Shown one piece after another: positions 1 to 64,000 of a stretch of 64,000 bases of DNA. A program made the position numbers and the translations under genes. Source of the DNA: Dictyoglomus sp. NZ13-RE01 (lineage in GTDB: Bacteria; Dictyoglomota; Dictyoglomia; Dictyoglomales; Dictyoglomaceae); contig NIRF01000001.1 in assembly GCA_002878375.1 (NCBI GenBank), positions 372,001-436,000 on the forward strand, written 5' to 3'. The notes below the pieces were generated by a model. The model was not told the DNA's origin. It searched no databases and was given only the letters and a program-made list of their open reading frames with translations. Numbering within the stretch: position 1 is the stretch's first letter; every line of letters begins with the position of its first letter.

Positions 1-50
1 TCATCGGACCAAATTAACTTAAACTCTTTTCTGCAATATCTATCTAACAA
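1..50 (-). CDS. purB: Adenylosuccinate lyase, N-terminal fragment (probable)
   Basis: Only the first 16 or so codons are inside the window; the gene runs off the left edge. The visible peptide reads LDRYCRKEFKLIWSD, which resembles the start of bacterial adenylosuccinate lyase (an (I/L)xRYxxxEMxxIW(S/T)(D/E) pattern), an enzyme of purine synthesis that makes AMP and AICAR by releasing fumarate. A TTG start at position 50 is preferred because the Shine-Dalgarno-like AAGGGGTG lies 6 nt upstream. A GTG at 59 in the same frame is possible but sits too close to that site. The identity rests on a very short peptide, so it is tentative. Confidence 0.5.
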   Translation of the reverse strand, partial: MLDRYCRKEFKLIWSD

Positions 51-131
51 CTCATACACCCCTTATAAAAAATTAAAAATAGAAACACACATTTATTATG
101 TAACATAATTTTAACAAAAATATCCTAATTT

Positions 132-145
132 AAAGTTTAAACTTT
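132..145. promoter_or_regulatory. Perfect 14-bp palindrome between divergent genes
   Basis: AAAGTTTAAACTTT reads the same on both strands and lies between the minus-strand purB-like start and the plus-strand macro gene. It could be an operator or simply an AT-rich coincidence. No matching regulator is encoded next to it. Confidence 0.3.
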
Positions 146-180
146 TTTTAAACACGAGGAATTTTTACAGCGATTTTAAG

Positions 181-203
181 TATAATATAAGTCAGGAGGT
201 GAT
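181..203 (+). promoter_or_regulatory. -10 box and strong ribosome-binding site of the macro gene
   Basis: TATAAT at 181-186 is a consensus -10 box, although no good -35 hexamer is visible at the usual distance. The sequence AGGAGGTGAT at 194-203 is a near-perfect anti-16S Shine-Dalgarno. It lies about 5 nt before the ATG at 209 and fixes that start. Confidence 0.5.
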
Positions 204-208
204 AGAAA

Positions 209-766
209 ATGGAAATTATTTTTGAGAAAGAGATCAATGGCGTAAAGATTAAAGTGATTCAAGGAGATATAACACAAGAGAATACTGAAGCAATTGTAAA
301 TCCAGCCAACAACTATTTAAAGCATGGAGGAGGTGTTGCAGGAGCTATTGTAAGAGCTGGTGGAGATGTCATCCAAAAGGAAAGTGATGAATATGTTCAA
401 AAATTTGGTCCTCTACCTACAGGAGAGGCAACGATTACTTCTGCGGGTAACTTAAAAGCAAAGTATGTCATCCATACTGTAGGTCCAAGATGGGGAGAGG
501 GAGATGAATATAAAAAGTTGCAAAAGGCAGTTCAAAGCACTTTAAAGTTAGCAGTTGAAAAAGATATAAAAACTATAAGTATCCCTGCTATAAGTTGCGG
601 TATATTTGGATTTCCACCGGATTTAGGGACAAAAATCATCGTAGAAACCATCGTTAATTTTATAAAAAATGAAAAACATTCCTTCAAAGAAATACATCTT
701 ATTGGCTTAGGTGAAGATATTCCAAATCTATTTGCTAAAAATCTAAATTCTATTACTGAAAATTAG
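209..766 (+). CDS. Macro-domain protein (ADP-ribose / O-acetyl-ADP-ribose hydrolase type)
   Basis: A single macro domain fills the 185-residue protein. The ligand-binding loops are visible: the NPANNYLKHGGGVAGAI stretch at residues 31-47, VGPRW at 91-95 and the SIPAISCGIFGFP loop at 124-136, matching the MacroD/YmdB-like class that deacetylates O-acetyl-ADP-ribose or removes mono-ADP-ribose. It has no signal peptide and should be cytosolic. The start is set by AGGAGGTGAT just upstream. The gene stands alone, and its 3' end overlaps the convergent LysE gene by 24 bp. Family assignment is firm; the exact substrate is not visible from sequence. Confidence 0.92.
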   Translation: MEIIFEKEINGVKIKVIQGDITQENTEAIVNPANNYLKHGGGVAGAIVRAGGDVIQKESDEYVQKFGPLPTGEATITSAGNLKAKYVIHTVGPRWGEGDEYKKLQKAVQSTLKLAVEKDIKTISIPAISCGIFGFPPDLGTKIIVETIVNFIKNEKHSFKEIHLIGLGEDIPNLFAKNLNSITEN

Positions 767-1387
767 CACTAAAAAATATATTCCGAATCCTAAGAGGAAA
801 AAGGAAGCAAAATAAAGAATATAGTTATATATTTTTCTCCAAAAGGGAAGGGATAGTCCTTGCCCTATAAATCCTATAAACATATACCAAACATAATCAG
901 AAAGAATGTGCCCAATATAAAAACTTAGGACTCCAAATACTAAGTAGTTTTTTGCTTGTGCAATAAAAGAAACCCCAATTGTAAGCCACCAAAGAAGCCA
1001 ATAGGGATTTGCCAATGAAGTTAAAGCACCTGCCAAGATCAGAGATGGATTAAAAGAATAATTTATAGGGTTAGAATTTATAGAAATTTCTATTCTCTTC
1101 TTTATTAAGCTCGTGAATAAAGAGAGACTCATGTATATCAAAAAAAGACTTCCAAAAAAACTAAAAGATTTTATAAAAACTGGAGTTTTCAAAATACTTT
1201 GAACTCCTAAAAGAAGTAAAATTACAAGAATACCTTCAAGGATAGCATGACCCGTTATTATTTCTAAAGACCTTTTCCATCCACCTATACTACTTTGAGC
1301 AAGAACTAAAGTCATTAAAGGACCTGGAGCTGAAGCTCCAGAAAAACCCACCAAAAAACTTGTAATAAATAAGCTTAAAATAAACAT
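743..1387 (-). CDS. LysE/RhtB-family exporter
   Basis: A 214-residue integral membrane protein with about six hydrophobic segments and the GASAPGPL motif at residues 17-24, typical of the LysE/RhtB family of amino-acid exporters. It begins one base after the stop of the DUF2207 gene, with the ribosome-binding site AGGTG inside that gene's last codons, so the two are translationally linked. The solute is unknown; members export lysine, threonine, homoserine or other small molecules. Its 3' end overlaps the convergent macro-domain gene. Confidence 0.85.
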   Translation of the reverse strand: MFILSLFITSFLVGFSGASAPGPLMTLVLAQSSIGGWKRSLEIITGHAILEGILVILLLLGVQSILKTPVFIKSFSFFGSLFLIYMSLSLFTSLIKKRIEISINSNPINYSFNPSLILAGALTSLANPYWLLWWLTIGVSFIAQAKNYLVFGVLSFYIGHILSDYVWYMFIGFIGQGLSLPFWRKIYNYILYFASFFLLGFGIYFLVLIFSNRI

Positions 1388-3211
1388 TTAATCTGCACCT
1401 CCTCCGCCTCCTCCACCGCCTCCACCTCCTCCACCTGATGAACCGGAAGAGGTAGAAGACGCCACACTACTTGTGAAAGCATCACTAAAAGATGCTAAAG
1501 AAGAATTAAAACTTTCAAAGGAATCAGCTAAATCTACCATATAACCAGAAATTCCTGGTGTAAACCATTGTATATCATTAACAGGAACTTCTAACATCTT
1601 CATAGCCTTTAAAACTTCCTTTGCAACTCCTAATACAGTTCCATAAACCAAATATTTCTCCCACATAATTAAGGATTCTGGAGGATGCTTGGAGATAAGA
1701 GAAAAGTCTTTTAAAAACCTTTTAAAGGCTTTCCATTTCAATGCAAGAAGTTTTCCCTCAGGAGAATATCTTTTTACAGGTTTTCTAAAAATAATATTTA
1801 GAAATACATTTATACTAAGAACAACAATTAAGGCAATTGCATAAGGTAATATATCTTTTAAATTTTTAGAGAAGATGAATAAAAAGACGAAAGTTAGAAA
1901 CTCTAAGAGAATCCAAACAAACAACCAAATGTTTAATATTTTTAACCCTTCTGTAAGAATCCACCTATTTTTATCATATACATAATACTTTACCAATTTA
2001 TCGAAATTACTCTTGAAAGATTGCAAATTCTTATTCTTAAGTTCAGATATGTAAAACTCACTACCAAATTCTCCAAATTGCAACAATAACTCTTTCAAAT
2101 CTTCACTTAGCTCATTTTCCATCTTCTTTCCTGTCAAAACAATCTTATAATCTTTGTGTTTTCTTCCTAAAAATCCCTCCTTTATTTCCTCTACTATTTT
2201 TAAATATCCTCTTCTTGCAAGCTCCAAAGTAGATGCAACAATTGAATCAGGTAAAGTACTATCAGATTGATTAATAAGCATATCAACCCAAGCAGGAGGA
2301 ATATCTGCAGGTGGTTCATGCTCATATTCACCTTGATAATCTACCCTTGGCTCTCTTCCATATTTAAAGTAAGTTCTTAAAGGAGCATAAATTCCCAAAA
2401 ACAAGAATATAATTATTAGAATTACTAATGTGCCTTTTAATATATCAATCCAAAATCTTTTTCTCTCCTCTTCCCTCCTCCAATTTTCCTCCTCCTTTAA
2501 TATCTTTTCACGCCCATTCTCTAATATTAAGTTGACCTTACTTTCATCAAGGTTTGTTAGATAGTATCTTGGAAATACTAATCTTACCTCCACCCATTGT
2601 TTTTCTGGAATATTTCCTGCATAAGCTAAAATCTTTTTATAATCCTTACTGATCCCAATTTTGCCGTCAATCTTTGGATGAAGAAAATATGAAACTTCAT
2701 TAATATTTTCTATCTCCTTAGGTAGAGAAACTTCTACCCAGAGCGCAGGAAGCTTTTTTTCCCAATCCCCTCCCCATACTTTCCAATAAAACTCCGCCAC
2801 ATCATTATATACATTTAATCCCTTTATGAGTTTATAATGAACTCTAAAGGTTTTATTAGTATCACTTGCTCTATAAAACCATGTAATTTTGTAACCTTCT
2901 GAGGTTCTTGTAAAATTAAAGGTATTTGGAATTCTTTCTTGTGTCTCACGATGATAAGTATAATCCTTTTCTACTCCATTTATAACTTCTTTTACAGAAG
3001 CATCCTTTATATCCCAATTTCCATAAGGAATATTTATCCAGGCTCGAGAGTATGATCCAGAAAACCAATAGGATAATTCATTTACAACATCTATCTCCCC
3101 ATTAGGTTTTATATCATAATATACCTTTGCAAAGTTGAATCCATAATCCTTCGCGTATATTGGTGAGAAGAGTATAAACAAAAATATTAGGAGAAAAATA
3201 ATCTTTTTCAT
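1388..3211 (-). CDS. DUF2207 membrane protein with poly-glycine tail
   Basis: A 607-residue protein that starts with a signal peptide (residues 1-20), followed by an extracytoplasmic beta-rich domain of about 220 residues characteristic of DUF2207. A charged linker, a first membrane helix near 255-280, a cytoplasmic domain, and two further membrane helices near 425-475 follow. The protein ends in a Ser-rich stretch and an unbroken run of 13 glycines, as seen in many DUF2207 members. It is upstream of and overlapping in translation with the LysE gene. An extended -10 box (TGGTATAAT) lies about 28 bp upstream. The function of the family is unknown. Confidence 0.85.
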   Translation of the reverse strand: MKKIIFLLIFLFILFSPIYAKDYGFNFAKVYYDIKPNGEIDVVNELSYWFSGSYSRAWINIPYGNWDIKDASVKEVINGVEKDYTYHRETQERIPNTFNFTRTSEGYKITWFYRASDTNKTFRVHYKLIKGLNVYNDVAEFYWKVWGGDWEKKLPALWVEVSLPKEIENINEVSYFLHPKIDGKIGISKDYKKILAYAGNIPEKQWVEVRLVFPRYYLTNLDESKVNLILENGREKILKEEENWRREEERKRFWIDILKGTLVILIIIFLFLGIYAPLRTYFKYGREPRVDYQGEYEHEPPADIPPAWVDMLINQSDSTLPDSIVASTLELARRGYLKIVEEIKEGFLGRKHKDYKIVLTGKKMENELSEDLKELLLQFGEFGSEFYISELKNKNLQSFKSNFDKLVKYYVYDKNRWILTEGLKILNIWLFVWILLEFLTFVFLFIFSKNLKDILPYAIALIVVLSINVFLNIIFRKPVKRYSPEGKLLALKWKAFKRFLKDFSLISKHPPESLIMWEKYLVYGTVLGVAKEVLKAMKMLEVPVNDIQWFTPGISGYMVDLADSFESFNSSLASFSDAFTSSVASSTSSGSSGGGGGGGGGGGGGAD

Positions 3212-3238
3212 ATTAATTCTCCCAAAAATTTTTAAATG

Positions 3239-3244
3239 ATTATA
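3239..3244 (-). promoter_or_regulatory. Extended -10 box for the DUF2207-lysE operon
   Basis: On the minus strand this is TATAAT preceded by TGG (extended -10). The predicted start is about 20 nt before the ATG at 3211, leaving room for the GGGAGA ribosome-binding site. It overlaps the divergent promoter of the GH31 gene. Confidence 0.5.
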
Positions 3245-3265
3245 CCATAAATAATTTAATTGATA

Positions 3266-3271
3266 TATAAT
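3266..3271 (+). promoter_or_regulatory. -10 box placed for a leaderless GH31 transcript
   Basis: TATAAT ends 7 nt before the ATG at 3279, so transcription should start at or next to the A of the start codon. No Shine-Dalgarno is present in the 30 nt upstream. No clear -35 hexamer is seen. Confidence 0.45.
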
Positions 3272-3278
3272 TAAAGCT

Positions 3279-5555
3279 ATGAAGATACAAGTAATAGACC
3301 ATAAAATTATAAGAGTTTATTTTCCAGAAAGTGAAAAAGAGAAAAATTCCTTTGCAGTTGAAAAAACCGAACCTATAAACTATTCTATCGAGGAAGCTAA
3401 TGAAGAAAGCATAATTTTAACAAACAGTCTTAAAATTAAAATAAACAAGAAAAAGAATACATTAAAAATCTATGACCACGACAATAATTTGATACTCTCA
3501 GATTATGAAGACTTAGGTTATAAAAAGATAGATAATAAAATTTTCTGTTATAAGGAAATTAGAGATGAAATAGCTTTTTTAGGCTTTGGGGAAAGAACAG
3601 GAAGCTTAAATAAGAAAGGTAAAAGATTAATAAATTGGAATACTGACGAACCTCATCACTCACCTAAGGCGGATCCTCTCTATCAATCCCATCCCTTTTT
3701 TATTGCCTATAGTCCTACACGAAGCTATGGATTATTCTTTGATCATACAAATTTAAGTTATTTTGATATGGGAAATGAAAATGAGAAGTACTGGTATTTT
3801 GCAAGCGAGGGAGAAGAATTAGACTATTATTTTATTTATGGACCAACTCCTAAAGAGGTAATAGAAGGATATACAAAACTTACCGGAAGATATTATATGC
3901 CACCCATATGGGCTTTAGGTTTTCAACAATCGAGATGGAGCTATGAAAGTGAGGAAAAAGTAATAAATATAGCGAAGACTTTTAGAAAGAAAAATATTCC
4001 ATGTGATGTTATCTATCTTGATATAGATTATATGGATGGATATAGAGTATTCACCGTAAATAAAAAGAAATTTCCAAACTTTGAAAAGATGGTAAAGGAT
4101 TTAAAAGAGGAAGGGTTTAAAATACTTTTAATTGTTGATCCTGGGATTAAAAAAGACGAAAGCTATGAGGTTTATAAAGAAGGAATAGAGAAAGGATACT
4201 TTTGTAAAAGAAATAAAGATGTGTATATAGGGTATGTGTGGCCAGGAAAATGTGCATTTCCTGATTTTATTAGAAAAGATGTTAGATCTTGGTGGGGTGA
4301 AAAACTGAAAAAATTAATTAATCTTGAAATTAGTGGTATTTGGAATGATATGAATGAACCCTCTTCTCTTTCTAAAATTGAGTACTATCTAATGAGATTA
4401 CTTTTTTATTTCTTAAAACTAAAAGAACCTCCCTCTCTACCTAAACCTTCAGAATTCAACGCTAAAATTAAAGAGATAAAGAGAAAAACTCTACCCTCAG
4501 ATGTCTTACATGGAGAAAATCAAGAATTTACTCATGCTGATATTCACAATGCTTATGGGCTTCTAATGACAAAGGCAAGTTTCGAAGGATGGAAAAAGTA
4601 TAGTGATAAGAGACCTCTTATTGTTTCAAGAGCAGGATTCTCTGGAATTCAAAAATATTCTGCGGTATGGACAGGAGATAATAAAAGCAGTTGGGAACAC
4701 CTATATATGAGTATCCCTATGCTACAAAATTTATCTTTATCTGGAGTTCCCTTTGTAGGAGCAGATGTGGGTGGCTTTTGGAGAGATTGTACCCCAGAAC
4801 TTTTTATAAGATGGATACAGCTTGGAGTATTCTATCCCTTCTTTAGAGTACATACCGCCATGAACACAAAACCCCAAGAGCCTTGGAGCTTTGGGGAAAA
4901 TGTAGAAAAAATAGCCAAAAAATATATTATTTTGAGATATAAACTTATCCCATATATCTACTCTCTTTTTTATGAAGCAAAGGAAAAAGGAATTCCCCCT
5001 TTAAGGAGTCTCTTTTTGGAATTTCCAGAGGATATAAATGCAATAAAGCATGAGGATGAATTTATGCTTGGACCTAATCTACTGATCGCTCCCATTTATA
5101 AAGAAGGTGAGAAAGAAAGAGATGTATATTTTCCTTCTGGATTTTGGTATGACTTTTATTCATATAAAGAATATAGAGGACCAGGGATTTATAAAGTTTA
5201 TGCAGATTTAGATACTATTCCAATCTTTGTTAGAGAGGGAAGTATTATTCCTATGTGGGAAGAGCAAAATTATGTAGGCGAGAAAAAACAAAACTTTTTA
5301 GAATTGAAAATCTTTCCTGGAAGTGGAGAATTTCTTTATTACGAAGATGATGGTGAAACATGGAACTATGAGAAAGGAGAATTTAACCTTATAAAATTTT
5401 CATGCTTTTTAGAAGAAGGTGAGAAATATTTAAAGATTGAATATCTACATAAAGGATATTTAGGAGGTAGGGAAAAATTTATTGTATATGATATTAAAGG
5501 CAATAAATGGGAATTTAATGAAGGAGGAGAAATTTATGCTTGTATTGGGACATAG
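3279..5555 (+). CDS. GH31 family glycoside hydrolase (alpha-glucosidase/alpha-xylosidase type)
   Basis: A 758-residue GH31 enzyme with an N-terminal beta-sandwich (to about 210), the (beta/alpha)8 barrel and C-terminal beta domains. The nucleophile is D357 in GIWNDMNEPS and the acid/base is D467 in WTGDNKSS. It has no signal peptide, so it should act on imported oligosaccharides in the cytosol, releasing alpha-linked glucose or xylose. Compared with the second GH31 of this window (16187-18451), it carries about 33 extra residues after NEPS, including a hydrophobic stretch near 368-381. The glycerophosphodiesterase gene overlaps its 3' end. Substrate specificity cannot be settled from sequence. 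The start codon lacks a ribosome-binding site. Confidence 0.93.
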   Translation: MKIQVIDHKIIRVYFPESEKEKNSFAVEKTEPINYSIEEANEESIILTNSLKIKINKKKNTLKIYDHDNNLILSDYEDLGYKKIDNKIFCYKEIRDEIAFLGFGERTGSLNKKGKRLINWNTDEPHHSPKADPLYQSHPFFIAYSPTRSYGLFFDHTNLSYFDMGNENEKYWYFASEGEELDYYFIYGPTPKEVIEGYTKLTGRYYMPPIWALGFQQSRWSYESEEKVINIAKTFRKKNIPCDVIYLDIDYMDGYRVFTVNKKKFPNFEKMVKDLKEEGFKILLIVDPGIKKDESYEVYKEGIEKGYFCKRNKDVYIGYVWPGKCAFPDFIRKDVRSWWGEKLKKLINLEISGIWNDMNEPSSLSKIEYYLMRLLFYFLKLKEPPSLPKPSEFNAKIKEIKRKTLPSDVLHGENQEFTHADIHNAYGLLMTKASFEGWKKYSDKRPLIVSRAGFSGIQKYSAVWTGDNKSSWEHLYMSIPMLQNLSLSGVPFVGADVGGFWRDCTPELFIRWIQLGVFYPFFRVHTAMNTKPQEPWSFGENVEKIAKKYIILRYKLIPYIYSLFYEAKEKGIPPLRSLFLEFPEDINAIKHEDEFMLGPNLLIAPIYKEGEKERDVYFPSGFWYDFYSYKEYRGPGIYKVYADLDTIPIFVREGSIIPMWEEQNYVGEKKQNFLELKIFPGSGEFLYYEDDGETWNYEKGEFNLIKFSCFLEEGEKYLKIEYLHKGYLGGREKFIVYDIKGNKWEFNEGGEIYACIGT

Positions 5556-6498
5556 AGGAAATTCGTATAATCCTGAGAACACTTTAAAGGCTTTTAAATC
5601 CTCAATAGAAATGGGAGCAGATGGAGTAGAGTTAGATGTACAGAAAACTGCAGACGGAGTTTTAATAGTATCTCATGACGAGAATTTAAAGAGACTAACA
5701 GGAATAGATATAAATGTTAGAAGGACTGAATTTAGTAAGTTAAAAAATGTAACTATAAATGGAGAACCTATTGCAACCTTAAAAGATGCCTTAGAATTAA
5801 TAAAATCTCATGATAAATTTGTAGATATTGAGGTAAAAAATCCCAAGGATTTTCAGGATGTAATAGATCTTGTAAAAGAAATTAAATTAAAGGATTTTAT
5901 TATCTCTTCCTTTTGGCACAATGGGGTTTTTGAATATAAAAAACTATATCCAGAAATTAAATTTGCCTATCTTTATGCTCATTCCCCAAGAGATCTTTCC
6001 GTTTATGTTAAGGAAGTAGATTATCTAAAACCACATTTTTACTATATTAATGAAGATTATGCTCCTTATAGGGATAGAACTATTGCATGGACTGTAGACG
6101 ATGAAGAAAAAATAAAGGAAATTTTAGATTTTAAAATTTTTGCCATAATATCAAATTTTCCTGATAGGGTTATAAAAATAATGAAAGGAGGAAAAGAAAT
6201 GTATAGCAATCCATATTTATCCTATTTTCTCCAGATGATAGATAAGAAAAGTATGGTTCAAAAGGAAAATCACATAAGTTTTGAGGCAATAAACTATATG
6301 ATACCTCTAAGAATTGAAAACCTCTCAATGGATGATGGTGAAATTAAATTAAATAAAGATTTGCCCTTTAATTGGGGATTGGGTGATAGAGTAAGGTTTG
6401 AGATAAATATAAAGGGAGAAAACCCGAAAGTTAATATAAAAGTAAGAGAAGTAGGAGAACTATCATTCTCCTTAAAGGAAATATTAAAGTTGTTATGA
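5536..6498 (+). CDS. Glycerophosphodiester phosphodiesterase with C-terminal extension
   Basis: Residues 1-220 form a GDPD TIM barrel that hydrolyses glycerophosphodiesters to glycerol-3-phosphate and an alcohol. Visible are the HRG start (H6, R7), PENT (13-16), the metal ligands E32 and D34 in VELDV, and the catalytic second histidine in SHDE (H47). The ATG at 5536 is chosen because AAGGAGGAG lies 6 nt upstream; the frame is open further up inside the GH31 gene. After the barrel there are about 100 residues without recognised similarity. They begin at an in-frame methionine preceded by its own ribosome-binding site, so this part may also be made separately. No signal peptide is seen. Convergent overlap of 6 bp with the MFS gene. 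Confidence 0.88.
   Translation: MLVLGHRGNSYNPENTLKAFKSSIEMGADGVELDVQKTADGVLIVSHDENLKRLTGIDINVRRTEFSKLKNVTINGEPIATLKDALELIKSHDKFVDIEVKNPKDFQDVIDLVKEIKLKDFIISSFWHNGVFEYKKLYPEIKFAYLYAHSPRDLSVYVKEVDYLKPHFYYINEDYAPYRDRTIAWTVDDEEKIKEILDFKIFAIISNFPDRVIKIMKGGKEMYSNPYLSYFLQMIDKKSMVQKENHISFEAINYMIPLRIENLSMDDGEIKLNKDLPFNWGLGDRVRFEINIKGENPKVNIKVREVGELSFSLKEILKLL
6184..6201 (+). promoter_or_regulatory. Internal Shine-Dalgarno and ATG inside the GDPD gene
   Basis: AAAGGAGG at 6184-6191 is followed 7 nt later by ATG at 6199, in frame with the GDPD gene. Translation from here would give a separate 99-residue protein corresponding to the unexplained C-terminal extension. Confidence 0.4.
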
Positions 6499-7737
6499 GA
6501 CAAAATCTCTCTTTTTAATAGCCTTTTGAATATTAGTGTTTAAAAGAGAAAGCCTTGAATAATAGAAAGAAAATGAAAGGAGGCATATTATACCTCCTAA
6601 AAGGACTGTATAGGATGGTCCTATAATATTCCCTAATGCACCACCAAGAAAACTACCAATGGGCATGGCTCCCATAAAAAACATAACATAAAAGCTCATA
6701 ACTCTTCCCCTTATCTCATCATCTATAACTGTTTGAACTAAAGTATTACTACTCACTACATTTATTATATAGGTGAATCCAATTAATATAAGAAGGAGAA
6801 AGGATAGGATAAAAGTTTTAGATATAGAAAAAAGAATTAGACCAAGTCCCATGAATACTAAAGAGTATGCAATATTTCTCTCTATACCTAATATACTTTT
6901 CCTTCCAGCAACATAAAGAGCTCCAATTAATGTACCTATTCCTAAAGCCCCCATAAGAAAACCCAATGTTTGAGGACCTCCGTGAAAAACCTTTCCAGCA
7001 AACACTGGCATAAGAACTTGGTAAAAAGATGCAACCATACTGCAAATACTTAAATATATTAAGGTATATCTTACAACTAAGAATTTAAACGAATAAACAA
7101 AACCTTCTTTTAAATTTTGCAAAATATTATTCTGTGTGGGAATGCTTTTCTTGGGCTTTAGTCTCATAAATAGCAGAGCAATAATGACCGCCAAATAAGA
7201 TATAGCGTTTATCAAGAAACAAATCCCCTCTCCCAAGAGAGCAACCACAAAGCCACTTATTGTTGGACCTATCAAACGAGCACTATTAAAAATAAAGGAG
7301 TTAAGGGCTATCGCATTTGCTAAATCTTCTTTTCTATCCACCATTTCAACAACAAAAGATTGACGGGCAGGTGCATCAACAGAATTCACAACTCCAAGAA
7401 ATATATTCATTAGAATAATATGCCAAACTTGAATTACTCCAGATAAGGTTAGAATAGAAAGAATCAATGCCTGAATTAGTGCTAAAGTTTGAGTAAGTAT
7501 TACGATCTTATGCTTATTAAACCTATCAACAAATACTCCTGCAAAAGGAGCTAAAATAAGATTAGGAATTTGCCCAAAAAAGGCGGTGGTACCTAAAAGC
7601 CAAGGAGAATTTGTAATTCTATATACAAGCCAACTCATTGCAGTCTGCTGCATCCAGGTGCCAATGACAGAAATTGCCTGTCCCACAAAAAATGAACGAT
7701 AATTTCTATATTTTAAAGCTCTAAATATATCCTTCAT
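6493..7737 (-). CDS. MFS transporter, EntS/MdtG-like exporter family
   Basis: A 414-residue protein with 12 predicted membrane helices. The beginning (KYRNYRSFFVGQAISVIGTW) and the loop APFAGVFVDRFNKHK between helices 2 and 3 are typical of the major facilitator group containing EntS (enterobactin export) and macrolide or multidrug exporters, so a drug or metabolite efflux role is likely. The substrate is unknown. A TATAAT box ends 8 nt before the ATG and no Shine-Dalgarno is present, suggesting a leaderless mRNA. It is transcribed alone, divergently from the polysaccharide deacetylase. Confidence 0.87.
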   Translation of the reverse strand: MKDIFRALKYRNYRSFFVGQAISVIGTWMQQTAMSWLVYRITNSPWLLGTTAFFGQIPNLILAPFAGVFVDRFNKHKIVILTQTLALIQALILSILTLSGVIQVWHIILMNIFLGVVNSVDAPARQSFVVEMVDRKEDLANAIALNSFIFNSARLIGPTISGFVVALLGEGICFLINAISYLAVIIALLFMRLKPKKSIPTQNNILQNLKEGFVYSFKFLVVRYTLIYLSICSMVASFYQVLMPVFAGKVFHGGPQTLGFLMGALGIGTLIGALYVAGRKSILGIERNIAYSLVFMGLGLILFSISKTFILSFLLLILIGFTYIINVVSSNTLVQTVIDDEIRGRVMSFYVMFFMGAMPIGSFLGGALGNIIGPSYTVLLGGIICLLSFSFYYSRLSLLNTNIQKAIKKRDFVS

Positions 7738-7745
7738 AATCTTAA

Positions 7746-7751
7746 ATTATA
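7746..7751 (-). promoter_or_regulatory. -10 box placed for a leaderless MFS transcript
   Basis: TATAAT on the minus strand, 8 nt upstream of the start codon at 7737. The predicted transcription start lies within about two bases of the ATG. There is no Shine-Dalgarno sequence. Confidence 0.45.
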
Positions 7752-7819
7752 GTATTTATTTTACTACAATATGATAAAATATGAAGACAAATTAATAGCA
7801 AGTTATTGGAGGCGAATTT

Positions 7820-8842
7820 ATGGTAAGATTTTATAAAATGCTTTATTTATTTGTTGTTCTTTTTATCATGAATATCTCCTATGCGAGATTAGAACCTGAT
7901 TCTTTACCTTACATGAGTAAAATACCATTTTTAAACATTCCATATAAGGATAAAGTGATTGTCCTTATATACCATCAAATTGATCCTAAAATACAAGGAC
8001 CAATTTCTGTTTCTCCAGAACTTTTCAAATCTCATATGATTTACCTAAAAGAAATGGGATTCCATCCAATATCCTCCTATGCCTTTGAAAGATTTTTAGA
8101 AGGAAAAGGAGAAATCCCTGAAAATGCGATACTTATTACCTTTGATGATGGATATGAGAGTTTTTATAAATATGCATATCCAATTTTAAAAAAGTTTAGA
8201 TTTCCTGCTATAAATTTTGTGATAGTATCGAGAATTGGAACACCTGGACACCTTACTTGGGATGAGATGAAAGAAATGCTAAGAAGTGGACTTATAACTT
8301 TTGGTTCCCACACATATGATTCACATTATTATGCCTTAAGAGATAAATGGGGGCATAAAAGTCCTGTCCTTATAACTCACATCTATTATCCTGAGACAGG
8401 CTATAAAGAAGACGATGAAGAATACAAAAATCGTGTCAGAATTGATTTACAGTTATCTAAAATACTGCTTGAAGAAAATCTAAATACTCATATAGAATCT
8501 TTATGTTTTCCCTACGGAGCATATAATTCTGAGGTTTTAGAAATAGCAAAGGAATTAGGTTTTAAATATTTTTATACTACCATAAATGGAATTAATAATG
8601 TAGAAATAAAAGAGCCATATATAGTAAGGAGGACTCCTGTAGGAAGTTATAATATGAGAATTACAAGATTAAACTTAAAATTAATGAGGACTGCCTTTTA
8701 TAATGAAAATATATGGCAAATTGTTAGATCCTATATAGAATCATTATCTCAAAAAATCTCAGATATTTTTGGAAAACAAGAAAAAGTTCATCCATCTTTT
8801 CCGCCTTTAAAGAAAACTCAAAATAATAAGAGAAAAAATTAA
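7820..8842 (+). CDS. Polysaccharide deacetylase (NodB domain), exported
   Basis: 340 residues. A signal peptide or N-terminal anchor (1-22) is followed by a carbohydrate esterase 4 domain. The metal and catalytic motifs are present: TFDDGY with D109/D110 and the HxxxxH motif SHTYDSH with H164 and H169. The enzyme should remove N- or O-acetyl groups from a cell-wall or surface polysaccharide outside the membrane. TTGGAGGCG lies 7 nt before the ATG. The stop codon overlaps the start of the next gene (TAATG), forming an operon with the GIY-YIG and RluA genes. The natural polysaccharide substrate is not evident. Confidence 0.9.
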   Translation: MVRFYKMLYLFVVLFIMNISYARLEPDSLPYMSKIPFLNIPYKDKVIVLIYHQIDPKIQGPISVSPELFKSHMIYLKEMGFHPISSYAFERFLEGKGEIPENAILITFDDGYESFYKYAYPILKKFRFPAINFVIVSRIGTPGHLTWDEMKEMLRSGLITFGSHTYDSHYYALRDKWGHKSPVLITHIYYPETGYKEDDEEYKNRVRIDLQLSKILLEENLNTHIESLCFPYGAYNSEVLEIAKELGFKYFYTTINGINNVEIKEPYIVRRTPVGSYNMRITRLNLKLMRTAFYNENIWQIVRSYIESLSQKISDIFGKQEKVHPSFPPLKKTQNNKRKN

Positions 8843-9189
8843 TGAAGGGGATTTATATACTTCTCATTAATGTAGAGAAAGACTTAAAAATAAATGTGGG
8901 ATCCTTAGGAAAAATAGATTTTAAAAAAGGAATTTACTGTTACGTAGGTTCTGCCCAAAATAATTTAGAAAAAAGAATACTTAGACATATTTCAAAAAAT
9001 AAAAGAAAATTTTGGCATGTTGATTATCTATTAAGTAACAGGTGGGCTAATGTGATAGGAGTAATCTATATAGAAGCGGATAAAAATATGGAATGTAAAA
9101 TTGCAAGAGAACTTGAAAAGAAAAAAGATTTTATTCCTAAATTTGGATCATCAGATTGTAAGTGTAAATCTCATCTTTTCAGGGTATAG
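8842..9189 (+). CDS. GIY-YIG domain protein (DUF123)
   Basis: A 115-residue protein of the DUF123 group, a compact GIY-YIG nuclease-like fold often found fused or next to endonuclease III genes. Seen: GIYCYVG at 30-36 (the GIY...YVG signature), the RHISKNKRKFWHVDYLL segment near 49-65, and the cysteine-containing end FGSSDCKCKSHLF. Its biochemical role is not established. The start overlaps the stop of the deacetylase gene and the RluA gene follows after 2 nt, so all three are co-transcribed, without an obvious functional link. Confidence 0.85.
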   Translation: MKGIYILLINVEKDLKINVGSLGKIDFKKGIYCYVGSAQNNLEKRILRHISKNKRKFWHVDYLLSNRWANVIGVIYIEADKNMECKIARELEKKKDFIPKFGSSDCKCKSHLFRV

Positions 9190-9191
9190 TT

Positions 9192-9884
9192 ATGGATTTT
9201 AATTTAAAGGTAATTTATGAAGATAATCACTTATTAGTAGTGGAAAAACCAGCAGGGATATTGGTACAAGGTGACTCCACAAGAAAGATTACACTATTAG
9301 AAATTGCAAAGAGTTATATAAAAGAAAAATACAAAAAACCTGGAAATGTATTTCTTGGCATAGTACATAGATTAGATAAAAATGTGTCTGGCGTTTTAGT
9401 TTTTGCAAGAAATTCAAAATCTGCAGGTAGACTTTCCCAAGCTTTTAGAGAACATATGGTAGAAAAAGTATATATTGCCCTTACTGAGGGAAATACAACA
9501 CTAAAAGAAGGAATTTGGGAGAACTATATCTTTTGGGACGAAAGAAACAAAAAAGCTGTTGTTTTTGAAAACGAGGTAACTTATTCAAAGAAGGCTATAA
9601 CATATTTTAAAGTTATTGAGAAAAGAAAGGAATTAATACTATGGAAACTTTCCCCTAAAACAGGAAGAAAACATCAATTAAGAGCAGAACTTTCTCATAT
9701 AGGATGTCCAATAGTAGGAGATGTAAAGTATGGCTCCAAAGTTAGGTTTGTAGAAAATGCTATAGCTCTTCACTGTTATAAAATAAAGTTTAAGCATCCC
9801 GTAAGAGATGAAATTATGGAGTTTAAAATGGATCCCCCAGTTGCCTTTTATGAAAAATTTGGTTTATTTACTCTTGAAATTTAG
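9192..9884 (+). CDS. RluA-family 23S rRNA/tRNA pseudouridine synthase
   Basis: 230 residues forming one catalytic domain; there is no N-terminal S4 domain. The catalytic aspartate is D62 in VHRLDKNVSGVLVFA, and KTGRKHQLRAEL and the VGDVKYG segment are typical of the RluA/RluD family. It isomerises uridine to pseudouridine in rRNA or tRNA. The site specificity cannot be derived. Last gene of the deacetylase operon, convergent with the ABC exporter genes. Confidence 0.9.
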   Translation: MDFNLKVIYEDNHLLVVEKPAGILVQGDSTRKITLLEIAKSYIKEKYKKPGNVFLGIVHRLDKNVSGVLVFARNSKSAGRLSQAFREHMVEKVYIALTEGNTTLKEGIWENYIFWDERNKKAVVFENEVTYSKKAITYFKVIEKRKELILWKLSPKTGRKHQLRAELSHIGCPIVGDVKYGSKVRFVENAIALHCYKIKFKHPVRDEIMEFKMDPPVAFYEKFGLFTLEI

Positions 9885-9894
9885 TTTTTTCTTT

Positions 9895-10563
9895 TCACTT
9901 GAATTGAACTTCATATAAGGTTTTATACTTCCCATTTAATGACAAAAGTTCCTCATGAGTTCCCTTTTCTACAATCCTCCCATCATCCACTACATATATA
10001 ACATCCGCATTCTGTATAGTAGAAAGTCTGTGAGCTATAACTAATGTGGTTTTACCCTCCATAAGTCTTTGAAGAGCATTATTTACTAATTCCTCAGATT
10101 CAGGATCTAAGGAGGATGTGGCCTCATCTAACAAAAGTATTGGAGAATTTTTTAGTAATGCTCTTGCAATAGCAATCCTTTGCCTTTGACCTCCTGATAA
10201 ATTTACACCCCTCTCCCCTACCTTTGTATCAAAACCGCCGTGTTCCTCTGTAATAAAATCGAAGGCTAAGGCTTTTTTTGCAAATATTATGATTTCATCA
10301 TCCTTTGCATCATACTTTCCATAACGTATATTCTCTTTAAAGCTTTCTGGGAAAAGATATACATCTTGATTTGCTACAGAAAACTTTTCTCTTAATCTCT
10401 CCAAATTCCACTCTCTTAAGGGTACTCCAAAAATCTTAATATCTCCTTTATTAGGTTTATAAAAGCCAAGAAGAAGTTTCACTATAGTAGATTTTCCACC
10501 CCCACTCTCTCCAATTATGGCAACTTTTTCTCCCCTTTTGATTTTTAAATTAATATTTTTCAA
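9895..10563 (-). CDS. ABC exporter, ATP-binding part (downstream piece of a frameshifted gene)
   Basis: 222 residues carrying the nucleotide-binding domain: Walker A GESGGGKST at 18-26, the signature LSGGQRQRIA near 125, Walker B ILLLDEATS near 145, and the switch histidine in VIAHRLST. The beginning of the domain, including the aromatic A-loop in FSYNGN, is encoded at the end of the upstream frame. The first usable start is TTG at 10563, overlapping the stop of the upstream frame and preceded by AAGGAA. The two frames are joined if one copy of an 8-bp tandem repeat is removed, so this is best read as half of one half-size ABC exporter gene. Whether an active protein is made is unknown. Confidence 0.85.
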   Translation of the reverse strand: MKNINLKIKRGEKVAIIGESGGGKSTIVKLLLGFYKPNKGDIKIFGVPLREWNLERLREKFSVANQDVYLFPESFKENIRYGKYDAKDDEIIIFAKKALAFDFITEEHGGFDTKVGERGVNLSGGQRQRIAIARALLKNSPILLLDEATSSLDPESEELVNNALQRLMEGKTTLVIAHRLSTIQNADVIYVVDDGRIVEKGTHEELLSLNGKYKTLYEVQFK

Positions 10564-11615
10564 TACTTCCTTATTACCATATTACCATTATAAGAAAACG
10601 AAACATTCTCAAATTCAACTGCATAAGGATAATCTTTAATTCCTTCTTCTATTTCACCAAAGCTTTCTTCTTCTTGATTTAATATTTCCTCTATTCTTTC
10701 GCCTGCCGCTTTTGCTTTTCTGTAATTACTTATTATGTTTGGAAAAACATTAACAGAAGCTAAAAAGACATTCAAAAGTTCAATAAAAGCAAGGATTCCT
10801 CCTACTGTCATCTCTCCTTTTAAAACCAAACTACCCCCATAAAAGAACATGAGAAGAAAAGGACCAATCTGAAGCATCATTTTTATAGGTTCAAGAACTA
10901 CTTCATATCTTGCAGACCTTAATCCCTCTTTAAAAGCTTTTTGGAGTTCTTTTACAAATCTATTATGAATTTCCTTCTGAAGATTAAACGATTTTATAAC
11001 GGCTATACCTGAAATAGAATCTTGAGCTAATGTATTCACATCCCCAAAAGCATCTTGTTGTTTTTGAGTGAATTTTTCAATTGGAGAACTAATGATGACA
11101 GAAAGAAATAATATAATTGGGATAACAGTAAAGCAAAATAGAGTCAACTTCCAGCTAATATTTAATGCCAGTATAACCCCCATTATAAAGGTAACAGGAT
11201 GGTATAAAAGATCATTTAATGACCCCCCTATAAAATTTTGAATAAGGGACAAATCATTTGATAAACGCGATATAAAATCTCCTGTAGAATTGTTTTCTAT
11301 ATATTCTATAGGTACTTTTAATAGTTTCTCACCAATTACAATTCTTAAATTCGCTAAAGTTTTTTCTGCAAATCTTCCAAAGGTGTAGGACTTAATATAC
11401 TCAAGAAAGATTTTTAAAACTACAATAACTACTACTATAAAGACTATTTCCCTAAAAAGATTTCGATTCATCGTTAGAATTGTATCGGAGATTTTTCTCT
11501 CAAAATTTATAAGAGATATATTCAGAAAGGAAATGATAATTGATAGAATACCAGCAAGTATAAACAGTCTAACATCTTTCTTAACAACATTTAAAATTTT
11601 TGCTTCTTTTATCAT
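10560..11615 (-). CDS. ABC exporter, transmembrane part (upstream piece of a frameshifted gene)
   Basis: About 351 residues from the ATG at 11615, chosen because GGGGAG lies 8 nt upstream; the frame stays open to an ATG at 11663, but that lies within a likely promoter. Six hydrophobic segments form an ABC type-1 exporter membrane domain, with the usual coupling regions (SRLSNDLSLIQNFIGG, RIEEILNQEEE). The frame continues into the first strand of the ATP-binding domain (FENVSFSYNGN) and then stops, because of the duplication at 10573-10588. Intact relatives are about 580 residues with both domains in one chain. Substrate unknown; lipids, peptides or drugs are typical. Confidence 0.82.
   Translation of the reverse strand: MIKEAKILNVVKKDVRLFILAGILSIIISFLNISLINFERKISDTILTMNRNLFREIVFIVVVIVVLKIFLEYIKSYTFGRFAEKTLANLRIVIGEKLLKVPIEYIENNSTGDFISRLSNDLSLIQNFIGGSLNDLLYHPVTFIMGVILALNISWKLTLFCFTVIPIILFLSVIISSPIEKFTQKQQDAFGDVNTLAQDSISGIAVIKSFNLQKEIHNRFVKELQKAFKEGLRSARYEVVLEPIKMMLQIGPFLLMFFYGGSLVLKGEMTVGGILAFIELLNVFLASVNVFPNIISNYRKAKAAGERIEEILNQEEESFGEIEEGIKDYPYAVEFENVSFSYNGNMVIRKY
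10573..10588 (-). repeat. 8-bp tandem duplication that breaks the ABC exporter gene
   Basis: ATTACCAT occurs twice in a row (ATGGTAAT twice on the coding strand). Removing one copy joins the frames as YNGN-KEVLKNINLKI, exactly what an ABC transporter should have between the A-loop and Walker A. Confidence 0.85.
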
Positions 11616-11675
11616 CTTGTAATTCTCCCCATTCCCAAATTTCTTTTTAACATCAGCTTTCATATTTTAATATTA

Positions 11676-11704
11676 ATTCTTATATTTTGTCAATATAAAT
11701 TTTA
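11676..11704 (-). promoter_or_regulatory. Possible promoter of the ABC exporter gene
   Basis: On the minus strand TTGACA is followed by AT-rich sequence with TTAAAA 17 bp further on, just upstream of 11663. This favours the downstream ATG at 11615 as the true start. The -10 element is weak and the box positions are approximate. Confidence 0.35.
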
Positions 11705-11801
11705 TAAAATAGAAAGTCAAAATTAATATTTTTAAAAGGTTAAATTTTATCATAAATTAAACTAACATTAAAACTTTTTAATAGCAATTTAGAGTAAGTC
11801 A

Positions 11802-11810
11802 TGTTATATT
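11802..11810 (+). promoter_or_regulatory. Extended -10 element of the alkaline phosphatase gene
   Basis: TGTTATATT carries the TGn extension next to a TATATT -10 box, about 35 bp before the ATG. A strong AAGGAGG site follows at 11831-11837. No clear -35 hexamer or Pho box is visible. Confidence 0.4.
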
Positions 11811-11844
11811 AGAATTGAAAATTTCTAAATAAGGAGGTTTAGGT

Positions 11845-13158
11845 ATGAGTAGAGGTAAGATCCTTTTAATTCTTCTTCTCCTAATCTCCCTACTTACTCT
11901 CTCTTTTGCTGAGGTGCCAAAGGTTAAAAACGTAATATTCTTCATAGGTGATGGAATGGGCTTGGAAAGCGTAGATCTATCAAGGATTATCCTCGTAGGG
12001 AAAGATGGATACTTAGATTTTGAAAAGGCACCTTATACCGGCATCGCAAAAACCTATTCAGCAAATACCTTAGTGACTGATTCTGCTGCTGCAGGAACTG
12101 CTCTTGCAACTGGATTTAAAACCAACAATGCATGGCTAAGCATAACCCCAGACGGAAAACCTGTAAAAACTCTTCTTGAAGCTGCAAAGGAGCTTGGAAA
12201 ATCAACAGGACTAATCACTACTGTAACTATAACCCACGCGACACCAGCAGCCTTTGGTGCCCACACAACATCAAGAGATGAACTTCCTGTAGCAGATCAA
12301 TACGCCCAATTTAAATCAGCGGACATATATATGGGAGGAGGATTATCCTATTTTCTTCCAAAATCTAACCCAAAGAGTAAGAGAAATGATGAAAGGAATC
12401 TAATAGAAGAATTTAAGCAGGCAGGTTATGAGTTTGTTTCTACGCCAGAAGAGTTAAAAAATGCAAAAGCTCCTAATGGAAAGATTTTAGGACTATTTGA
12501 TTACGAATATCTCCCATATTTTATGGATAGAGAATTTTTAAAGTCAAAAGTACCTTCTCTGGCAGATATGACAAGAAAAGCCTTAGAAGTTTTAAGTAGG
12601 AACAAAAACGGCTTCTTTGTCATGATCGAGGGAGGGAAAATTGACTGGGCAAATCATGCCCATGATGCTGCATGTGCAGCTTGGGAAACTTACGAGTTTA
12701 ACGAGGCAGTAAAAGTTGCCTTAGAATTTCTCCAAAAGAACTATAATACATTAATCATAGTAACAGCAGACCATGAAACAGGAGGAATAGGGCTCTCTAC
12801 TGGAAAATATGAGATAACTCCAGATGTTTTAAAGAAACAAAAACTATCTTGCGAGACTTTAGCAGGCTTAGTAAAAGGTAAGAGTGATTCTGAGATCAAA
12901 GAAATTTTCAAGGATTATGTAGGTATAGAAGACTTAAAGCCAGAAGAAATTGAAAAAATAAAGAAGGGAGTAACCTTAGATATTGCAAATATTATATCAA
13001 CAAGAGCTCAAATTGGCTGGACTACAACATCCCACTCTGGTGGAAGTGTGCCTGTTTATGCTTTTGGAAGGGGAGCCCAATACTTTACAGGAGTTTATGA
13101 CAATACTGATATTGCGAAAAAAATAGCTGATCTTGCTGGTTATACCTTATCAAAATAA
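11845..13158 (+). CDS. Secreted alkaline phosphatase
   Basis: 437 residues of the PhoA-type alkaline phosphatase family. A signal peptide (1-22) directs it across the membrane. Metal and nucleophile motifs are visible: D36 in FIGDGMG, the phosphorylated serine S80 in TDSAAAGTALATG, the HATPAAFGAH segment, D and H in ADHETGG, and a final metal histidine in TTSHSGG. It hydrolyses phosphomonoesters at the cell surface using two zinc ions and one magnesium ion. AAGGAGG 8 nt upstream fixes the start. Its stop codon overlaps the start of a 59-residue gene (TAATG), so the two are translationally coupled. Confidence 0.93.
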   Translation: MSRGKILLILLLLISLLTLSFAEVPKVKNVIFFIGDGMGLESVDLSRIILVGKDGYLDFEKAPYTGIAKTYSANTLVTDSAAAGTALATGFKTNNAWLSITPDGKPVKTLLEAAKELGKSTGLITTVTITHATPAAFGAHTTSRDELPVADQYAQFKSADIYMGGGLSYFLPKSNPKSKRNDERNLIEEFKQAGYEFVSTPEELKNAKAPNGKILGLFDYEYLPYFMDREFLKSKVPSLADMTRKALEVLSRNKNGFFVMIEGGKIDWANHAHDAACAAWETYEFNEAVKVALEFLQKNYNTLIIVTADHETGGIGLSTGKYEITPDVLKKQKLSCETLAGLVKGKSDSEIKEIFKDYVGIEDLKPEEIEKIKKGVTLDIANIISTRAQIGWTTTSHSGGSVPVYAFGRGAQYFTGVYDNTDIAKKIADLAGYTLSK

Positions 13159-13337
13159 TGATCTATAAAGTTGATGCTACTTTTGGAGTATTGGTAAAAG
13201 TTGGGGATAAAGTGAAAAAAGGAGATAAATTAGGACTCTCTCAAGATTTAAAAGACGTAATAGCAGAAGAAGACGGTGAAGTAAAGAATATAAAATTTGT
13301 AGGTGGCGAACATATTTTCATAATTGAGATTGAATAG
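13158..13337 (+). CDS. 59-residue barrel-sandwich (biotinyl/lipoyl-like) mini-protein
   Basis: A small gene starting at the TAATG overlap with the alkaline phosphatase stop and ending just before a strong terminator. The peptide contains VLVKVGDKVKKGDKLG followed by VIAEEDGEVKNIKF, the two half-motifs of the biotinyl/lipoyl or RnfC-like barrel-sandwich hybrid fold. The modified-lysine motif (MKM or DKA) is missing, so it is probably not a biotin or lipoate carrier. It has no signal peptide although the partner gene is secreted. Coupled start, good coding pattern and the terminator right after it support a real gene. Function unknown. Confidence 0.7.
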   Translation: MIYKVDATFGVLVKVGDKVKKGDKLGLSQDLKDVIAEEDGEVKNIKFVGGEHIFIIEIE

Positions 13338-13372
13338 GTGGGGAAGTAATCCCCACCTTTCTAATTTATTTA
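13336..13372 (+). terminator. Rho-independent terminator after the phosphatase operon
   Basis: Stem AGGTGGGG/CCCCACCT with a short AT-rich loop, followed by a T-rich stretch. It begins at the stop codon of the 59-residue gene and separates it from the convergent xylanase. Confidence 0.8.
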
Positions 13373-14448
13373 TTAAAGTTTACAATTTCCCAGAACGCCT
13401 TCTTTGGATTTTGATTTGCATCAAAAATAAGAGGATAATCTTTCCTACCTCTCACAGGCCAAAAATCAAGCCATGTAACTCCATCAGTTACGCCCCAAAA
13501 TGTTACTCCACTAACATAATTTTTATTTCTCCTTAATACTTCAAAAATTCTCTTGTAAACTTGAGCTTGAATATCTAAACGATCCTGAGGAGGATTTTTT
13601 GAGAAATTTGCATTCTCATATCTATCCCTATATATAGAAACATCAAGTTCTGTAATCTCAACCTTAACGCCTAAAGAAGCAAATTTCTTAATTGATTCTT
13701 CAAGCATTTCAGGAGTAGGCCATTGTAAAAGCCAATGCCCCTGTATTCCTACACCATGAATTGGAATACCCTTTTCTTTTAATTTCTTAACCAACTGATA
13801 TGCCTTATCCCTTTTTATTGGTTCCTCTAAATTGTAATCATTGTAAAAAAGCAAAGCATTTGGATCTGCCTCATGCGCCCAAATAAAGGCTTTCTCTATA
13901 ACTTCCTCTCCTCCAATCTTATACCAAGGAGCATCTCTCAAAAATTCACTGGGATTATCAGAAATTGCTTCATTTACCACATCCCAAACAGCCACTTTAC
14001 CCTTATAATAACCAACCACCTTCATAATATGTTCCTTCAATCTCTGCAAAAGTATCTCTTTACTTACTGGATTTCCATTATCATCCCTAAAAACCCAGGC
14101 AGGCACCTGTTGATGCCAAACTAATGTATGTCCTCTAACTCTCATCTTATTCTCCATAGCAAATTCCACAATTTTATCTGCAGGCTCAAACCTGTAAGTT
14201 GAGGGGGTAGGATGAATTATTTCCCATTTCATTTGGTTCTCAGGAGTCAAACTATTAAAATGTTTCTTCAAAAGCTCATCGTAAAACTCAATAGTTTCAG
14301 GACTAACTGCTGCACCAATAGGAAAGTAATCTTTGTAAACCTGCCAAAGAGAAGGAATCTCACCACCCATAACAACCTCCTTACTTGTAAAAATTAAAGT
14401 TATAGAAAGGGATAACATAAGGATGAGTAAAATTTTAAAGACTCTCAT
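13366..14448 (-). CDS. Endo-1,4-beta-xylanase, GH10, exported
   Basis: 360 residues from the ATG at 14448, chosen because TGGAGGT lies 6 nt upstream and the protein then begins directly with a signal peptide (MRVFKILLILMLSLSI). The rest is one GH10 (beta/alpha)8 barrel: the substrate loop GHTLVWHQQVP, acid/base E160 in WDVVNEA and nucleophile E267 in EITELDVS. It cleaves xylan backbones outside the cell. No carbohydrate-binding module is attached. Thermostable GH10 xylanases are well known from Dictyoglomus. It appears to be transcribed alone, downstream of no obvious xylan operon. Confidence 0.95.
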   Translation of the reverse strand: MRVFKILLILMLSLSITLIFTSKEVVMGGEIPSLWQVYKDYFPIGAAVSPETIEFYDELLKKHFNSLTPENQMKWEIIHPTPSTYRFEPADKIVEFAMENKMRVRGHTLVWHQQVPAWVFRDDNGNPVSKEILLQRLKEHIMKVVGYYKGKVAVWDVVNEAISDNPSEFLRDAPWYKIGGEEVIEKAFIWAHEADPNALLFYNDYNLEEPIKRDKAYQLVKKLKEKGIPIHGVGIQGHWLLQWPTPEMLEESIKKFASLGVKVEITELDVSIYRDRYENANFSKNPPQDRLDIQAQVYKRIFEVLRRNKNYVSGVTFWGVTDGVTWLDFWPVRGRKDYPLIFDANQNPKKAFWEIVNFNK

Positions 14449-14522
14449 ATCGGACCTCCACTTTTTTTCTTTTATTATATCCTCTTCTACTTTATTAAGC
14501 AATCATTAAATCAATCGTTTTA

Positions 14523-15383
14523 TTAGTACTTAGCCACAACCAAAAACCAATTGTTTTTCTCCTTAATCTCAATAACATTAATATTATTCTCCTTCAATTT
14601 ATCAACAACCTCTTTTAGTCTGCTCTCAATTATTCCTGAAAATATACAAATGGAATTTTCTTTGAGTATCTTATGCAATTTTTCAATCAATTTTGTAATT
14701 AGCTCTGCTGTTAAATTAGCAATTACTAAGTCAAATCTTTCTTCTATTCCTTCGATTAAATTACCTTTTATTACTTCTATAGGAGTTTTATTCAAAGCAC
14801 TATTCTTCTTGGCAATATCCACAGCTATATCATCAATATCAATAGCCAATACCCTATCAGCTCCAAGTTTTTTTGAAACAATTGCCAAAATTCCTGTTCC
14901 TGTTCCTATATCAATAACACTCATACCTGGTTTTAAATAATCCTGAAGAGCCTTTATACACATCAAAGTTGTTTCGTGGGTTCCTGTACCAAAAGCCATC
15001 CCTGGATCAATTTCTACTACTATTTTTCCCTCTTTTTCATAATTTTCCCACGTTGGGGTTATCACAATATTCCCAATCTCCACAGGCTTATAATATTTTT
15101 TCCATGAGTTTGCCCAGTCTTCTTCATCAGTATAGTTTAGATTAATCTCTATCTTACCAATATCAAGATAATTTGATATAGATTGAAGTCCTTCCCTTAT
15201 TTTTTCTAAAAGCTTATCAGCATCTACCTTCTCATCAAAATAAGATTTTATAGTTTCATACTCGCCTTTAAGAATATCCTCTCCCACAACAGACACACCT
15301 TTTGTTCCTAACTCATTTAACAAATTAAATAAAGCTTCTTCTGCTTCTTTTTTTATTTTTATACTTATCTCAATGTATTTCAT
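14523..15383 (-). CDS. prmA: Ribosomal protein L11 methyltransferase
   Basis: 286 residues. The N-terminal ferredoxin-like substrate domain (to about 90) is followed by a class I SAM-dependent methyltransferase domain with DPGMAFGTGTHETT and the SAM motif VIDIGTGTGILAI; a catalytic-region NLTAEL follows. PrmA trimethylates lysines of ribosomal protein L11 in the cytosol. GAGGTAATT precedes the ATG. It starts 2 nt after the FAH-family gene and probably lies at the end of the same transcript. Confidence 0.93.
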   Translation of the reverse strand: MKYIEISIKIKKEAEEALFNLLNELGTKGVSVVGEDILKGEYETIKSYFDEKVDADKLLEKIREGLQSISNYLDIGKIEINLNYTDEEDWANSWKKYYKPVEIGNIVITPTWENYEKEGKIVVEIDPGMAFGTGTHETTLMCIKALQDYLKPGMSVIDIGTGTGILAIVSKKLGADRVLAIDIDDIAVDIAKKNSALNKTPIEVIKGNLIEGIEERFDLVIANLTAELITKLIEKLHKILKENSICIFSGIIESRLKEVVDKLKENNINVIEIKEKNNWFLVVAKY

Positions 15384-15385
15384 AA

Positions 15386-16135
15386 TTACCTCACAAAATT
15401 TACTAATTTCCCTATTCCTTCAATTTCTATCTCGATTTTATCTCCAATATTCATAGGTCCGATACCAGATGGTGTTCCAGTCATAATAATATCAAAAGGT
15501 TCCAATGTCATAATATGACTAATAAAGCTTACCAAATCCTCAACTTTAAAAATAAAGTTCCTTGTATTAGATTTTTGGACAACTTTATCGTTTAAAATGG
15601 CTCTTATCTCGACATTATTAGGGTCTATTTCATCAGTTATAATAGGACCAATTGGCGCAAAGGTATCAAAGGATTTAGCAATGGTCCACTGCCCATCTTT
15701 AGGCTGTAAATCTCGAGCAGTAACATCATTACCACATGTATATCCTAAAATATAATCCTTTACTTTTTCCTTGGGAATCATTTTCCCTTTCCTTCCTATA
15801 ACAATAACTAATTCTGCTTCATAATCTACCCTTTTGCTCATATGTGAAGGATAAATTATCTCATCAAAGGGACCAATAACAGAAGTAGGAGGCTTCAAAA
15901 ATAATACTGGTGACTTCGGAAGCTCCAATTTTAATTCTTCCGCATGATCTTTATAATTTAGCCCAACACAAATAACTTTCTTTGGCTCACTGGGAGCTAA
16001 CATCTTTAAATCCTTTAAATCATAAATAATATTAGACAATTCTAAAGGATCAAAGCTTTTTATTCTATTTACATTATCCTCTTCTATAACACCATAAAAA
16101 GTTTCTCCAGCATAAGAAAATCTTCCTATTTTCAT
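15386..16135 (-). CDS. Fumarylacetoacetate hydrolase (FAH) family protein
   Basis: 249 residues with the FAH C-terminal domain: VGLNYKDHAEEL near the start of the domain, the metal-binding glutamates in DYEAELVIVIG, GYTCGNDVTARDLQ and TGTPSGIG. Family members are hydrolases, decarboxylases or isomerases acting on beta-keto or acylpyruvate compounds (for example acylpyruvase, 2-hydroxyhepta-2,4-diene-dioate isomerase). The GAGGAGG site upstream fixes the start. It lies between the GH31 gene and prmA; a link to sugar breakdown is possible but unproven, and the substrate cannot be named. Confidence 0.88.
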   Translation of the reverse strand: MKIGRFSYAGETFYGVIEEDNVNRIKSFDPLELSNIIYDLKDLKMLAPSEPKKVICVGLNYKDHAEELKLELPKSPVLFLKPPTSVIGPFDEIIYPSHMSKRVDYEAELVIVIGRKGKMIPKEKVKDYILGYTCGNDVTARDLQPKDGQWTIAKSFDTFAPIGPIITDEIDPNNVEIRAILNDKVVQKSNTRNFIFKVEDLVSFISHIMTLEPFDIIMTGTPSGIGPMNIGDKIEIEIEGIGKLVNFVR

Positions 16136-16186
16136 TACGTCCTCCTCTTAAACTTTTTTTCTGTATTTTAACCAAAATTCTTTATA

Positions 16187-18451
16187 TTAAAAAGATTCTT
16201 TTAATAAGACCTCCAGTCTTTCATCAGATTTAAACTTCTTTTCATTGATAAAAATCTCTTTAAGAGGAGGAAAGCCTCTAAGATTTATATAGAATTTTTT
16301 AACTCCACTTTGATATCCAGAGTGGGTTTTCTCAATATCAATTCTCAAAACACTTTCTTCTAAGTTAAATTTTATTTCATATAGATTATACTCTCCATTT
16401 TTATAATTCATCGTCTTTCCATCATCTTCATAATGAATATATTTTCCTTCTCTTCCCCCATATATCTCTATAATTTTACTTTCCTTCACATCTTCAGTAT
16501 TTTTTCCTACTTCTTGCTTAACTATTATACTTCCTTCTTTTACAAACAATGGTATTCTATCTATTGGAGCATCTACCAAATAATAATCTTCCCCTTCATA
16601 TTTACTAATCTGCCAATAATCATACCATACGCCTTTGGGAAGATAAACTTCTCTTTTGGTTTTAGAGGGAAGATAAATTGGCGCTACCAAAAAGCTTTCT
16701 CCTAAGAGAAATTCATCATATAGATTATGAGTATTTTCATCTTCTTGATATTCAAAAACCAAAGGTCTCATTACAGGATAACCTTTTTTGCTTGCTATAT
16801 AAAATAAGTCATAAATATAGGGCAAAAACTCATATCTCATTTTTATATATTTTCTTGCTATATTTTCGTATATTTCACCAAAAGCCCATGGTTCCTGATT
16901 CCTTGTATCCAAAGCAGAATGGTTTCTTAAAAAGGGAATAAATATACCAGCTTGTAACCATCTTATAAATAACTCTCCATCACAATCCCCAACAAATCCT
17001 CCCACATCCGCTCCAGCAAAAGTAACTCCAGAAAGTCCCATATTCATAATCATGGGAAAGGACATAAGTAAATGTTCATACAAACTTCTATTATCTCCTG
17101 TCCATATTGCGGAGTATCTCTGTATTCCACTAAAACCGGATCTTGTTAGGATAAATGGTCTTTCATTTGATTTATATTTCAAAAGTGCATCTTTAGTTGC
17201 TATTGCCATATATAAACCATAAAGATTATGAACTTCTTTATGTAAAACTTTTTCACCATCCAAGATATGAATATTGTCTTCAGGCATCGTCAAATTTGGC
17301 GTATCAAACACTGATGGCTCATTCATATCATTCCAAATCCCATCTATACCGTCCTTTATAAAATCTATTAATTTTTCTCCCCACCAATCTCTTACCCTTT
17401 TCTGGAAAAAATCAGGAAAACAGGCTTCTCCAGGCCAAACTTTTCCAACAAAAGTGATACCATACTTATCCTTTACAAAATAATCCCCTTCGATTCCCTC
17501 CTTATATACTTTATAGTCCGGATCTCTTTTTACCCCAGGATCTACAATGATTACCACCTTAAATCCTAATTTCTTTAATTCTTCTAACAGTTTTTTAGGC
17601 TCACTAAAACCTTCTTTATTCCAAGTGAAAACCCTATATCCATCCATATAATGAATATCAAGGTAAATCACATCACAAGGAATATCCTTTTCTCTAAAGG
17701 TTTTTGCAATCTCCAACACCTTTTCCGCAGGTTCATAACTGTATCTACTTTGCTGATAACCTAAAGCCCATAAGGGTGGAAGCTCCATTCTTCCTGTTAA
17801 AAATGTATAGTTTTCAACTACTTCTTTTATATTATCACCAAATATAAAATAGTAGTTCATTTGACCACCATCTGCACCAAAGAAATAATACTCTTCACTT
17901 TTCTTTCCCATATCAAAATACGTTCTGTAGCTATTATCAAAAAATATTCCGTAAGTAAATTTTTTACTTAATCCAATAAAAAAAGGAAAGGATGCATAAA
18001 GAACATTTGTTGTTTTATTATGAGTTCTAAATTCATCAGTATTCCACATTACAAAATCTTCACCTTTTTTATCTAAATAACCTGCTTTCTCTCCAAATCC
18101 ATAAAAATGATCATCTAAAAGCTTCTTATAACAAAAAACTTTCTCATCATTAAATTCTACCTCTTTATAATCTTCATTTATAACCTCATCTTCTTTATTT
18201 AAAAAAGCAACAGTTAGATCATCCTTATTTATTCTTACTTTTAATGCTGAGCTTTCTAAGATTAGAAATTTCTCATCCTCTTTCACATCATATTTAGAAG
18301 GAGCATATTCTTTTCTTTCTATAGCTATTGTATCTTTTCTTCTCTCATCTTTATTTGTAAGGAAAATGTTTACAATTTTATCAGTTATGAATCTAATCTC
18401 TATTCTTCTATTCCCTTTCCTAAATAACATGCTTTCTATTTCTCTTATCAC
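16187..18451 (-). CDS. GH31 family glycoside hydrolase of the sugar operon
   Basis: 754 residues starting at a GTG with AAGGAGG 7 nt upstream. A GH31 enzyme with N-terminal beta-sandwich, (beta/alpha)8 barrel and C-terminal beta domains; nucleophile D375 in GIWNDMNEPSVF and acid/base D453 in WTGDNRS. No signal peptide, so it is cytosolic and would split oligosaccharides imported by the ABC system encoded upstream. It lies directly after the LacI regulator. It is a diverged paralogue of the GH31 at 3279-5555. Likely alpha-glucosidase; alpha-xylosidase or other alpha activities cannot be excluded. Confidence 0.93.
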   Translation of the reverse strand: MIREIESMLFRKGNRRIEIRFITDKIVNIFLTNKDERRKDTIAIERKEYAPSKYDVKEDEKFLILESSALKVRINKDDLTVAFLNKEDEVINEDYKEVEFNDEKVFCYKKLLDDHFYGFGEKAGYLDKKGEDFVMWNTDEFRTHNKTTNVLYASFPFFIGLSKKFTYGIFFDNSYRTYFDMGKKSEEYYFFGADGGQMNYYFIFGDNIKEVVENYTFLTGRMELPPLWALGYQQSRYSYEPAEKVLEIAKTFREKDIPCDVIYLDIHYMDGYRVFTWNKEGFSEPKKLLEELKKLGFKVVIIVDPGVKRDPDYKVYKEGIEGDYFVKDKYGITFVGKVWPGEACFPDFFQKRVRDWWGEKLIDFIKDGIDGIWNDMNEPSVFDTPNLTMPEDNIHILDGEKVLHKEVHNLYGLYMAIATKDALLKYKSNERPFILTRSGFSGIQRYSAIWTGDNRSLYEHLLMSFPMIMNMGLSGVTFAGADVGGFVGDCDGELFIRWLQAGIFIPFLRNHSALDTRNQEPWAFGEIYENIARKYIKMRYEFLPYIYDLFYIASKKGYPVMRPLVFEYQEDENTHNLYDEFLLGESFLVAPIYLPSKTKREVYLPKGVWYDYWQISKYEGEDYYLVDAPIDRIPLFVKEGSIIVKQEVGKNTEDVKESKIIEIYGGREGKYIHYEDDGKTMNYKNGEYNLYEIKFNLEESVLRIDIEKTHSGYQSGVKKFYINLRGFPPLKEIFINEKKFKSDERLEVLLKESF

Positions 18452-18469
18452 TTTTGTACCTCCTTATTT

Positions 18470-19507
18470 CTATATTTCTTTTACACTTTCTCTTTCTACA
18501 AGATGAACAGGCAAAACCACATTTTTTTCTTTTATCTCCTTTCCCTCAAGATAATTAACCAGCATCTCCGCGGAAATTATTCCCTTTTTCTCAATATCTT
18601 GATGGACCGTTGTAAGCTTCGGAGTAGAGAGTTTTGAGATTTCTAAATCATCAAATCCTATAATAGAAATATCTTCAGGGATTCTTATACCCATCTCCTG
18701 AAGTCCTTTCATAATACTTATAGCCATTATATCTGCAGTTACAAAAATAGCTGTTATATCCTTCCTTCTACTTAATTTCTTACCAAGTTCTATGCACTCA
18801 TCTACAGTAGCCCCATGTTCCCAAACATTTTCTGGATTGAAAGGTATACATGCCTCTTCCAAGGCTTTTTTATACCCTTTTAATCTTTCTTCAAGTACTC
18901 CATGCTCTCTAATCTTTGGAGAAATAAAAAGAATATTTTTATGCCCCTTTTCAATCAGATATTTTGTGGCTATATATCCTCCCTTAAAATCCTCCAATCC
19001 TACCTTTAAGATTTCCTCATCATCTATATAACTATCTATTAAAACCATAGGAATTTCATGAGACTTTAAAGCATGATAAAATTCATCATCAAATATTCCT
19101 GTTAATATTATTCCATCTAAGTTCCAATTTTTAAGTAAAGTTATTAACTCTTTATCATTGGAAACAGTTCTTAACATGGTAAAATATCCTCTTTTGCTTA
19201 GCTCCTTTTCAATTCCACCAACAAGCATGGTATGGAATGGATCTGTAATAAAACTTCCTCTCTCAACTGGAATTAAGGTATTTATTACACCAATTATTTT
19301 GGAAGAATTTTTTACTAAAGCTCTTGCAGACATATTTGGTACATATTGTTTCTCTCTTATTATTTTTTCTATTCTTTTAACAGTCTCTGGAGACACCTTA
19401 TCATAATTTTTATGAATTACATTTGATACAGTAGTAGCACTTACTTTAGCCTCTTTAGCAATATCTTTTATTGTAACTCTCTTTTTTTTATTGTTCTTCT
19501 TCACCAT
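18470..19507 (-). CDS. LacI/GalR-family transcriptional regulator
   Basis: 345 residues. The N-terminal helix-turn-helix and hinge helix (VTIKDIAKEAKVSATTVSNVI, beginning at residue 10) recognise a palindromic operator, and residues from about 65 form a periplasmic-binding-protein-like sugar-sensing domain. It is encoded inside the operon it most likely controls, overlapping the end of the discoidin-like gene by 20 nt. The expected operator is the perfect palindrome at 25498-25511. The effector is probably an oligosaccharide or its breakdown product. An ATG at 19507 is used; a weak TAGGAG lies upstream. Confidence 0.92.
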   Translation of the reverse strand: MVKKNNKKKRVTIKDIAKEAKVSATTVSNVIHKNYDKVSPETVKRIEKIIREKQYVPNMSARALVKNSSKIIGVINTLIPVERGSFITDPFHTMLVGGIEKELSKRGYFTMLRTVSNDKELITLLKNWNLDGIILTGIFDDEFYHALKSHEIPMVLIDSYIDDEEILKVGLEDFKGGYIATKYLIEKGHKNILFISPKIREHGVLEERLKGYKKALEEACIPFNPENVWEHGATVDECIELGKKLSRRKDITAIFVTADIMAISIMKGLQEMGIRIPEDISIIGFDDLEISKLSTPKLTTVHQDIEKKGIISAEMLVNYLEGKEIKEKNVVLPVHLVERESVKEI

Positions 19508-20105
19508 ATATCTCTAATTCTCCTATTTGCCCTCCTGTAGCTCCAGTATTCTTTATAAATATCAATCTTACATATCGAGTCTTAATAGGATTTGGTAATT
19601 TTATATCTACAATATTACTCATTCTGGGATCAAATACATAATCACTATACGGTAAAAGTTCTATATAATTTACCCCATCATTACTTATATATACCGCTAA
19701 GGTTTGAGTCCTTCTCACCCATATTTTAGCTGGATTCAAAGCAATTCTTATTGTATGTATAGTACAGATACTCCCTAAATCAACAGTTATTATATTAGGA
19801 TAGGAATTTGGTTTACCTTCCCAATAACTTGTTATTCTTCCATCATTTGCATACCTAGGCATATATATCTGTGTGTAACCATTTGCTTCTATGGGCTTCT
19901 TTAATGCAAGATTTTTCCCTTCAGGAGTGGGCGGTACGATGACTTTATATTGAAACTCTGGTGGTGTACCAACCTCTGTTTGTTCAGGTGTCTTTATTAT
20001 AATAACATTTTCTGGAGGTACTATCCCTTCTTCATCTGCCAAAGAAGTAATAGGTAATAGGGAAAAAATAATAAGGAATAAATATATAATAAATCTTTTT
20101 CTCAT
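19488..20105 (-). CDS. Exported discoidin-like (F5/8 type C) domain protein
   Basis: About 205 residues from the ATG at 20105, chosen because GAAGGGG lies 9 nt upstream and a signal peptide follows immediately (MRKRFIIYLFLIIFSLLPITSLA). After a Pro-rich stretch (to about 65) comes a galactose-binding-like beta-sandwich: ALKKPIEANGY, WEGKPNSYPNIITVDLGS and YVRLIFIKN are typical of CBM32/F5-8C modules. It probably binds carbohydrate at the surface, helping the beta-helix enzyme encoded just upstream. It has no catalytic domain of its own. Confidence 0.78.
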   Translation of the reverse strand: MRKRFIIYLFLIIFSLLPITSLADEEGIVPPENVIIIKTPEQTEVGTPPEFQYKVIVPPTPEGKNLALKKPIEANGYTQIYMPRYANDGRITSYWEGKPNSYPNIITVDLGSICTIHTIRIALNPAKIWVRRTQTLAVYISNDGVNYIELLPYSDYVFDPRMSNIVDIKLPNPIKTRYVRLIFIKNTGATGGQIGELEIYGEEEQ

Positions 20106-20127
20106 CTTTATCATCCCCTTCTTAAAA

Positions 20128-21594
20128 TTATTCAATAGTTACATTTTTAACAAACTTATTAATCTTAAATTTACCTTCATCAAAATTAGTAATTTTCTTA
20201 CCCAATATATATAAATCTTTAATTTTAACATTCTCAACAGTATGCTCCTCATCATATCCCCAAATTCTTGATGGTGGAAACTTACCATTCAAAACTTTTA
20301 CATTCTCTATATAAACATCTCTAATATTTCCTCTTTCTCTTGTAGAGGACCATTGACTACTCAATATAGCAATATCAATTAATTGATTGTTATCTCCGGC
20401 ATCCCCCTCTCCCATTTGAGCATTTTCCACTACTATGTTCTGATATTTTATATTTTTTACAAGAGCGTTATCACCATTATGTATACTTAAAACAGGCTTA
20501 TGAAAATTGTATAAAACTGTTATATTTTTAAAAGTAATATTTGAGATCGTTGCATTTTCTCTCATACCTTTATTGGTTTTATATCCTATTTCACAAGATT
20601 GAGCAAGGTCTGTCCAAATCTGAATATTGTCAAAAGTTATATTATCTGAATTACCCTCATAATTTTTAACAACTAAACTATCATCCCAACTTCTCACAAA
20701 GGAATTTTTAGCATAAATATTTCTGCAGGATTGGAAAGTCATTCCATCACCATTAGGGCGTGCAGTTATAATTTTTACATTGTCTACATTAACATTTTCA
20801 CATTCAAATAAATTCAATGCCCAGGCATTAGGATTTGATATAATTATCCCTTCAATCTTAACATTTTTGCTATATCTAAAATCTATTGGAACTCTTGCTA
20901 TCTCCCCTGGAAGAATCCAACTACCCCATAAAGTGCCATCTATTATTCCTCTTCCTCTAATAGTAACATTTTCAACACCTGCCCCTCTAATTGTAGTATG
21001 TACTACTGCGCCTCCAGATATATATATTGTTTGCCCACTTTCTACTCCAATATCATCTATATTCCATTCTCCAGGTCCTATAAATATAACATTCTTGTCA
21101 TTTTTATCTGGAATATCCTTTTCAATGGGATTTGCAAAAATATGTACAGCCCTTTTTACAGAGTCATTAAACACAACAGTATAAAAACCAGGCTTATCTA
21201 TAATGAAAGAAACTGTCTGTCCATCAATTTTTGGTTTTATCCCATAAGAAGAAGGTAAAACAACACAGGACTCAATTTTATCAATATGATTTATCGTTAT
21301 CTCTATTTTCACTTTACCTTCAAAGTCAAAATAAGTCATAGGTGTTCTTGAAAGGGGTGGAGTACCACTACTTACCCATCTATGAAAATGATTAACAATC
21401 TGGTCATAAACAAAGACTTCATAACCTCCAACTTTTATTTTTGTATCTTCTGCAGGTTTTATAGTTTTTGGTCCTTCATAAAGCACTAACTTAGAATCAC
21501 CTGCGTAAACTACTCTCATAGGTAAAACATTAAAAGATATAGAGAACATAATTACTAAAGAAATTAAAAGAAGAAAAACAAAAATTTGTTTCAT
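20128..21594 (-). CDS. Exported parallel beta-helix glycosidase, GH28/GH49-like
   Basis: 488 residues from the ATG at 21594 (AGGGGG 9 nt upstream), starting with a signal peptide. An N-terminal beta-sandwich (about 30-150) precedes a right-handed beta-helix with many short NVxIxxxxI repeats. Candidate catalytic acids are the D in NGDGM and the pair in SWDDSLV, which correspond to the three aspartates of GH28 polygalacturonases and GH49 dextranases. The GH28 histidine and RxK motifs are not visible; at those places CEIGYKT and SIHNGDNALV occur. An endo-acting enzyme on an extracellular polysaccharide is likely; whether the substrate is pectin-like or alpha-glucan is open. It is encoded between the importer permeases and the discoidin-like gene. 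Confidence 0.75.
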   Translation of the reverse strand: MKQIFVFLLLISLVIMFSISFNVLPMRVVYAGDSKLVLYEGPKTIKPAEDTKIKVGGYEVFVYDQIVNHFHRWVSSGTPPLSRTPMTYFDFEGKVKIEITINHIDKIESCVVLPSSYGIKPKIDGQTVSFIIDKPGFYTVVFNDSVKRAVHIFANPIEKDIPDKNDKNVIFIGPGEWNIDDIGVESGQTIYISGGAVVHTTIRGAGVENVTIRGRGIIDGTLWGSWILPGEIARVPIDFRYSKNVKIEGIIISNPNAWALNLFECENVNVDNVKIITARPNGDGMTFQSCRNIYAKNSFVRSWDDSLVVKNYEGNSDNITFDNIQIWTDLAQSCEIGYKTNKGMRENATISNITFKNITVLYNFHKPVLSIHNGDNALVKNIKYQNIVVENAQMGEGDAGDNNQLIDIAILSSQWSSTRERGNIRDVYIENVKVLNGKFPPSRIWGYDEEHTVENVKIKDLYILGKKITNFDEGKFKINKFVKNVTIE

Positions 21595-21621
21595 AATATA
21601 CAACCCCCTATAATAAAAATT

Positions 21622-22479
21622 TTATCCATGGATTCCCGTATGGGTTGCTCCTTCCATTATATATTTTTGGAAGAAAGCAAAAAGAATAATAGGTGGAATC
21701 AATGAGAAGACAACTGCTCTTATAATATCCACTGGTGTTGCAACACTTGTCCTAAATTGGAAGAGCCTTACCATAACTGTTTCTTTTCCTGTATTATTTA
21801 ATACAAGGTATGGTAAAAGAAAGTCAGACCATGCTCCATTAATAGCAAAAATCGTAATTACTGTATTTATTGGCATACTTAGAGGAAAGACTATTCTGAA
21901 AAATATATTCAACTCATTTGCACCATCAATTCTTGCTGCTTCAATAAGAGATTGAGGAATAGAATCAAAAAAGTTTTTGTAAAGCACAACATAAAAAGCG
22001 TTTGCTCCAAAGGCAAGCCATAAAGGGACAAAAGTTCCTTGAAGTCCTAATCTATTGATATTCATAAATAAGGGAACTAATCCTATAGTATTGGGAACCA
22101 TTAAACTCCAAAGCACAAGACTATATACAACACTCCAACCTTTTGGTCTTACTTTTGACAAGCTATATGCCAAAAGACCATTTCCAATTACCGCGAATAT
22201 TACACTACCTATGATTACATAGAAAGAATTTAAATAGTATCTACCAAATTTTAATACTCTCCACGTTTGAATATACTTCTCATAATCAAAGTTTTTTGGT
22301 AAAAAGGATGGTTCGTTAACAAATTCACTTAAAGTTTTAAAACCTGAAAGAATAGTCCAAATGATAGGAGTTAAAGCTATTAATACTAAGATTAAAACTA
22401 CTAAATAAACAAGATAATATAAAATTTTAATCTCTTTTCTTTTCAAATCAAACTCTCTAATTATTCCAGTCTTTTTCAT
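21622..22479 (-). CDS. Sugar ABC transporter permease (MalG-like)
   Basis: 285 residues with six predicted membrane helices and the EAA loop EAARIDGANELNIFFRIVFP that contacts the ATPase, typical of the second permease of carbohydrate importers (CUT1 family). Starts just after the MalF-like permease. No ATPase gene lies in the locus, so a shared MsmK-like ATPase encoded elsewhere is probably used, as is common for CUT1 importers. Confidence 0.92.
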   Translation of the reverse strand: MKKTGIIREFDLKRKEIKILYYLVYLVVLILVLIALTPIIWTILSGFKTLSEFVNEPSFLPKNFDYEKYIQTWRVLKFGRYYLNSFYVIIGSVIFAVIGNGLLAYSLSKVRPKGWSVVYSLVLWSLMVPNTIGLVPLFMNINRLGLQGTFVPLWLAFGANAFYVVLYKNFFDSIPQSLIEAARIDGANELNIFFRIVFPLSMPINTVITIFAINGAWSDFLLPYLVLNNTGKETVMVRLFQFRTSVATPVDIIRAVVFSLIPPIILFAFFQKYIMEGATHTGIHG

Positions 22480-22490
22480 ATCAACACTCC

Positions 22491-23351
22491 CTACATATCT
22501 TTTTCTTTCACAAAGGTGTTATATAGGACTGTTATTAGAACTAACATTAACCCAATGAAAACAGAGACTGAAGCTGCTTTTGGATAATCAAATCTTTCAA
22601 AGGCATATCTATACATAAGTTGCATAAGGGATAAAGATGCATTATTTGGTCCCCCATTTGTCATAACTAAAGGCTCATACAGAACTTGAAAGACAGCAAT
22701 TATTTGAAGAACAAGAAGGGAACGAGCCAAATTATATATTTGAGGTATTGTAATGTATCTAATTCTATGTAAAATATTTGCCCCATCAATAACAGACGCT
22801 TCATAAAGTTCTGGATTAATATTTTGAAGTCCAGCAAGATAAATAAGCATCGTAGCACCTGCAGATCTCCAAGTCATCATTATTACAATTAGAGGAATAG
22901 TCCACTTAGGATTTGTCAACCATGGCTGAGGGGAAATTCCAAATTTTCCCAAAATTATATTTAATAGACCTGTTTCACTTGGTTTATAAATAAAGGTCCA
23001 CATAAGAGCTACAGCCAAGCCAGGTATAACACTTGGAAGATACAAAGATACCCTTGAGAATCCTTTAAACCTTATTAATTCATTGATTAATATGGCCATA
23101 ATTATGGGAACTAAAAAGCCAATAATGAGAGACCAAAAAGTATATGAAAAAGTATTTAGAAATGCGGATTTAAAATCTGGATGATTAAATATAAATTTAT
23201 AATTTGCAAGTCCTACAAATTCTTTTAATCTCATTCCTTGAGCATTAAAAAAGGACAGTATAATACTCTCAATGAGAGGTTCCCATACATAGAAAGAGAA
23301 CAAAATTAAGGTAGGTAGCATTATTAACCATCCAACTATATTCCTTTTCAT
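22491..23351 (-). CDS. Sugar ABC transporter permease (MalF-like)
   Basis: 286 residues, six predicted membrane helices, with the EAA loop (YEASVIDGANILHRIRYITIP). It pairs with the MalG-like protein to form the membrane channel of an oligosaccharide importer. It is separated from the binding-protein gene by a stem-loop at 23375-23401, which may set the expression ratio. GGGGAGGAG upstream of the ATG is a strong ribosome-binding site. Confidence 0.92.
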   Translation of the reverse strand: MKRNIVGWLIMLPTLILFSFYVWEPLIESIILSFFNAQGMRLKEFVGLANYKFIFNHPDFKSAFLNTFSYTFWSLIIGFLVPIIMAILINELIRFKGFSRVSLYLPSVIPGLAVALMWTFIYKPSETGLLNIILGKFGISPQPWLTNPKWTIPLIVIMMTWRSAGATMLIYLAGLQNINPELYEASVIDGANILHRIRYITIPQIYNLARSLLVLQIIAVFQVLYEPLVMTNGGPNNASLSLMQLMYRYAFERFDYPKAASVSVFIGLMLVLITVLYNTFVKEKDM

Positions 23352-23374
23352 TAACTCCTCCCCTAAGTTTGTTT

Positions 23375-23401
23375 GGGGGCTACCCGTTTTAAGTAGCCCC
23401 C
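23375..23401 (-). terminator. Intercistronic stem-loop between binding-protein and permease genes
   Basis: GGGGGCTAC pairs with GTAGCCCCC around a small loop. The downstream tail on the minus strand is AAACAAACTT rather than a T-run, so it looks like a partial terminator or an RNA-stabilising hairpin that keeps the binding-protein mRNA more abundant than the permease mRNA. Confidence 0.65.
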
Positions 23402-23412
23402 TACAGCTTCTT

Positions 23413-24807
23413 TTATTTATTTACTATTGCATCTAATAATTCTTGAAAATTCTTATTTGCAGTATCTAAAAGTTTCTTAACATCCGCATTTCTATCCGTC
23501 ACAACAGCTTGCAATACCTTTGTTAGCTCTGCATATAGATCCTGAGTCAATACTGGTTCCTCTGGTCTTAAAACTCCTGGTTTCTTCAACCAGTTATAAT
23601 AGTCATTGAAAAATCTCATATCCACATTCCTATACTCATTCAATATCTTCTCCTGAGCTTCTAAGTAATCTTTATTTATCCATGCAGGGAAGGATGGTAT
23701 AACTGGTACTCCATTTTTTACCCTATTTTGAGCATCTTCTTTCATTCCTGCTATAGAATCCTCAGTTACAACTGGAGCCTTACCCATTATTTCCAAGAAG
23801 TTCAAAGCAGCCATAACTTCTTCAGATGTCGCTTTATTACTAAACATATATGGTGTTCCACCCATTAACGAGTACTGCCCCTTTGGTCCTCTTGGTACAG
23901 GAACAATAGCAAGCTTATCTGGTGGAAGACCATAAACTTGAGTAGGTTGGTTAACTGAATCTTGAGCTCCTAAATACATTGCAGCTCTTCCAGTCCCAAT
24001 AACTTCAAAACCAGTTCCCCAATTTTCACTTGTTGGATCATCTGTTAATACATCGTATTTCCATCTTAGGTCTTTAATAAAGTTCATAGCAGCGACTACT
24101 TCAGGAGAATTTAAATTTGCATACCATTTCCCATCTTTCTGAATTTCAAATTTTGCTCCAAAATCCCATGCAATCTGAGTAAAATGCCAACCACCAGCAT
24201 TATCCTTAGCTAATAAACAGAATCCTGCTCTTCCTGTTTTCTCTTTTATAATCTTTGCTATATTAGCAAGCTCTGTCCAAGTTTTTGGATACTTTGGTGT
24301 TCCATCTGGATTAATTAATCCTGCTTTTCTAAATAAATCAAGGTTTATGTATAAACCTAAGGCATATGCATCTCTTGGAATCCCATATATTCTACCATTT
24401 TTGGAAAGAATTGCCTTTACAGATGGGTTCATATATTTATCCCAACCTTTTTTCTTTAGCTCATTAGTAATGTCTTTTACAAATCCTTGAGAGATCAACT
24501 TTTGTGGTTCAGTAAACCATGTTTCAAATATTGTGGGGAGTCTTCCAGCTTCTGCAAGAGGGACAAAGGTATCAGGTGAATATTTATAAGTAGCAGGCAC
24601 TACTTCTACATTAGGATATTTTGCCTCAAACTTTTGTTTCCACTTCTTAAACATTTCTACGTCACTCACCAATGTATCTTCGGGCCACATACCTAATTTC
24701 AATACAATCTTTTTAGTTGTTTGGGGATAACCAATTCCTAAAAGAGAAATTATAAAAATGGAAACCAATAAAATTCTTAAAATTGAACATCTTTTTATTT
24801 TTTTCAT
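23413..24807 (-). CDS. Sugar ABC transporter extracellular binding protein
   Basis: 464 residues, family 1 extracellular solute-binding protein. A signal peptide (about 1-28) has no clear lipobox cysteine, so membrane attachment is uncertain. Typical elements are the early LGMWPEDTLV strand, the segment with YGIPRDAYALGLYINLDLF, and GGTPYMFSNKAT. It captures oligosaccharides and hands them to the MalF/MalG-like permeases. CGGGAGGG precedes the ATG. The locus content (GH31, beta-helix hydrolase, divergent GH16) suggests plant or microbial glucans as source; the ligand is not determined. Confidence 0.92.
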   Translation of the reverse strand: MKKIKRCSILRILLVSIFIISLLGIGYPQTTKKIVLKLGMWPEDTLVSDVEMFKKWKQKFEAKYPNVEVVPATYKYSPDTFVPLAEAGRLPTIFETWFTEPQKLISQGFVKDITNELKKKGWDKYMNPSVKAILSKNGRIYGIPRDAYALGLYINLDLFRKAGLINPDGTPKYPKTWTELANIAKIIKEKTGRAGFCLLAKDNAGGWHFTQIAWDFGAKFEIQKDGKWYANLNSPEVVAAMNFIKDLRWKYDVLTDDPTSENWGTGFEVIGTGRAAMYLGAQDSVNQPTQVYGLPPDKLAIVPVPRGPKGQYSLMGGTPYMFSNKATSEEVMAALNFLEIMGKAPVVTEDSIAGMKEDAQNRVKNGVPVIPSFPAWINKDYLEAQEKILNEYRNVDMRFFNDYYNWLKKPGVLRPEEPVLTQDLYAELTKVLQAVVTDRNADVKKLLDTANKNFQELLDAIVNK

Positions 24808-24872
24808 TTTTTCCCTCCCGAAAATTGATATTCATAAATAAAATTGATAAAATATTCTTAACCCTAAGCTCT

Positions 24873-24912
24873 AAAATCTCCTCCTCAGTTAGAAGCTGAA
24901 GGGGGAGATTTT
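24873..24912 (-). terminator. Stem-loop after the first gene of the sugar operon
   Basis: A long hairpin (AAAATCTCCTCC against GGGGGAGATTTT, with an inner TCAG/CTGA stem) lies between the small secreted protein gene and the binding-protein gene. The AT flanks make it able to end transcription on either strand, probably with some read-through into the operon. Confidence 0.7.
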
Positions 24913-24915
24913 TAT

Positions 24916-25428
24916 TTATTTTTCACTATTGGTTAATATTATGCTTTTTACATATAATTTTGCCTTTACTGCACTACCCTTATTGAGAGCAAAATCTGGT
25001 TCTGCCTTAAAACCATCTCCCCATTTTGTTAATCCCTGCTTAAATAGATCAATAATATAGGTAGTATATTCAGTTTTCAATACTATGCCCCATTCAGAGA
25101 TTGGCTTCTTAATATTTCCAAAAGTCATAACTATTTTAGCGCCATCAGTAGGGTCATCTGTTTTCATTGTAATTTTCACGTATCTATAAGCATCTGGTTC
25201 AAGAAAATCGTCCTTGAAATTTAGAGTTACCCATGCATTATCTATACTTGAATCAAAAACTAAAGCTCCATCTTTCAGAGTATATGCTGGTCCATATGGT
25301 CCCCAGAATCCATCTCCATTTACTTCAGAAAATGATTCTGCAACAATAAAATCTTCATCATCTGCTAAAACAATACCAAGGGTAACAAGTAGAGTTATCA
25401 GAAGAATTGAAAGTATGATTTTTTTCAT
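24916..25428 (-). CDS. Small exported beta-rich protein, first gene of the sugar operon
   Basis: 170 residues: a signal peptide (1-22, ending near VLADDED) and a single domain rich in aromatic and beta-strand residues (ESFSEVNGDGFWGPYGPAY, WVTLNFKDDFL, YRYVKITMKTD), resembling a jelly-roll carbohydrate-binding module without a catalytic part. I do not recognise a named family. It is the first gene behind the LacI-type operator, with AAAGGAGGTG 7 nt before its ATG, and a stem-loop separates it from the importer genes. It could be abundant and bind the polysaccharide at the cell surface; that is inference. Confidence 0.65.
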   Translation of the reverse strand: MKKIILSILLITLLVTLGIVLADDEDFIVAESFSEVNGDGFWGPYGPAYTLKDGALVFDSSIDNAWVTLNFKDDFLEPDAYRYVKITMKTDDPTDGAKIVMTFGNIKKPISEWGIVLKTEYTTYIIDLFKQGLTKWGDGFKAEPDFALNKGSAVKAKLYVKSIILTNSEK

Positions 25429-25497
25429 TTTTTCACCTCCTTTCTATGTAAGATTTAAAGGAGAGATAGGAAAAAACATGTTTCATAAAACCATTTA

Positions 25498-25511
25498 GTT
25501 TAACGTTAAAC
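25498..25511. promoter_or_regulatory. Perfect LacI-type operator palindrome at the operon start site
   Basis: GTTTAACGTTAAAC is a perfect 14-bp palindrome with the central CG typical of LacI/GalR operators. It begins 5 nt downstream of the minus-strand -10 box, covering the predicted transcription start. The operon it precedes encodes a LacI-family regulator. Confidence 0.65.
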
Positions 25512-25515
25512 CTTA

Positions 25516-25521
25516 TTTATA
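25516..25521 (-). promoter_or_regulatory. -10 box of the sugar operon
   Basis: On the minus strand TATAAA (within TATATAAATAAG) directly precedes the operator. The -35 region is weak, so activation or basal low expression is possible. Confidence 0.45.
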
Positions 25522-25779
25522 TACCAAACCTCCCTTCTTAATTTTCTATTTGGAAATATTATATCAAATTTATATTTGAAATATGGCTTTTAGAGATATT
25601 GCATTATTCAGTATTTTTAAAGGGATAATTTTATAAAAATCACATTTTTCCTTAACTTTATTTTGTCAAGGGGTAATTTTACATGAATTTTCTCTCAAGG
25701 TGTACTATTAAATACTTATCTTCCTATATTAACTTTATCTCTTTAAAATGGTAGAGGGTTACACATTTTTAATTTTTAA

Positions 25780-25808
25780 TTGACATTTAAAATAGGCTAT
25801 TATATAAT
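25780..25808 (+). promoter_or_regulatory. Consensus promoter of the laminarinase gene
   Basis: TTGACA at 25780-25785 and TATAAT at 25803-25808 with exactly 17 bp between them: a perfect sigma-70-type promoter. The predicted start near 25815 leaves a leader of about 87 nt before the ATG. Confidence 0.8.
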
Positions 25809-25901
25809 TCTTTGCAGAAAGAAATAAAGGAAAGAAGGTGAGAAGCTAAAAAGTTTTTTCTTCAAAAAATATTCATTCTTAAAAGAAGGAGGAATATTTT
25901 T

Positions 25902-27794
25902 ATGAAGCTTTTCTTTTATTCAACAATTTTACTTATGTTAATATTTTTAGCCTCTGGATTAGCCTCTAATCAACCATCATCCTCTACTATTAATATATTG
26001 AGTAACGGTGATTTTTCAAAGAATATTATATACATATCTAAGACTTACCCAGAGCTACCAAATGGAGATTTTGATACTAAAGGAACATGGCTATTTAGAA
26101 CTGGAGATGGAGCAGTTGCAAATGGTGTTGTAGAAAATGGTGTATTTAAAGTAGAAATAACAAATGGAGGTCCACATTCTTGGTCTGTACAACTTTTGCA
26201 ATCACCAATTAAAGTAGAATATTTAGGAATTTACCAGGTAAGCTTTGATGCATGGGCAAGCAAAAATAGAAATATTGGAGTAAAAGTTGGTGCTAATGGT
26301 TATAGGGGATGGACTGCATATAATCCTGGTCCTTCAGGTCAGACTGATGAGTCCGGAGGATATTTAATTAGTATTACTACCGAAAAGAAGACATACACCT
26401 TCCAATTCACTATGACAAATCCAACCGATGAGCAGGCAAGATTTGAATTTCAATTAGGGCAAGACGATGGTACAATCTATATAGATAATGTAAGATTGAT
26501 TAAAGTTGGTACTGCAGAGCCACCAGCTCCTCCACCAGCAATGGGTGCAAAGTATTGGTATAAAGTAGCTTGGCAGCAAGATTTTGAAAATATGGATAGC
26601 ATAGATGAAAATGTATGGAGCTTTGAAACTGGTAATGGCGGTCCAAATCTTCCTGGTTGGGGTAACGGAGAATGGGAGTATTATAAGAAAGAGAATGCAT
26701 ATATAGATCCTACGGAAAAAGCGCTCGTTATAGAAGCAAGAAAGGAAGATGTAACAGCGGATGATAATGGCGATGGAACTCCCGAGACTTACAATTATAC
26801 CTCTGCAAGAATGAAGACTCAAACCAAATTTAACTTTACCTATGGAAGAATAGAATTCAAAGCAAAACTTCCAAAAGGAAAGGGAATATGGCCTGCCTTA
26901 TGGATGTTAGGAGAAAAGATAACACAAGTTGGCTGGCCAGCATGTGGAGAGATTGATGTAATGGAGCTACTTGGACATGAACCAAACAAGGTGTATGGAA
27001 CAGTTCACGGACCTGGTTATTCTGGCGCTAATGGAAAAGGCTCAAGCTATACATTAAGTACTGGAGATTTCTCTCAAGACTACCATATATTTGCAGTTGA
27101 GTGGGATCCTATCGGTCTTACTTGGTATGTAGATGATAATAAGTTCTTCCAAATTACAAGACCCCAATTAGAATTCTATGGTGAGTGGGTATTTGATGAT
27201 CCATTCTTTATTATAATGAATGTGGCTGTTGGAGGATACTGGCCAGGCTATCCAGATGATACTACGGTATTTCCTCAAAAAATGTATGTAAAATATGTAA
27301 AAGTTTATAAAGGCGTAACCATGGAATCTATAAACAACGGTACTTTTGATTATCCATTGGTAAATGATCAAGCTAACAATCCTGATGAGTGGTTCTTATG
27401 GTATGGTTCTCCCTATGGAATGGGTGGAACAGCTACAGCAAGTATAGAAAATGGATATGCAGTAGTGGATGTACAAAATTATGGATGGGAGTCTTGGCAT
27501 GTACAATTCAATCAATGGGTTGGACTTTCTTCAGGAAAGACCTATAAATTAACCTTTAAAGCAAAAGCGGATAACCCAAGAGATATAAATGTCAAATTCC
27601 TAAATCCAACTACATATGCTCTCTATGCAAACGGTACCTATTCATTGACAAATGATTGGCAAACCTTTGAACTACAATTTACTTACAATGGTACTGACCC
27701 AGTAGTTAATCTATCCTTTGAGCTTGGAAAAACAGCAAATCCTCAAACAGGAAAAGTATACTTTGATGATGTAAGCTTAGAAGTAGTCCAATAA
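25902..27794 (+). CDS. Exported GH16 laminarinase (endo-1,3-beta-glucanase) with two carbohydrate-binding modules
   Basis: 630 residues. Signal peptide (1-21); a CBM4/9-like beta-sandwich at about 35-200; a linker with PPAPPPA; the GH16 jelly-roll at about 218-475; and a second CBM4/9-like module at about 478-630. The GH16 active site is GEIDVMELLG, with nucleophile E350 and acid/base E355. The extra methionine in ExDxxE is typical of laminarinases, which cleave beta-1,3 (and mixed) glucans outside the cell. AAGGAGGAAT precedes the ATG. It is divergent from the sugar operon and ends at a strong terminator. Confidence 0.93.
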   Translation: MKLFFYSTILLMLIFLASGLASNQPSSSTINILSNGDFSKNIIYISKTYPELPNGDFDTKGTWLFRTGDGAVANGVVENGVFKVEITNGGPHSWSVQLLQSPIKVEYLGIYQVSFDAWASKNRNIGVKVGANGYRGWTAYNPGPSGQTDESGGYLISITTEKKTYTFQFTMTNPTDEQARFEFQLGQDDGTIYIDNVRLIKVGTAEPPAPPPAMGAKYWYKVAWQQDFENMDSIDENVWSFETGNGGPNLPGWGNGEWEYYKKENAYIDPTEKALVIEARKEDVTADDNGDGTPETYNYTSARMKTQTKFNFTYGRIEFKAKLPKGKGIWPALWMLGEKITQVGWPACGEIDVMELLGHEPNKVYGTVHGPGYSGANGKGSSYTLSTGDFSQDYHIFAVEWDPIGLTWYVDDNKFFQITRPQLEFYGEWVFDDPFFIIMNVAVGGYWPGYPDDTTVFPQKMYVKYVKVYKGVTMESINNGTFDYPLVNDQANNPDEWFLWYGSPYGMGGTATASIENGYAVVDVQNYGWESWHVQFNQWVGLSSGKTYKLTFKAKADNPRDINVKFLNPTTYALYANGTYSLTNDWQTFELQFTYNGTDPVVNLSFELGKTANPQTGKVYFDDVSLEVVQ

Positions 27795-27820
27795 ACATAA
27801 AATTATGAATTAATTTTGAA

Positions 27821-27856
27821 GGGAGAGGCTTTCACCTCTCCCTTTTTTATTTTTTC
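27821..27856 (+). terminator. Rho-independent terminator after the laminarinase
   Basis: GGGAGAGG pairs with CCTCTCCC around CTTTCA, followed by TTTTTTATTTTTT. It also shows that the frame open from 27816 is not the true start of the next gene. Confidence 0.9.
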
Positions 27857-27878
27857 TCTATATGTTAAACTAAATTGT

Positions 27879-28958
27879 ATGAATAAGTTGATACTAAATT
27901 TATCAGGAAAAGAGCTAAAACTTCCAAATTTTTTGCCCGATGCCACATATGGTGTTGTCAAATCCTTGGACACAAAGGACCTAAAACAGGTTGGGGTTCA
28001 TGGATTAGTAGTTAATACATTCCACTTAATAAATAAGCCTGGTATTTCGGTTATTGACTCTTTAAACGGTATCAAGAATTTTATGAACTGGGATGGGATA
28101 ATTCTTTCTGATTCTGGAGGATTTCAAATCTTCTCTGTTTTAAGAGAAAATCCAAAATTTGGAAGTATAAATGAGGATGAGATAATCCTGAAAAACAATG
28201 AAAAAATCATTATTACTCCAGAAAAGATTATTAATGCCCAATTTAAATTGAAATCAGATATTATGATGGCTTTAGATTACTGTACTCATCCTGATGATTC
28301 TTATGAGATAAATAAATTATCAGTAAAACTAACAATTGATTGGGGAAAAAGAAGCAAAAAAGAGTATGAAAAACTTATTAAATCAAAGGAAAATTACAAG
28401 CCTCTAATATTTGGTATAATTCAAGGAGGAAAAGATAAAAATCTTAGAAAGGAATGTGCAGAAGCCTTAATGGAAATAGGTTTTGATGGGTTTGGTTTTG
28501 GAGGTTATCCTATTGATAGTAAGGGAAATTTGATAGAGGATATACTTCAATATACGGCGGAGCTAATTCCCGACAATTTGCCCAAATATGCTATGGGGAT
28601 TGGAAAACCGGAAAATATAGTTACCTGTGCTCAAATGGGATATAATCTATTTGATTGTGTTATCCCTACAAGAGAAGGAAGAAAGGGAAAGCTATATATT
28701 TATAATGATAAGATGGAAAAAGTAGATATCTTTTCAAAGGATTTTTACTCCAATATTTTTATATTAGATGGAAAATATGTAAGAGACAAAAAGCCTATAT
28801 CAGAGTTTTGTGATTGCTTATTATGTCAAAATTATAGCAGAGCATATTTACATCATCTTTTTAAATTAGAGGATCCCTTAGCTTATAGATTAGCATCTAT
28901 TCACAATCTAAGATTCTATATGCAATTAATAGATTTAATATGGAAGAAGATATCATAA
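27879..28958 (+). CDS. tgt: tRNA-guanine transglycosylase
   Basis: 359 residues from the ATG at 27879; an earlier in-frame start lies inside the preceding terminator and is rejected. The enzyme swaps guanine-34 of GUN-anticodon tRNAs for the queuosine precursor. Seen: D78 in DSGGFQIFS, the nucleophile D259 in LFDCVIPTREGRKGK, and the zinc ligands C311, C313, C316 and H342 (the spacing of 26 from third cysteine to histidine matches the bacterial enzyme). There is no Shine-Dalgarno and the leader is very short. It starts the operon tgt, Arm-type methyltransferase, rsmI, plsX, pilT, overlapping the second gene by 19 nt. Confidence 0.93.
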   Translation: MNKLILNLSGKELKLPNFLPDATYGVVKSLDTKDLKQVGVHGLVVNTFHLINKPGISVIDSLNGIKNFMNWDGIILSDSGGFQIFSVLRENPKFGSINEDEIILKNNEKIIITPEKIINAQFKLKSDIMMALDYCTHPDDSYEINKLSVKLTIDWGKRSKKEYEKLIKSKENYKPLIFGIIQGGKDKNLRKECAEALMEIGFDGFGFGGYPIDSKGNLIEDILQYTAELIPDNLPKYAMGIGKPENIVTCAQMGYNLFDCVIPTREGRKGKLYIYNDKMEKVDIFSKDFYSNIFILDGKYVRDKKPISEFCDCLLCQNYSRAYLHHLFKLEDPLAYRLASIHNLRFYMQLIDLIWKKIS

Positions 28959-29728
28959 GAGAAATTCTTAGTAGTAAGAAATATAAAGATATAGAGATTG
29001 AATTTTTGAGAAATATTTATAATATCGAGAAAAGTAAGTACAATAATGAAAAACTTATTATAAAATCTGTAAAAAGAAAATTACATCAAGTTTATGGTTC
29101 ATTCCTAAATCCCAAAATCTTTGATAGGTTGAAAGTATATTTAGAAGAATTGACCCAAGATAATTTAATAGATACATGTAAGAATATATTAAGTCTCCAT
29201 ACATCCACTAAGGAGAGAATAGATTTCTATCCATATATTTATGAGCAGATCTTCTCAAATATACCAAAACCTAAATCCATCTTAGATGTTGCATGTGGAT
29301 TAAACCCTTTTTCTATTCCCTTTATGAATATAGAAAGAAAAATTCATTATTTTGCATTAGACATAAACTCATCTCTTATAGAACTAATAAATAATTTTCT
29401 ATTAAAATTAGGTTTACAACCAAAGGCAAAAGTTTATGATGTAATGTATCATCCAATAGATATTCAGGTAGATTTAGCCTTTATATTCAAATTTATTCCA
29501 GTCTTAGATAAACTAAGAAAGGATTATATGTTAGAATTTATAAGAAATATTCCATCTTATTATATAGTTGTTTCTTTTCCATTAAAAAGTTTAACTGGAA
29601 AAACAAAAGGAATGGAAGAACATTACAATGAAAAATATATATCTAAATTAAGAAATAATTTTTTATTTATTCATGAATTTTCTATTTCAAACGAAAAATT
29701 TATAATTATAAAAAAAGAAGATGGGTAA
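28940..29728 (+). CDS. Arm-type 16S rRNA (guanine-1405-N7) methyltransferase homologue
   Basis: 262 residues, matching the aminoglycoside-resistance methyltransferases RmtB/ArmA/Sgm along the whole chain. Family blocks seen: SSKKYKDI near 11-18 in the helical N-terminal domain, SLHTSTKER at 85-93, the SAM-binding DVACGLNPF at 116-124, the second SAM loop ALDI near 139-142, LAFIFKFIPVLD at 179-190, and SFPLKSLTGKTKGMEEHY at 212-229. RmtB carries nearly the same words (SLHASTKER, DIACGLNPL, SFPTRSLGGRGKGME). The family methylates N7 of G1405 in the 30S decoding centre. It overlaps tgt by 19 nt and rsmI by 8 nt, both nucleic-acid modification genes, so a housekeeping or protective role is plausible. 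Confidence 0.85.
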   Translation: MEEDIIREILSSKKYKDIEIEFLRNIYNIEKSKYNNEKLIIKSVKRKLHQVYGSFLNPKIFDRLKVYLEELTQDNLIDTCKNILSLHTSTKERIDFYPYIYEQIFSNIPKPKSILDVACGLNPFSIPFMNIERKIHYFALDINSSLIELINNFLLKLGLQPKAKVYDVMYHPIDIQVDLAFIFKFIPVLDKLRKDYMLEFIRNIPSYYIVVSFPLKSLTGKTKGMEEHYNEKYISKLRNNFLFIHEFSISNEKFIIIKKEDG

Positions 29729-30593
29729 GTTATACGTAATTGCAACTCCTATAGGAAATTTAAAAGATATTACCTTCAGAGCATTAGAGACTATTGAAGA
29801 GTGTGATATCTTAGCTGTAGAAGATACAAGACACACTCTTAAGCTTCTGAATCATTACAATATCAAGAAAAAGATGATCTCGTACCATAAATATAATGAG
29901 AAGGAAAGAGTAAATCTAATATTAGACCTTTTAAAAAACAAAAACTTGAATGTGGGACTGCTAACTAACGCAGGTACTCCATGCATATCGGATCCTGGAT
30001 ACATAATAGTCAAATGTGCAAGAGAAAATGGAATAGAAGTGGTACCTATTCCTGGTCCTTCTGCAATAACTACCGCCTTATCTATTTCTGGACTTCCATC
30101 TAATCAATTTTTATTTTATGGTTTTTTACCGAACAAGAAAACTGAAAGAGAAAAAATATTAACGAAAATAAAAAACACAAAGGTAGAAACTATAATTTTT
30201 TTTGAATCGCCAAAAAGAATTACTAACTTAATGAATTTATTAAAAGATTTTTTCCCTAAATCTACAGTATGCGTTTGCAATGAGTTAACAAAAATGTTTG
30301 AAAAGGTATACTATGGAAACATTGATAAGGTAGTAGAAGAAATAGAAAATAACCCTCATAAAGAAATGGGAGAATACACAGTGATTATTTATTACAATCC
30401 AGAAGAAGAGCCCTCTAAATTAAATCTAAGTGTCGAAGCCTTAATAATTAATGAGTTAGTTACTAATAATCTGAGTCTTAAAGAAGCAATTAATTTGGTA
30501 TCTAAGAAGTATGGAATATCTAAAAAAGAAGTATATAATAAGGCTATAAATCTTAGAAATAAAATTTTAAACAATGGAGGAGGAAATCTATGA
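29721..30593 (+). CDS. rsmI: 16S rRNA 2'-O-ribose C1402 methyltransferase
   Basis: 290 residues of the tetrapyrrole-methylase fold. Seen: YVIATPIGNLKDITFRALE at the start, VEDTRHTLKLL, NAGTPCISDPGY and VPIPGPSAITTALSISGL, followed by a C-terminal domain found in RsmI. It adds a 2'-O-methyl group to C1402 in helix 44 of 16S rRNA, three bases from the G1405 target of the enzyme encoded immediately upstream. Start overlaps the end of that gene; stop overlaps the plsX start (ATGA). Confidence 0.95.
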   Translation: MGKLYVIATPIGNLKDITFRALETIEECDILAVEDTRHTLKLLNHYNIKKKMISYHKYNEKERVNLILDLLKNKNLNVGLLTNAGTPCISDPGYIIVKCARENGIEVVPIPGPSAITTALSISGLPSNQFLFYGFLPNKKTEREKILTKIKNTKVETIIFFESPKRITNLMNLLKDFFPKSTVCVCNELTKMFEKVYYGNIDKVVEEIENNPHKEMGEYTVIIYYNPEEEPSKLNLSVEALIINELVTNNLSLKEAINLVSKKYGISKKEVYNKAINLRNKILNNGGGNL

Positions 30594-31597
30594 CAATTGC
30601 ACTGGATGCTATGGGAGGAGATTTTGCTCCTCAAGAAACAGTAAAGGGAGCAATTGAGTTTGTTAAGGAATTTCATGAAAAAGTTATTCTTGTAGGTAAA
30701 GAGGATCTACTAAAAAGAGAGTTAAGTAACTATAGCTATCCAGAAGAATTAATTGAAATCTATCACGCATCTCAGGTAATAGAAATGGGAGAACATCCAG
30801 CTTTTGCAGTTAAAGAAAAAGAAGACTCGTCCATAGTTGTTTGTATGAAACTTCATAAAGAGAATAAGGTTTCCGCCGTTGTATCTGCAGGAAATACTGG
30901 AGCTGTAATGAGTAGTGCCCTACTTATCTTAGGAAGAATCCCTGGAATTAAAAGACCTGCTATAGCTACTTTAATACCTACCCTTAGTGAAAAACCTTCC
31001 ATTCTTTTGGATGTTGGAGCTAATGTCGATTGTAAGAAAGAATACTTAGAACAATTTGCCCTAATGGGGAGAATATATTTAGAAGAGATTTTCAATGTTA
31101 AAAATCCAAGAATCGGATTATTAAATATTGGAGAAGAGGAAGGGAAAGGAAATCAGTTGGCACAGGAGACCTATGAACTTCTAAAGAATAACAAATATTT
31201 CAATTTTGTTGGAAATATAGAAGGAAAAGACCTTTTTAGCTCTATTGCGGATGTTATTGTATGCGATGGATTTGTAGGAAACATTGCTGTAAAAACAGCG
31301 GAGGGTGTAGCGGAAACTCTCTTTACCCTCCTGACAAAAGAACTAACATCAAGTTTGTGGAGTAAAATATTAGCAGGCTTACTAAAACAAAAGTTTAGGA
31401 ATGTTAAGAAAAAGTTAGATTATAGTGAATATGGTGGTGCTCCTCTTTTAGGAATAAATGGCGTTGTTATAATATCCCATGGAAGATCAAAGGCAAAGGC
31501 TATAAAAAACGCCCTAAAGGTATCTTTACAAGTTGTAAAACAAAAAGTTAATGATAAAATAAAGGAAGGTGTTCTTGAAATATCTGGGGGAGGTTAA
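30590..31597 (+). CDS. plsX: Phosphate acyltransferase PlsX
   Basis: 335 residues beginning with DAMGGDFAPQE, followed by SAGNTGAVMSSAL, ATLIPT, LLDVGANVDCK and VCDGFVGNIAVKTAEG, all hallmarks of PlsX. It converts acyl-ACP to acyl-phosphate at the membrane, feeding PlsY in phospholipid synthesis. The ATG overlaps the rsmI stop (ATGA) with GGAGGAGG upstream. Usually plsX sits with fabH or rpmF; here it lies between rsmI and pilT. Confidence 0.95.
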   Translation: MTIALDAMGGDFAPQETVKGAIEFVKEFHEKVILVGKEDLLKRELSNYSYPEELIEIYHASQVIEMGEHPAFAVKEKEDSSIVVCMKLHKENKVSAVVSAGNTGAVMSSALLILGRIPGIKRPAIATLIPTLSEKPSILLDVGANVDCKKEYLEQFALMGRIYLEEIFNVKNPRIGLLNIGEEEGKGNQLAQETYELLKNNKYFNFVGNIEGKDLFSSIADVIVCDGFVGNIAVKTAEGVAETLFTLLTKELTSSLWSKILAGLLKQKFRNVKKKLDYSEYGGAPLLGINGVVIISHGRSKAKAIKNALKVSLQVVKQKVNDKIKEGVLEISGGG

Positions 31598-31598
31598 T

Positions 31599-32675
31599 AT
31601 GGAAAATAGGTTAGAGAGAATCCTACAAAGAGCTTTAGACTTAAAAGCTTCTGATATCCATTTAAAAGTAGGTGCTCCACCTGCCCTAAGAGTGTTAGGT
31701 GATATTACTTTTTTGGAAGATGAGTATCCTATAACTACTGAAGAGCTAAAAACCATGATATTTCCTTTTATTAAACCCCAATTTATCAAGGTATTCGAAG
31801 AAAATGGAGAGTTGGATTTTGCTTTTGAAATGGAAAGAAAAGTAAGATTAAGAGGAAATTTATATCTTCAAAGAGGAACTTTAGCGTTAGCATTAAGAAT
31901 TATACCACTTCAAGTGCCTTCCTTTGAGGAGTTAAATTTACCTCTCACTATACAAAATTTAGTCTCTAAAAAATCTGGTCTTATTTTAGTAACAGGTCCT
32001 GCTGGTTCAGGGAAATCTACCACTTTAGCTGCAATGATTGACTTTTTAAACATGAATTATAAATTGAAGATTATTACTATTGAGGACCCAATAGAGTATA
32101 TATTTAAAGATAAAAACTCTTTTATAACCCAAAGAGAGATTAGATTAGACACAAAGAGTTATAGTACTGCACTAAAAATGGCATTAAGAGAGGATCCAAA
32201 TGTTATAATGGTAGGTGAGCTTAGAGATTTGGAGACAATCAGCGTTGCTTTACAAGCTGCTGAAACTGGACATTTAGTTTTAAGTACTATTCATACTACA
32301 GATACAACTATTACTATCGAAAGAATAATTGATAGTTTCCCTCCTCATCAACAGCATCAGGTAAGAATACAAATCTCAAACGTACTTCAAGGAATAATAT
32401 CTCAAAGATTATTGAAAAGAAAAGATAGAAAAGGTTTAATTCCCGCCTGTGAGATCCTTGTAGGTACCTTGGCTGTTAGAAAGGCAATAAGAGAAGAGAG
32501 AACAAACGAGATTCCTAAAATTATTGAGGCAAGCAAAGTGGACGGTATGCAGTCTTTCAACCAACATTTAGCAGAACTATACTTTAATAAACTTATAAGT
32601 GATGAAGAGGCACTAAATGCAAGCCCTTCCCCCCAAGATCTGAAATTACTTCTAAGAGGTATTACTCAGAGCTAA
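31599..32675 (+). CDS. pilT: Type IV pilus retraction-type ATPase (PilT)
   Basis: 358 residues from the ATG at 31599 (GGGGGAGG 5 nt upstream); an ATG 30 nt earlier in the frame lacks a site. N-terminal PAS-like domain (KASDIHLKVGAPP), then the RecA-like ATPase: Walker A GPAGSGKST, Asp box EDPIEYIF, Walker B VMVGELRDLETI and His box HLVLSTIHTTDT. The AIRE-type sequence near the end (VRKAIREERTNEI) is typical of PilT, which disassembles type IV pili for twitching. No other pilus genes are in the window. Its 3' end overlaps the convergent phosphoesterase gene by 14 bp. Confidence 0.92.
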   Translation: MENRLERILQRALDLKASDIHLKVGAPPALRVLGDITFLEDEYPITTEELKTMIFPFIKPQFIKVFEENGELDFAFEMERKVRLRGNLYLQRGTLALALRIIPLQVPSFEELNLPLTIQNLVSKKSGLILVTGPAGSGKSTTLAAMIDFLNMNYKLKIITIEDPIEYIFKDKNSFITQREIRLDTKSYSTALKMALREDPNVIMVGELRDLETISVALQAAETGHLVLSTIHTTDTTITIERIIDSFPPHQQHQVRIQISNVLQGIISQRLLKRKDRKGLIPACEILVGTLAVRKAIREERTNEIPKIIEASKVDGMQSFNQHLAELYFNKLISDEEALNASPSPQDLKLLLRGITQS

Positions 32676-33216
32676 AAATTATACTTTCTTTTATTTCTTT
32701 TTTATCGATATCGATTATATAAATTTTATTATCCTCTATTATACCAATAGAACTATAAGGAACTTTTGATAAAGACGGGCTTCCTGGATTTAAGAGTATT
32801 ACTCTGTCCTTTCTCTTTAGAACTGGAGTATGAATATGCCCAAATATCACAAGATTAACATTATATTTTTCTCCTAAGCTAAATAATTCTTCTTCACTTT
32901 TATCTTCCCCATGAGTTAGTAAAATTCTCCATGGCGATACAAAAATAAATGAATAGGGAGAAAGAATGGGGTATTTTATAACAAGCTGATCCACATCCGC
33001 ATCACAATTTCCCCTGCTTATAATAACAGGTTTATTTAAGTTATTTAAAAATTCCGCAAGTTTAGAAGGTGCATAACCATCTGGAAGAGGATTTCTTGGT
33101 CCATGATATAAAATATCCCCAGCATGTAAAATTAAGTCTACATCTCTTAAATAATCTGAAATTTTTTCTAAGAAAGATGTTCCGCCATGGGTATCGCTTA
33201 TTACTAATATTTTCAT
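32662..33216 (-). CDS. YfcE/MJ0936-type metallophosphoesterase
   Basis: 184 residues from the ATG at 33216 (GGGAGGT about 9 nt upstream). Metal motifs: D and H in VISDTHG, HAGD, SRGNCD, LLTHGE and FGHIHTP. Members of this group hydrolyse phosphodiesters such as bis-p-nitrophenyl phosphate in vitro; their cellular substrates are unclear. It is the last gene of the rho operon, 7 nt after another phosphoesterase of a different subgroup. Confidence 0.88.
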   Translation of the reverse strand: MKILVISDTHGGTSFLEKISDYLRDVDLILHAGDILYHGPRNPLPDGYAPSKLAEFLNNLNKPVIISRGNCDADVDQLVIKYPILSPYSFIFVSPWRILLTHGEDKSEEELFSLGEKYNVNLVIFGHIHTPVLKRKDRVILLNPGSPSLSKVPYSSIGIIEDNKIYIIDIDKKEIKESIIFSSE

Positions 33217-33223
33217 GGTACTT

Positions 33224-33949
33224 CTACCTCCCAAAGGATAATCTTTCCCATAAAGGTCTTGGAAATCCTAAAAGTTGCATCTTTTTCTGAGTAATCTCTA
33301 TGAGATAATCAACTCTATAAACTTTAAAAACATGGTTCTTTGTATCATATATGCCAAAACTACTTTTCCAATTTCCATCTCTTGGCTGTCCTACGCTTCC
33401 TGGATTTATTAAGTATTTATTTTTAGGTTGTATTTCTATTTCTCCCCCTTTAACCATGCTTAAATACTTAATCTCATCATTTTCATAAATAAATACTCCT
33501 GCTATATGGGAATGACCAAAGAAATAAATATTTTCATCCATCAAATTAAAATTGGCAAAAACAGAATTATAAGTAACTAAATATTCTTCTAAAGGCTTCC
33601 TTATACTTCCATGTACTATTCCACCCCACTCGAAATTTAGTTTCTCTGGTAATTTATAAAGAAACTCAAAATTTTCAGGAGTTATATTCTCTCTGGTCCA
33701 ATCTATGGCGTATTGGGCAAGAGGGTTAAAATTATCATAGTCTAATCTTCCAACTACAGCAGCATCATGATTTCCTATGATTGATGCGTTGATTTTTTTT
33801 ATATAACTTACACACTCGTTGGGATTTGGACCATACCCAACTATATCCCCTAAGCAATAGATCTCATCAACTTCTTTTTCTATTTTTTTTACTACTGCTT
33901 CTAAAGCTTCTAAATTACTATGAATATCAGAGATTATTCCTATTTTCAT
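33224..33949 (-). CDS. Calcineurin-like metallophosphoesterase (ApaH-like/DUF-type)
   Basis: 241 residues with all binuclear-metal motifs: IISDIHSNLEAL, CLGDIVGYGPNPNEC, IIGNHD, VHGS, FGHSHIAG. The NPNEC and WTRENI words are typical of a bacterial family of unknown substrate, possibly nucleotides or phosphoproteins. The ATG overlaps the stop of the GerMN gene by 4 nt. It lies next to a second, shorter metallophosphoesterase gene; the two share motifs but little else. Confidence 0.88.
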   Translation of the reverse strand: MKIGIISDIHSNLEALEAVVKKIEKEVDEIYCLGDIVGYGPNPNECVSYIKKINASIIGNHDAAVVGRLDYDNFNPLAQYAIDWTRENITPENFEFLYKLPEKLNFEWGGIVHGSIRKPLEEYLVTYNSVFANFNLMDENIYFFGHSHIAGVFIYENDEIKYLSMVKGGEIEIQPKNKYLINPGSVGQPRDGNWKSSFGIYDTKNHVFKVYRVDYLIEITQKKMQLLGFPRPLWERLSFGR

Positions 33950-34467
33950 TGTGAAATATTCATATTCCTTTCAAGCGGAACAGAAATATCATAATGACCA
34001 GCTAAAGTATCCAAAGTAGCATCACCTACTAATATCTGTACCTTCTTTATCCAAGGTAGCTCAGTCAATGTATTAACTATACTGTATATTGTTAGTAGCT
34101 CTTCAGTACTACCCCCTGGATGATTATTTTTTAGTTCATTAGAAAAGCTCACATAGGCTATATTATTTCTGATAGAAATTCTCAAAAGTCTTGTCCCTTT
34201 TGGAATAGGAGAACGTAAGGAGGGACTTTTAGGTCCCTCCAATAATAGACTAATTACTTTCTTAGCTATATTTTCCTTGTTGAATAGTTTGTCCCAGTAA
34301 GATATATCAATATCCCTTTCTTCGTATCTTAAATTACCACTTTTGTAATCATAAAAATAAATCTTAACTTGTGTTTTCTCTCTGAAACTAAAAAGAGCCA
34401 AAGTAATAGCAATTATTAAAAATAACAAAGAAATAGTTAGTATTTTTTTCAATGGAGAATCCTCCAA
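33946..34467 (-). CDS. GerMN-domain membrane-anchored protein
   Basis: 173 residues. A short cytoplasmic start and one membrane helix (about 8-26) anchor an extracytoplasmic GerMN domain: IAKKVISLLLEGPKSPSLRSPIPKGTRLL, NIAYVSFSNEL and the TIYSIVNTLTELPWIKKVQILV helix are typical. GerMN domains occur in spore-germination and cell-wall proteins but are also widespread in non-sporulating bacteria, with an unknown binding role. Located 3 nt after rho and co-transcribed with it and two phosphoesterases. Confidence 0.85.
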   Translation of the reverse strand: MEDSPLKKILTISLLFLIIAITLALFSFREKTQVKIYFYDYKSGNLRYEERDIDISYWDKLFNKENIAKKVISLLLEGPKSPSLRSPIPKGTRLLRISIRNNIAYVSFSNELKNNHPGGSTEELLTIYSIVNTLTELPWIKKVQILVGDATLDTLAGHYDISVPLERNMNISQ

Positions 34468-34470
34468 GTT

Positions 34471-35871
34471 TTATCTTCGTGAATTACTTCTCATAACCTC
34501 ATCAATAAACCTTAAGAACTCATCGTTACTCCTTGTTTCTCTGAGTCTCTTTTTCAGCATTTCAATAGCTTCTCCTTCTTCTTGACTTAATAATGTTCTC
34601 CTAAGTATCCAAAGTTTTTGCAATTTATCCTCTGGATATAAGAGCTCTTCTTTTCTTGTTCCAGATCTTGCAATACTAATTGCTGGGAATATTCTCCTAT
34701 CTGCTAACTTCCTATCTAACACAAGCTCCATATTACCTGTACCCTTAAATTCCTCAAAAATTACATCATCCATTCTACTACCTGTCTCAATTAACGCAGT
34801 AGCCAAAATAGTTAGGCTCCCACCACCTTCTATATTCCTTGCAGCACCAAAAAACTCCTTGGCATGGTGTAATGCGGCAAGTTCAACTCCTCCAGATAGT
34901 GTTCTTCCACTAGAAGGCACTGCCCAGTTATAGGCACGTGCAAGCCTGGTGATACTATCTAATAAAATTACTACATGCTCCCCATACTCAACTAATCTTT
35001 TTGCTCTCTCCAAAACCAATTTTGCCACCTGAATATGTCTCTCAGGTGGTTCATCAAAAGTAGAACCAATTACTTCTCCTTGTACAGATCTTCTAAAGTC
35101 TGTTACTTCCTCTGGTCTCTCATCTACAAGCAAAACAAAAAGCTTAACTTCTTTATGATTCGCAGTAATGCCATTTGCAATCTTCTTGAGCAATGTAGTC
35201 TTTCCAGCCTTTGGAGGAGATACTATCAATCCTCTCTGTCCCTTTCCTATTGGTGCCAAAAGATCAATTAATCTCGTATCTAACTCCTGTGGAGTAGTTT
35301 CTAATTTTAATCTTTCTGTTGGATGATATGGTATTAGATCATCAAATTTGGGTCTTTGTCTTGATAGGGAAGGGTCCCTGCCATTCACTGTATCTATTCT
35401 AAGAATTGCATACCATCTCTCGTTTTCCTTTGGAGGTCTAACCATTCCTCCAATCCAATCTCCATATCTCAGTCCAAATTTCTTAATCTGGGAGGCAGAT
35501 ATATAAACATCCTCTTCACTTGGCTTCCAATTTTTCCTAATAAAACCAAATCCTTCTTCCCTAATTTCTAAATATCCTTCTCTATATACACACTCAAATC
35601 CATCAATAATAACCTTGCCCTTCTCCTCTTTTTCTTCCTCTTTTACTTCTTCCTTTTCCTCTACTTTTTCCTCAATAACTTTCTCCTCTACCTTTGGTAG
35701 CTCCAAAGTAGAGACAGCAGGAACCCCCTCAGGGGCTTCCCCCTCTTTCTCTAATAATGCTTTTATTAATTCATCCTTTGTCATTCTATAATATCCTGGA
35801 ATCTTATATTCCTTTGCTATTTCTACTAATTCTGCTCGAGTTTTAAACTGTAATTCTTCTTTTGGGATCAT
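34471..35871 (-). CDS. rho: Transcription termination factor Rho
   Basis: 466 residues. N-terminal helix-extension-helix domain (to about 45), an acidic Glu/Lys/Val linker (about 55-85), the RNA-binding cold-shock-like domain with EGFGFIR and [12 protein letters not shown], then the RecA-type ATPase with Walker [10 protein letters not shown] near 205, Walker [17 protein letters not shown] and the Q/R-loop region. The hexamer unwinds RNA and ends transcription. The linker replaces the Arg/Asn-rich insertions of some other bacteria. Its first gene position in an operon with GerMN and two phosphoesterases is of unknown meaning. Confidence 0.96.
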
Positions 35872-35998
35872 CTGAAACCTCCTTTTTAATGCGTTTTGAT
35901 TGGCAACATTAGTTTATTTGAAATTTGAAAACAGATTTTTACCCATTATTTATTAGCAGAAATAAGTATAAAATAAATTTTTGTAAAAGTCAAATATT

Positions 35999-38245
35999 TT
36001 AGTAACATTTTGAATATCCACAAACCCTACAAGTTAAACAGCCTTCTTGTATCTCAAGGGGAGAACCGCATTCTGGACAAGGCATTCCTGAATATTCCTT
36101 CTCACTTTCTTCTTGTTTTTCTGGTCTAAAGAAGAAGTTATTTTTAGAATTATTTTTTCCTTCCTTTATTAGTATATATTTTTCTAAAGCTTTTGCAATA
36201 GCATCTGAGCATGAAAGTATATATTCACCCTCCTCATCCCTTATAGGATTAGGACATCTTATACCCTTAAGCTGTTTAATAATAGAGTTTATATCAATCC
36301 CACTTCTTAGAGCTAAGGAAATTAACCTTGATATAGCTTCTGTTTGTGATGCTGCACAACCACCAGCTTTCCCAAGAGTTGAAAATACCTCGCACACTCC
36401 TAATTCATCTTCATTTATTGTTACATATAAATTACCGCATCCTGTTTTCATTTTCAAAGTTACACCCTTTGTAACTTGAGGACGTGGTCTTGGTCTTAAC
36501 TTCTCTTCCATATCCTTCCTCTCCCCTGCCTTTTCTTCTACTTTTAATACTTGAACTGATCTTGATTTATCTCTATAAACAGTAATTCCTTTTAACTTTA
36601 ATTCGTAAGCCATCAAATAGATTTTCCTTATATCCTCTTCAGTTGCACTGTTTTTAAGATTTACAGTCTTGGAAACTGCATTATCCACATATTTTTGAAA
36701 GGCGGATTGCATTAAGACATGGTCCTCAGGAGATATATCCAAGGCTGTAACAAAGATTTTCTTAATTTCACTTGGAATTTCCTCCATTTCCTGTATTGAT
36801 CCCTTTTCAATTACCTTCTTAATCAATTCATCACTATAAATTCCTTCTTTTATTAGATACTCTTTAAAAATAGGATGAATTTCAAACCACTCACCTAAGC
36901 TTACAGTTCTCTTATAGGCTAAAGCAAAAATTGGTTCTATTCCAGAAGAACAATTTGCAATAATACTTATACTTCCTGTAGGAGCTATTGTGGTTAATGT
37001 GGCATTTCTAAGCTTCATATTCATTTCTTTGTATATACTCTTCTCCCAATTAGGAAAAACTCCTCTTTCTTCTGCTAATTCCTGTGATTTTTCTCTTGCT
37101 TTTTCTGAAATAAATTTCATTAATTTTTCCGCAATATCTCTTGCCTCTTTAGAGTTATAAGGAATCTTCAATTTTATCAATAGATCGTGAAATCCCATCA
37201 CTCCTAACCCGATCTTTCTATTTGCTTTTGTCATTTCCTCTATTTCTTTTAACGGATAATAATTTGCATCAATAACATTATCTAAGAAGTGAACTGCAGT
37301 ATAAACTGTCTTTTCCAATTTTCCCCAATCTATCTCATAATTTCCATCTTTCTCCTTAACCATTTTACTCAAATTTATAGAACCCAAATTGCAAGACTCA
37401 TAAGGTAAAAGTGGTTGTTCGCCACAAGGATTAGTAGCCTCAATTTGTCCAACTCCAGGGGTTGGGTTTTTTCTATTGATCTCATCAATAAATATTATGC
37501 CTGGTTCTCCATTTTTCCAGGCTTGTCTAACTATTAAATCAAAAACTTCTTTTGCCCTTAGTCTATTCACTACTTCTCCATTTCTTGGATTTATAAGACT
37601 ATATTCTTCATCATTTAATACAGCTTTCATAAAATCATCAGTAACTGCTACAGAAATATTGAAATTACTTAATACTCCTTCTTTATCTTTTACTGTTATA
37701 AATTCAATAATGTCAGGATGGTCAACCCTCAAAATCCCCATATTTGCTCCTCTTCTTACTCCACCCTGTTTTATAGTCTCTGTTGCAGCATCGTAAACCT
37801 TCATAAAGCTTACAGGACCTGAAGCAATTCCTCCTGTAGTCCTTACAATATCACCTTTTGGTCTTAAACGGGAAAAAGAAAATCCAGTTCCACCACCTGA
37901 TTGATGTATTAATGCGGTATATTTTAAGCTATCAAAGATACTAACCAATGAATCTTCTATAGGTAGTACAAAACAAGCGGATAGTTGTCCTAATGGTCTT
38001 CCTGCATTGATCAATGTGGGTGTGTTTGGTAAAAAATCAAGAGAAGTCATTAATTCATAAAATCCATCTCTAATATTTTCCATATCCGCCTTTGGATTGT
38101 ATAGCTTATCAATTTTGGCAATAGTATCAGCGACTCTGTAGAACATTTCTTCAGGAGTTTCTATTACCTCTCCTCTTTCATTTTTTGCCAAATATCTCTT
38201 TTCTAATATAAGTAAAGCTTGCTTAGATAATTCCACTTTTTTCAT
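35999..38245 (-). CDS. Class II (adenosylcobalamin-dependent) ribonucleoside reductase
   Basis: 748 residues. Ten-stranded barrel with substrate and thiyl-radical motifs: SACFVLP, GGGTGFSFSRLRP, KQGGVRRGANMG, the NPCGEQPLLPYESCNLGS finger loop, and TIAPTGSISIIANCSSGIEP. A TSCPD-like domain (GGCAASQTEAI) and a C-terminal zinc-ribbon-like tail with CPECG and CRVCGYSKC provide the redox cysteines. The N-terminal ATP-cone is not evident. It makes deoxynucleotides with B12 and without oxygen, fitting an anaerobe. It starts 1 nt after the O-antigen-ligase/TPR gene with GGAGGAG upstream. No cobalamin riboswitch was seen. Confidence 0.93.
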   Translation of the reverse strand: MKKVELSKQALLILEKRYLAKNERGEVIETPEEMFYRVADTIAKIDKLYNPKADMENIRDGFYELMTSLDFLPNTPTLINAGRPLGQLSACFVLPIEDSLVSIFDSLKYTALIHQSGGGTGFSFSRLRPKGDIVRTTGGIASGPVSFMKVYDAATETIKQGGVRRGANMGILRVDHPDIIEFITVKDKEGVLSNFNISVAVTDDFMKAVLNDEEYSLINPRNGEVVNRLRAKEVFDLIVRQAWKNGEPGIIFIDEINRKNPTPGVGQIEATNPCGEQPLLPYESCNLGSINLSKMVKEKDGNYEIDWGKLEKTVYTAVHFLDNVIDANYYPLKEIEEMTKANRKIGLGVMGFHDLLIKLKIPYNSKEARDIAEKLMKFISEKAREKSQELAEERGVFPNWEKSIYKEMNMKLRNATLTTIAPTGSISIIANCSSGIEPIFALAYKRTVSLGEWFEIHPIFKEYLIKEGIYSDELIKKVIEKGSIQEMEEIPSEIKKIFVTALDISPEDHVLMQSAFQKYVDNAVSKTVNLKNSATEEDIRKIYLMAYELKLKGITVYRDKSRSVQVLKVEEKAGERKDMEEKLRPRPRPQVTKGVTLKMKTGCGNLYVTINEDELGVCEVFSTLGKAGGCAASQTEAISRLISLALRSGIDINSIIKQLKGIRCPNPIRDEEGEYILSCSDAIAKALEKYILIKEGKNNSKNNFFFRPEKQEESEKEYSGMPCPECGSPLEIQEGCLTCRVCGYSKCY

Positions 38246-38246
38246 A

Positions 38247-40859
38247 TTACTTTATCTCCTCCAACCATTTTTTAAATTCCTCATTATTGGGAAAGCGTGA
38301 TATTGCCTCTTTCAAAACTTTTCTCGCCTCATCCTTTTTACCCATCTTTAAAAGAGTAACAGATAAATTTCCATAGGCTTGAAGATAATTCTTATCTATT
38401 TCCAAGGCTTTTTTAAACATACTAACAGCTTCCTCATACTTCCCTTCTTCAAAATAAACTGCACCTAAGTTGTTATAAGCTTCCTGAGAATTCCCATCTA
38501 TAGAAATAGCTTTCTTAAAATATTCTTCCGCCTTTTTAAGGTCTTTCTCATTATAAGCTTCAATACCAAGTTTTAGATAATATGTTACATCATTTTCTTT
38601 AGTTATAAAAGGTATATTAATAGGTTTATTTAGTATCTTAGAGAGAGCCTCTAAATTTTTTCTCGCCAGTATATAATTTGGATCTACCTCTAAAGCTTTT
38701 AAGAATGATTTTTCTGCATTTTCAAGATCCCCTATTTTATAATAAGTCATACCAAGATTATTCCAAATATCTGGATTATTTGGATAATATTTTAAAAGTT
38801 CCTCATAAATTTTCTTTGCTTTTTCATATTCCTTTTTTTCATAATACTTAGCAGCTAAAAACATATTGGCATCTATATGAGAAGGATCAATATTTAATAT
38901 CCTATTCGCAATCTCCATAGCTTTTTCATCATTTTTCAGATCTGTAGAGTATAGTCTAAGAAGATTTTCCAAAGGAGGCACAGAATATTTATCAAAAGTT
39001 AAAGCCTTTAATAAGTATTCTTCTGCTTTTATTAACATATTTTTGTCTTTCTTATTTAAATTATGATAACCTTGTGCATAATAGGCACCTATTAGATTAT
39101 AAGTAAGAGATCTATAATAAGCATTTTTCAAAAGATCATCTATATGCTCTTCTCCTAATTTAAAGTACTTTTCTTTTTCATTCTCATCACTGACCCCACC
39201 TACAACTTGAAGATATGCCTTGATTATTGCCTCGTGAAAGGCACTCTCTTGGGGACGAAGATTGATAGCCTCTTCAAGTAAAGGTAATGCCTTTCCAGGC
39301 TCATTAGAATTAAGATAATCTAAACCATATCTATAAAAGATCTCCGCCCTAAAAAATCTCAAAGAAATAGAAATATACAATAATCCAATAACACCACAAA
39401 TTACAATTATTATATCCCTTAATAAAGAAGGAACTTTTCTAATATCTATTTCCAATTTATTCTTCTCATCAACAAATCTTAGCCACAAAAATATAAAAGA
39501 GATTAAAGACCAGAAATAAAGATAAGTAGCAGAAAGACCGAATAAAACTAAAGCTTGGATCAAGAAAGCTAAAAATCCTGTAAAGGTACCAACTATTAAG
39601 GTTTTATCCTCTTCAGGAAATTTAGACAAATTTTTTATAAAGAGAAATATAGTGGTGAAGACAATACCTAAGAATGATACTAAACCAAATAAGCCCTGAG
39701 GGAAAAGAATATCCAGATACTCGTTATGCTCTCTATCTGGATAACCTTTTCCTTTATCATATCTGGCAAGATCCAAGGATTTGTAAGGAGTAAAATTAAA
39801 AGAGAATGTTTCCGGACCTAATCCCAAAATCAATCTGAAAGATGGAAGTATCTTATCCTTAAATAAATTGATACTATCCCTCCAAGTAAGTCCTCTTGGG
39901 TTTGCCTGAGTAAGACCTAAACCATGCCCAATAGTAGAGAACCTCTCCTTTAAGTTAAAAGTACCTAAAGATGTATTAGAAGGATACAACTTACTTTCTA
40001 AATATCCAAAGATAGGTATAGAAAGGATTATGACTAAAATTAAAGCAATACTCAAATACTTCTTTATAAGAATATTTTTAAAATCCTTTCCACTTTTCCA
40101 ATAGTTGAGTAGGAAGAAAAGAGGAAAAGAAATTATGAAGGCTAACCAGGATCCTCTTGTATATGATGCAAGGAGAGTGAAAAAAAGAATGATAAACTCA
40201 ATAAATAAAAAGATTTTTACATAAATGTTTTTCACTTGAAAAATAAATCCCATAACAATTGGTATAACCATAACAAGATAATGACCTAAGAAATCCGCAT
40301 GTCCTAATGTAGATATAATTCTTGATTCTGTTCTTACTCTTTCAAACCAAGGATCCCATCTAAAGAATTGTATTAAGCCATAAACACCCACAGCAAAAGC
40401 TATAATTACTATACCCCAATAAATATACTTTAATTCTCTCTTAGAATTTATAACATCATGTAACAAGAAAAAGATAATAAAAAAAGTAGAATATGTAAAA
40501 AATCCAAGTTGTCTCATATAAGAACCGAATAAACTTAAATATAAATTTGTAGAGAATATTGTAGATAAAATCCACGACAGTGCAAAAAGAAGAACCCAAA
40601 TAGTTATATTCTTCGCTGGAAGAGTAATTTTCTTTTGCCTAAAGAAAAGCCAAATGCCCCAGATAATTACAGAAAATCCTGTTAAAATACGAAGAACAGT
40701 TACTTTTGGTAGTTCGGAAATATCATGAGCCTTCATATAATAAGTAACAGGAATTATCATTATTGCTAATAACAAACAAGAAAAAATTATAAGTCTAAAA
40801 TAATGATCTCTACTAATTTCAAGTTCTTCTTGCCTGAAATTAATATTTTTCTTTTTCAT
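38247..40859 (-). CDS. O-antigen ligase-like membrane protein with C-terminal TPR array
   Basis: 870 residues. About 11-12 membrane helices (1-500) include a Wzy/WaaL-like O-antigen ligase domain, with the large loop containing RDSINLFKDKILPSFRLILGLGPETF and DREHNEYLDILFPQGLFGL, characteristic of the family. From about 510 to the end are roughly eight TPR repeats (for example NPDIWNNLGMTYYKIGDLEN, SQEAYNNLGAVYFEEGKYEE). It probably joins a polysaccharide to a carrier or protein at the membrane, with the TPRs binding partners. Fused ligase-TPR proteins are common in thermophiles and thought to take part in surface glycan or protein glycosylation. First gene of an operon with the ribonucleotide reductase. 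Confidence 0.85.
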   Translation of the reverse strand: MKKKNINFRQEELEISRDHYFRLIIFSCLLLAIMIIPVTYYMKAHDISELPKVTVLRILTGFSVIIWGIWLFFRQKKITLPAKNITIWVLLFALSWILSTIFSTNLYLSLFGSYMRQLGFFTYSTFFIIFFLLHDVINSKRELKYIYWGIVIIAFAVGVYGLIQFFRWDPWFERVRTESRIISTLGHADFLGHYLVMVIPIVMGFIFQVKNIYVKIFLFIEFIILFFTLLASYTRGSWLAFIISFPLFFLLNYWKSGKDFKNILIKKYLSIALILVIILSIPIFGYLESKLYPSNTSLGTFNLKERFSTIGHGLGLTQANPRGLTWRDSINLFKDKILPSFRLILGLGPETFSFNFTPYKSLDLARYDKGKGYPDREHNEYLDILFPQGLFGLVSFLGIVFTTIFLFIKNLSKFPEEDKTLIVGTFTGFLAFLIQALVLFGLSATYLYFWSLISFIFLWLRFVDEKNKLEIDIRKVPSLLRDIIIVICGVIGLLYISISLRFFRAEIFYRYGLDYLNSNEPGKALPLLEEAINLRPQESAFHEAIIKAYLQVVGGVSDENEKEKYFKLGEEHIDDLLKNAYYRSLTYNLIGAYYAQGYHNLNKKDKNMLIKAEEYLLKALTFDKYSVPPLENLLRLYSTDLKNDEKAMEIANRILNIDPSHIDANMFLAAKYYEKKEYEKAKKIYEELLKYYPNNPDIWNNLGMTYYKIGDLENAEKSFLKALEVDPNYILARKNLEALSKILNKPINIPFITKENDVTYYLKLGIEAYNEKDLKKAEEYFKKAISIDGNSQEAYNNLGAVYFEEGKYEEAVSMFKKALEIDKNYLQAYGNLSVTLLKMGKKDEARKVLKEAISRFPNNEEFKKWLEEIK

Positions 40860-40910
40860 CTAATCTCCTCCTTTTCATATATTTTTAAAGTCTATCAACG
40901 CTAAATAACC

Positions 40911-40939
40911 TTGTCAATTTTTAAATAAGATAATAAAAT
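40911..40939 (+). promoter_or_regulatory. Promoter of the PPi-phosphofructokinase gene
   Basis: TTGTCA at 40911-40916 and TAAAAT at 40934-40939 with 17 bp between, about 36 nt before the ATG. GGGAGG follows as ribosome-binding site. Confidence 0.6.
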
Positions 40940-40975
40940 TGAGAAGAAAATATCATAGAAAGGGAGGAAGAGAAA

Positions 40976-42016
40976 ATGGAGAAAAAGAGAATTGGAGTAC
41001 TTACAGGAGGAGGAGACTGTCCAGGTCTCAATCCTGCCATCAAAGGCGTCGTTTATAGAGCTTTAGATTATGGTGATGAAGTTATCGGACTCAAGTATGG
41101 TTGGGCAGGACTTTTAAAAGCTGATACTATGCCTTTAACCTTAGAGGTTGTCGAAGATATTTTAGATAAAGGTGGTACAATTCTTGGTAGTTCAAGAACA
41201 AATCCCTTTAAAAAGGAAGAGGATGTAGAAAAATGTATAGAAAACTTTAAGAAGTTAGGTTTAGATGCTCTTATAGCCATAGGAGGAGAGGATACTCTTG
41301 GGGTTGCATCAAAATTTAGTAGAAGAGGACTTCCTATGGTAGGTATTCCTAAGACCATAGATAAAGATCTTGAAGAAACAGAATATACATTGGGATTTGA
41401 TACTGCAGTAGAGGTTGTAGTAGATGGTATTACAAGATTAAGAGATACTGCAAAATCCCACGCAAGAGTTATAGTTGTAGAAATCATGGGAAGACATGCA
41501 GGCTGGCTTGCTCTCTATGGAGGACTTGCAGGTGGAGCGGATTATATACTCATTCCAGAGGTTGAGCCAAATTTACAAGAATTATATGACCATATTAAGA
41601 AACTTTATGCAAGAGGGCATAACTGGGCAGTCGTTGCTATAGCAGAAGGAGTCCAATTACCTGGCTTTACATATCAAAAAGGACAATCTGGTATGGTAGA
41701 TGCTTTTGGACATGTAAGACTTGGAGGAGTAGGACAGGTATTAGCGGAAGAAATTGAAAAGAATCTTGGAATAGAAACAAGGGCTGTCATATTAAGCCAT
41801 CTTCAAAGAGGAGGCTCACCATCAATAAGGGATAGAATTCTTGGCTTAAGACTTGGTAAAGCAGCTGTTGACCTCGTACATGAAGGCAAATCAGGGTACT
41901 TCATTTCCGTTAGAGGAGAGGAATTGGTTCCTGTAGACATTACATTAATTGAAGGTAAAACAAAGAATGTAAAACCAGAGTTTTATGAAAGCATGAAAAC
42001 TTTCTTTAATAAATAG
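40976..42016 (+). CDS. pfp: Pyrophosphate-dependent 6-phosphofructokinase
   Basis: 346 residues of the PfkA superfamily. The phosphoryl-donor site has GGED at 103-106, with aspartate where ATP enzymes have glycine, and PKTIDKD at 125-131, with lysine where ATP enzymes have glycine. These two changes mark the pyrophosphate-using type; the catalytic aspartate is D129. It interconverts fructose-6-phosphate and fructose-1,6-bisphosphate with PPi/Pi, a reversible step in glycolysis. A PPi-dependent phosphofructokinase has been characterised from Dictyoglomus thermophilum. Transcribed alone from its own promoter and followed by a terminator; an ATP-type enzyme is encoded 1 kb away. Confidence 0.93.
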   Translation: MEKKRIGVLTGGGDCPGLNPAIKGVVYRALDYGDEVIGLKYGWAGLLKADTMPLTLEVVEDILDKGGTILGSSRTNPFKKEEDVEKCIENFKKLGLDALIAIGGEDTLGVASKFSRRGLPMVGIPKTIDKDLEETEYTLGFDTAVEVVVDGITRLRDTAKSHARVIVVEIMGRHAGWLALYGGLAGGADYILIPEVEPNLQELYDHIKKLYARGHNWAVVAIAEGVQLPGFTYQKGQSGMVDAFGHVRLGGVGQVLAEEIEKNLGIETRAVILSHLQRGGSPSIRDRILGLRLGKAAVDLVHEGKSGYFISVRGEELVPVDITLIEGKTKNVKPEFYESMKTFFNK

Positions 42017-42020
42017 TCAT

Positions 42021-42491
42021 CTATGAATTTTTAAGGGAGGAGAAATCTCCTCCCTTTTTCTTTCTTCTTTTCCTATAGCTTATTACTATCTTTTTAACAA
42101 CAAAATAGCTAAGAACTGAGAATAAAAAAGAAACAATTAGATTCCCTATAAGGTAGGTTACTGCAAAAGATTTTATATGTCCATTTTTAAATACTGTAAA
42201 ATCTAATTTACCCTCTAATAACAAACTTCCTACGAAATAACTTAAAGACCAAAATATAGGAGATGTAAAATAATTCATGATAAAAGTGCCAATTATAGCG
42301 GAGATATAGTTCAGTTTAAAAGCTTTCGCTAATAATAAAGCCAAGATCCCACCAAAACCAAAAGTAGGAAATATTCCTATGAAAACCCCTACTGAAAATC
42401 CCATTGCAATTTTTTCTGGAGAATCGTTGATTCTAATTAATCTAATATATAAGTATCTGAGAAATCTTTTAAGGCTTCTTTTTTTCCTCAT
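42021..42491 (-). CDS. DUF2062 membrane protein
   Basis: 156 residues with three hydrophobic segments. The N-terminal block SPEKIAMGFSVGVFIGIFPTFG is the signature of DUF2062, a small membrane family of unknown function sometimes associated with lipid or polysaccharide enzymes. Overlaps the end of the HIT gene by 23 nt and is the last gene of that transcript. Its final codons also form the pfp terminator hairpin on the other strand. Confidence 0.85.
   Translation of the reverse strand: MRKKRSLKRFLRYLYIRLIRINDSPEKIAMGFSVGVFIGIFPTFGFGGILALLLAKAFKLNYISAIIGTFIMNYFTSPIFWSLSYFVGSLLLEGKLDFTVFKNGHIKSFAVTYLIGNLIVSFLFSVLSYFVVKKIVISYRKRRKKKGGDFSSLKNS
42035..42059 (+). terminator. Terminator of pfp, inside the end of the DUF2062 gene
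   Basis: GGGAGGAG pairs with CTCCTCCC around AAAT and is followed by TTTTT. On the minus strand the same bases encode the last residues of the DUF2062 protein. Confidence 0.8.
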
Positions 42492-42981
42492 ATATTGCTT
42501 TCATTACAGGTTGAAGCTTTCTATAGGTACTTGGCAAATCTTCGGGAATAATTTTGGTTTCTGCAATAGTTAGCATAAAATTAGAGTCTCCCTCCCATCT
42601 TGGGACAATATGCAAATGTATATGATCCGCAATTCCTGCTCCTGCAGAAGTACCAATATTCATACCTAAATTAAAGCCATGAGGCATCATAACCCTGGTT
42701 AAAGCTTCAATGCTTACCTGAGCCAAAAACATAAGCTCAGTGTATTCTTCTTTTGTAAGATATATTAGATTATCTTTATGAGAATATGGAATTACCATTA
42801 AATGCCCATTATTATATGGATATAGATTGAGCATTACAAAACAATAATCACCCCTTAAAAGGATAAGATTTTTCTCGTCATTATTCTCCTTAATATTTTC
42901 ACAAAAGACGCATTTTTGTTCTTTTGGAGCTGATATATATTTCATTCTCCATGGTGTACATATTCTACGTATGATGCTCAT
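42469..42981 (-). CDS. HIT-family hydrolase (Ap4A phosphorylase-like)
   Basis: 170 residues from the ATG at 42981, with AAAGGAGA 8 nt upstream; an in-frame start at 43002 lacks a site. The histidine triad is HIHLHIVPRW, preceded by GFNLGMNIGTSAGAGIADH. CVFC near residue 25 and the N-terminal TPWRMKYI match the group of HIT proteins with a zinc-binding cysteine pair related to the C-terminal half of Ap4A phosphorylases. It probably cleaves dinucleoside polyphosphates or other nucleotide conjugates. Operon with DUF2062. Confidence 0.9.
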   Translation of the reverse strand: MSIIRRICTPWRMKYISAPKEQKCVFCENIKENNDEKNLILLRGDYCFVMLNLYPYNNGHLMVIPYSHKDNLIYLTKEEYTELMFLAQVSIEALTRVMMPHGFNLGMNIGTSAGAGIADHIHLHIVPRWEGDSNFMLTIAETKIIPEDLPSTYRKLQPVMKAIYEEKKKP

Positions 42982-43049
42982 GTGAAATTTCTCCTTTCCC
43001 ATCTAAACCTTGACATATTTTAAATTTTATAGTTATATTTATTTAGGTT

Positions 43050-43139
43050 GCCGAAGTGGCGGAATTGGCAGACGCGCCAGACTCAAAATCTGGTGAGTGG
43101 GTGACACTCGTGCGGGTTCGACTCCCGCCTTCGGCACCA
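43050..43139 (+). tRNA. tRNA-Leu(CAA)
   Basis: 90 nt with 3' CCA encoded. Acceptor stem GCCGAAG/CTTCGGC, anticodon stem CCAGA/TCTGG around loop CTCAAAA (anticodon CAA), a long variable arm and T arm GCGGGTTCGACTCCCGC. The class II fold and anticodon agree on leucine, reading UUG. Confidence 0.97.
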
Positions 43140-43142
43140 AAG

Positions 43143-44099
43143 TTACAATACACTCTCCACTTCATAGAACAATTGAGGATCAACCCTTTTCTTATTGCTA
43201 GCCACATCTTTTAATGGTACTAAATGAGGTTTATTTTCTTGCCATCCAACCATAAAACCGCTTTTTCCCTCTACTAATGCTTTTACTGCCTCAACTCCCA
43301 TAAATGTTCCCAATGTTCTATCCAAAACAGAAGGAGAACCACCTCTCTGAATATGCCCCAAAACCACAATTCTTGTAGATATTCCTAACCTATCTTCGAT
43401 TTGTTTTCCAATAAAATACGCACTTCCAACTCCTTCTGCGACAACAATTATATTATGTCTTTTTGCCCTTTGTTGTCTTTGTTTTAATTTTTCTACGATA
43501 TAAGGGAAATCTAAAGGAACCTCAGGAATAAGTATGATATCTGCACCACTGACAAGTCCGGAAGTAAAAGCTATATAGCCACATTCTCTCCCCATTACTT
43601 CTATTACAAAGGTCCTTTCATGGGCAGCTGCTGTATCTCTTATTTTATTAATGGCATCAATAACGTTGTTACAAGCAGTGTCAAATCCTATAGAATAATC
43701 TGTTCCCCAAACATCATTATCAATACTTCCAGGTATACCAATAACTGAAAAACCTAAGTTATATAAATCGTATGCACCTTTAAGAGAACCTTCTCCGCCA
43801 ATAACAATTAAGCCCTCAATATTATTTTTCTCTAAATTCTCTAATGCTTTTCTTTGTCCTTCTTCTTTATAAAATTCTTCAGATCTTGCAGTCTTTAGTA
43901 TTGTGCCCCCTTTCTGAACAATCTCACTAACATCATCCCTACCCAATATTCTAAAATCTCCTTCTATCAGTCCTTGGTATCCCCTCTCAATTCCTATTAC
44001 CTCAAGTCCATTGGCAATTCCATATCTAACTATTGATCTAATAGCAGAATTCATGCCAGGTGCATCTCCACCACTCGTTAAAACTGCAATTCTTTTCAT
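43143..44099 (-). CDS. pfkA: ATP-dependent 6-phosphofructokinase
   Basis: 318 residues, aligned without gaps to the classic bacterial enzyme in key places: TSGGDAPGMN at 8-17, GGEGS at 101-105 (glycine at position 104, ATP type) and PGSIDND at 123-129 with catalytic D127. The effector-site arginine segments near TAAAHERTFVIEVMGR are present, so allosteric control by ADP/PEP is possible. It commits fructose-6-phosphate to glycolysis. Its ATG overlaps the accA stop by 4 nt, so it is the last gene of an accD-accA-pfkA operon. Confidence 0.95.
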   Translation of the reverse strand: MKRIAVLTSGGDAPGMNSAIRSIVRYGIANGLEVIGIERGYQGLIEGDFRILGRDDVSEIVQKGGTILKTARSEEFYKEEGQRKALENLEKNNIEGLIVIGGEGSLKGAYDLYNLGFSVIGIPGSIDNDVWGTDYSIGFDTACNNVIDAINKIRDTAAAHERTFVIEVMGRECGYIAFTSGLVSGADIILIPEVPLDFPYIVEKLKQRQQRAKRHNIIVVAEGVGSAYFIGKQIEDRLGISTRIVVLGHIQRGGSPSVLDRTLGTFMGVEAVKALVEGKSGFMVGWQENKPHLVPLKDVASNKKRVDPQLFYEVESVL

Positions 44100-44926
44100 T
44101 TTTTTACCTCCTCTAAAAACTTCCCGTAGTTTCTTATCTTCTCATATCTTTCCTTCAATAGAGTCTCCACAGGTTTATTTTTCAGGTTCTTGTAGGCTTT
44201 TTTAAGTGCCTTCCTTATGTTCTCTGCAGTTTTCAGAAGGTCTGTGTGAGCACCACCTTCTGGCTCTGGAATTATTTCATCAACAAGTCCCAAATTAAAT
44301 AAATCCTCAGCAGTTATTTTTAAAGCAGATGCTGCCTCAGGGGCTTTTGATGCATCCCTAAAAAGAATAGAAGCACATCCTTCTGGGGATATTACTGAAT
44401 AATAGGCATTCTCCAAAATCATTATATGGTCCCCTACTCCAATTCCTAATGCCCCACCACTTCCTCCCTCACTAAGCACCACAACAATTATTGGTACCTG
44501 CAAAAGTGACATTTCTTTTAAATTTACTGCAATAGCCATTGCCTGTCCTCTTTCTTCCGCCCCGATACCAGGATAAGCTCCTGGAGTATCTATAAAACTA
44601 AAAATGGGGATATTAAACTTTTCTGCCAATTTCATTATTCTCAATGCCTTTCTATAGCCCTCAGGATGTGGCATTCCAAAATTTCTCTTTATCTTTTCCT
44701 GTATATCTTTCCCCTTCTCCTGTCCTATAATAGCAACGCTTTCTCCCTCAAAAAAGCCAAAACCTGTAATTATGGCAGGATCATCACCAAAGTATCTATC
44801 TCCATGTAGTTCCACAAAATCTTCAAACAACTCATTTAGATAGTCAAGAAAGGTAGGTCTCTGAGGATGCCTTGCTAAAAGGATCCTTTCCCATGGAGTT
44901 AAGTCTTTTCTCATTTTCTCCTCCAT
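44096..44926 (-). CDS. accA: Acetyl-CoA carboxylase carboxyltransferase, alpha subunit
   Basis: 276 residues. Crotonase-type carboxyltransferase fold with LARHPQRPTFLDYL, LHGDRYFGDDPAI, GMPHPEGYRKALR, FIDTPGAYPGIGAEERGQ and LSEGGSGGALGIGVGD. It forms an alpha2-beta2 complex with AccD to transfer the carboxyl group from biotin to acetyl-CoA, starting fatty acid synthesis. Overlaps accD by 16 nt. The biotin carboxylase and biotin carrier genes are not in the window. Confidence 0.96.
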   Translation of the reverse strand: MEEKMRKDLTPWERILLARHPQRPTFLDYLNELFEDFVELHGDRYFGDDPAIITGFGFFEGESVAIIGQEKGKDIQEKIKRNFGMPHPEGYRKALRIMKLAEKFNIPIFSFIDTPGAYPGIGAEERGQAMAIAVNLKEMSLLQVPIIVVVLSEGGSGGALGIGVGDHIMILENAYYSVISPEGCASILFRDASKAPEAASALKITAEDLFNLGLVDEIIPEPEGGAHTDLLKTAENIRKALKKAYKNLKNKPVETLLKERYEKIRNYGKFLEEVKK

Positions 44927-45759
44927 AATAGTTTTAGCAAGGTGATAACAGTAGGTCTTAATCTTTTTCTTTCAACTACCATATCTATCATTCCATGTTG
45001 TAAAACAAACTCTGCCTTTTGAAAACCTTCAGGCAACTTTTGTTTTATTGTTTGTTCTATAACTCTTGGTCCTGCAAATCCAATAAGAGCACCAGGTTCA
45101 GCTATTATAACATCACCAAGAGAGCCAAAACTTGCAAGTACCCCAGCAGTGGATGGATGTGTCAGAATAGTTATATATGGGATTTTAGCTCTATCAAGTC
45201 TTGCAATGGCGGATGATGTTTTTGCCATTTGCAATAGAGATATCAAGCCTTCTTGCATTCTTGCACCACCAGATGCTATAACCCCTATCAAAGGAATTTT
45301 TTTCTCTATAGATCTTTCAATTGCCCGAGTTACTTTCTCTCCTACTACTGATCCCATACTTCCACCTATAAATCTAAAATCCATAACCATTAAATTTACA
45401 GGAATTCCATCCATACGGGCAAGTCCTGTAACTACAGCTTCCTTCAATCCAGTCTCATTTTGGGCTTCTATCAATCTCTGACTATATGGTTTTGTATCCT
45501 GAAAACCTAAAATATCATAAGAGATTATATTACTATCAGTTTCTTCAAAAGTGTTTTCATCCACTAATATTTCTATGCGTTCCTGGGCAGTAAGTTGGGA
45601 GTGGAAGCCACATTTTATACATACTTTATAATTTTCTAACCAATCCTTGGAATAAATAATTTGATTACATTGAGGACACTTTATCCAAAGACCATCAGGA
45701 ATATCCTTTCCTTTCGTTTCTCTGGAATCTTTCCTTTTTCCTATGAAATCTCTAAACAT
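44911..45759 (-). CDS. accD: Acetyl-CoA carboxylase carboxyltransferase, beta subunit
   Basis: 282 residues. N-terminal zinc ribbon with CPQC near 33-36 and CIKC about 17 residues later, then the crotonase-like carboxyltransferase domain (MDFRFIGGSMGSVVGEK, ASGGARMQEG, HPSTAGVLASFG, EPGALIGFAGPRVIEQT). Partner of AccA, and first of the accD-accA-pfkA genes. It begins about 30 nt after dnaE ends, so it may be read from the long upstream transcript. Confidence 0.96.
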   Translation of the reverse strand: MFRDFIGKRKDSRETKGKDIPDGLWIKCPQCNQIIYSKDWLENYKVCIKCGFHSQLTAQERIEILVDENTFEETDSNIISYDILGFQDTKPYSQRLIEAQNETGLKEAVVTGLARMDGIPVNLMVMDFRFIGGSMGSVVGEKVTRAIERSIEKKIPLIGVIASGGARMQEGLISLLQMAKTSSAIARLDRAKIPYITILTHPSTAGVLASFGSLGDVIIAEPGALIGFAGPRVIEQTIKQKLPEGFQKAEFVLQHGMIDMVVERKRLRPTVITLLKLLWRRK

Positions 45760-45788
45760 GATAAACTTTCCCTTCCTTCAAATTTAGT

Positions 45789-48700
45789 TTAATATAAACT
45801 GGTCAAAGAAAATTTATGAGTATTTCCTAAGATTCTTTTTAAATTAGATAAGAATTCATCATTTATGGATATCCAATACTCTGGTGCCGTTACAATTTTT
45901 ATACCTTTTATATCTATAATCACAGGGATCATACCTTTATTATTCTTCAAAAGATCTTTCAAATTAAAAAGTACATGATAATCCAAATTATTTGCATCTA
46001 ATTTTATCTCTAACAAACGTCCCTCTAAATCCCCTACATCCTCCACAATAATCTTAATTCTCTCATTCTCCTCCTTAGGTACTTCTAACTTTCCTCCTAT
46101 AATAACCTTTTTCCCCTCAATTATCAAATCCTGATACTTATTATAAACCGATGAAAAAACAGTTAAATCCGCTTCTCCTGTCAAATCTTCAAGAGTAGCA
46201 AATACCATTTTCTGTTTTTTTCTATCTATAACTTCTCTAATATTTTTCAAAATCCCTGAAATAACTACATATTTTCCATCTTCAAACTCCCTCAAATCAT
46301 CAATATCATAATCCAATATTTTATTTACTTTCTTTTTCATATCCAACAAAGGATCGTATGATACATAGAATCCTATGACCTCTTTCTCCATCGCCAATAA
46401 TTCATCTAAAGTAAATTCAGGTAAATTTTCTAAAGCAATGTCTGAAACCCCAAAAGATTCTGTTCCAAACAGAGAAGCTTGGGCCACTTTAATTTTTTTG
46501 TTCTTTTGGGCATAATCAATAATTTTATCAATATTAGTCAAAAATGTCCTTCTTGAATAATTAAGACTATCAAAAGCTCCTGCTTTTATTAAACTTTCTA
46601 ATGCCCTCTTATTTGTGTACTTACTATCTAATCTATTAATAAAGTCTAATATAGAGCTAAATTTTCCATTCTTTTCTCTTTCATTCACAATAGCTTCTGC
46701 GACACTCTCCCCCACATTTTTAATTCCAGATAATCCAAATCTTATTCCCTCATCAGTTACAGTAAAACCTACCATACTTTCATTTATGTCTGGTTTCAGA
46801 ATACTTATTCCCATTCTCTTAACTTCCGCTAAATATCTTAAAAGTTTATCATTATTTCCCATTACGCTTGTTAATACTGCAGACATATATTCCTTGGGAT
46901 AATATGTTTTTAGAAAGGCAGTTTGATAAGTAATTAAGGCATAAGCTGCACTATGAGACTTATTAAATCCATATTCTGCAAATTTTGCCATATCCTCAAA
47001 GATTTCCTTTGCTATTTCCTCTGGAATACCTCTTTCTTTAGCTCCATTTATGAATAATTCTCTTTGCTGTTCCATAACTTCTGGTAATTTCTTTCCCATT
47101 GCTCTTCTCAATAAATCCGCTTGTCCTAATGTGAAACCTGCAAGTTTATGTGCAATCTCCATTACCTGCTCCTGATAGACAATAACTCCGTAAGTTTCTG
47201 CTAAAATAGGTTCTAATGCAGGATGGATATATTTTACCTCTTCTTCTCCCCTTTTCCTCTTTATATAACTCTCAAGTCTTCCCAAAGGACCAGGTCTATA
47301 CAATGCTAAAACAGCTATTAAATCCTCAAATTTTTCTGGTTTAACTTCTTTAAGCAAATTACGCATTCCCTTACTTTCTAATTGAAAAACTCCTACTGTT
47401 TCACCAGATTGTAAAAGCTCATAAACCTTTTTATCATCCAATGGTATATTATTAATATCTATTTCAATGCCATAACGTCTTTTAATCTCCTTCAATGTAT
47501 CATTTATTACTGTAAGTGTTCTTAAACCTAAAAAATCCATTTTTAAAAGTCCCAATTCCTCTAAATTCGTCATTGGGAATTGGGTTACTATTTCATTACC
47601 TTCCATTATTTGAAGAGGTACGTACTCTACAATAGGTTCTTTTGAAATAACTATACCTGCTGCATGAATTGAAGCATGTCTTGCATAGCCTTCTAATTTT
47701 TTAGCAATAGAAATAATTCTCTCATAAGTTGGATTTTGATTTATAAGTTCTCTTAATTCTTCAGAGTTCTCAATAGCTTCGTCGATTGTAGAATTCTGTG
47801 GAATCATTTTAGCCAATCTATCTACATCACCATAAGGAACATCTAATACTCTTCCTACATCCCTAATTGCAGCACGAGAAGCCATAGTTCCAAAGGTTAT
47901 TATTTGTGCTACATGATCTTTTCCATATTTTTCCCTTACATAGTTTATAACTTCTTCTCTTCTTTCAAAACAAAAATCTATATCGATATCAGGCATTGTC
48001 ACTCTTTCTGGATTCAAAAATCTTTCAAATATGAGTCCCCATCTTGTAGGTTCCAGATTAGTTATTCCTAAAACATAGGCTACTAAAGAGCCTGCTGCAG
48101 ATCCTCTTCCAGGTCCTACTGGTATTCCTTTACTCTTTGCATAGTTGACAAAATCTGAAACAATAAGAAAGTAACCGGCAAACCCCATCTGCTTTATAAT
48201 AGATATTTCATAACTGAGTCTTTCTTTAATTTCAGGAGTTAATTCCTTAAACTTTAATTCCGCATTCTTCCAACAGAGTTTCTCAAAATAGGACTCCAAT
48301 GTTTCTCCTTCTGGGATTTCAAAGGTAGGCAAAATTATTCTATTAAGAGGCAATTCTAAATTACATAATTCAGCAATTTTCAAAGTATTTTCTAAGGCGG
48401 TCGGAACATTATAAAAAAGTCTTTCCATTTCCTCGGGGGATCGTAAATAAAATTCGTTTGTTCCAAAACGTAGTCTATTTTTATCGTTTAATTTAGAGCC
48501 CGTTTGAATACACAAAAGAATATCGTGAATTTCTGCATCTTCTTTATTTATATAATGCACATCATTTGTAGCAACCACTGGAATTCCTAATTCCTTGGAA
48601 AATTTGATTAAAGTAGAATTTACAATTTTCTGCTCAGGAAGTCCATTATCCTGCAATTCTAAATAAAAATCTTCCCCAAAGATATCTAAATATTCATTAA

Positions 48701-49169
48701 TTGCCTTCCTTGCATCTTCAATTCTATTTTGGAGAATTAAAGTAGGAATCTCTCCTGCAAGACAACTCGTTAAAGCTATTAAACCTTTATGGTGATTTCT
48801 AAGTAACTCCTTATCAACTCTTGGCTTATAATAAAAACCTTCTAAATAAGAAGCAGTAACAATACGAGATAAATTCTTATACCCCTCTAAATCTTTTGCT
48901 AATAGGATAAGATGGTATAAAGAGTTTCTTTGTCCCTTTTTATCAAATCTTGAACCAGGAGTAACATAAACCTCACATCCAATTATTGGCTTTATTCCAT
49001 TTTCTTTTGCAGTTTTATAGAAATCAATAGCACCATACATTACCCCATGATCTGTCAAAGCAATAGCAGGCATGTTAAACTCTTTTGCCCTTTGCACTAA
49101 ATCAGGAATTCTACATGCCCCATCTAACAAACTAAACTCAGAATGGACATGCAAATGTACAAAACTCAT
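45789..49169 (-). CDS. dnaE: DNA polymerase III alpha subunit (DnaE type)
   Basis: 1126 residues. PHP domain at the start (FVHLHVHSEFSLLDGA, TDHGVMYG), palm domain with PVGPGRGSAAGSLVAY and the catalytic MPDIDIDF near 392-400 plus the third acidic residue in LLKMDFLGLRTL, finger regions, a helix-hairpin-helix DNA-binding region (GLSGIKNVGE), and an OB fold near 980-1060 (VVISGILKNIREV). It is the replicative polymerase catalytic subunit. No ribosome-binding site precedes the ATG; a TATAAT box overlaps the stop codon of the upstream gene 18 nt away, suggesting its own short-leader transcript. Confidence 0.96.
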   Translation of the reverse strand: MSFVHLHVHSEFSLLDGACRIPDLVQRAKEFNMPAIALTDHGVMYGAIDFYKTAKENGIKPIIGCEVYVTPGSRFDKKGQRNSLYHLILLAKDLEGYKNLSRIVTASYLEGFYYKPRVDKELLRNHHKGLIALTSCLAGEIPTLILQNRIEDARKAINEYLDIFGEDFYLELQDNGLPEQKIVNSTLIKFSKELGIPVVATNDVHYINKEDAEIHDILLCIQTGSKLNDKNRLRFGTNEFYLRSPEEMERLFYNVPTALENTLKIAELCNLELPLNRIILPTFEIPEGETLESYFEKLCWKNAELKFKELTPEIKERLSYEISIIKQMGFAGYFLIVSDFVNYAKSKGIPVGPGRGSAAGSLVAYVLGITNLEPTRWGLIFERFLNPERVTMPDIDIDFCFERREEVINYVREKYGKDHVAQIITFGTMASRAAIRDVGRVLDVPYGDVDRLAKMIPQNSTIDEAIENSEELRELINQNPTYERIISIAKKLEGYARHASIHAAGIVISKEPIVEYVPLQIMEGNEIVTQFPMTNLEELGLLKMDFLGLRTLTVINDTLKEIKRRYGIEIDINNIPLDDKKVYELLQSGETVGVFQLESKGMRNLLKEVKPEKFEDLIAVLALYRPGPLGRLESYIKRKRGEEEVKYIHPALEPILAETYGVIVYQEQVMEIAHKLAGFTLGQADLLRRAMGKKLPEVMEQQRELFINGAKERGIPEEIAKEIFEDMAKFAEYGFNKSHSAAYALITYQTAFLKTYYPKEYMSAVLTSVMGNNDKLLRYLAEVKRMGISILKPDINESMVGFTVTDEGIRFGLSGIKNVGESVAEAIVNEREKNGKFSSILDFINRLDSKYTNKRALESLIKAGAFDSLNYSRRTFLTNIDKIIDYAQKNKKIKVAQASLFGTESFGVSDIALENLPEFTLDELLAMEKEVIGFYVSYDPLLDMKKKVNKILDYDIDDLREFEDGKYVVISGILKNIREVIDRKKQKMVFATLEDLTGEADLTVFSSVYNKYQDLIIEGKKVIIGGKLEVPKEENERIKIIVEDVGDLEGRLLEIKLDANNLDYHVLFNLKDLLKNNKGMIPVIIDIKGIKIVTAPEYWISINDEFLSNLKRILGNTHKFSLTSLY

Positions 49170-49187
49170 AGTTTTATCACAGCTGAA

Positions 49188-49193
49188 ATTATA
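49188..49193 (-). promoter_or_regulatory. -10 box overlapping the preceding stop codon, upstream of dnaE
   Basis: On the minus strand TATAAT includes the TAA that ends the 99-residue gene and lies 18 nt before the dnaE ATG. The predicted leader of about 12 nt has no Shine-Dalgarno. Confidence 0.4.
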
Positions 49194-49488
49194 TTTGGCT
49201 TGGATCTATTCCTAATAGTACAAAAAAGCTTTCTAAAGCCCTTTTTCTTCCTCTTGAGATAGCATCACTACTTTCTCCTATTAGTTTGTATTCTTCTATA
49301 GCAATTTTAAGAGTCTCATCAATCCCCTTCTCTTCAATATTTTTGTAAAGCTCTTTATATTTTTCATAACGAGCCTTTGCATTCTGTTCCCAATACTCTC
49401 GATCAGAAACTACAGCACTTTTCAAAATATCCTGTTTCGCAAGTTTGGCAAAAGCATCCAAACCTTTTAAAATCTCATCTTTTTCCAT
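49189..49488 (-). CDS. Hypothetical 99-residue helical protein between udg and dnaE
   Basis: A small, highly charged, almost entirely helical protein (DREYWEQNAKARYEKYKELY, IEEYKLIGESSDAISRGRKR), without signal peptide or membrane segment. I do not recognise a family. AATGGAGGT sits 8 nt before the ATG, and codon use looks like that of its neighbours, so it is a real gene. It lies between a uracil-DNA glycosylase gene and dnaE; a role in DNA maintenance is possible but only a guess from position. Confidence 0.75.
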   Translation of the reverse strand: MEKDEILKGLDAFAKLAKQDILKSAVVSDREYWEQNAKARYEKYKELYKNIEEKGIDETLKIAIEEYKLIGESSDAISRGRKRALESFFVLLGIDPSQI

Positions 49489-49512
49489 AAAAATTTACCT
49501 CCATTTAAAATT

Positions 49513-50124
49513 TTACCAAAAGGATAATTGCTCTTTTGTGAGAGTTTTACTTTCGCTTGTTTCCTTTTCAATAAGGTCCTTTAGTTTTTCAAAATCCCTT
49601 TTAATCTCATCCATAACTTTAGCATGATATAATGCAGCTGCAGGATGGTAAGTTACAAATACTAATCTACCCTCTATACTAAAAGTTTTTCCATGATAGG
49701 AACTCATATTAATAGGAGTTTTTAAAATAGCATATGCGGAATATCTACCAAGGGTACATATAATCCTTGGATTAATTATTTTTATCTGCGCTTCTAAGTA
49801 CGGATAACATGCTTTTATTTCATCAGGATTAGGCTCCCTGTTGTTAGGAGGTCTGCATTTTAAAACATTAGCGATATAAACTTCTTCCCTTTTTAGTCCT
49901 AAAGACTCAATAAGATTTGTTAATAATTTTCCTGCTGCGCCTACAAAAGGTCTTCCTTCTTGATCTTCATGAAAACCAGGAGCTTCGCCAATAAACATAA
50001 TTTTTGAATGAATATCTCCTTCACCAAAAACCACATTAGTTCTTTCCTTCCATAGGGAACATTTTTTACAGTTTTTGACCTCTTCTTCCAACTTTTTAAT
50101 ATCTAAATTATTCATGCCATCCAT
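49513..50124 (-). CDS. Type-4 (iron-sulfur) uracil-DNA glycosylase
   Basis: 203 residues. The four cysteines for the 4Fe-4S cluster are C19, C22, C90 and C106; the active-site motif is GEAPGFHEDQEGRPFVG (46-62), with NVLKCRPPNNREPNP and the C-terminal YHPAAALYH motif. It removes uracil produced by cytosine deamination, which is frequent at high temperature; the family is typical of thermophiles. The ATG at 50124 follows AGGT; a second in-frame ATG lies 9 nt downstream. It overlaps the end of pcm by 17 nt. Confidence 0.93.
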   Translation of the reverse strand: MDGMNNLDIKKLEEEVKNCKKCSLWKERTNVVFGEGDIHSKIMFIGEAPGFHEDQEGRPFVGAAGKLLTNLIESLGLKREEVYIANVLKCRPPNNREPNPDEIKACYPYLEAQIKIINPRIICTLGRYSAYAILKTPINMSSYHGKTFSIEGRLVFVTYHPAAALYHAKVMDEIKRDFEKLKDLIEKETSESKTLTKEQLSFW

Positions 50125-50770
50125 ATTTACCTATTAAAGGTACAAAAACTACACCTCCTAAATTATATACTTTTTTCTCTCCATCCTTTTTCACAATTTT
50201 ATAAAGTGTTTGATATTCTCTACTTCCTATCGGAATTACTATTATACCATTATCTTCTAATTGTTCCCATAGAGGAGGAGGAATATCTGGAGCAGAGGCA
50301 GTAACTATTATTCTGTCGTATTTTGCAAATTCTTCCCATCCTTCTGTACCATCACCTAACTTAAAATGAATATTTTTATACCCTAAAAAGGTCAAAAGAT
50401 CTTTGGCACGCTCCATTAAAGATTTTATTCTTTCAATTGTGTAAACTTCCTTTGAAAGTTCTGCTAATATTGCGGTTTGATAGCCAGAACCAGTACCAAT
50501 CTCTAAAACCTTTTCTTTCCCTGTTAAATCTAAAGCTTGTGTCATCAATGCTACAATATATGGTTGTGATATGGTTTGACTTTCTCCAATAGGTAAAGCA
50601 TTATTTTCATAAGCCAAATCCTCTAATTCCTTTGGCAAAAACAAATGTCTTGGTATCTTTCCTATAGCTCTTAGTACAGATTCCGATGTTATACCTTCTT
50701 CCCTTAAAAGCTCAATTAATCTTTGCCTCTTCTTTTTATGCTCCCATGTATCAAAGAGTTCTTCTTTCAC
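50108..50770 (-). CDS. pcm: Protein-L-isoaspartate O-methyltransferase
   Basis: 220 residues. RVLRAIGKIPRHLFLP-like start (SVLRAIGKIPRHLF), PIGESQTISQPYIVALM, SAM motif VLEIGTGSGYQTAILAEL and the post-motif GDGTEGW region define Pcm. It methylates isoaspartyl residues so that they can revert to aspartate, repairing heat-aged proteins. It begins 1 nt after speE, and overlaps the uracil-DNA glycosylase gene. Confidence 0.95.
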   Translation of the reverse strand: MKEELFDTWEHKKKRQRLIELLREEGITSESVLRAIGKIPRHLFLPKELEDLAYENNALPIGESQTISQPYIVALMTQALDLTGKEKVLEIGTGSGYQTAILAELSKEVYTIERIKSLMERAKDLLTFLGYKNIHFKLGDGTEGWEEFAKYDRIIVTASAPDIPPPLWEQLEDNGIIVIPIGSREYQTLYKIVKKDGEKKVYNLGGVVFVPLIGKYGWHE

Positions 50771-50771
50771 T

Positions 50772-51623
50772 CTAATCCCTTAAATATTTTGGAAGATAAA
50801 AGAGAGAAAGATGGGTTATACCATCATAAAATCTTAAATCACCTTTAACTTTTTCATTTATAAGATGATTTATCTCTTCCTCTGATCTAAAAGGATTAAT
50901 TGGACCTTTTCCTGCTATTAAAAAGCCCCAAGTACTATCAAAAGATGGTATATATGTCTGATATGAATAAATATTATTAGAAAATACCTTTTTCATGTTA
51001 TTTTTTATCCAAAGATGCTTATTGTGTTGTCCCCATTGAGTAGTTTCTCCTTGAGTAACTACTATTCCATCACTACTCAATCTATCCCATACCATTTTAT
51101 AAAATTCAGGTGTATATAGCCTATAGGCAGGAGTATCTGGATACGGCTCTGGTAGGTCTAAAATAATAATATCAAAAGAGTTTTCATAGTTCTTAATATA
51201 TTCCCAACCATCCATATATATTAATTTTACTCTTGGATTCCTAAAGGCTCCTTGATGCCATTCTTCTAAATACTGCTCAGCAAAATTTATAATATCCTGA
51301 TCAATCTCAATAGCAGTTATAGTTAAGTCATGATACTTTAGTAATTCTCTTAAAGTTGCACCTTCACCTGCACCAATCACTAAAACATTCTTTGGCTCAG
51401 GATGCAGTATTAGAGCAGGATGCACCAATGCTTCATGGTAAATATGCTCATCCATCTCCGTAGATTGGATTTTTCCATCAATAATCAAACACTTTCCAAA
51501 AGTTTTATTTCTAATTATCTGAATCTTTTGCCATTGAGTCTTAACATCTACAAGCACTTCATTAATTGCATAACAATGGTATTGATCTTCTGCCACCTGA
51601 TCTACATACCAGTGCGAATACAT
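50772..51623 (-). CDS. speE: Spermidine synthase family aminopropyltransferase
   Basis: 283 residues. The N-terminal beta domain is followed by the Rossmann-type catalytic domain with YHEALVHPALILHPEPKNVLVIGAGEGATLRELLKY, the EIDQDIINFA acidic loop, and LDLPEPYPDTPAYRLYTPEFY. It transfers aminopropyl from decarboxylated SAM to a polyamine. The PEP in LDLPEPYP, where spermidine synthases usually have DSTDP, suggests thermospermine-synthase-like or other acceptor specificity, so the exact product is open. AAAGGAGAGGGAG precedes the ATG. Confidence 0.88.
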   Translation of the reverse strand: MYSHWYVDQVAEDQYHCYAINEVLVDVKTQWQKIQIIRNKTFGKCLIIDGKIQSTEMDEHIYHEALVHPALILHPEPKNVLVIGAGEGATLRELLKYHDLTITAIEIDQDIINFAEQYLEEWHQGAFRNPRVKLIYMDGWEYIKNYENSFDIIILDLPEPYPDTPAYRLYTPEFYKMVWDRLSSDGIVVTQGETTQWGQHNKHLWIKNNMKKVFSNNIYSYQTYIPSFDSTWGFLIAGKGPINPFRSEEEINHLINEKVKGDLRFYDGITHLSLFYLPKYLRD

Positions 51624-51636
51624 ATCTCCCTCTCCT

Positions 51637-51909
51637 TTAATATATATTAAAATCGTTATATTTTCCTTCCGTTTCTTCCCACTTTACGTCAACTTTCTCT
51701 ACTACAGCGCCAAAAGGTCCTTGTTCTAATTTTTCTAAAAAAGCTTTCAGAGTTTCTTCATCCCCCTCCCCAATCACCTCTACTCTTCCATCAGACAAAT
51801 TCCTCACAAACCCATTAATACCTAACCTTTTTGCCCATTTATAAGCAAAATATCTATATCCTACACCCTGAACAATTCCGTAGACAAAAACATGGATTTT
51901 CTTTTTCAT
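51637..51909 (-). CDS. acyP: Acylphosphatase
   Basis: 90 residues, the full usual length. VYGIVQGVGYRYFAYKWA contains the phosphate-binding loop and catalytic arginine, and GFVRNLSDGRVEV the catalytic asparagine. It hydrolyses carboxyl-phosphate bonds (acetyl phosphate, 1,3-bisphosphoglycerate). It lies 13 nt downstream of a tRNA-Pro gene and just before speE. Confidence 0.95.
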   Translation of the reverse strand: MKKKIHVFVYGIVQGVGYRYFAYKWAKRLGINGFVRNLSDGRVEVIGEGDEETLKAFLEKLEQGPFGAVVEKVDVKWEETEGKYNDFNIY

Positions 51910-51921
51910 GATTTATACAAC

Positions 51922-51997
51922 TGGTCGGGGCGACTGGACTTGAACCAGCGACCTCCTACTCCCGAAGCAGGCGCGCTAGCCACTGCGCTACGCCCCG
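51922..51997 (-). tRNA. tRNA-Pro(CGG)
   Basis: 76 nt with 3' CCA encoded. Acceptor stem CGGGGCG/CGCCCCG with the C1-G72 pair typical of proline tRNAs; anticodon stem CCTGC/GTAGG and loop TTCGGGA give anticodon CGG. T arm TCGCTGGTTCAAGTCCAGTCG-like in the expected position. Twelve bases downstream of the second tRNA-Pro. Confidence 0.95.
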
Positions 51998-52009
51998 TTA
52001 AAAATTTAA

Positions 52010-52085
52010 TGGTCGGGGCGACTGGACTCGAACCAGCGACCTTCCGCACCCCAAACGGACGCGCTAACCCCTGCGCTACGCCCCG
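52010..52085 (-). tRNA. tRNA-Pro(GGG)
   Basis: 76 nt with 3' CCA encoded. It shares the acceptor stem and most of the D and T arms with the neighbouring tRNA-Pro(CGG). The anticodon loop TTGGGGT gives anticodon GGG. The two genes most likely arose by tandem duplication and divergence of the anticodon arm. Confidence 0.95.
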
Positions 52086-52111
52086 ACACCTATTAATTAT
52101 AGCATAAACTT

Positions 52112-52342
52112 TTAATTTCTTAAAGGAATATCTATCCTTAAAACCGTCTGATTATCTCTACTTGAAACATTTACTTCAATATTTTCTGTATCCAACTGTG
52201 AATATTTAGATATTATTTTTATTATATCTTCCTTAATTGAATCAATTGCTCCTTGTTCTAAGCCAGCTCTATCATATATTACCATTACACTAAGGCGTCT
52301 TTTAGCTTCAGCTGCAGAGCCAGATCTTCCTGCAGACAACAT
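52112..52342 (-). CDS. minE: Cell division topological specificity factor MinE
   Basis: 76 residues. The anti-MinCD and dimerisation regions are recognisable: SAAEAKRRLSVMVIYDRAG, then SIKEDIIKIISKYSQLD and the beta strand NIEVNVSSRDNQTVLRIDIPL. MinE drives release of MinD from the membrane so that the MinC inhibitor is kept away from midcell. Last of minC-minD-minE, 10 nt after minD. The two tRNA-Pro genes follow within 30 nt. Confidence 0.93.
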   Translation of the reverse strand: MLSAGRSGSAAEAKRRLSVMVIYDRAGLEQGAIDSIKEDIIKIISKYSQLDTENIEVNVSSRDNQTVLRIDIPLRN

Positions 52343-52352
52343 TTTCTCCTCC

Positions 52353-53147
52353 TTAAATACTCAAAAATTTACGAAGCCTGTCTATAAATGATTCTTCCTT
52401 AAAGAGTACATTCCAATCTACTTTTTCTCCCAACATGCTATCCACAATCAAGCTAAAAGCAAGTCCTGCTTTACTCTTGTTTCCATTTAATATAATTGGC
52501 TCTCCTTTATTTACACTAACAATAATCTCCTCATCTTCTGGAACAACTCCTAACAATTTTATTGCCAGAACATCTAATACATCCTCTACTGATAACATGT
52601 CCCCTTTCTTTACCATTTCAGGTCTCAATCTATTAATTATTAACACTGTATCTTTAAAACCATTCGCTTCCAAAAGCCCAATTACTTTATCAGCATCTCT
52701 AACAGCTGCAACTTCTGGAGTAGTAATAACTATAGCACTATCTGCTCCAGCAATCGCATTTTTAAAACCTTGCTCAATTCCAGCAGGACAATCAATTAAT
52801 ATGTAGTCAAAATTTGGTCTTAGATTTTCAACAATTTCTATTATTTGGGTTCTCTTTATTGCTTCTTTATCTCTTGTTTGTGCTGCAGGAAGTAAGAATA
52901 AATTGGACAGTCTTCTGTCTTTTACCAAAGCTTGTCTTACATTACATTTACCTTCAGCAACATCTACGATATTATACACAATTCTGTTTTCTAATCCCAA
53001 AAGAAGATCCAAATTTCTAAGTCCAATGTCTGTATCTATTAAAACTACATTGTAACCTTTTAGTGCAAGTCCTGTTCCAATATTTGCAACAGCAGTTGTC
53101 TTTCCAACTCCCCCTTTCCCAGAAGTTACGACAATAGACTTTCCCAT
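52353..53147 (-). CDS. minD: Septum site-determining ATPase MinD
   Basis: 264 residues. Deviant Walker A GKGGVGKTT at about 9-17, switch regions IDTDIGLRNLDLLLG and LIDCPAGIEQGF, and a C-terminal amphipathic helix (SFIDRLRKFLSI) that binds the membrane. It recruits MinC to the membrane and is displaced by MinE. GGAGGGAAGT lies upstream of the ATG. Confidence 0.95.
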   Translation of the reverse strand: MGKSIVVTSGKGGVGKTTAVANIGTGLALKGYNVVLIDTDIGLRNLDLLLGLENRIVYNIVDVAEGKCNVRQALVKDRRLSNLFLLPAAQTRDKEAIKRTQIIEIVENLRPNFDYILIDCPAGIEQGFKNAIAGADSAIVITTPEVAAVRDADKVIGLLEANGFKDTVLIINRLRPEMVKKGDMLSVEDVLDVLAIKLLGVVPEDEEIIVSVNKGEPIILNGNKSKAGLAFSLIVDSMLGEKVDWNVLFKEESFIDRLRKFLSI

Positions 53148-53156
53148 ACTTCCCTC

Positions 53157-53744
53157 CTAAACTAAGTATAGACTTATTTTTATTTTTTCATTCTCTATAT
53201 AAGTCCAATATCCAATACCTTTTTCCTTTATCTTTTCCTTATTCCAAATTAAATCAGCAATCTGAAGATGAATAGGATCAAGATCCAAACAGAATATTAA
53301 TGCCTTTCTATTATCTTCAAAGCCAGCATAAACTGAACCTTTCAATTTTCCAATAATATATATGCTCTTTTCACTAACAACTTCTGCTCCTGGATTTACA
53401 TCTCCCAAAATTAAAATGTTCTCTCTTGAAAATATTTTCCTACCATTTCTAACTGGACCAATAATAATCTCCGCTAAATTTTTCTCGACAATTTTGGTAT
53501 TGAAAATATCCCTGTATAACATTATACCAAATTTTTTAAAAATTTCCTGTTGGAAATTATACCACTCTTCTTCATCGATCCTTCTATCCTTGAGATCCAC
53601 ATTCATAGAAATGCCTTTTAGGAAATCTTGTCTTTTCTCCAATTCTTTTTCAATTTCCTCCTTAATCTCAAGCCAAGTTAATGAAGGATCAACCTCTATT
53701 TTAATACCATCCCTCAAATTGCCCTTAATGGAGATTTTTGCCAA
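53157..53744 (-). CDS. minC: Septum site-determining protein MinC
   Basis: 195 residues. A diverged N-terminal domain (1-90) is followed by the C-terminal beta-helix dimer domain with RSG-like NGRKIFSRENILILGDVNPGAEV and GKLKGSVYAGF, the clear MinC signature that binds MinD. It blocks FtsZ assembly. Overlaps the end of the penicillin-binding protein gene by 20 nt. Confidence 0.9.
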   Translation of the reverse strand: MAKISIKGNLRDGIKIEVDPSLTWLEIKEEIEKELEKRQDFLKGISMNVDLKDRRIDEEEWYNFQQEIFKKFGIMLYRDIFNTKIVEKNLAEIIIGPVRNGRKIFSRENILILGDVNPGAEVVSEKSIYIIGKLKGSVYAGFEDNRKALIFCLDLDPIHLQIADLIWNKEKIKEKGIGYWTYIENEKIKISLYLV

Positions 53745-55470
53745 TTTTATTCACCTCTTTATTCTCAAGATAAGATATAATCTTTTGAGCTATAGGTGCA
53801 CATTTGGCACCTCCACTCTTACCATGCTCTACAAAAACTGTAATTACATATTTAGGAGAATCCAAAGGAAAAACTGCTCCAAACCATGCATGGCTTTCTC
53901 CATGAGGATTTTGGGCAGTTCCAGTTTTTCCACCTACTTCCCAAACTTCACTTTTTGCAGCTCTTCCAGTACCTTTCTCAACTACTAATTTCATTCCCTC
54001 CTTAAGAATATTCCATGTATCTTTTCTAATATTAACCTTTCTTATGATCTCCGGCTCAAAAACCTTTACTTCATTACCTTCATAGTCAATTATTTTCTTT
54101 ACCAAATGAGGCTTAAATCCGTACCCTTCAGTAGCTATCATGCTAAGCATTAAATGGATCTCAATAGGAGTTGTTAATATATATCCTTGTCCAATGGACA
54201 TATTCAAAGTATCTCCAGGATACCAGGACTCCTTAAGTGTACTTTTTTTCCATTCAGGAGATGGAATAAATCCCTTTACTTCTCCAGGTAAATCAATTTT
54301 AGTATATGCATCAAGTCCAAAATCTTTTGCCATTTTTGATATACTATCCGCACCTACCCTTAGTCCCAAATTATAAAATACCACATTACATGACTGAGCA
54401 ATACCGTTAAGAAAATCAATTATGCCGTGTCCCTCCTTCTTCCAGCAAGCAAAATATAAATTACCAAGCTTTAATCCACCTGTGCATACAAATTTTTCTT
54501 TTAAGGAGACTTTATTTTCTTCAAGGGCTGTTAACGCAACTATTAACTTAAAAATGGAACCTGGTGGATATAAGCCTGAGATTGCTCTATTGTGAAACGG
54601 ATTTCTCTCATCAGTAATTAAACTTTGCCACTCTTCCTTAGAAAAACCAATAATAAATTTATTAGGATCAAACTTTGGAGAACTTGCCAAAGCAAGAATT
54701 TCACCTGTCCATGGATCCGATACAATAACTGTTCCCACATCATCTCCTAAGGCTTCTTCTGCCAACTTTTGTAATTCCAAATCTATGGTAAGTACCAAAT
54801 TATTTCCAGGTTTTGGATCTTTGCTTGGCAATAATTTATACTCTTTATTCCCAGAGAAAAGTTCAACACTTTTATAACCTTTTACTCCTCTTAAAAATTT
54901 TTCATAATACTTTTCTATTCCCCATTTTCCCACAAAATCACCTAAAGAATAATCACTTTCTTCATCTAATAACTCATCCTTGCTTACTTCTCCCATATAT
55001 CCAAGAATATGCGATGCAATATCATTATTGGGATAATATCTATAAAGCTCCATGTTAATAGTAAAAGATGGAAGATTTTCTCTGTTCCCTTCTAATAGTG
55101 CAATTTCCTTATGATTTAAATCAGATTTTATTAGCATGGCTGGATAATATGGACTTACTTTTTTAAACTTCTTTTCCAAATCTTTATATGGAATATTTAA
55201 TATCTCACTTAGCTTTTTATACTTCCTCTCATCAAACTCGAAAGGTGGAATTAAATATAGAGAATATTTGACTTTGTTTGATGCCAATATATTGTTATTC
55301 CTGTCTAAAATTAATCCTCTTGGTGCTGGAAGAATTATAAATTTTAAATAATTTCTCTTAGCAAGATCACTGTAAAAGTCATATTTTAGAACTTGAATAT
55401 AAAATAATCTTAGTACTAATAAAGTTATAAGAAATATGATGAGAAAAAGGAAAAACTTAGGTTTTTTCAT
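53725..55470 (-). CDS. mrdA: Penicillin-binding protein 2 (elongasome transpeptidase)
   Basis: 581 residues. N-terminal membrane helix (5-22), pedestal domain, then the transpeptidase with active serine in PPGSIFKL (near 304), the SCN motif (AQSCNVVF) and KTGTAQ near 515. It crosslinks peptidoglycan during cell elongation together with MreBCD, whose genes lie directly upstream. A RodA glycosyltransferase gene is absent from this cluster. Confidence 0.94.
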   Translation of the reverse strand: MKKPKFFLFLIIFLITLLVLRLFYIQVLKYDFYSDLAKRNYLKFIILPAPRGLILDRNNNILASNKVKYSLYLIPPFEFDERKYKKLSEILNIPYKDLEKKFKKVSPYYPAMLIKSDLNHKEIALLEGNRENLPSFTINMELYRYYPNNDIASHILGYMGEVSKDELLDEESDYSLGDFVGKWGIEKYYEKFLRGVKGYKSVELFSGNKEYKLLPSKDPKPGNNLVLTIDLELQKLAEEALGDDVGTVIVSDPWTGEILALASSPKFDPNKFIIGFSKEEWQSLITDERNPFHNRAISGLYPPGSIFKLIVALTALEENKVSLKEKFVCTGGLKLGNLYFACWKKEGHGIIDFLNGIAQSCNVVFYNLGLRVGADSISKMAKDFGLDAYTKIDLPGEVKGFIPSPEWKKSTLKESWYPGDTLNMSIGQGYILTTPIEIHLMLSMIATEGYGFKPHLVKKIIDYEGNEVKVFEPEIIRKVNIRKDTWNILKEGMKLVVEKGTGRAAKSEVWEVGGKTGTAQNPHGESHAWFGAVFPLDSPKYVITVFVEHGKSGGAKCAPIAQKIISYLENKEVNKIGKNLH

Positions 55471-55903
55471 AATTAGTCCCTAAATAGTTGGGAAGGAATA
55501 TATAAAAGGGAATAAAAAATAAGATATTTGCAGATATAAAAAATAAGATCTTCTCTGGTAATAGTATATTATATACATTCCAGTAAATGAGAGAAAGAAT
55601 ACTTAGAAAGATGATAATAAGCATAGATATTACTTTATGAGCTAATATTAGTCTTGCTCTCAGAACCTCTAATATAAGAAATATAAAAAACCAAAATAGT
55701 AGACTTTGATAAAATGTTGCTGAAGAGAATAGAGCATCCCACAAAGAAATATATAAAAAATAATATCTTGGAATAATATCTTTTAAAAAGACAAAAACAT
55801 AAAATAAGAGTAGAAAGTAAGGATTAAGATTTCCAAGATTGATTATACTCTGAAATATAGAAATCAATGGTGGAAAAAGTATCAATATCAATAGGTTTTG
55901 CAA
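55457..55903 (-). CDS. mreD: Rod shape-determining membrane protein MreD
   Basis: 148 residues, highly hydrophobic with about five membrane helices, no conserved catalytic motif. Identified mainly by its position between mreC and mrdA, its length and the topology. Overlaps both neighbours (16 nt with mreC, 14 nt with mrdA). Confidence 0.8.
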   Translation of the reverse strand: MQNLLILILFPPLISIFQSIINLGNLNPYFLLLFYVFVFLKDIIPRYYFLYISLWDALFSSATFYQSLLFWFFIFLILEVLRARLILAHKVISMLIIIFLSILSLIYWNVYNILLPEKILFFISANILFFIPFYIFLPNYLGTNYEKT

Positions 55904-56673
55904 ACCATAACCACCCCTAATTTTGAAATATCTATGAAAGATAAAACTTTAACCTTAGGTAAGAAATAAACAGTATTTTTATTTATCTCCGATATATAAC
56001 CCACCTTAATACCATAAGGTATATCCTCATCAATGCCTGATGTTACTACTTGATAACCATCCTTGATCCCATTGTCACTAAAGAGATATGAAAGCTCCAT
56101 ATGATCTATAGCACCCTTAATAACACCTTGGTCCTTTGTTTCATATATCACTACCCCAATAGAAAAAGAGGGATTATATATAGTTTCAACCTCAGAAAAA
56201 TTCATAGATACCTTTCTTATCTTTCCAATCAATTGATCTTCATATATCACGGGCATATTCTCCTTTATGCCATCTTTTTTCCCTAAATTAATCCTAAAGG
56301 ACAAATTCCAATTAAGAGGATCTCTACCTATGATAAGTGCAGGAATAATATCAAAGTTTTTAAACTTATTACCAAATATTAAAACTTCTTGGTATCTTTT
56401 AATATTCTCCAAATTTAATTTGAGGAGTACATTCTCTTTTAACAATTCTTCCGCTTTCTTTTCCCAGTAATCTTTTTCTAATGCAATATTTTTATAAATT
56501 GTAAAAACATCAACTATGTTTTTTATTACATTTACTACTCCTTCTTTAGATTCCCAAAAAAATTTTTGAATATTAAAAGTCCAATCTTCTAAGGTTCCTT
56601 CATTCCACAAACTTAGAATTATTAAAAAGATTATTATTAAAAAACGCCAATTAATACCTTTTCTTTTTTGCAT
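55888..56673 (-). CDS. mreC: Rod shape-determining protein MreC
   Basis: 261 residues: membrane helix at about 11-24, a coiled coil (about 60-95, LEKDYWEKKAEELLKENVLLK), then the beta-barrel domain with VIGRDPLNWNLSFRINLGKKDGI and VVTSGIDEDIPYGIKVGYI. It scaffolds the elongation complex outside the membrane. Starts at the mreB stop (TAATG). Confidence 0.93.
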   Translation of the reverse strand: MQKRKGINWRFLIIIFLIILSLWNEGTLEDWTFNIQKFFWESKEGVVNVIKNIVDVFTIYKNIALEKDYWEKKAEELLKENVLLKLNLENIKRYQEVLIFGNKFKNFDIIPALIIGRDPLNWNLSFRINLGKKDGIKENMPVIYEDQLIGKIRKVSMNFSEVETIYNPSFSIGVVIYETKDQGVIKGAIDHMELSYLFSDNGIKDGYQVVTSGIDEDIPYGIKVGYISEINKNTVYFLPKVKVLSFIDISKLGVVMVCKTY

Positions 56674-57713
56674 TAATAGTTTGCTAACTTAGGAAGCATT
56701 TGTTTATACCTATCATATTCTTCAATAATTTTCCCTGTCCCCTTCACTACACAATATAACGGCTCATCTGCAACAAAGGCAGGAACTCCTAATTCTTCCG
56801 CAATATAATTATCAAGCCCTCTTAGAAGAGCCCCACCTCCAGTTAAAACTATTCCTTTATCCATTATATCTGCTGCAAGTTCTGGAGGAGTTTTTTCCAA
56901 AGTATCTCTAATAGTATTAACAATTATATTAACAGTTTCTCTTAAAGCTTCCCTCACTTCCGCAGAGGAAATCTCAATTGTTCTTGGGACTCCGCTTATT
57001 AAGTCTCTTCCTTTTACCTCCATATACTCTTTACTTTCTTCAGGATAGATATTGCCCAATTTAATTTTTATTTCTTCCGCTGTTCTTTCTCCTATAAAAA
57101 GGCTATATTTTTTTCTTATAAAATGCATAATTGCCTCATCCATCTCATCGCCAGCCACTTTAATAGAACTACTTACTACAATACCCCCAAGAGAAATTAC
57201 TGCTATCTCAGTAGTCCCACCACCTATATCCACAACGATATTTCCAGAAGGCTCCCATATAGGAATATCAGCTCCCAAAGCAGCTGCTATTGGTTCTGTT
57301 ACTAACAAAACATCTCTTGCCCCTGCCTGGTAAGATGTATCCATAACTGCTCTTCTTTCAACAGAAGTAGTACCAGAAGGTATTCCTATTACTATACGTG
57401 GACTTACAAAAAAGTCCCTTCTATTATGGGCTTTTTCAATAAAATATCTCAACATCTTTTCAGCAGAATCCAAATCTGCAATTACCCCATCTCTAAGGGG
57501 TCTCACAGTAACAATCTCTTCTGGGGTTCTACCGAGCATCTTCTTTGCCTCTTCTCCAACAGCAATTACTTTCTTGTCTTGTCTTCTAATGGCAACCATG
57601 GATGGCTCAAAAATTACAATTCCTTTTCCTCTCACATAAACTACAGTATTAGCAGTTCCTAAATCTATTCCTAAATCTTTAGAGAATATATTTGCTAAAA
57701 AGTTTATTGGCAT
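56673..57713 (-). CDS. mreB: Rod shape-determining actin homologue MreB
   Basis: 346 residues. Actin-type nucleotide motifs: [17 protein letters not shown] (phosphate 1), [18 protein letters not shown] (phosphate 2) and [12 protein letters not shown] (adenosine). It forms membrane-associated filaments that guide wall synthesis, in agreement with the rod or filament shape of Dictyoglomus cells. GGAGGAAATATGCC precedes and includes the start. Confidence 0.96.
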
Positions 57714-57732
57714 ATTTCCTCCTTTCCTATTT

Positions 57733-58311
57733 TCATAAAATATTTATTCCTACTTTCTTTAGCAGTAAATATAAATAACCAATGGGTAAACCAACTATAT
57801 TATAGTAATCACCTTCAATTTTTTCAACGAATAAAGCCCCCTTTCCCTGTATCCCATAAGCTCCAGCTTTATCCAAGGGTTCACCTGTATCAACATATTT
57901 TTCAATCTCTTCTCTTGTGTATTTTCTCATTTTCACCATACTTTTTGCAACCTTACAAAAATATCTATTTTCTGGTGTTTCCCATACTACAACTGCAGTA
58001 AAAACATAATGCTTTTTCCCCTTTAACTTTTCCAAAATTCTTATTGCATCATCCCTATCCTTTGGTTTACCAATTACTTTCCCCTCTAATACTACAATAG
58101 TATCTGCAGAGATAATTACAGCATTAGAAAAATTAGAAGCTACTGCCTCTGCCTTTTTAATGGCATTTTTAAGAACTATGTCTTTTGGTGAGCAATTCTC
58201 TTCATTTATCTCCTCAATATTTGGTGGATATACAATAAATTCAAGCCCTAATTCTCTCAACAATTCCTCTCTTCTTGGTGATGCTGAAGCTAAAACAATC
58301 TTTTTATTCAT
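57733..58311 (-). CDS. maf: Maf-family nucleoside triphosphate pyrophosphatase
   Basis: 192 residues. Starts with [13 protein letters not shown], followed by [33 protein letters not shown] and [30 protein letters not shown]. It hydrolyses dTTP/UTP and modified nucleotides and is often linked to division arrest. Located directly before mreB, the usual bacterial arrangement, and overlapping the YitT gene by 8 nt. Confidence 0.94.
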
Positions 58312-59146
58312 TTTTAAAAGACTTGAATCCCTCCCCTAAAACTTCATGGGCTGGAGAAATTACTACAAAAGCTTTTGGATCATTCTTATGGATTATCTCT
58401 TTTAGTCTTCCTACTTCTTGCTGACTAACTACACAATACAAAATTTCTCTTTCTTGTCCAGAATAGAGCCCCATACCATAAAATATAGTAGCTCCTCTTC
58501 CTAACTCTTCTAATATCTTTTTTCCTAATTCTCTTGGTTTATCGGAAAATATGAGAGCAGATTTCGTGTAAGAAAGTCCTTGCTGTACTAAATCAATCGC
58601 ATACCCTTGTATAAAAATAACTAAAAGAGCATATAAAGCCAATTCAAAATTAAAAATAAACCCGGCTGTTAATACTATAATCCCATCTATGATAAGTAAT
58701 GCCTGTCCTAAATTTAGTCCCGTATAATGCGATAATATTTGAGCAAGTACATCAGTACCACCAGTAGAGCCACCATACTTAAAAACAATCCCTAAACCTA
58801 AACCAGCAATGAGTCCCCCATAAATCGTAGCTAAGAAAGTATTAGATATAGGTTGAACGGGAAATAAATTAAAGAAATCTACTAAAACAGATAATAAAAT
58901 TGTACCAAGAAGAGTCTTTATACCAAAATGAATCCCTAACAATTTAATTCCCAAAATAAATATGGGGATGTTTAATATAAGCATAACTATTCCAATAGGG
59001 AATTTAAAAAGATGATAAAGAATAATAGCAATACCACTTACCCCTCCTCCAACCAATTTGTTTGGAGCTAAAAACACAACAATACTCAGAGCAACAAGAA
59101 GAACACCAAATAATATTCCTAATAGTTCTATTAATTTCTTAAACAT
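58304..59146 (-). CDS. YitT-family membrane protein (DUF161 plus DUF2179)
   Basis: 280 residues. About five to six membrane helices with FLAPNKLVGGGVSGIAIILYHL and GIVFKYGGSTGGTDVLAQIL, then a cytoplasmic DUF2179 domain from about 215 (YTKSALIFSDKPRELGKKIL, GATIFYGMGLYSGQEREILYCVVSQQE). Family function is not established; export of small molecules has been proposed. Overlaps both neighbouring genes. Confidence 0.9.
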   Translation of the reverse strand: MFKKLIELLGILFGVLLVALSIVVFLAPNKLVGGGVSGIAIILYHLFKFPIGIVMLILNIPIFILGIKLLGIHFGIKTLLGTILLSVLVDFFNLFPVQPISNTFLATIYGGLIAGLGLGIVFKYGGSTGGTDVLAQILSHYTGLNLGQALLIIDGIIVLTAGFIFNFELALYALLVIFIQGYAIDLVQQGLSYTKSALIFSDKPRELGKKILEELGRGATIFYGMGLYSGQEREILYCVVSQQEVGRLKEIIHKNDPKAFVVISPAHEVLGEGFKSFKNE

Positions 59147-59862
59147 AGCCTACTTCTTATAAAAAGATAAAAGAAATAAAATAAATTTGGAGCTCTCTTA
59201 ATAAATCTTTTTGGCTCTTGCAACATTCTATAAAGCCATTCTAAATGGAGCCTAATAAAAAAATTTGGAGCTCTTTTTTTTCTTTCAGAAAGAACATCAA
59301 AACTTCCACCTACACCCATAGCAATCTTTGCTTTTATCTTATCTTTATTATTGTAAATAAAGAACTCTTGCTTTGGAGCACCTAAGGCTACAAATAGTAT
59401 ATCACAATCAATATCACTTATAATCCTTTCTATCTCGTTATTACTAAAATATCCATGATGCCAACCTGCAATATCTAATCCTGGAAATTTCTTTCTTAAT
59501 TTATTTATCATATCCCTCAATACTTCATCTTTTGCACCTAAAAAATAAACTTTCTTCTTCTTTTTCTCTGCTATTTCTAAAATTTTTACCATAGCATCAA
59601 TTCCAGCAAATTTTTTCAAACTAACCCTCTTATCCTTCTTAGCAAGTAGTAGCACCCCATCACCATCAGGCAGGTTCAGATCTGCATACTTTAGAATTTC
59701 CTTTAATTTGCCATCTTTATGGGCTATTGATATTATCTCAGCATTTGGAGTAAAAATAAGGTTCAATTTTTTTGAGGATAAAAAGGATAAAATTAAGTTC
59801 TCAAATTCTAACTCGTCATCAAAAAATATGAATGGTATTCCTAATATTTCCAATTTTTTCAT
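59131..59862 (-). CDS. WecG/TagA/CpsF-family glycosyltransferase
   Basis: 243 residues of the GT26 family. FTPNAEIISIAHKDG, NLPDGDGVLLLAKK, VYFLGAKDEVLRD, GWHHGYFSNNEIERI, DILFVALGAPKQEFFI and GVGGSFDVLSERKKRAPNFF are diagnostic, with the C-terminal membrane-binding HLEWLYRMLQEPKRFIKR. It transfers a sugar (for example N-acetylmannosamine) onto a lipid-linked intermediate for a surface polymer. Overlaps csaB by 4 nt, suggesting a common cell-wall polymer pathway. Confidence 0.93.
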   Translation of the reverse strand: MKKLEILGIPFIFFDDELEFENLILSFLSSKKLNLIFTPNAEIISIAHKDGKLKEILKYADLNLPDGDGVLLLAKKDKRVSLKKFAGIDAMVKILEIAEKKKKKVYFLGAKDEVLRDMINKLRKKFPGLDIAGWHHGYFSNNEIERIISDIDCDILFVALGAPKQEFFIYNNKDKIKAKIAMGVGGSFDVLSERKKRAPNFFIRLHLEWLYRMLQEPKRFIKRAPNLFYFFYLFIRSRLCLRN

Positions 59863-60866
59863 AGACTCTCAATAAACTCCTCTATTTCTCTTTTTAATAT
59901 ATCTCTTTTTTCCTCTGTTATAATCTTCAAATAGGATCGAAGTATTTCTTCTTCCTCCTTAAGCTTGATCCATAAAGGATAAAAATCTGAAATTTCATTA
60001 GTATTAATATAATATTTCCATCCCAAATCATCAAGATAAGCTTGAATCTTCTCATCATATGAAATACCTAAAAATGGGATTCCAGCTATTGTGGACAATA
60101 TAAGAGAATGGAGTCTCATTCCCACAAGATATTTACATGTAGAAAACTTTTCCCAAAAATTATCACTATTACTTGAAACAACTTCTATCTCTTTTATCAT
60201 CTCTTTATCTAATTTTTTAAATAATTCTAAATCCATGGAATCTTGAAAGGAGAAAAAAATTATTTTTCTATTTTCTTTAAGTAGCTCCTTTAGAATTTTC
60301 TCTAAATCCTCAATTTTTAATTCATCCCATGGTCTAAAATTAATACCAATATTCTCTTTATCTCTTCTTACATCTGGAAATTGTGTAAGAAATACAATAT
60401 CCGGTAAAATTTTTATCTTATCCTTCGGAACATTCAAGTTTTGTAGGAATTGATAAGAAAAACTATCCCTAACATATATTTTTCCACAATGAGGTAATGT
60501 AATCTTTAATAAATACCTGCTTATCCTGTATTTTAATGGACTAAAACTTTGTCCAATTATATATACCTTTTTCTTGGTTAAAAGGGCATACCAAAGAATA
60601 AACAAATAATATAAGAAAGAATGCAAACTGGTTTTATCTTGAAAGATTCCTCCCCCACCACCAATAACTACATCCGCCCAATTTATAGCTTTTAATAACT
60701 CTCTTATTCTATCAAAAAGGATAATTTTATTTTCAGTTTCTTTTTTCTTACTTACTAAAGCTCCTACTAAAAATCTTTCTGAAAACTTATCAATTAGATT
60801 TTTTAATAATAGCTCATCTCCTAAGTTTCCTTCACCATAATAACCAAAAAACAAAACTTTCTTCAT
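59859..60866 (-). CDS. csaB: Polysaccharide pyruvyl transferase CsaB
   Basis: 335 residues. FFGYYGEGNLGDELLL at the start, IGGGGGIFQDKTSL, the IGQSFSPLK segment, YVRDSFSYQFL and KYLVGMRLHSLILSTIAGIPFLGISYDEKI identify CsaB. It adds ketal-linked pyruvate to a cell-wall polymer, which typically anchors S-layer proteins with SLH domains. With the glycosyltransferase gene next to it, this indicates a pyruvylated secondary wall polymer. Overlaps prfB by 4 nt. Confidence 0.93.
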   Translation of the reverse strand: MKKVLFFGYYGEGNLGDELLLKNLIDKFSERFLVGALVSKKKETENKIILFDRIRELLKAINWADVVIGGGGGIFQDKTSLHSFLYYLFILWYALLTKKKVYIIGQSFSPLKYRISRYLLKITLPHCGKIYVRDSFSYQFLQNLNVPKDKIKILPDIVFLTQFPDVRRDKENIGINFRPWDELKIEDLEKILKELLKENRKIIFFSFQDSMDLELFKKLDKEMIKEIEVVSSNSDNFWEKFSTCKYLVGMRLHSLILSTIAGIPFLGISYDEKIQAYLDDLGWKYYINTNEISDFYPLWIKLKEEEEILRSYLKIITEEKRDILKREIEEFIESL

Positions 60867-61979
60867 TTAGATTTCTCTCTTCTCTTTTGCCATTCTTTTA
60901 TTAAATATGCATTTATAAAAGGATCAATATCTCCATCAATCACCGCTTGAATATTTCCTATTTCTACTCCTGTTCTATGATCTTTAACTAAAGTATAAGG
61001 ATGAAAAACATAAGACCTTATTTGATTTCCCCAACTGATCTCTTGAACCTCCCCCTTCAAACTTTGAATTTGCTCTCTTCTCTTTCTTTCTTCCAGCTCC
61101 TCTAATCTTGCCTTTAGAATTCTTAACGCCATTTCTTTATTTGCATGCTGAGATCTCTCATTTTGGCATTGAACAACAATTCCAGTAGGGATATGGGTAA
61201 TTCTTACCGCAGATTCCACTTTGTTTACATGTTGCCCACCAGCTCCTCCAGCTCGAAAAGTTTCAATTTTTAAATCTTCCGGCTTAATTTCAACTTTACT
61301 ATCTGGAAGTTCTGGAATTACCTCAACTAATGCAAAAGATGTATGTCTTCTGTGATTTGCATCAAAAGGAGATATTCTTACTAATCTATGGACTCCTTTT
61401 TCACACTTCAGATAACCATAGGCATTTTCTCCTTCTATTAATAAAGTAGCACTCTTGATACCTGCCTCCTCACCAGGTGATATATCAATAATCTTTACTT
61501 TATAATTTTTCCTTTCTGCCCATCTTATATACATCCTTAAGAGTATTTCAGTCCAATCTTGAGCATCGGTACCTCCTGTACCTGCATGAAGGGACAAAAT
61601 AGCATTTCCTTTATCATGGGGATCCTGGAGCATTGATTCCAAGGTAAATTCCTTTAATATTTCTTCAAACTTCTTAAGTCTTTGGTAAAATTCTTCCCTA
61701 AATTCTTCTCCTTCTTCCAGTAATTCCTTCCATTCTGAAAGTTCTTTTTCTTCTCTTTCCAAAAATCTCCATTTTTCTAACTTTTCCTTTAAAGTATTAT
61801 ATTTTATATAGAGGTCCTTTAATCTCTCCTGATCGCTCCAATCTCCATGGGAGAGTTCTTTTTCTAAATCTTTTAATCTTTCCTCTTCCTTTTCTATGTC
61901 AAAGATACCCTCTCAATTCATTAAACTTATTTATTAATTCTTCATATAAACTTAATAAATCCAATGTTGATACAACCAT
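60863..61979 (-). CDS. prfB: Peptide chain release factor 2, expressed by programmed +1 frameshift
   Basis: Translation starts at the ATG at 61979, which overlaps the secA stop (TAATG) and follows AGGAGGT. After 26 codons comes CTT TGA C; ribosomes must slip +1 at CTT (61902-61904) to read GAC and continue to 60863, giving 371 residues. The site has an internal Shine-Dalgarno-like AGAGGG. The rest shows RF2 hallmarks: the SPF stop-codon recognition motif (ISPFDANHRRHTSF) and GAGGQHVNK, which triggers peptide release. It reads UGA and UAA, and the frameshift lets RF2 regulate its own level. Confidence 0.95.
61898..61915 (-). promoter_or_regulatory. Programmed +1 frameshift site of prfB
   Basis: On the minus strand AGAGGGTATCTTTGAC: a Shine-Dalgarno-like element, the slippery CTT at codon 26, the in-frame TGA at codon 27 and the following C. 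Same layout as the well-known bacterial prfB site. Confidence 0.95.
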
Positions 61980-64000
61980 TATAACCTCCTATTCTTAGAA
62001 TAGGATTTTGCACTTTTCTCTTCTGTTATGTGTATATTAAATAGATATCTTATACTTTCCCACTCAAAGATCTCTACCATATTCTGAAACATTTCATAAG
62101 CTTCCTTCTTATATTCTACTAATGGATCATGATGAGCTATAGCTCTTAAACCTATTCCCTCTCTTAAAACATCCATATCATTTAGATGTTCTATCCACAG
62201 TTTATCTATCACATATAGTAAAACTAACTTCTGAATCTGCTTCCAAATCTCATCTCCAAACTCTCTCTTTCTTTCCTCAAACTTTTGCTCAATTTGTTCT
62301 CTTAATATCTGAAATATTTCATCGTTATCCTTTTCAATTATACTTTTCCAATCACTTGGTAAAAATCCAAATAAGTTTAAAAATAGTTTATGCCAATTCT
62401 CTTTATCCTCATTAACAAGCTCTGCAAAAAATCTATCTATTACTCTATTCAAGATCTTTTTAACTAATTCTTCTAAGTCTTCCTCTAATAGGATTTTTCT
62501 TCTTTCCCCATAAACTATTTCTCTTTGCTTGTTTAGTACATCATCATATTCTAACAATTGTTTTCTAATTTCAAAGTTCATCTTTTCTACTTTCGCTTGG
62601 CTGTTTTCAATTATCCTTGTTAAGATAGGAGATTCAATAGGTTGTCCATCCTCCATTCCCAAGCGAGACATAATACTTTTTATTTGATCACCACCAAATA
62701 ATCTCAAAAGATCGTCTTCAAGGGATAGGTAAAAACGTGATGATCCTGGATCTCCCTGCCTTCCAGCCCTTCCCCTTAACTGATTATCAATTCTTCTGCT
62801 TTCATGTCTTTCTGTTCCTATTACGTGAAGACCACCAAGCTCAACAACTTTTTTCCTTTCTTCTTCACATATTTTTTTATACTCTTCAAGCTTTTTTTCA
62901 TATTTTGCTCTATCTTTTTCTGGATCTACTTCTTGTCTCGCTAACATCTCAGGATTTCCACCTAAAAGAATATCGGTACCTCTTCCTGCCATATTTGTAG
63001 CAATTGTTACCGCTTTATATCTCCCTGCTTGAGCTATAATATATGCCTCTTTTTCATGATATTTTGCATTTAATACTTGGTGAGGTATACCTCGCCTCTT
63101 TAGCATTTGACTTAATCTCTCAGATTTCTCAATAGATGTGGTTCCAACCAATACAGGTCTGCCAATTTTATACATCTCCTCTATCTCATTTACTACTGCA
63201 TTAAATTTCTCCCTTTCTGTCTTATAAATAACATCTGGGTAATTTATTCTTCTTAGAGGTTTATTGGGTGGAATAACTACTACTTCTAAACCATATATTT
63301 TTACAAATTCTTCCTCTTCAGTTGCTGCAGTACCAGTCATACCAGCAAGTTTTTTATACATTCTAAAGTAATTTTGAATTGATATGGTAGCTAAAGTAAC
63401 ATTCTCATCCCTTATTCTTACACCTTCTTTTGCTTCTATTGCTTGATGCAACCCATCACTGTATCTTCTCCCAAACATTAATCTACCCGTAAATTCATCT
63501 ACAATTATTACTTCTCCATCCTTTACTATATAATCCCTATCCCTTTGAAATAAGTTTAATGCTTTCAAACATTGTAATAAAGCATGAGCTAAATCCATAT
63601 GTTCAAAATCATATAAATCTTTTACTCCAAGAAACTTTTCCGCTTTTCTCAATCCTTCATCAGTTAAGGTGACAGTCTTTGATTTCTCATCTACTATATA
63701 ATCCTCATCCTTTTTAAGGTATCTCGCTGCCCTTATTGCAAGCTTGTAGATTTGACTGTTACCCTGGGAAGGTCCAGAAATAATTAAAGGTGTTCTTGCC
63801 TCATCTATTAGTATACTATCTACCTCATCCACAATAGCGTAATTTAAAGGTCTCTGTACCAAATGTTCCGGAGACATAGCAATATTATCTCTTAGGTAAT
63901 CAAAACCAAATTCATTATTAGTTCCGTAAGTGATGTCCGCTAAATATGCCTTCTTTCTCTCTAAAATTGGTGTATCATTTTGTAATAATCCTACTGTCAA
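61979..64000 (-). CDS. secA: Protein translocase ATPase SecA (N-terminus outside the window)
   Basis: 673 residues of SecA; the beginning of the gene lies beyond the right edge. Visible from the start are [19 protein letters not shown], the [19 protein letters not shown] Walker B region, the preprotein-crosslinking domain, [65 protein letters not shown], and the helical scaffold domain ending near [21 protein letters not shown]. The protein ends KSYSKNRRL and lacks the zinc-binding C-terminal tail. It powers secretion through SecYEG. The prfB start overlaps its stop codon. Confidence 0.97.

What the first reader, a model, noticed from the sequence alone, without database searches (positions are those of the whole stretch)
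28940..29728. Arm-type (RmtB/ArmA-like) 16S rRNA G1405 methyltransferase in a thermophile housekeeping operon
Seen: whole-length agreement with the aminoglycoside-resistance methyltransferases, including SLHTSTKER, DVACGLNP, FIFKFIPVLD and SFPLKSLTGKTKGME. Established: this family methylates N7 of G1405 and gives high resistance to gentamicin and kanamycin; it is known from drug-producing actinomycetes and mobile elements of pathogens. Inference: here it sits in an operon with tgt and rsmI in a lineage not known to make or meet such drugs, with codon use like its neighbours, so it may be a native rRNA-modifying enzyme and close to the origin of the resistance genes.
Basis: partly seen in the sequence, partly recalled or inferred. 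Interest (0 to 1): 0.85.

Follow-up and report, generated by a model that had tools for sequence, protein, structure and literature searches.

The report
Aminoglycoside-resistance methyltransferase paired with TGT
A hot-spring-type bacterium carries a native relative of the hospital genes that block gentamicin and kanamycin, and across many bacterial phyla this gene travels with an overlooked base-swapping enzyme, a pair from which at least four clinical resistance genes appear to have been lifted.

Summary
ORF 28940-29728 (262 aa) is a full-length FmrO/Rmt-type methyltransferase by profile, PDB sequence and predicted fold. The neighbouring "tgt" is not the housekeeping gene but a paralogue (tgtP); the genome has a second, canonical tgt. 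TgtP plus rmt form a two-gene cassette beside rsmI, absent from a sister species and from both complete genomes of the neighbouring genus.

The pairing recurs widely. 68 of the 80 best tgtP loci have an rmt, mostly overlapping it. Conversely 7/7 Bacillota and 28-29/30 Chloroflexota rmt loci have tgtP. The two gene trees agree far better with each other than with canonical tgt. A distant archaeosine-type TGT is also paired with a distant FmrO (3/3 genomes). Clinical rmtB2, rmtD1, rmtE2 and rmtG still carry tgtP; rmtG and rmtD1 also keep rsmH/rsmI pieces. The clinical enzymes nest among Clostridial operon genes, not with the one antibiotic-producer sequence sampled (Sgm).

TgtP keeps every catalytic and zinc residue but has a rebuilt base pocket. 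Most likely Rmt makes m7G1405 in the cell's own 16S rRNA; TgtP's target is unproven. The rmtG operon was already noted; I found the general pairing nowhere in the library searched.

The parts
28940..29728 (+). rmt: FmrO/Rmt-type 16S rRNA (G1405-N7) methyltransferase, 262 aa
   Evidence: Pfam PF07091 119.5 bits, NCBIfam NF000466 233.7 bits (cut-off 250), PDB Sgm 1.4e-33; fold match to Sgm/RmtB/RmtC/RmtF/ArmA
27879..28958 (+). tgtP: tRNA-guanine-transglycosylase paralogue, 359 aa; overlaps rmt by 19 nt; second TGT of the genome
   Evidence: PF01702 320 bits; canonical tgt elsewhere at C1:286190-287248; separate clade; catalytic residues kept, base pocket changed; fold match to Z. mobilis TGT
29721..30593 (+). 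rsmI: 16S rRNA C1402 2'-O-methyltransferase; overlaps rmt by 8 nt
   Evidence: TIGR00096 256.8 bits, cut-off 167.9; present without the cassette in sister species
30590..31597 (+). next ORF of the operon (plsX-like by sequence); also follows rsmI in species without the cassette, so it marks the insertion context
   Evidence: ORF overlap and synteny in L005 and L007

Best explanation
The gene is the methyltransferase half of a conserved two-gene cassette, tgtP-rmt, found beside rsmI (and often rsmH) in Clostridia, Chloroflexota, this Dictyoglomus-related genus and other phyla. Shown: structure and family of both proteins, the linkage in both directions, co-inheritance, and the presence of the same cassette around clinical rmtB2, rmtD1, rmtE2 and rmtG. 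Inferred from homology: Rmt puts a methyl group on N7 of G1405 of the cell's own 16S rRNA, in the same few nucleotides of helix 44 that RsmI and RsmH modify at C1402. Inferred with less certainty: TgtP is an active transglycosylase (nucleophile, general acid/base and zinc site kept) that exchanges a base in the same decoding region or in tRNA, with a base specificity that differs from canonical TGT. Aminoglycoside resistance is then a side effect of a native rRNA modification, and the clinical genes are captured copies.
For: Family and fold of Rmt. Second, canonical tgt in the same genome, and absence of both tgtP and rmt from related genomes. Same order rsmI-tgtP-rmt or tgtP-rmt-rsmI in distant phyla. 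Linkage: 68/80 tgtP loci with rmt, 47 with rsmI, 20 with rsmH; from the rmt side 28-29/30 Chloroflexota and 7/7 Bacillota. Co-inheritance r=0.85 against 0.50 for canonical tgt, partial 0.80. Clinical plasmids. Clinical Rmts nested in the Clostridial clade, support 97, and a clinical+Sgm clade rejected. TgtP residues. Second pairing in a distant TGT lineage. Rmt enzymes are active in E. coli (PMC12406665).
Against: The Rmt score misses NCBI's equivalog cut-off (233.7 against 250 bits). Nothing here measures m7G1405. G263 has an rmt without any tgtP, so the partner is not indispensable. Some Patescibacteria have a similar TGT without rmt, once beside queA. Only one producer sequence (Sgm) was in the tree.
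Confidence: 0.75

Rival explanations
1. TgtP acts on tRNA, like canonical TGT, but on another position or with another base; Rmt acts on 16S rRNA. The two share an operon because both tune decoding, not because they touch the same nucleotide.
For: TgtP fold and active site match tRNA-TGT. Patescibacteria use a related TGT as their only one, once next to queA. The operon is known from rmtG plasmids as one of 'rRNA and tRNA modification' genes (PMC9311965).
Against: Every checked carrier outside the Patescibacteria and two single-TGT draft genomes (G328, G404) already has a canonical TGT. The other constant neighbours (rsmI, rsmH) both act on 16S C1402.
Confidence: 0.4
2. The cassette is an acquired defence against environmental aminoglycosides; TgtP is a passenger or accessory.
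For: Patchy presence in the genus and family, a tree position next to unrelated phyla, lower GC of rmt. The family gives high-level resistance when expressed in E. coli.
Against: A passenger would not be kept intact with all catalytic residues over many phyla. Fixed position beside rsmI/rsmH; no resistance genes or mobile elements noticed among the ORFs read (20-40.9 kb).
Confidence: 0.2
3. The window's Rmt has drifted to another target than G1405.
For: About 30% identity to the proven enzymes; score just under the equivalog cut-off.
Against: All 14 columns invariant among 15 Rmts, including RmtB2, RmtC, RmtF and ArmA, are kept; fold match over the full length, N-terminal helical region included.
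Confidence: 0.12
4. TgtP removes m7G1405 and replaces it with guanine or another base, so that the pair is a writer and an eraser, or a methylation-primed base swap.
For: A232P and loss of E235 remove the backbone NH that contacts N7 of guanine (through a water) in canonical TGT (PMC3660597). An aromatic residue and a new Asp line the pocket, as might suit a cationic base. Pairing with an FmrO enzyme recurs in a second TGT lineage.
Against: The same pocket occurs in Patescibacterial TGTs without rmt. Those residues fit preQ1, also a cation, as well. Clinical Rmts leave stable m7G1405 without TgtP.
Confidence: 0.15

Closest known systems
Clinical acquired 16S rRNA methyltransferases (RmtB, C, D, E, F, G and ArmA)
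   Same: Same family, full-length alignment, same fold, all invariant residues; several carry the same tgtP partner on plasmids
   Different: Chromosomal, in a native operon with intact rsmI, 23-31% identical; drug resistance untested
Producer self-protection methyltransferases (Sgm; FmrO family of Pfam)
   Same: Best PDB sequence match, Sgm 1.4e-33; FmrO profile 119.5 bits
   Different: No aminoglycoside gene cluster noticed in the ORFs read here; in the tree Sgm sits with Chloroflexota, away from the window and the clinical genes
rmtG operon rsmH-tgt-rmtG-rsmI on Klebsiella plasmids (Passarelli-Araujo 2019, cited in PMC9311965; upstream 'tRNA ribosyltransferase' noted in PMC3904158)
   Same: Same gene set and order
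   Different: Described there as the context of one resistance gene; here shown to be a chromosomal cassette of many phyla
Canonical bacterial TGT (queuosine enzyme)
   Same: Fold, catalytic aspartates, zinc site
   Different: V45D, L231W, A232P, G234D, loss of E235; separate clade; second copy in the genome

Membership tests
Pfam FmrO (PF07091) | Score above the curated gathering cut-off of 27 bits over the full length | tested here: met
   119.5 bits, residues 12-255 on profile 2-253 of 255
NCBIfam NF000466 generic Rmt (m7G1405) equivalog | Score at or above the curated 250 bits | tested here: not met
   233.7 bits, full length; its relative L047 passes with 252.1, L077 has 239
Rmt/Arm m7G1405 methyltransferases | Residues invariant among established members | tested here: met
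   L48 H49 H87 S89 E92 R93 N122 D141 K184 P214 G220 M225 Y229 E252 kept
Rmt/Arm m7G1405 methyltransferases | N-terminal 30S-binding helical region plus Rossmann methyltransferase domain | tested here: met
   AlphaFold model, top 16 PDB hits all Rmt/Arm/Sgm
Rmt/Arm m7G1405 methyltransferases | Catalysis of m7G1405 on 30S subunits and resistance to 4,6-DOS aminoglycosides | not testable with these tools
   Needs an experiment
Canonical tRNA-G34 TGT (for the neighbour) | TIGR00430 equivalog score at least 306.75 | tested here: met
   323.2 bits, but the genome's other TGT is the orthologue of the lineage's single TGT
Canonical tRNA-G34 TGT (for the neighbour) | Leu231-Ala232/Glu235 peptide switch that lets guanine and preQ1 bind in turn | tested here: not met
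   W/Y/F231 and P232 in 84/84 tgtP rows, E235 in only 4 of 84; switch described in PMC3660597

The most novel reading that the evidence does not exclude
TgtP is an rRNA transglycosylase: it exchanges a guanine of the 16S decoding site, perhaps G1405 itself before or after N7 methylation by Rmt, for another base. That would be the first base-exchange modification of ribosomal RNA known to me, and the clinical Rmt genes would be the detached methyltransferase half of such a system.
Probability: 0.3. Interest if true: 0.95.

Novelty: new variant of a known kind. Interest (0 to 1): 0.75.

Why it matters
The acquired 16S methyltransferases give near-total aminoglycoside resistance, and their source has usually been sought among antibiotic producers. 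The data point instead to chromosomal tgtP-rmt operons of uncultured gut and rumen Clostridia, with plasmid copies still carrying tgtP and pieces of rsmH and rsmI. They also raise a concrete new question: why a base-exchanging enzyme is tied to a G1405 methyltransferase in two separate TGT lineages. Cultured carriers (Dictyobacter, Bellilinea, Thermogemmatispora, Anaerobacterium) make the native modification directly measurable.

Tried and rejected
The idea that the operon is simply housekeeping was rejected because G001 and the two complete genomes of the sister genus have rsmI without tgtP or rmt. Chance neighbourhood was rejected by the two-way linkage counts. Contamination was rejected because the cassette sits in a 478-kb contig next to rsmI and recurs in G002. 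A link to de novo preQ1 synthesis was tested: convincing QueC is present in only 13 of 46 genomes and not in the window genome, so the pair does not depend on it; the canonical TGT is present without QueC too, so this does not tell TgtP's base. Mirror-tree similarity could reflect shared species history, so canonical TGT was used as control. The 16S site could not be read in the window genome, because no match was found in the assembly; it is intact in Dictyobacter. The A232P argument for m7G as a leaving group was kept only as a rival, because Patescibacterial TGTs without rmt share the residue. Papers on RmtC-30S contacts were not held, so contact residues were not checked one by one.

Full report
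1. What is there. The ORF at 28940-29728 (+) encodes 262 aa without frameshift or stop. It matches Pfam FmrO at 119.5 bits and the NCBIfam generic Rmt model at 233.7 bits over its full length, slightly under that model's naming cut-off of 250. In the PDB the nearest sequences are Sgm, RmtC, RmtB and RmtF. Against 14 other Rmts, including RmtB2, RmtC, RmtD1, RmtE2, RmtF1, RmtG and ArmA, all 14 invariant columns are kept. An AlphaFold model (pLDDT 91.8) finds Sgm, RmtC, RmtF, RmtB and ArmA as its first 16 Foldseek hits.

2. The neighbourhood. Upstream, overlapping by 19 nt, is a TGT gene (27879-28958); downstream, overlapping by 8 nt, is rsmI, the 16S C1402 2'-O-methyltransferase. The TGT is not the housekeeping one: the genome has a second TGT at C1:286190-287248. 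That second copy groups with the single TGTs of the related species. Of the other two species of the genus, G002 has the same tgtP-rmt-rsmI block and G001 has rsmI but neither tgtP nor rmt. G003 and G004 (sister genus; sizes fit the two complete Dictyoglomus genomes, from memory) also have rsmI alone. So the two genes form an accessory cassette set against a housekeeping gene. GC of rmt is 23.4% and GC3 17%, below all neighbours measured.

3. The pair is widespread and linked in both directions. A profile of tgtP found at least 516 relatives in the species collection; the best 80 were kept. Of these, 68 have an rmt in the locus, in 63 of 68 in the order tgtP then rmt and nearly always touching or overlapping; 47 have rsmI and 20 have rsmH. 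Carriers include Clostridia, Anaerolineae, Ktedonobacteria, Armatimonadota, Acidobacteriota, Aminicenantes, Hydrogenedentes and a WWE3 genome. Starting from rmt: about 77 of 400 Chloroflexota genomes carry one (E below 1e-30). Of the 30 best loci 28 have tgtP adjacent, one has a tgtP end 1.2 kb upstream and one has none. In Bacillota 7 of 398 genomes carry rmt and all 7 have tgtP next to it. One genome (G263) has rmt but no tgtP.

4. Co-inheritance. Tree distances of tgtP and rmt correlate at r=0.81 over 78 pairs (no permutation of 2000 reached it). With the canonical TGT of the same genomes as control (25 genomes), r is 0.85 for tgtP-rmt and 0.50 for canonical-rmt; the partial correlation is 0.80. 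In both trees the window gene joins G002 and then the group L047/G055/G328.

5. A second pairing. Three genomes (G072, G390, G393) hold a further, archaeosine-type TGT (TIGR00432 192 bits in G072). In all three it is directly followed by a divergent FmrO-type methyltransferase (Pfam 55.7 bits in G072). Two distant TGT lineages are thus tied to the same methyltransferase family, which argues for a biochemical link and not only for a shared operon.

6. The clinical genes. On plasmids the window tgtP finds 16 records at 48-57% identity, against 30-38% for ordinary tgt. Six of these were opened, and tgtP stands beside rmtD1, rmtB2 (one gene between), rmtG (twice) or rmtE2 (truncated, twice). Around rmtG lie an intact rsmH and the first ~80 residues of rsmI, with an ISVsa3 transposase gene just beyond; before the tgtP of rmtD1 lies the last piece of rsmH. 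These plasmid tgtPs are 70-82% identical to those of uncultured gut and rumen Clostridia, and RmtB, D, E, F and G are 41-57% identical to the Rmts there. In the tree all sampled clinical enzymes (RmtB, C, D, E, F, G and ArmA) fall in one 42-row clade with the Clostridial operon genes and the window gene (SH-aLRT 97). Sgm falls with Chloroflexota, and a clade of clinical enzymes plus Sgm is rejected. The position of ArmA and RmtC rests on long branches, and only one producer sequence was available. The copies of armA, rmtB1, rmtC, rmtE1 and rmtF1 that were opened have no tgtP beside them.

7. How it may work. Rmt: by family, fold and invariant residues it should methylate N7 of G1405 in the 30S subunit (inferred). 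The constant neighbours RsmI and RsmH act at C1402, three nucleotides away, and ArmA is reported to interfere with RsmI (PMC12406665), so co-expression makes sense. TgtP: in Z. mobilis numbering D102, S103, D156, Q203, G230, D280, R286, R289 and the zinc ligands are kept, while V45 becomes D (81/84), L231 W (80/84), A232 P (84/84) and G234 D (74/84), and E235 is lost. In the Z. mobilis enzyme the 231/232 peptide flips between guanine and preQ1 with help from E235, its NH reaching N7 of guanine through a water (PMC3660597). A proline there cannot donate that NH. TgtP is therefore probably an active transglycosylase with another base preference (inferred). Its RNA target is open; by association 16S helix 44 and tRNA are the main candidates. 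Related Patescibacterial TGTs without rmt, one beside queA, share part of the pocket and warn against over-reading it. QueC is absent from the window genome and from most carriers, so the inserted base, if any, is salvaged or is not a queuosine precursor.

8. Known and new. The rmtG operon with rsmH, tgt and rsmI is cited in a 2022 review (PMC9311965), and a tRNA ribosyltransferase upstream of rmtG was noted in 2014 (PMC3904158). I found no paper in the searched library (open-licence papers only) that describes tgtP-rmt as a chromosomal pair of many phyla, or a Clostridial source of the clinical genes. The gene itself is a new member of a known family; the cassette is a new variant of a known kind.

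Noticed in passing
L097, L101, L115, L119, L125, L126, L180, L182: In several Anaerolineae and other Chloroflexota two rmt genes follow tgtP in tandem; the second copies form their own clade, perhaps with another target nucleotide.
   Followed up: partly
L238, L239, L240 (G390, G393, G072): An archaeosine-type bacterial TGT directly followed by a divergent FmrO methyltransferase; G390 and G393 carry both pair types.
   Followed up: partly
L081, L086, L108, L116, L120, L121: Patescibacteria and relatives whose only TGTs carry a GGWP or GARHID motif in place of GGLAVG; L086 has queA right behind it.
   Followed up: partly
L095:4920-7182: WWE3 genome of about 0.6 Mb with tgtP and rmt but no other TGT: a minimal carrier of the pair.
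   Followed up: no
L039 (NZ_MH325468): tgtP-rmtG unit present in tandem copies on an Enterobacter plasmid.
   Followed up: no
L241:6210-7013 (G263): A lone rmt downstream of a small rpsT-like ORF in a genome with only the canonical TGT.
   Followed up: partly
window 43050-43136 (+), 51925-51997 and 52013-52085 (-): Three tRNA genes, the only Rfam hits in the window.
   Followed up: no
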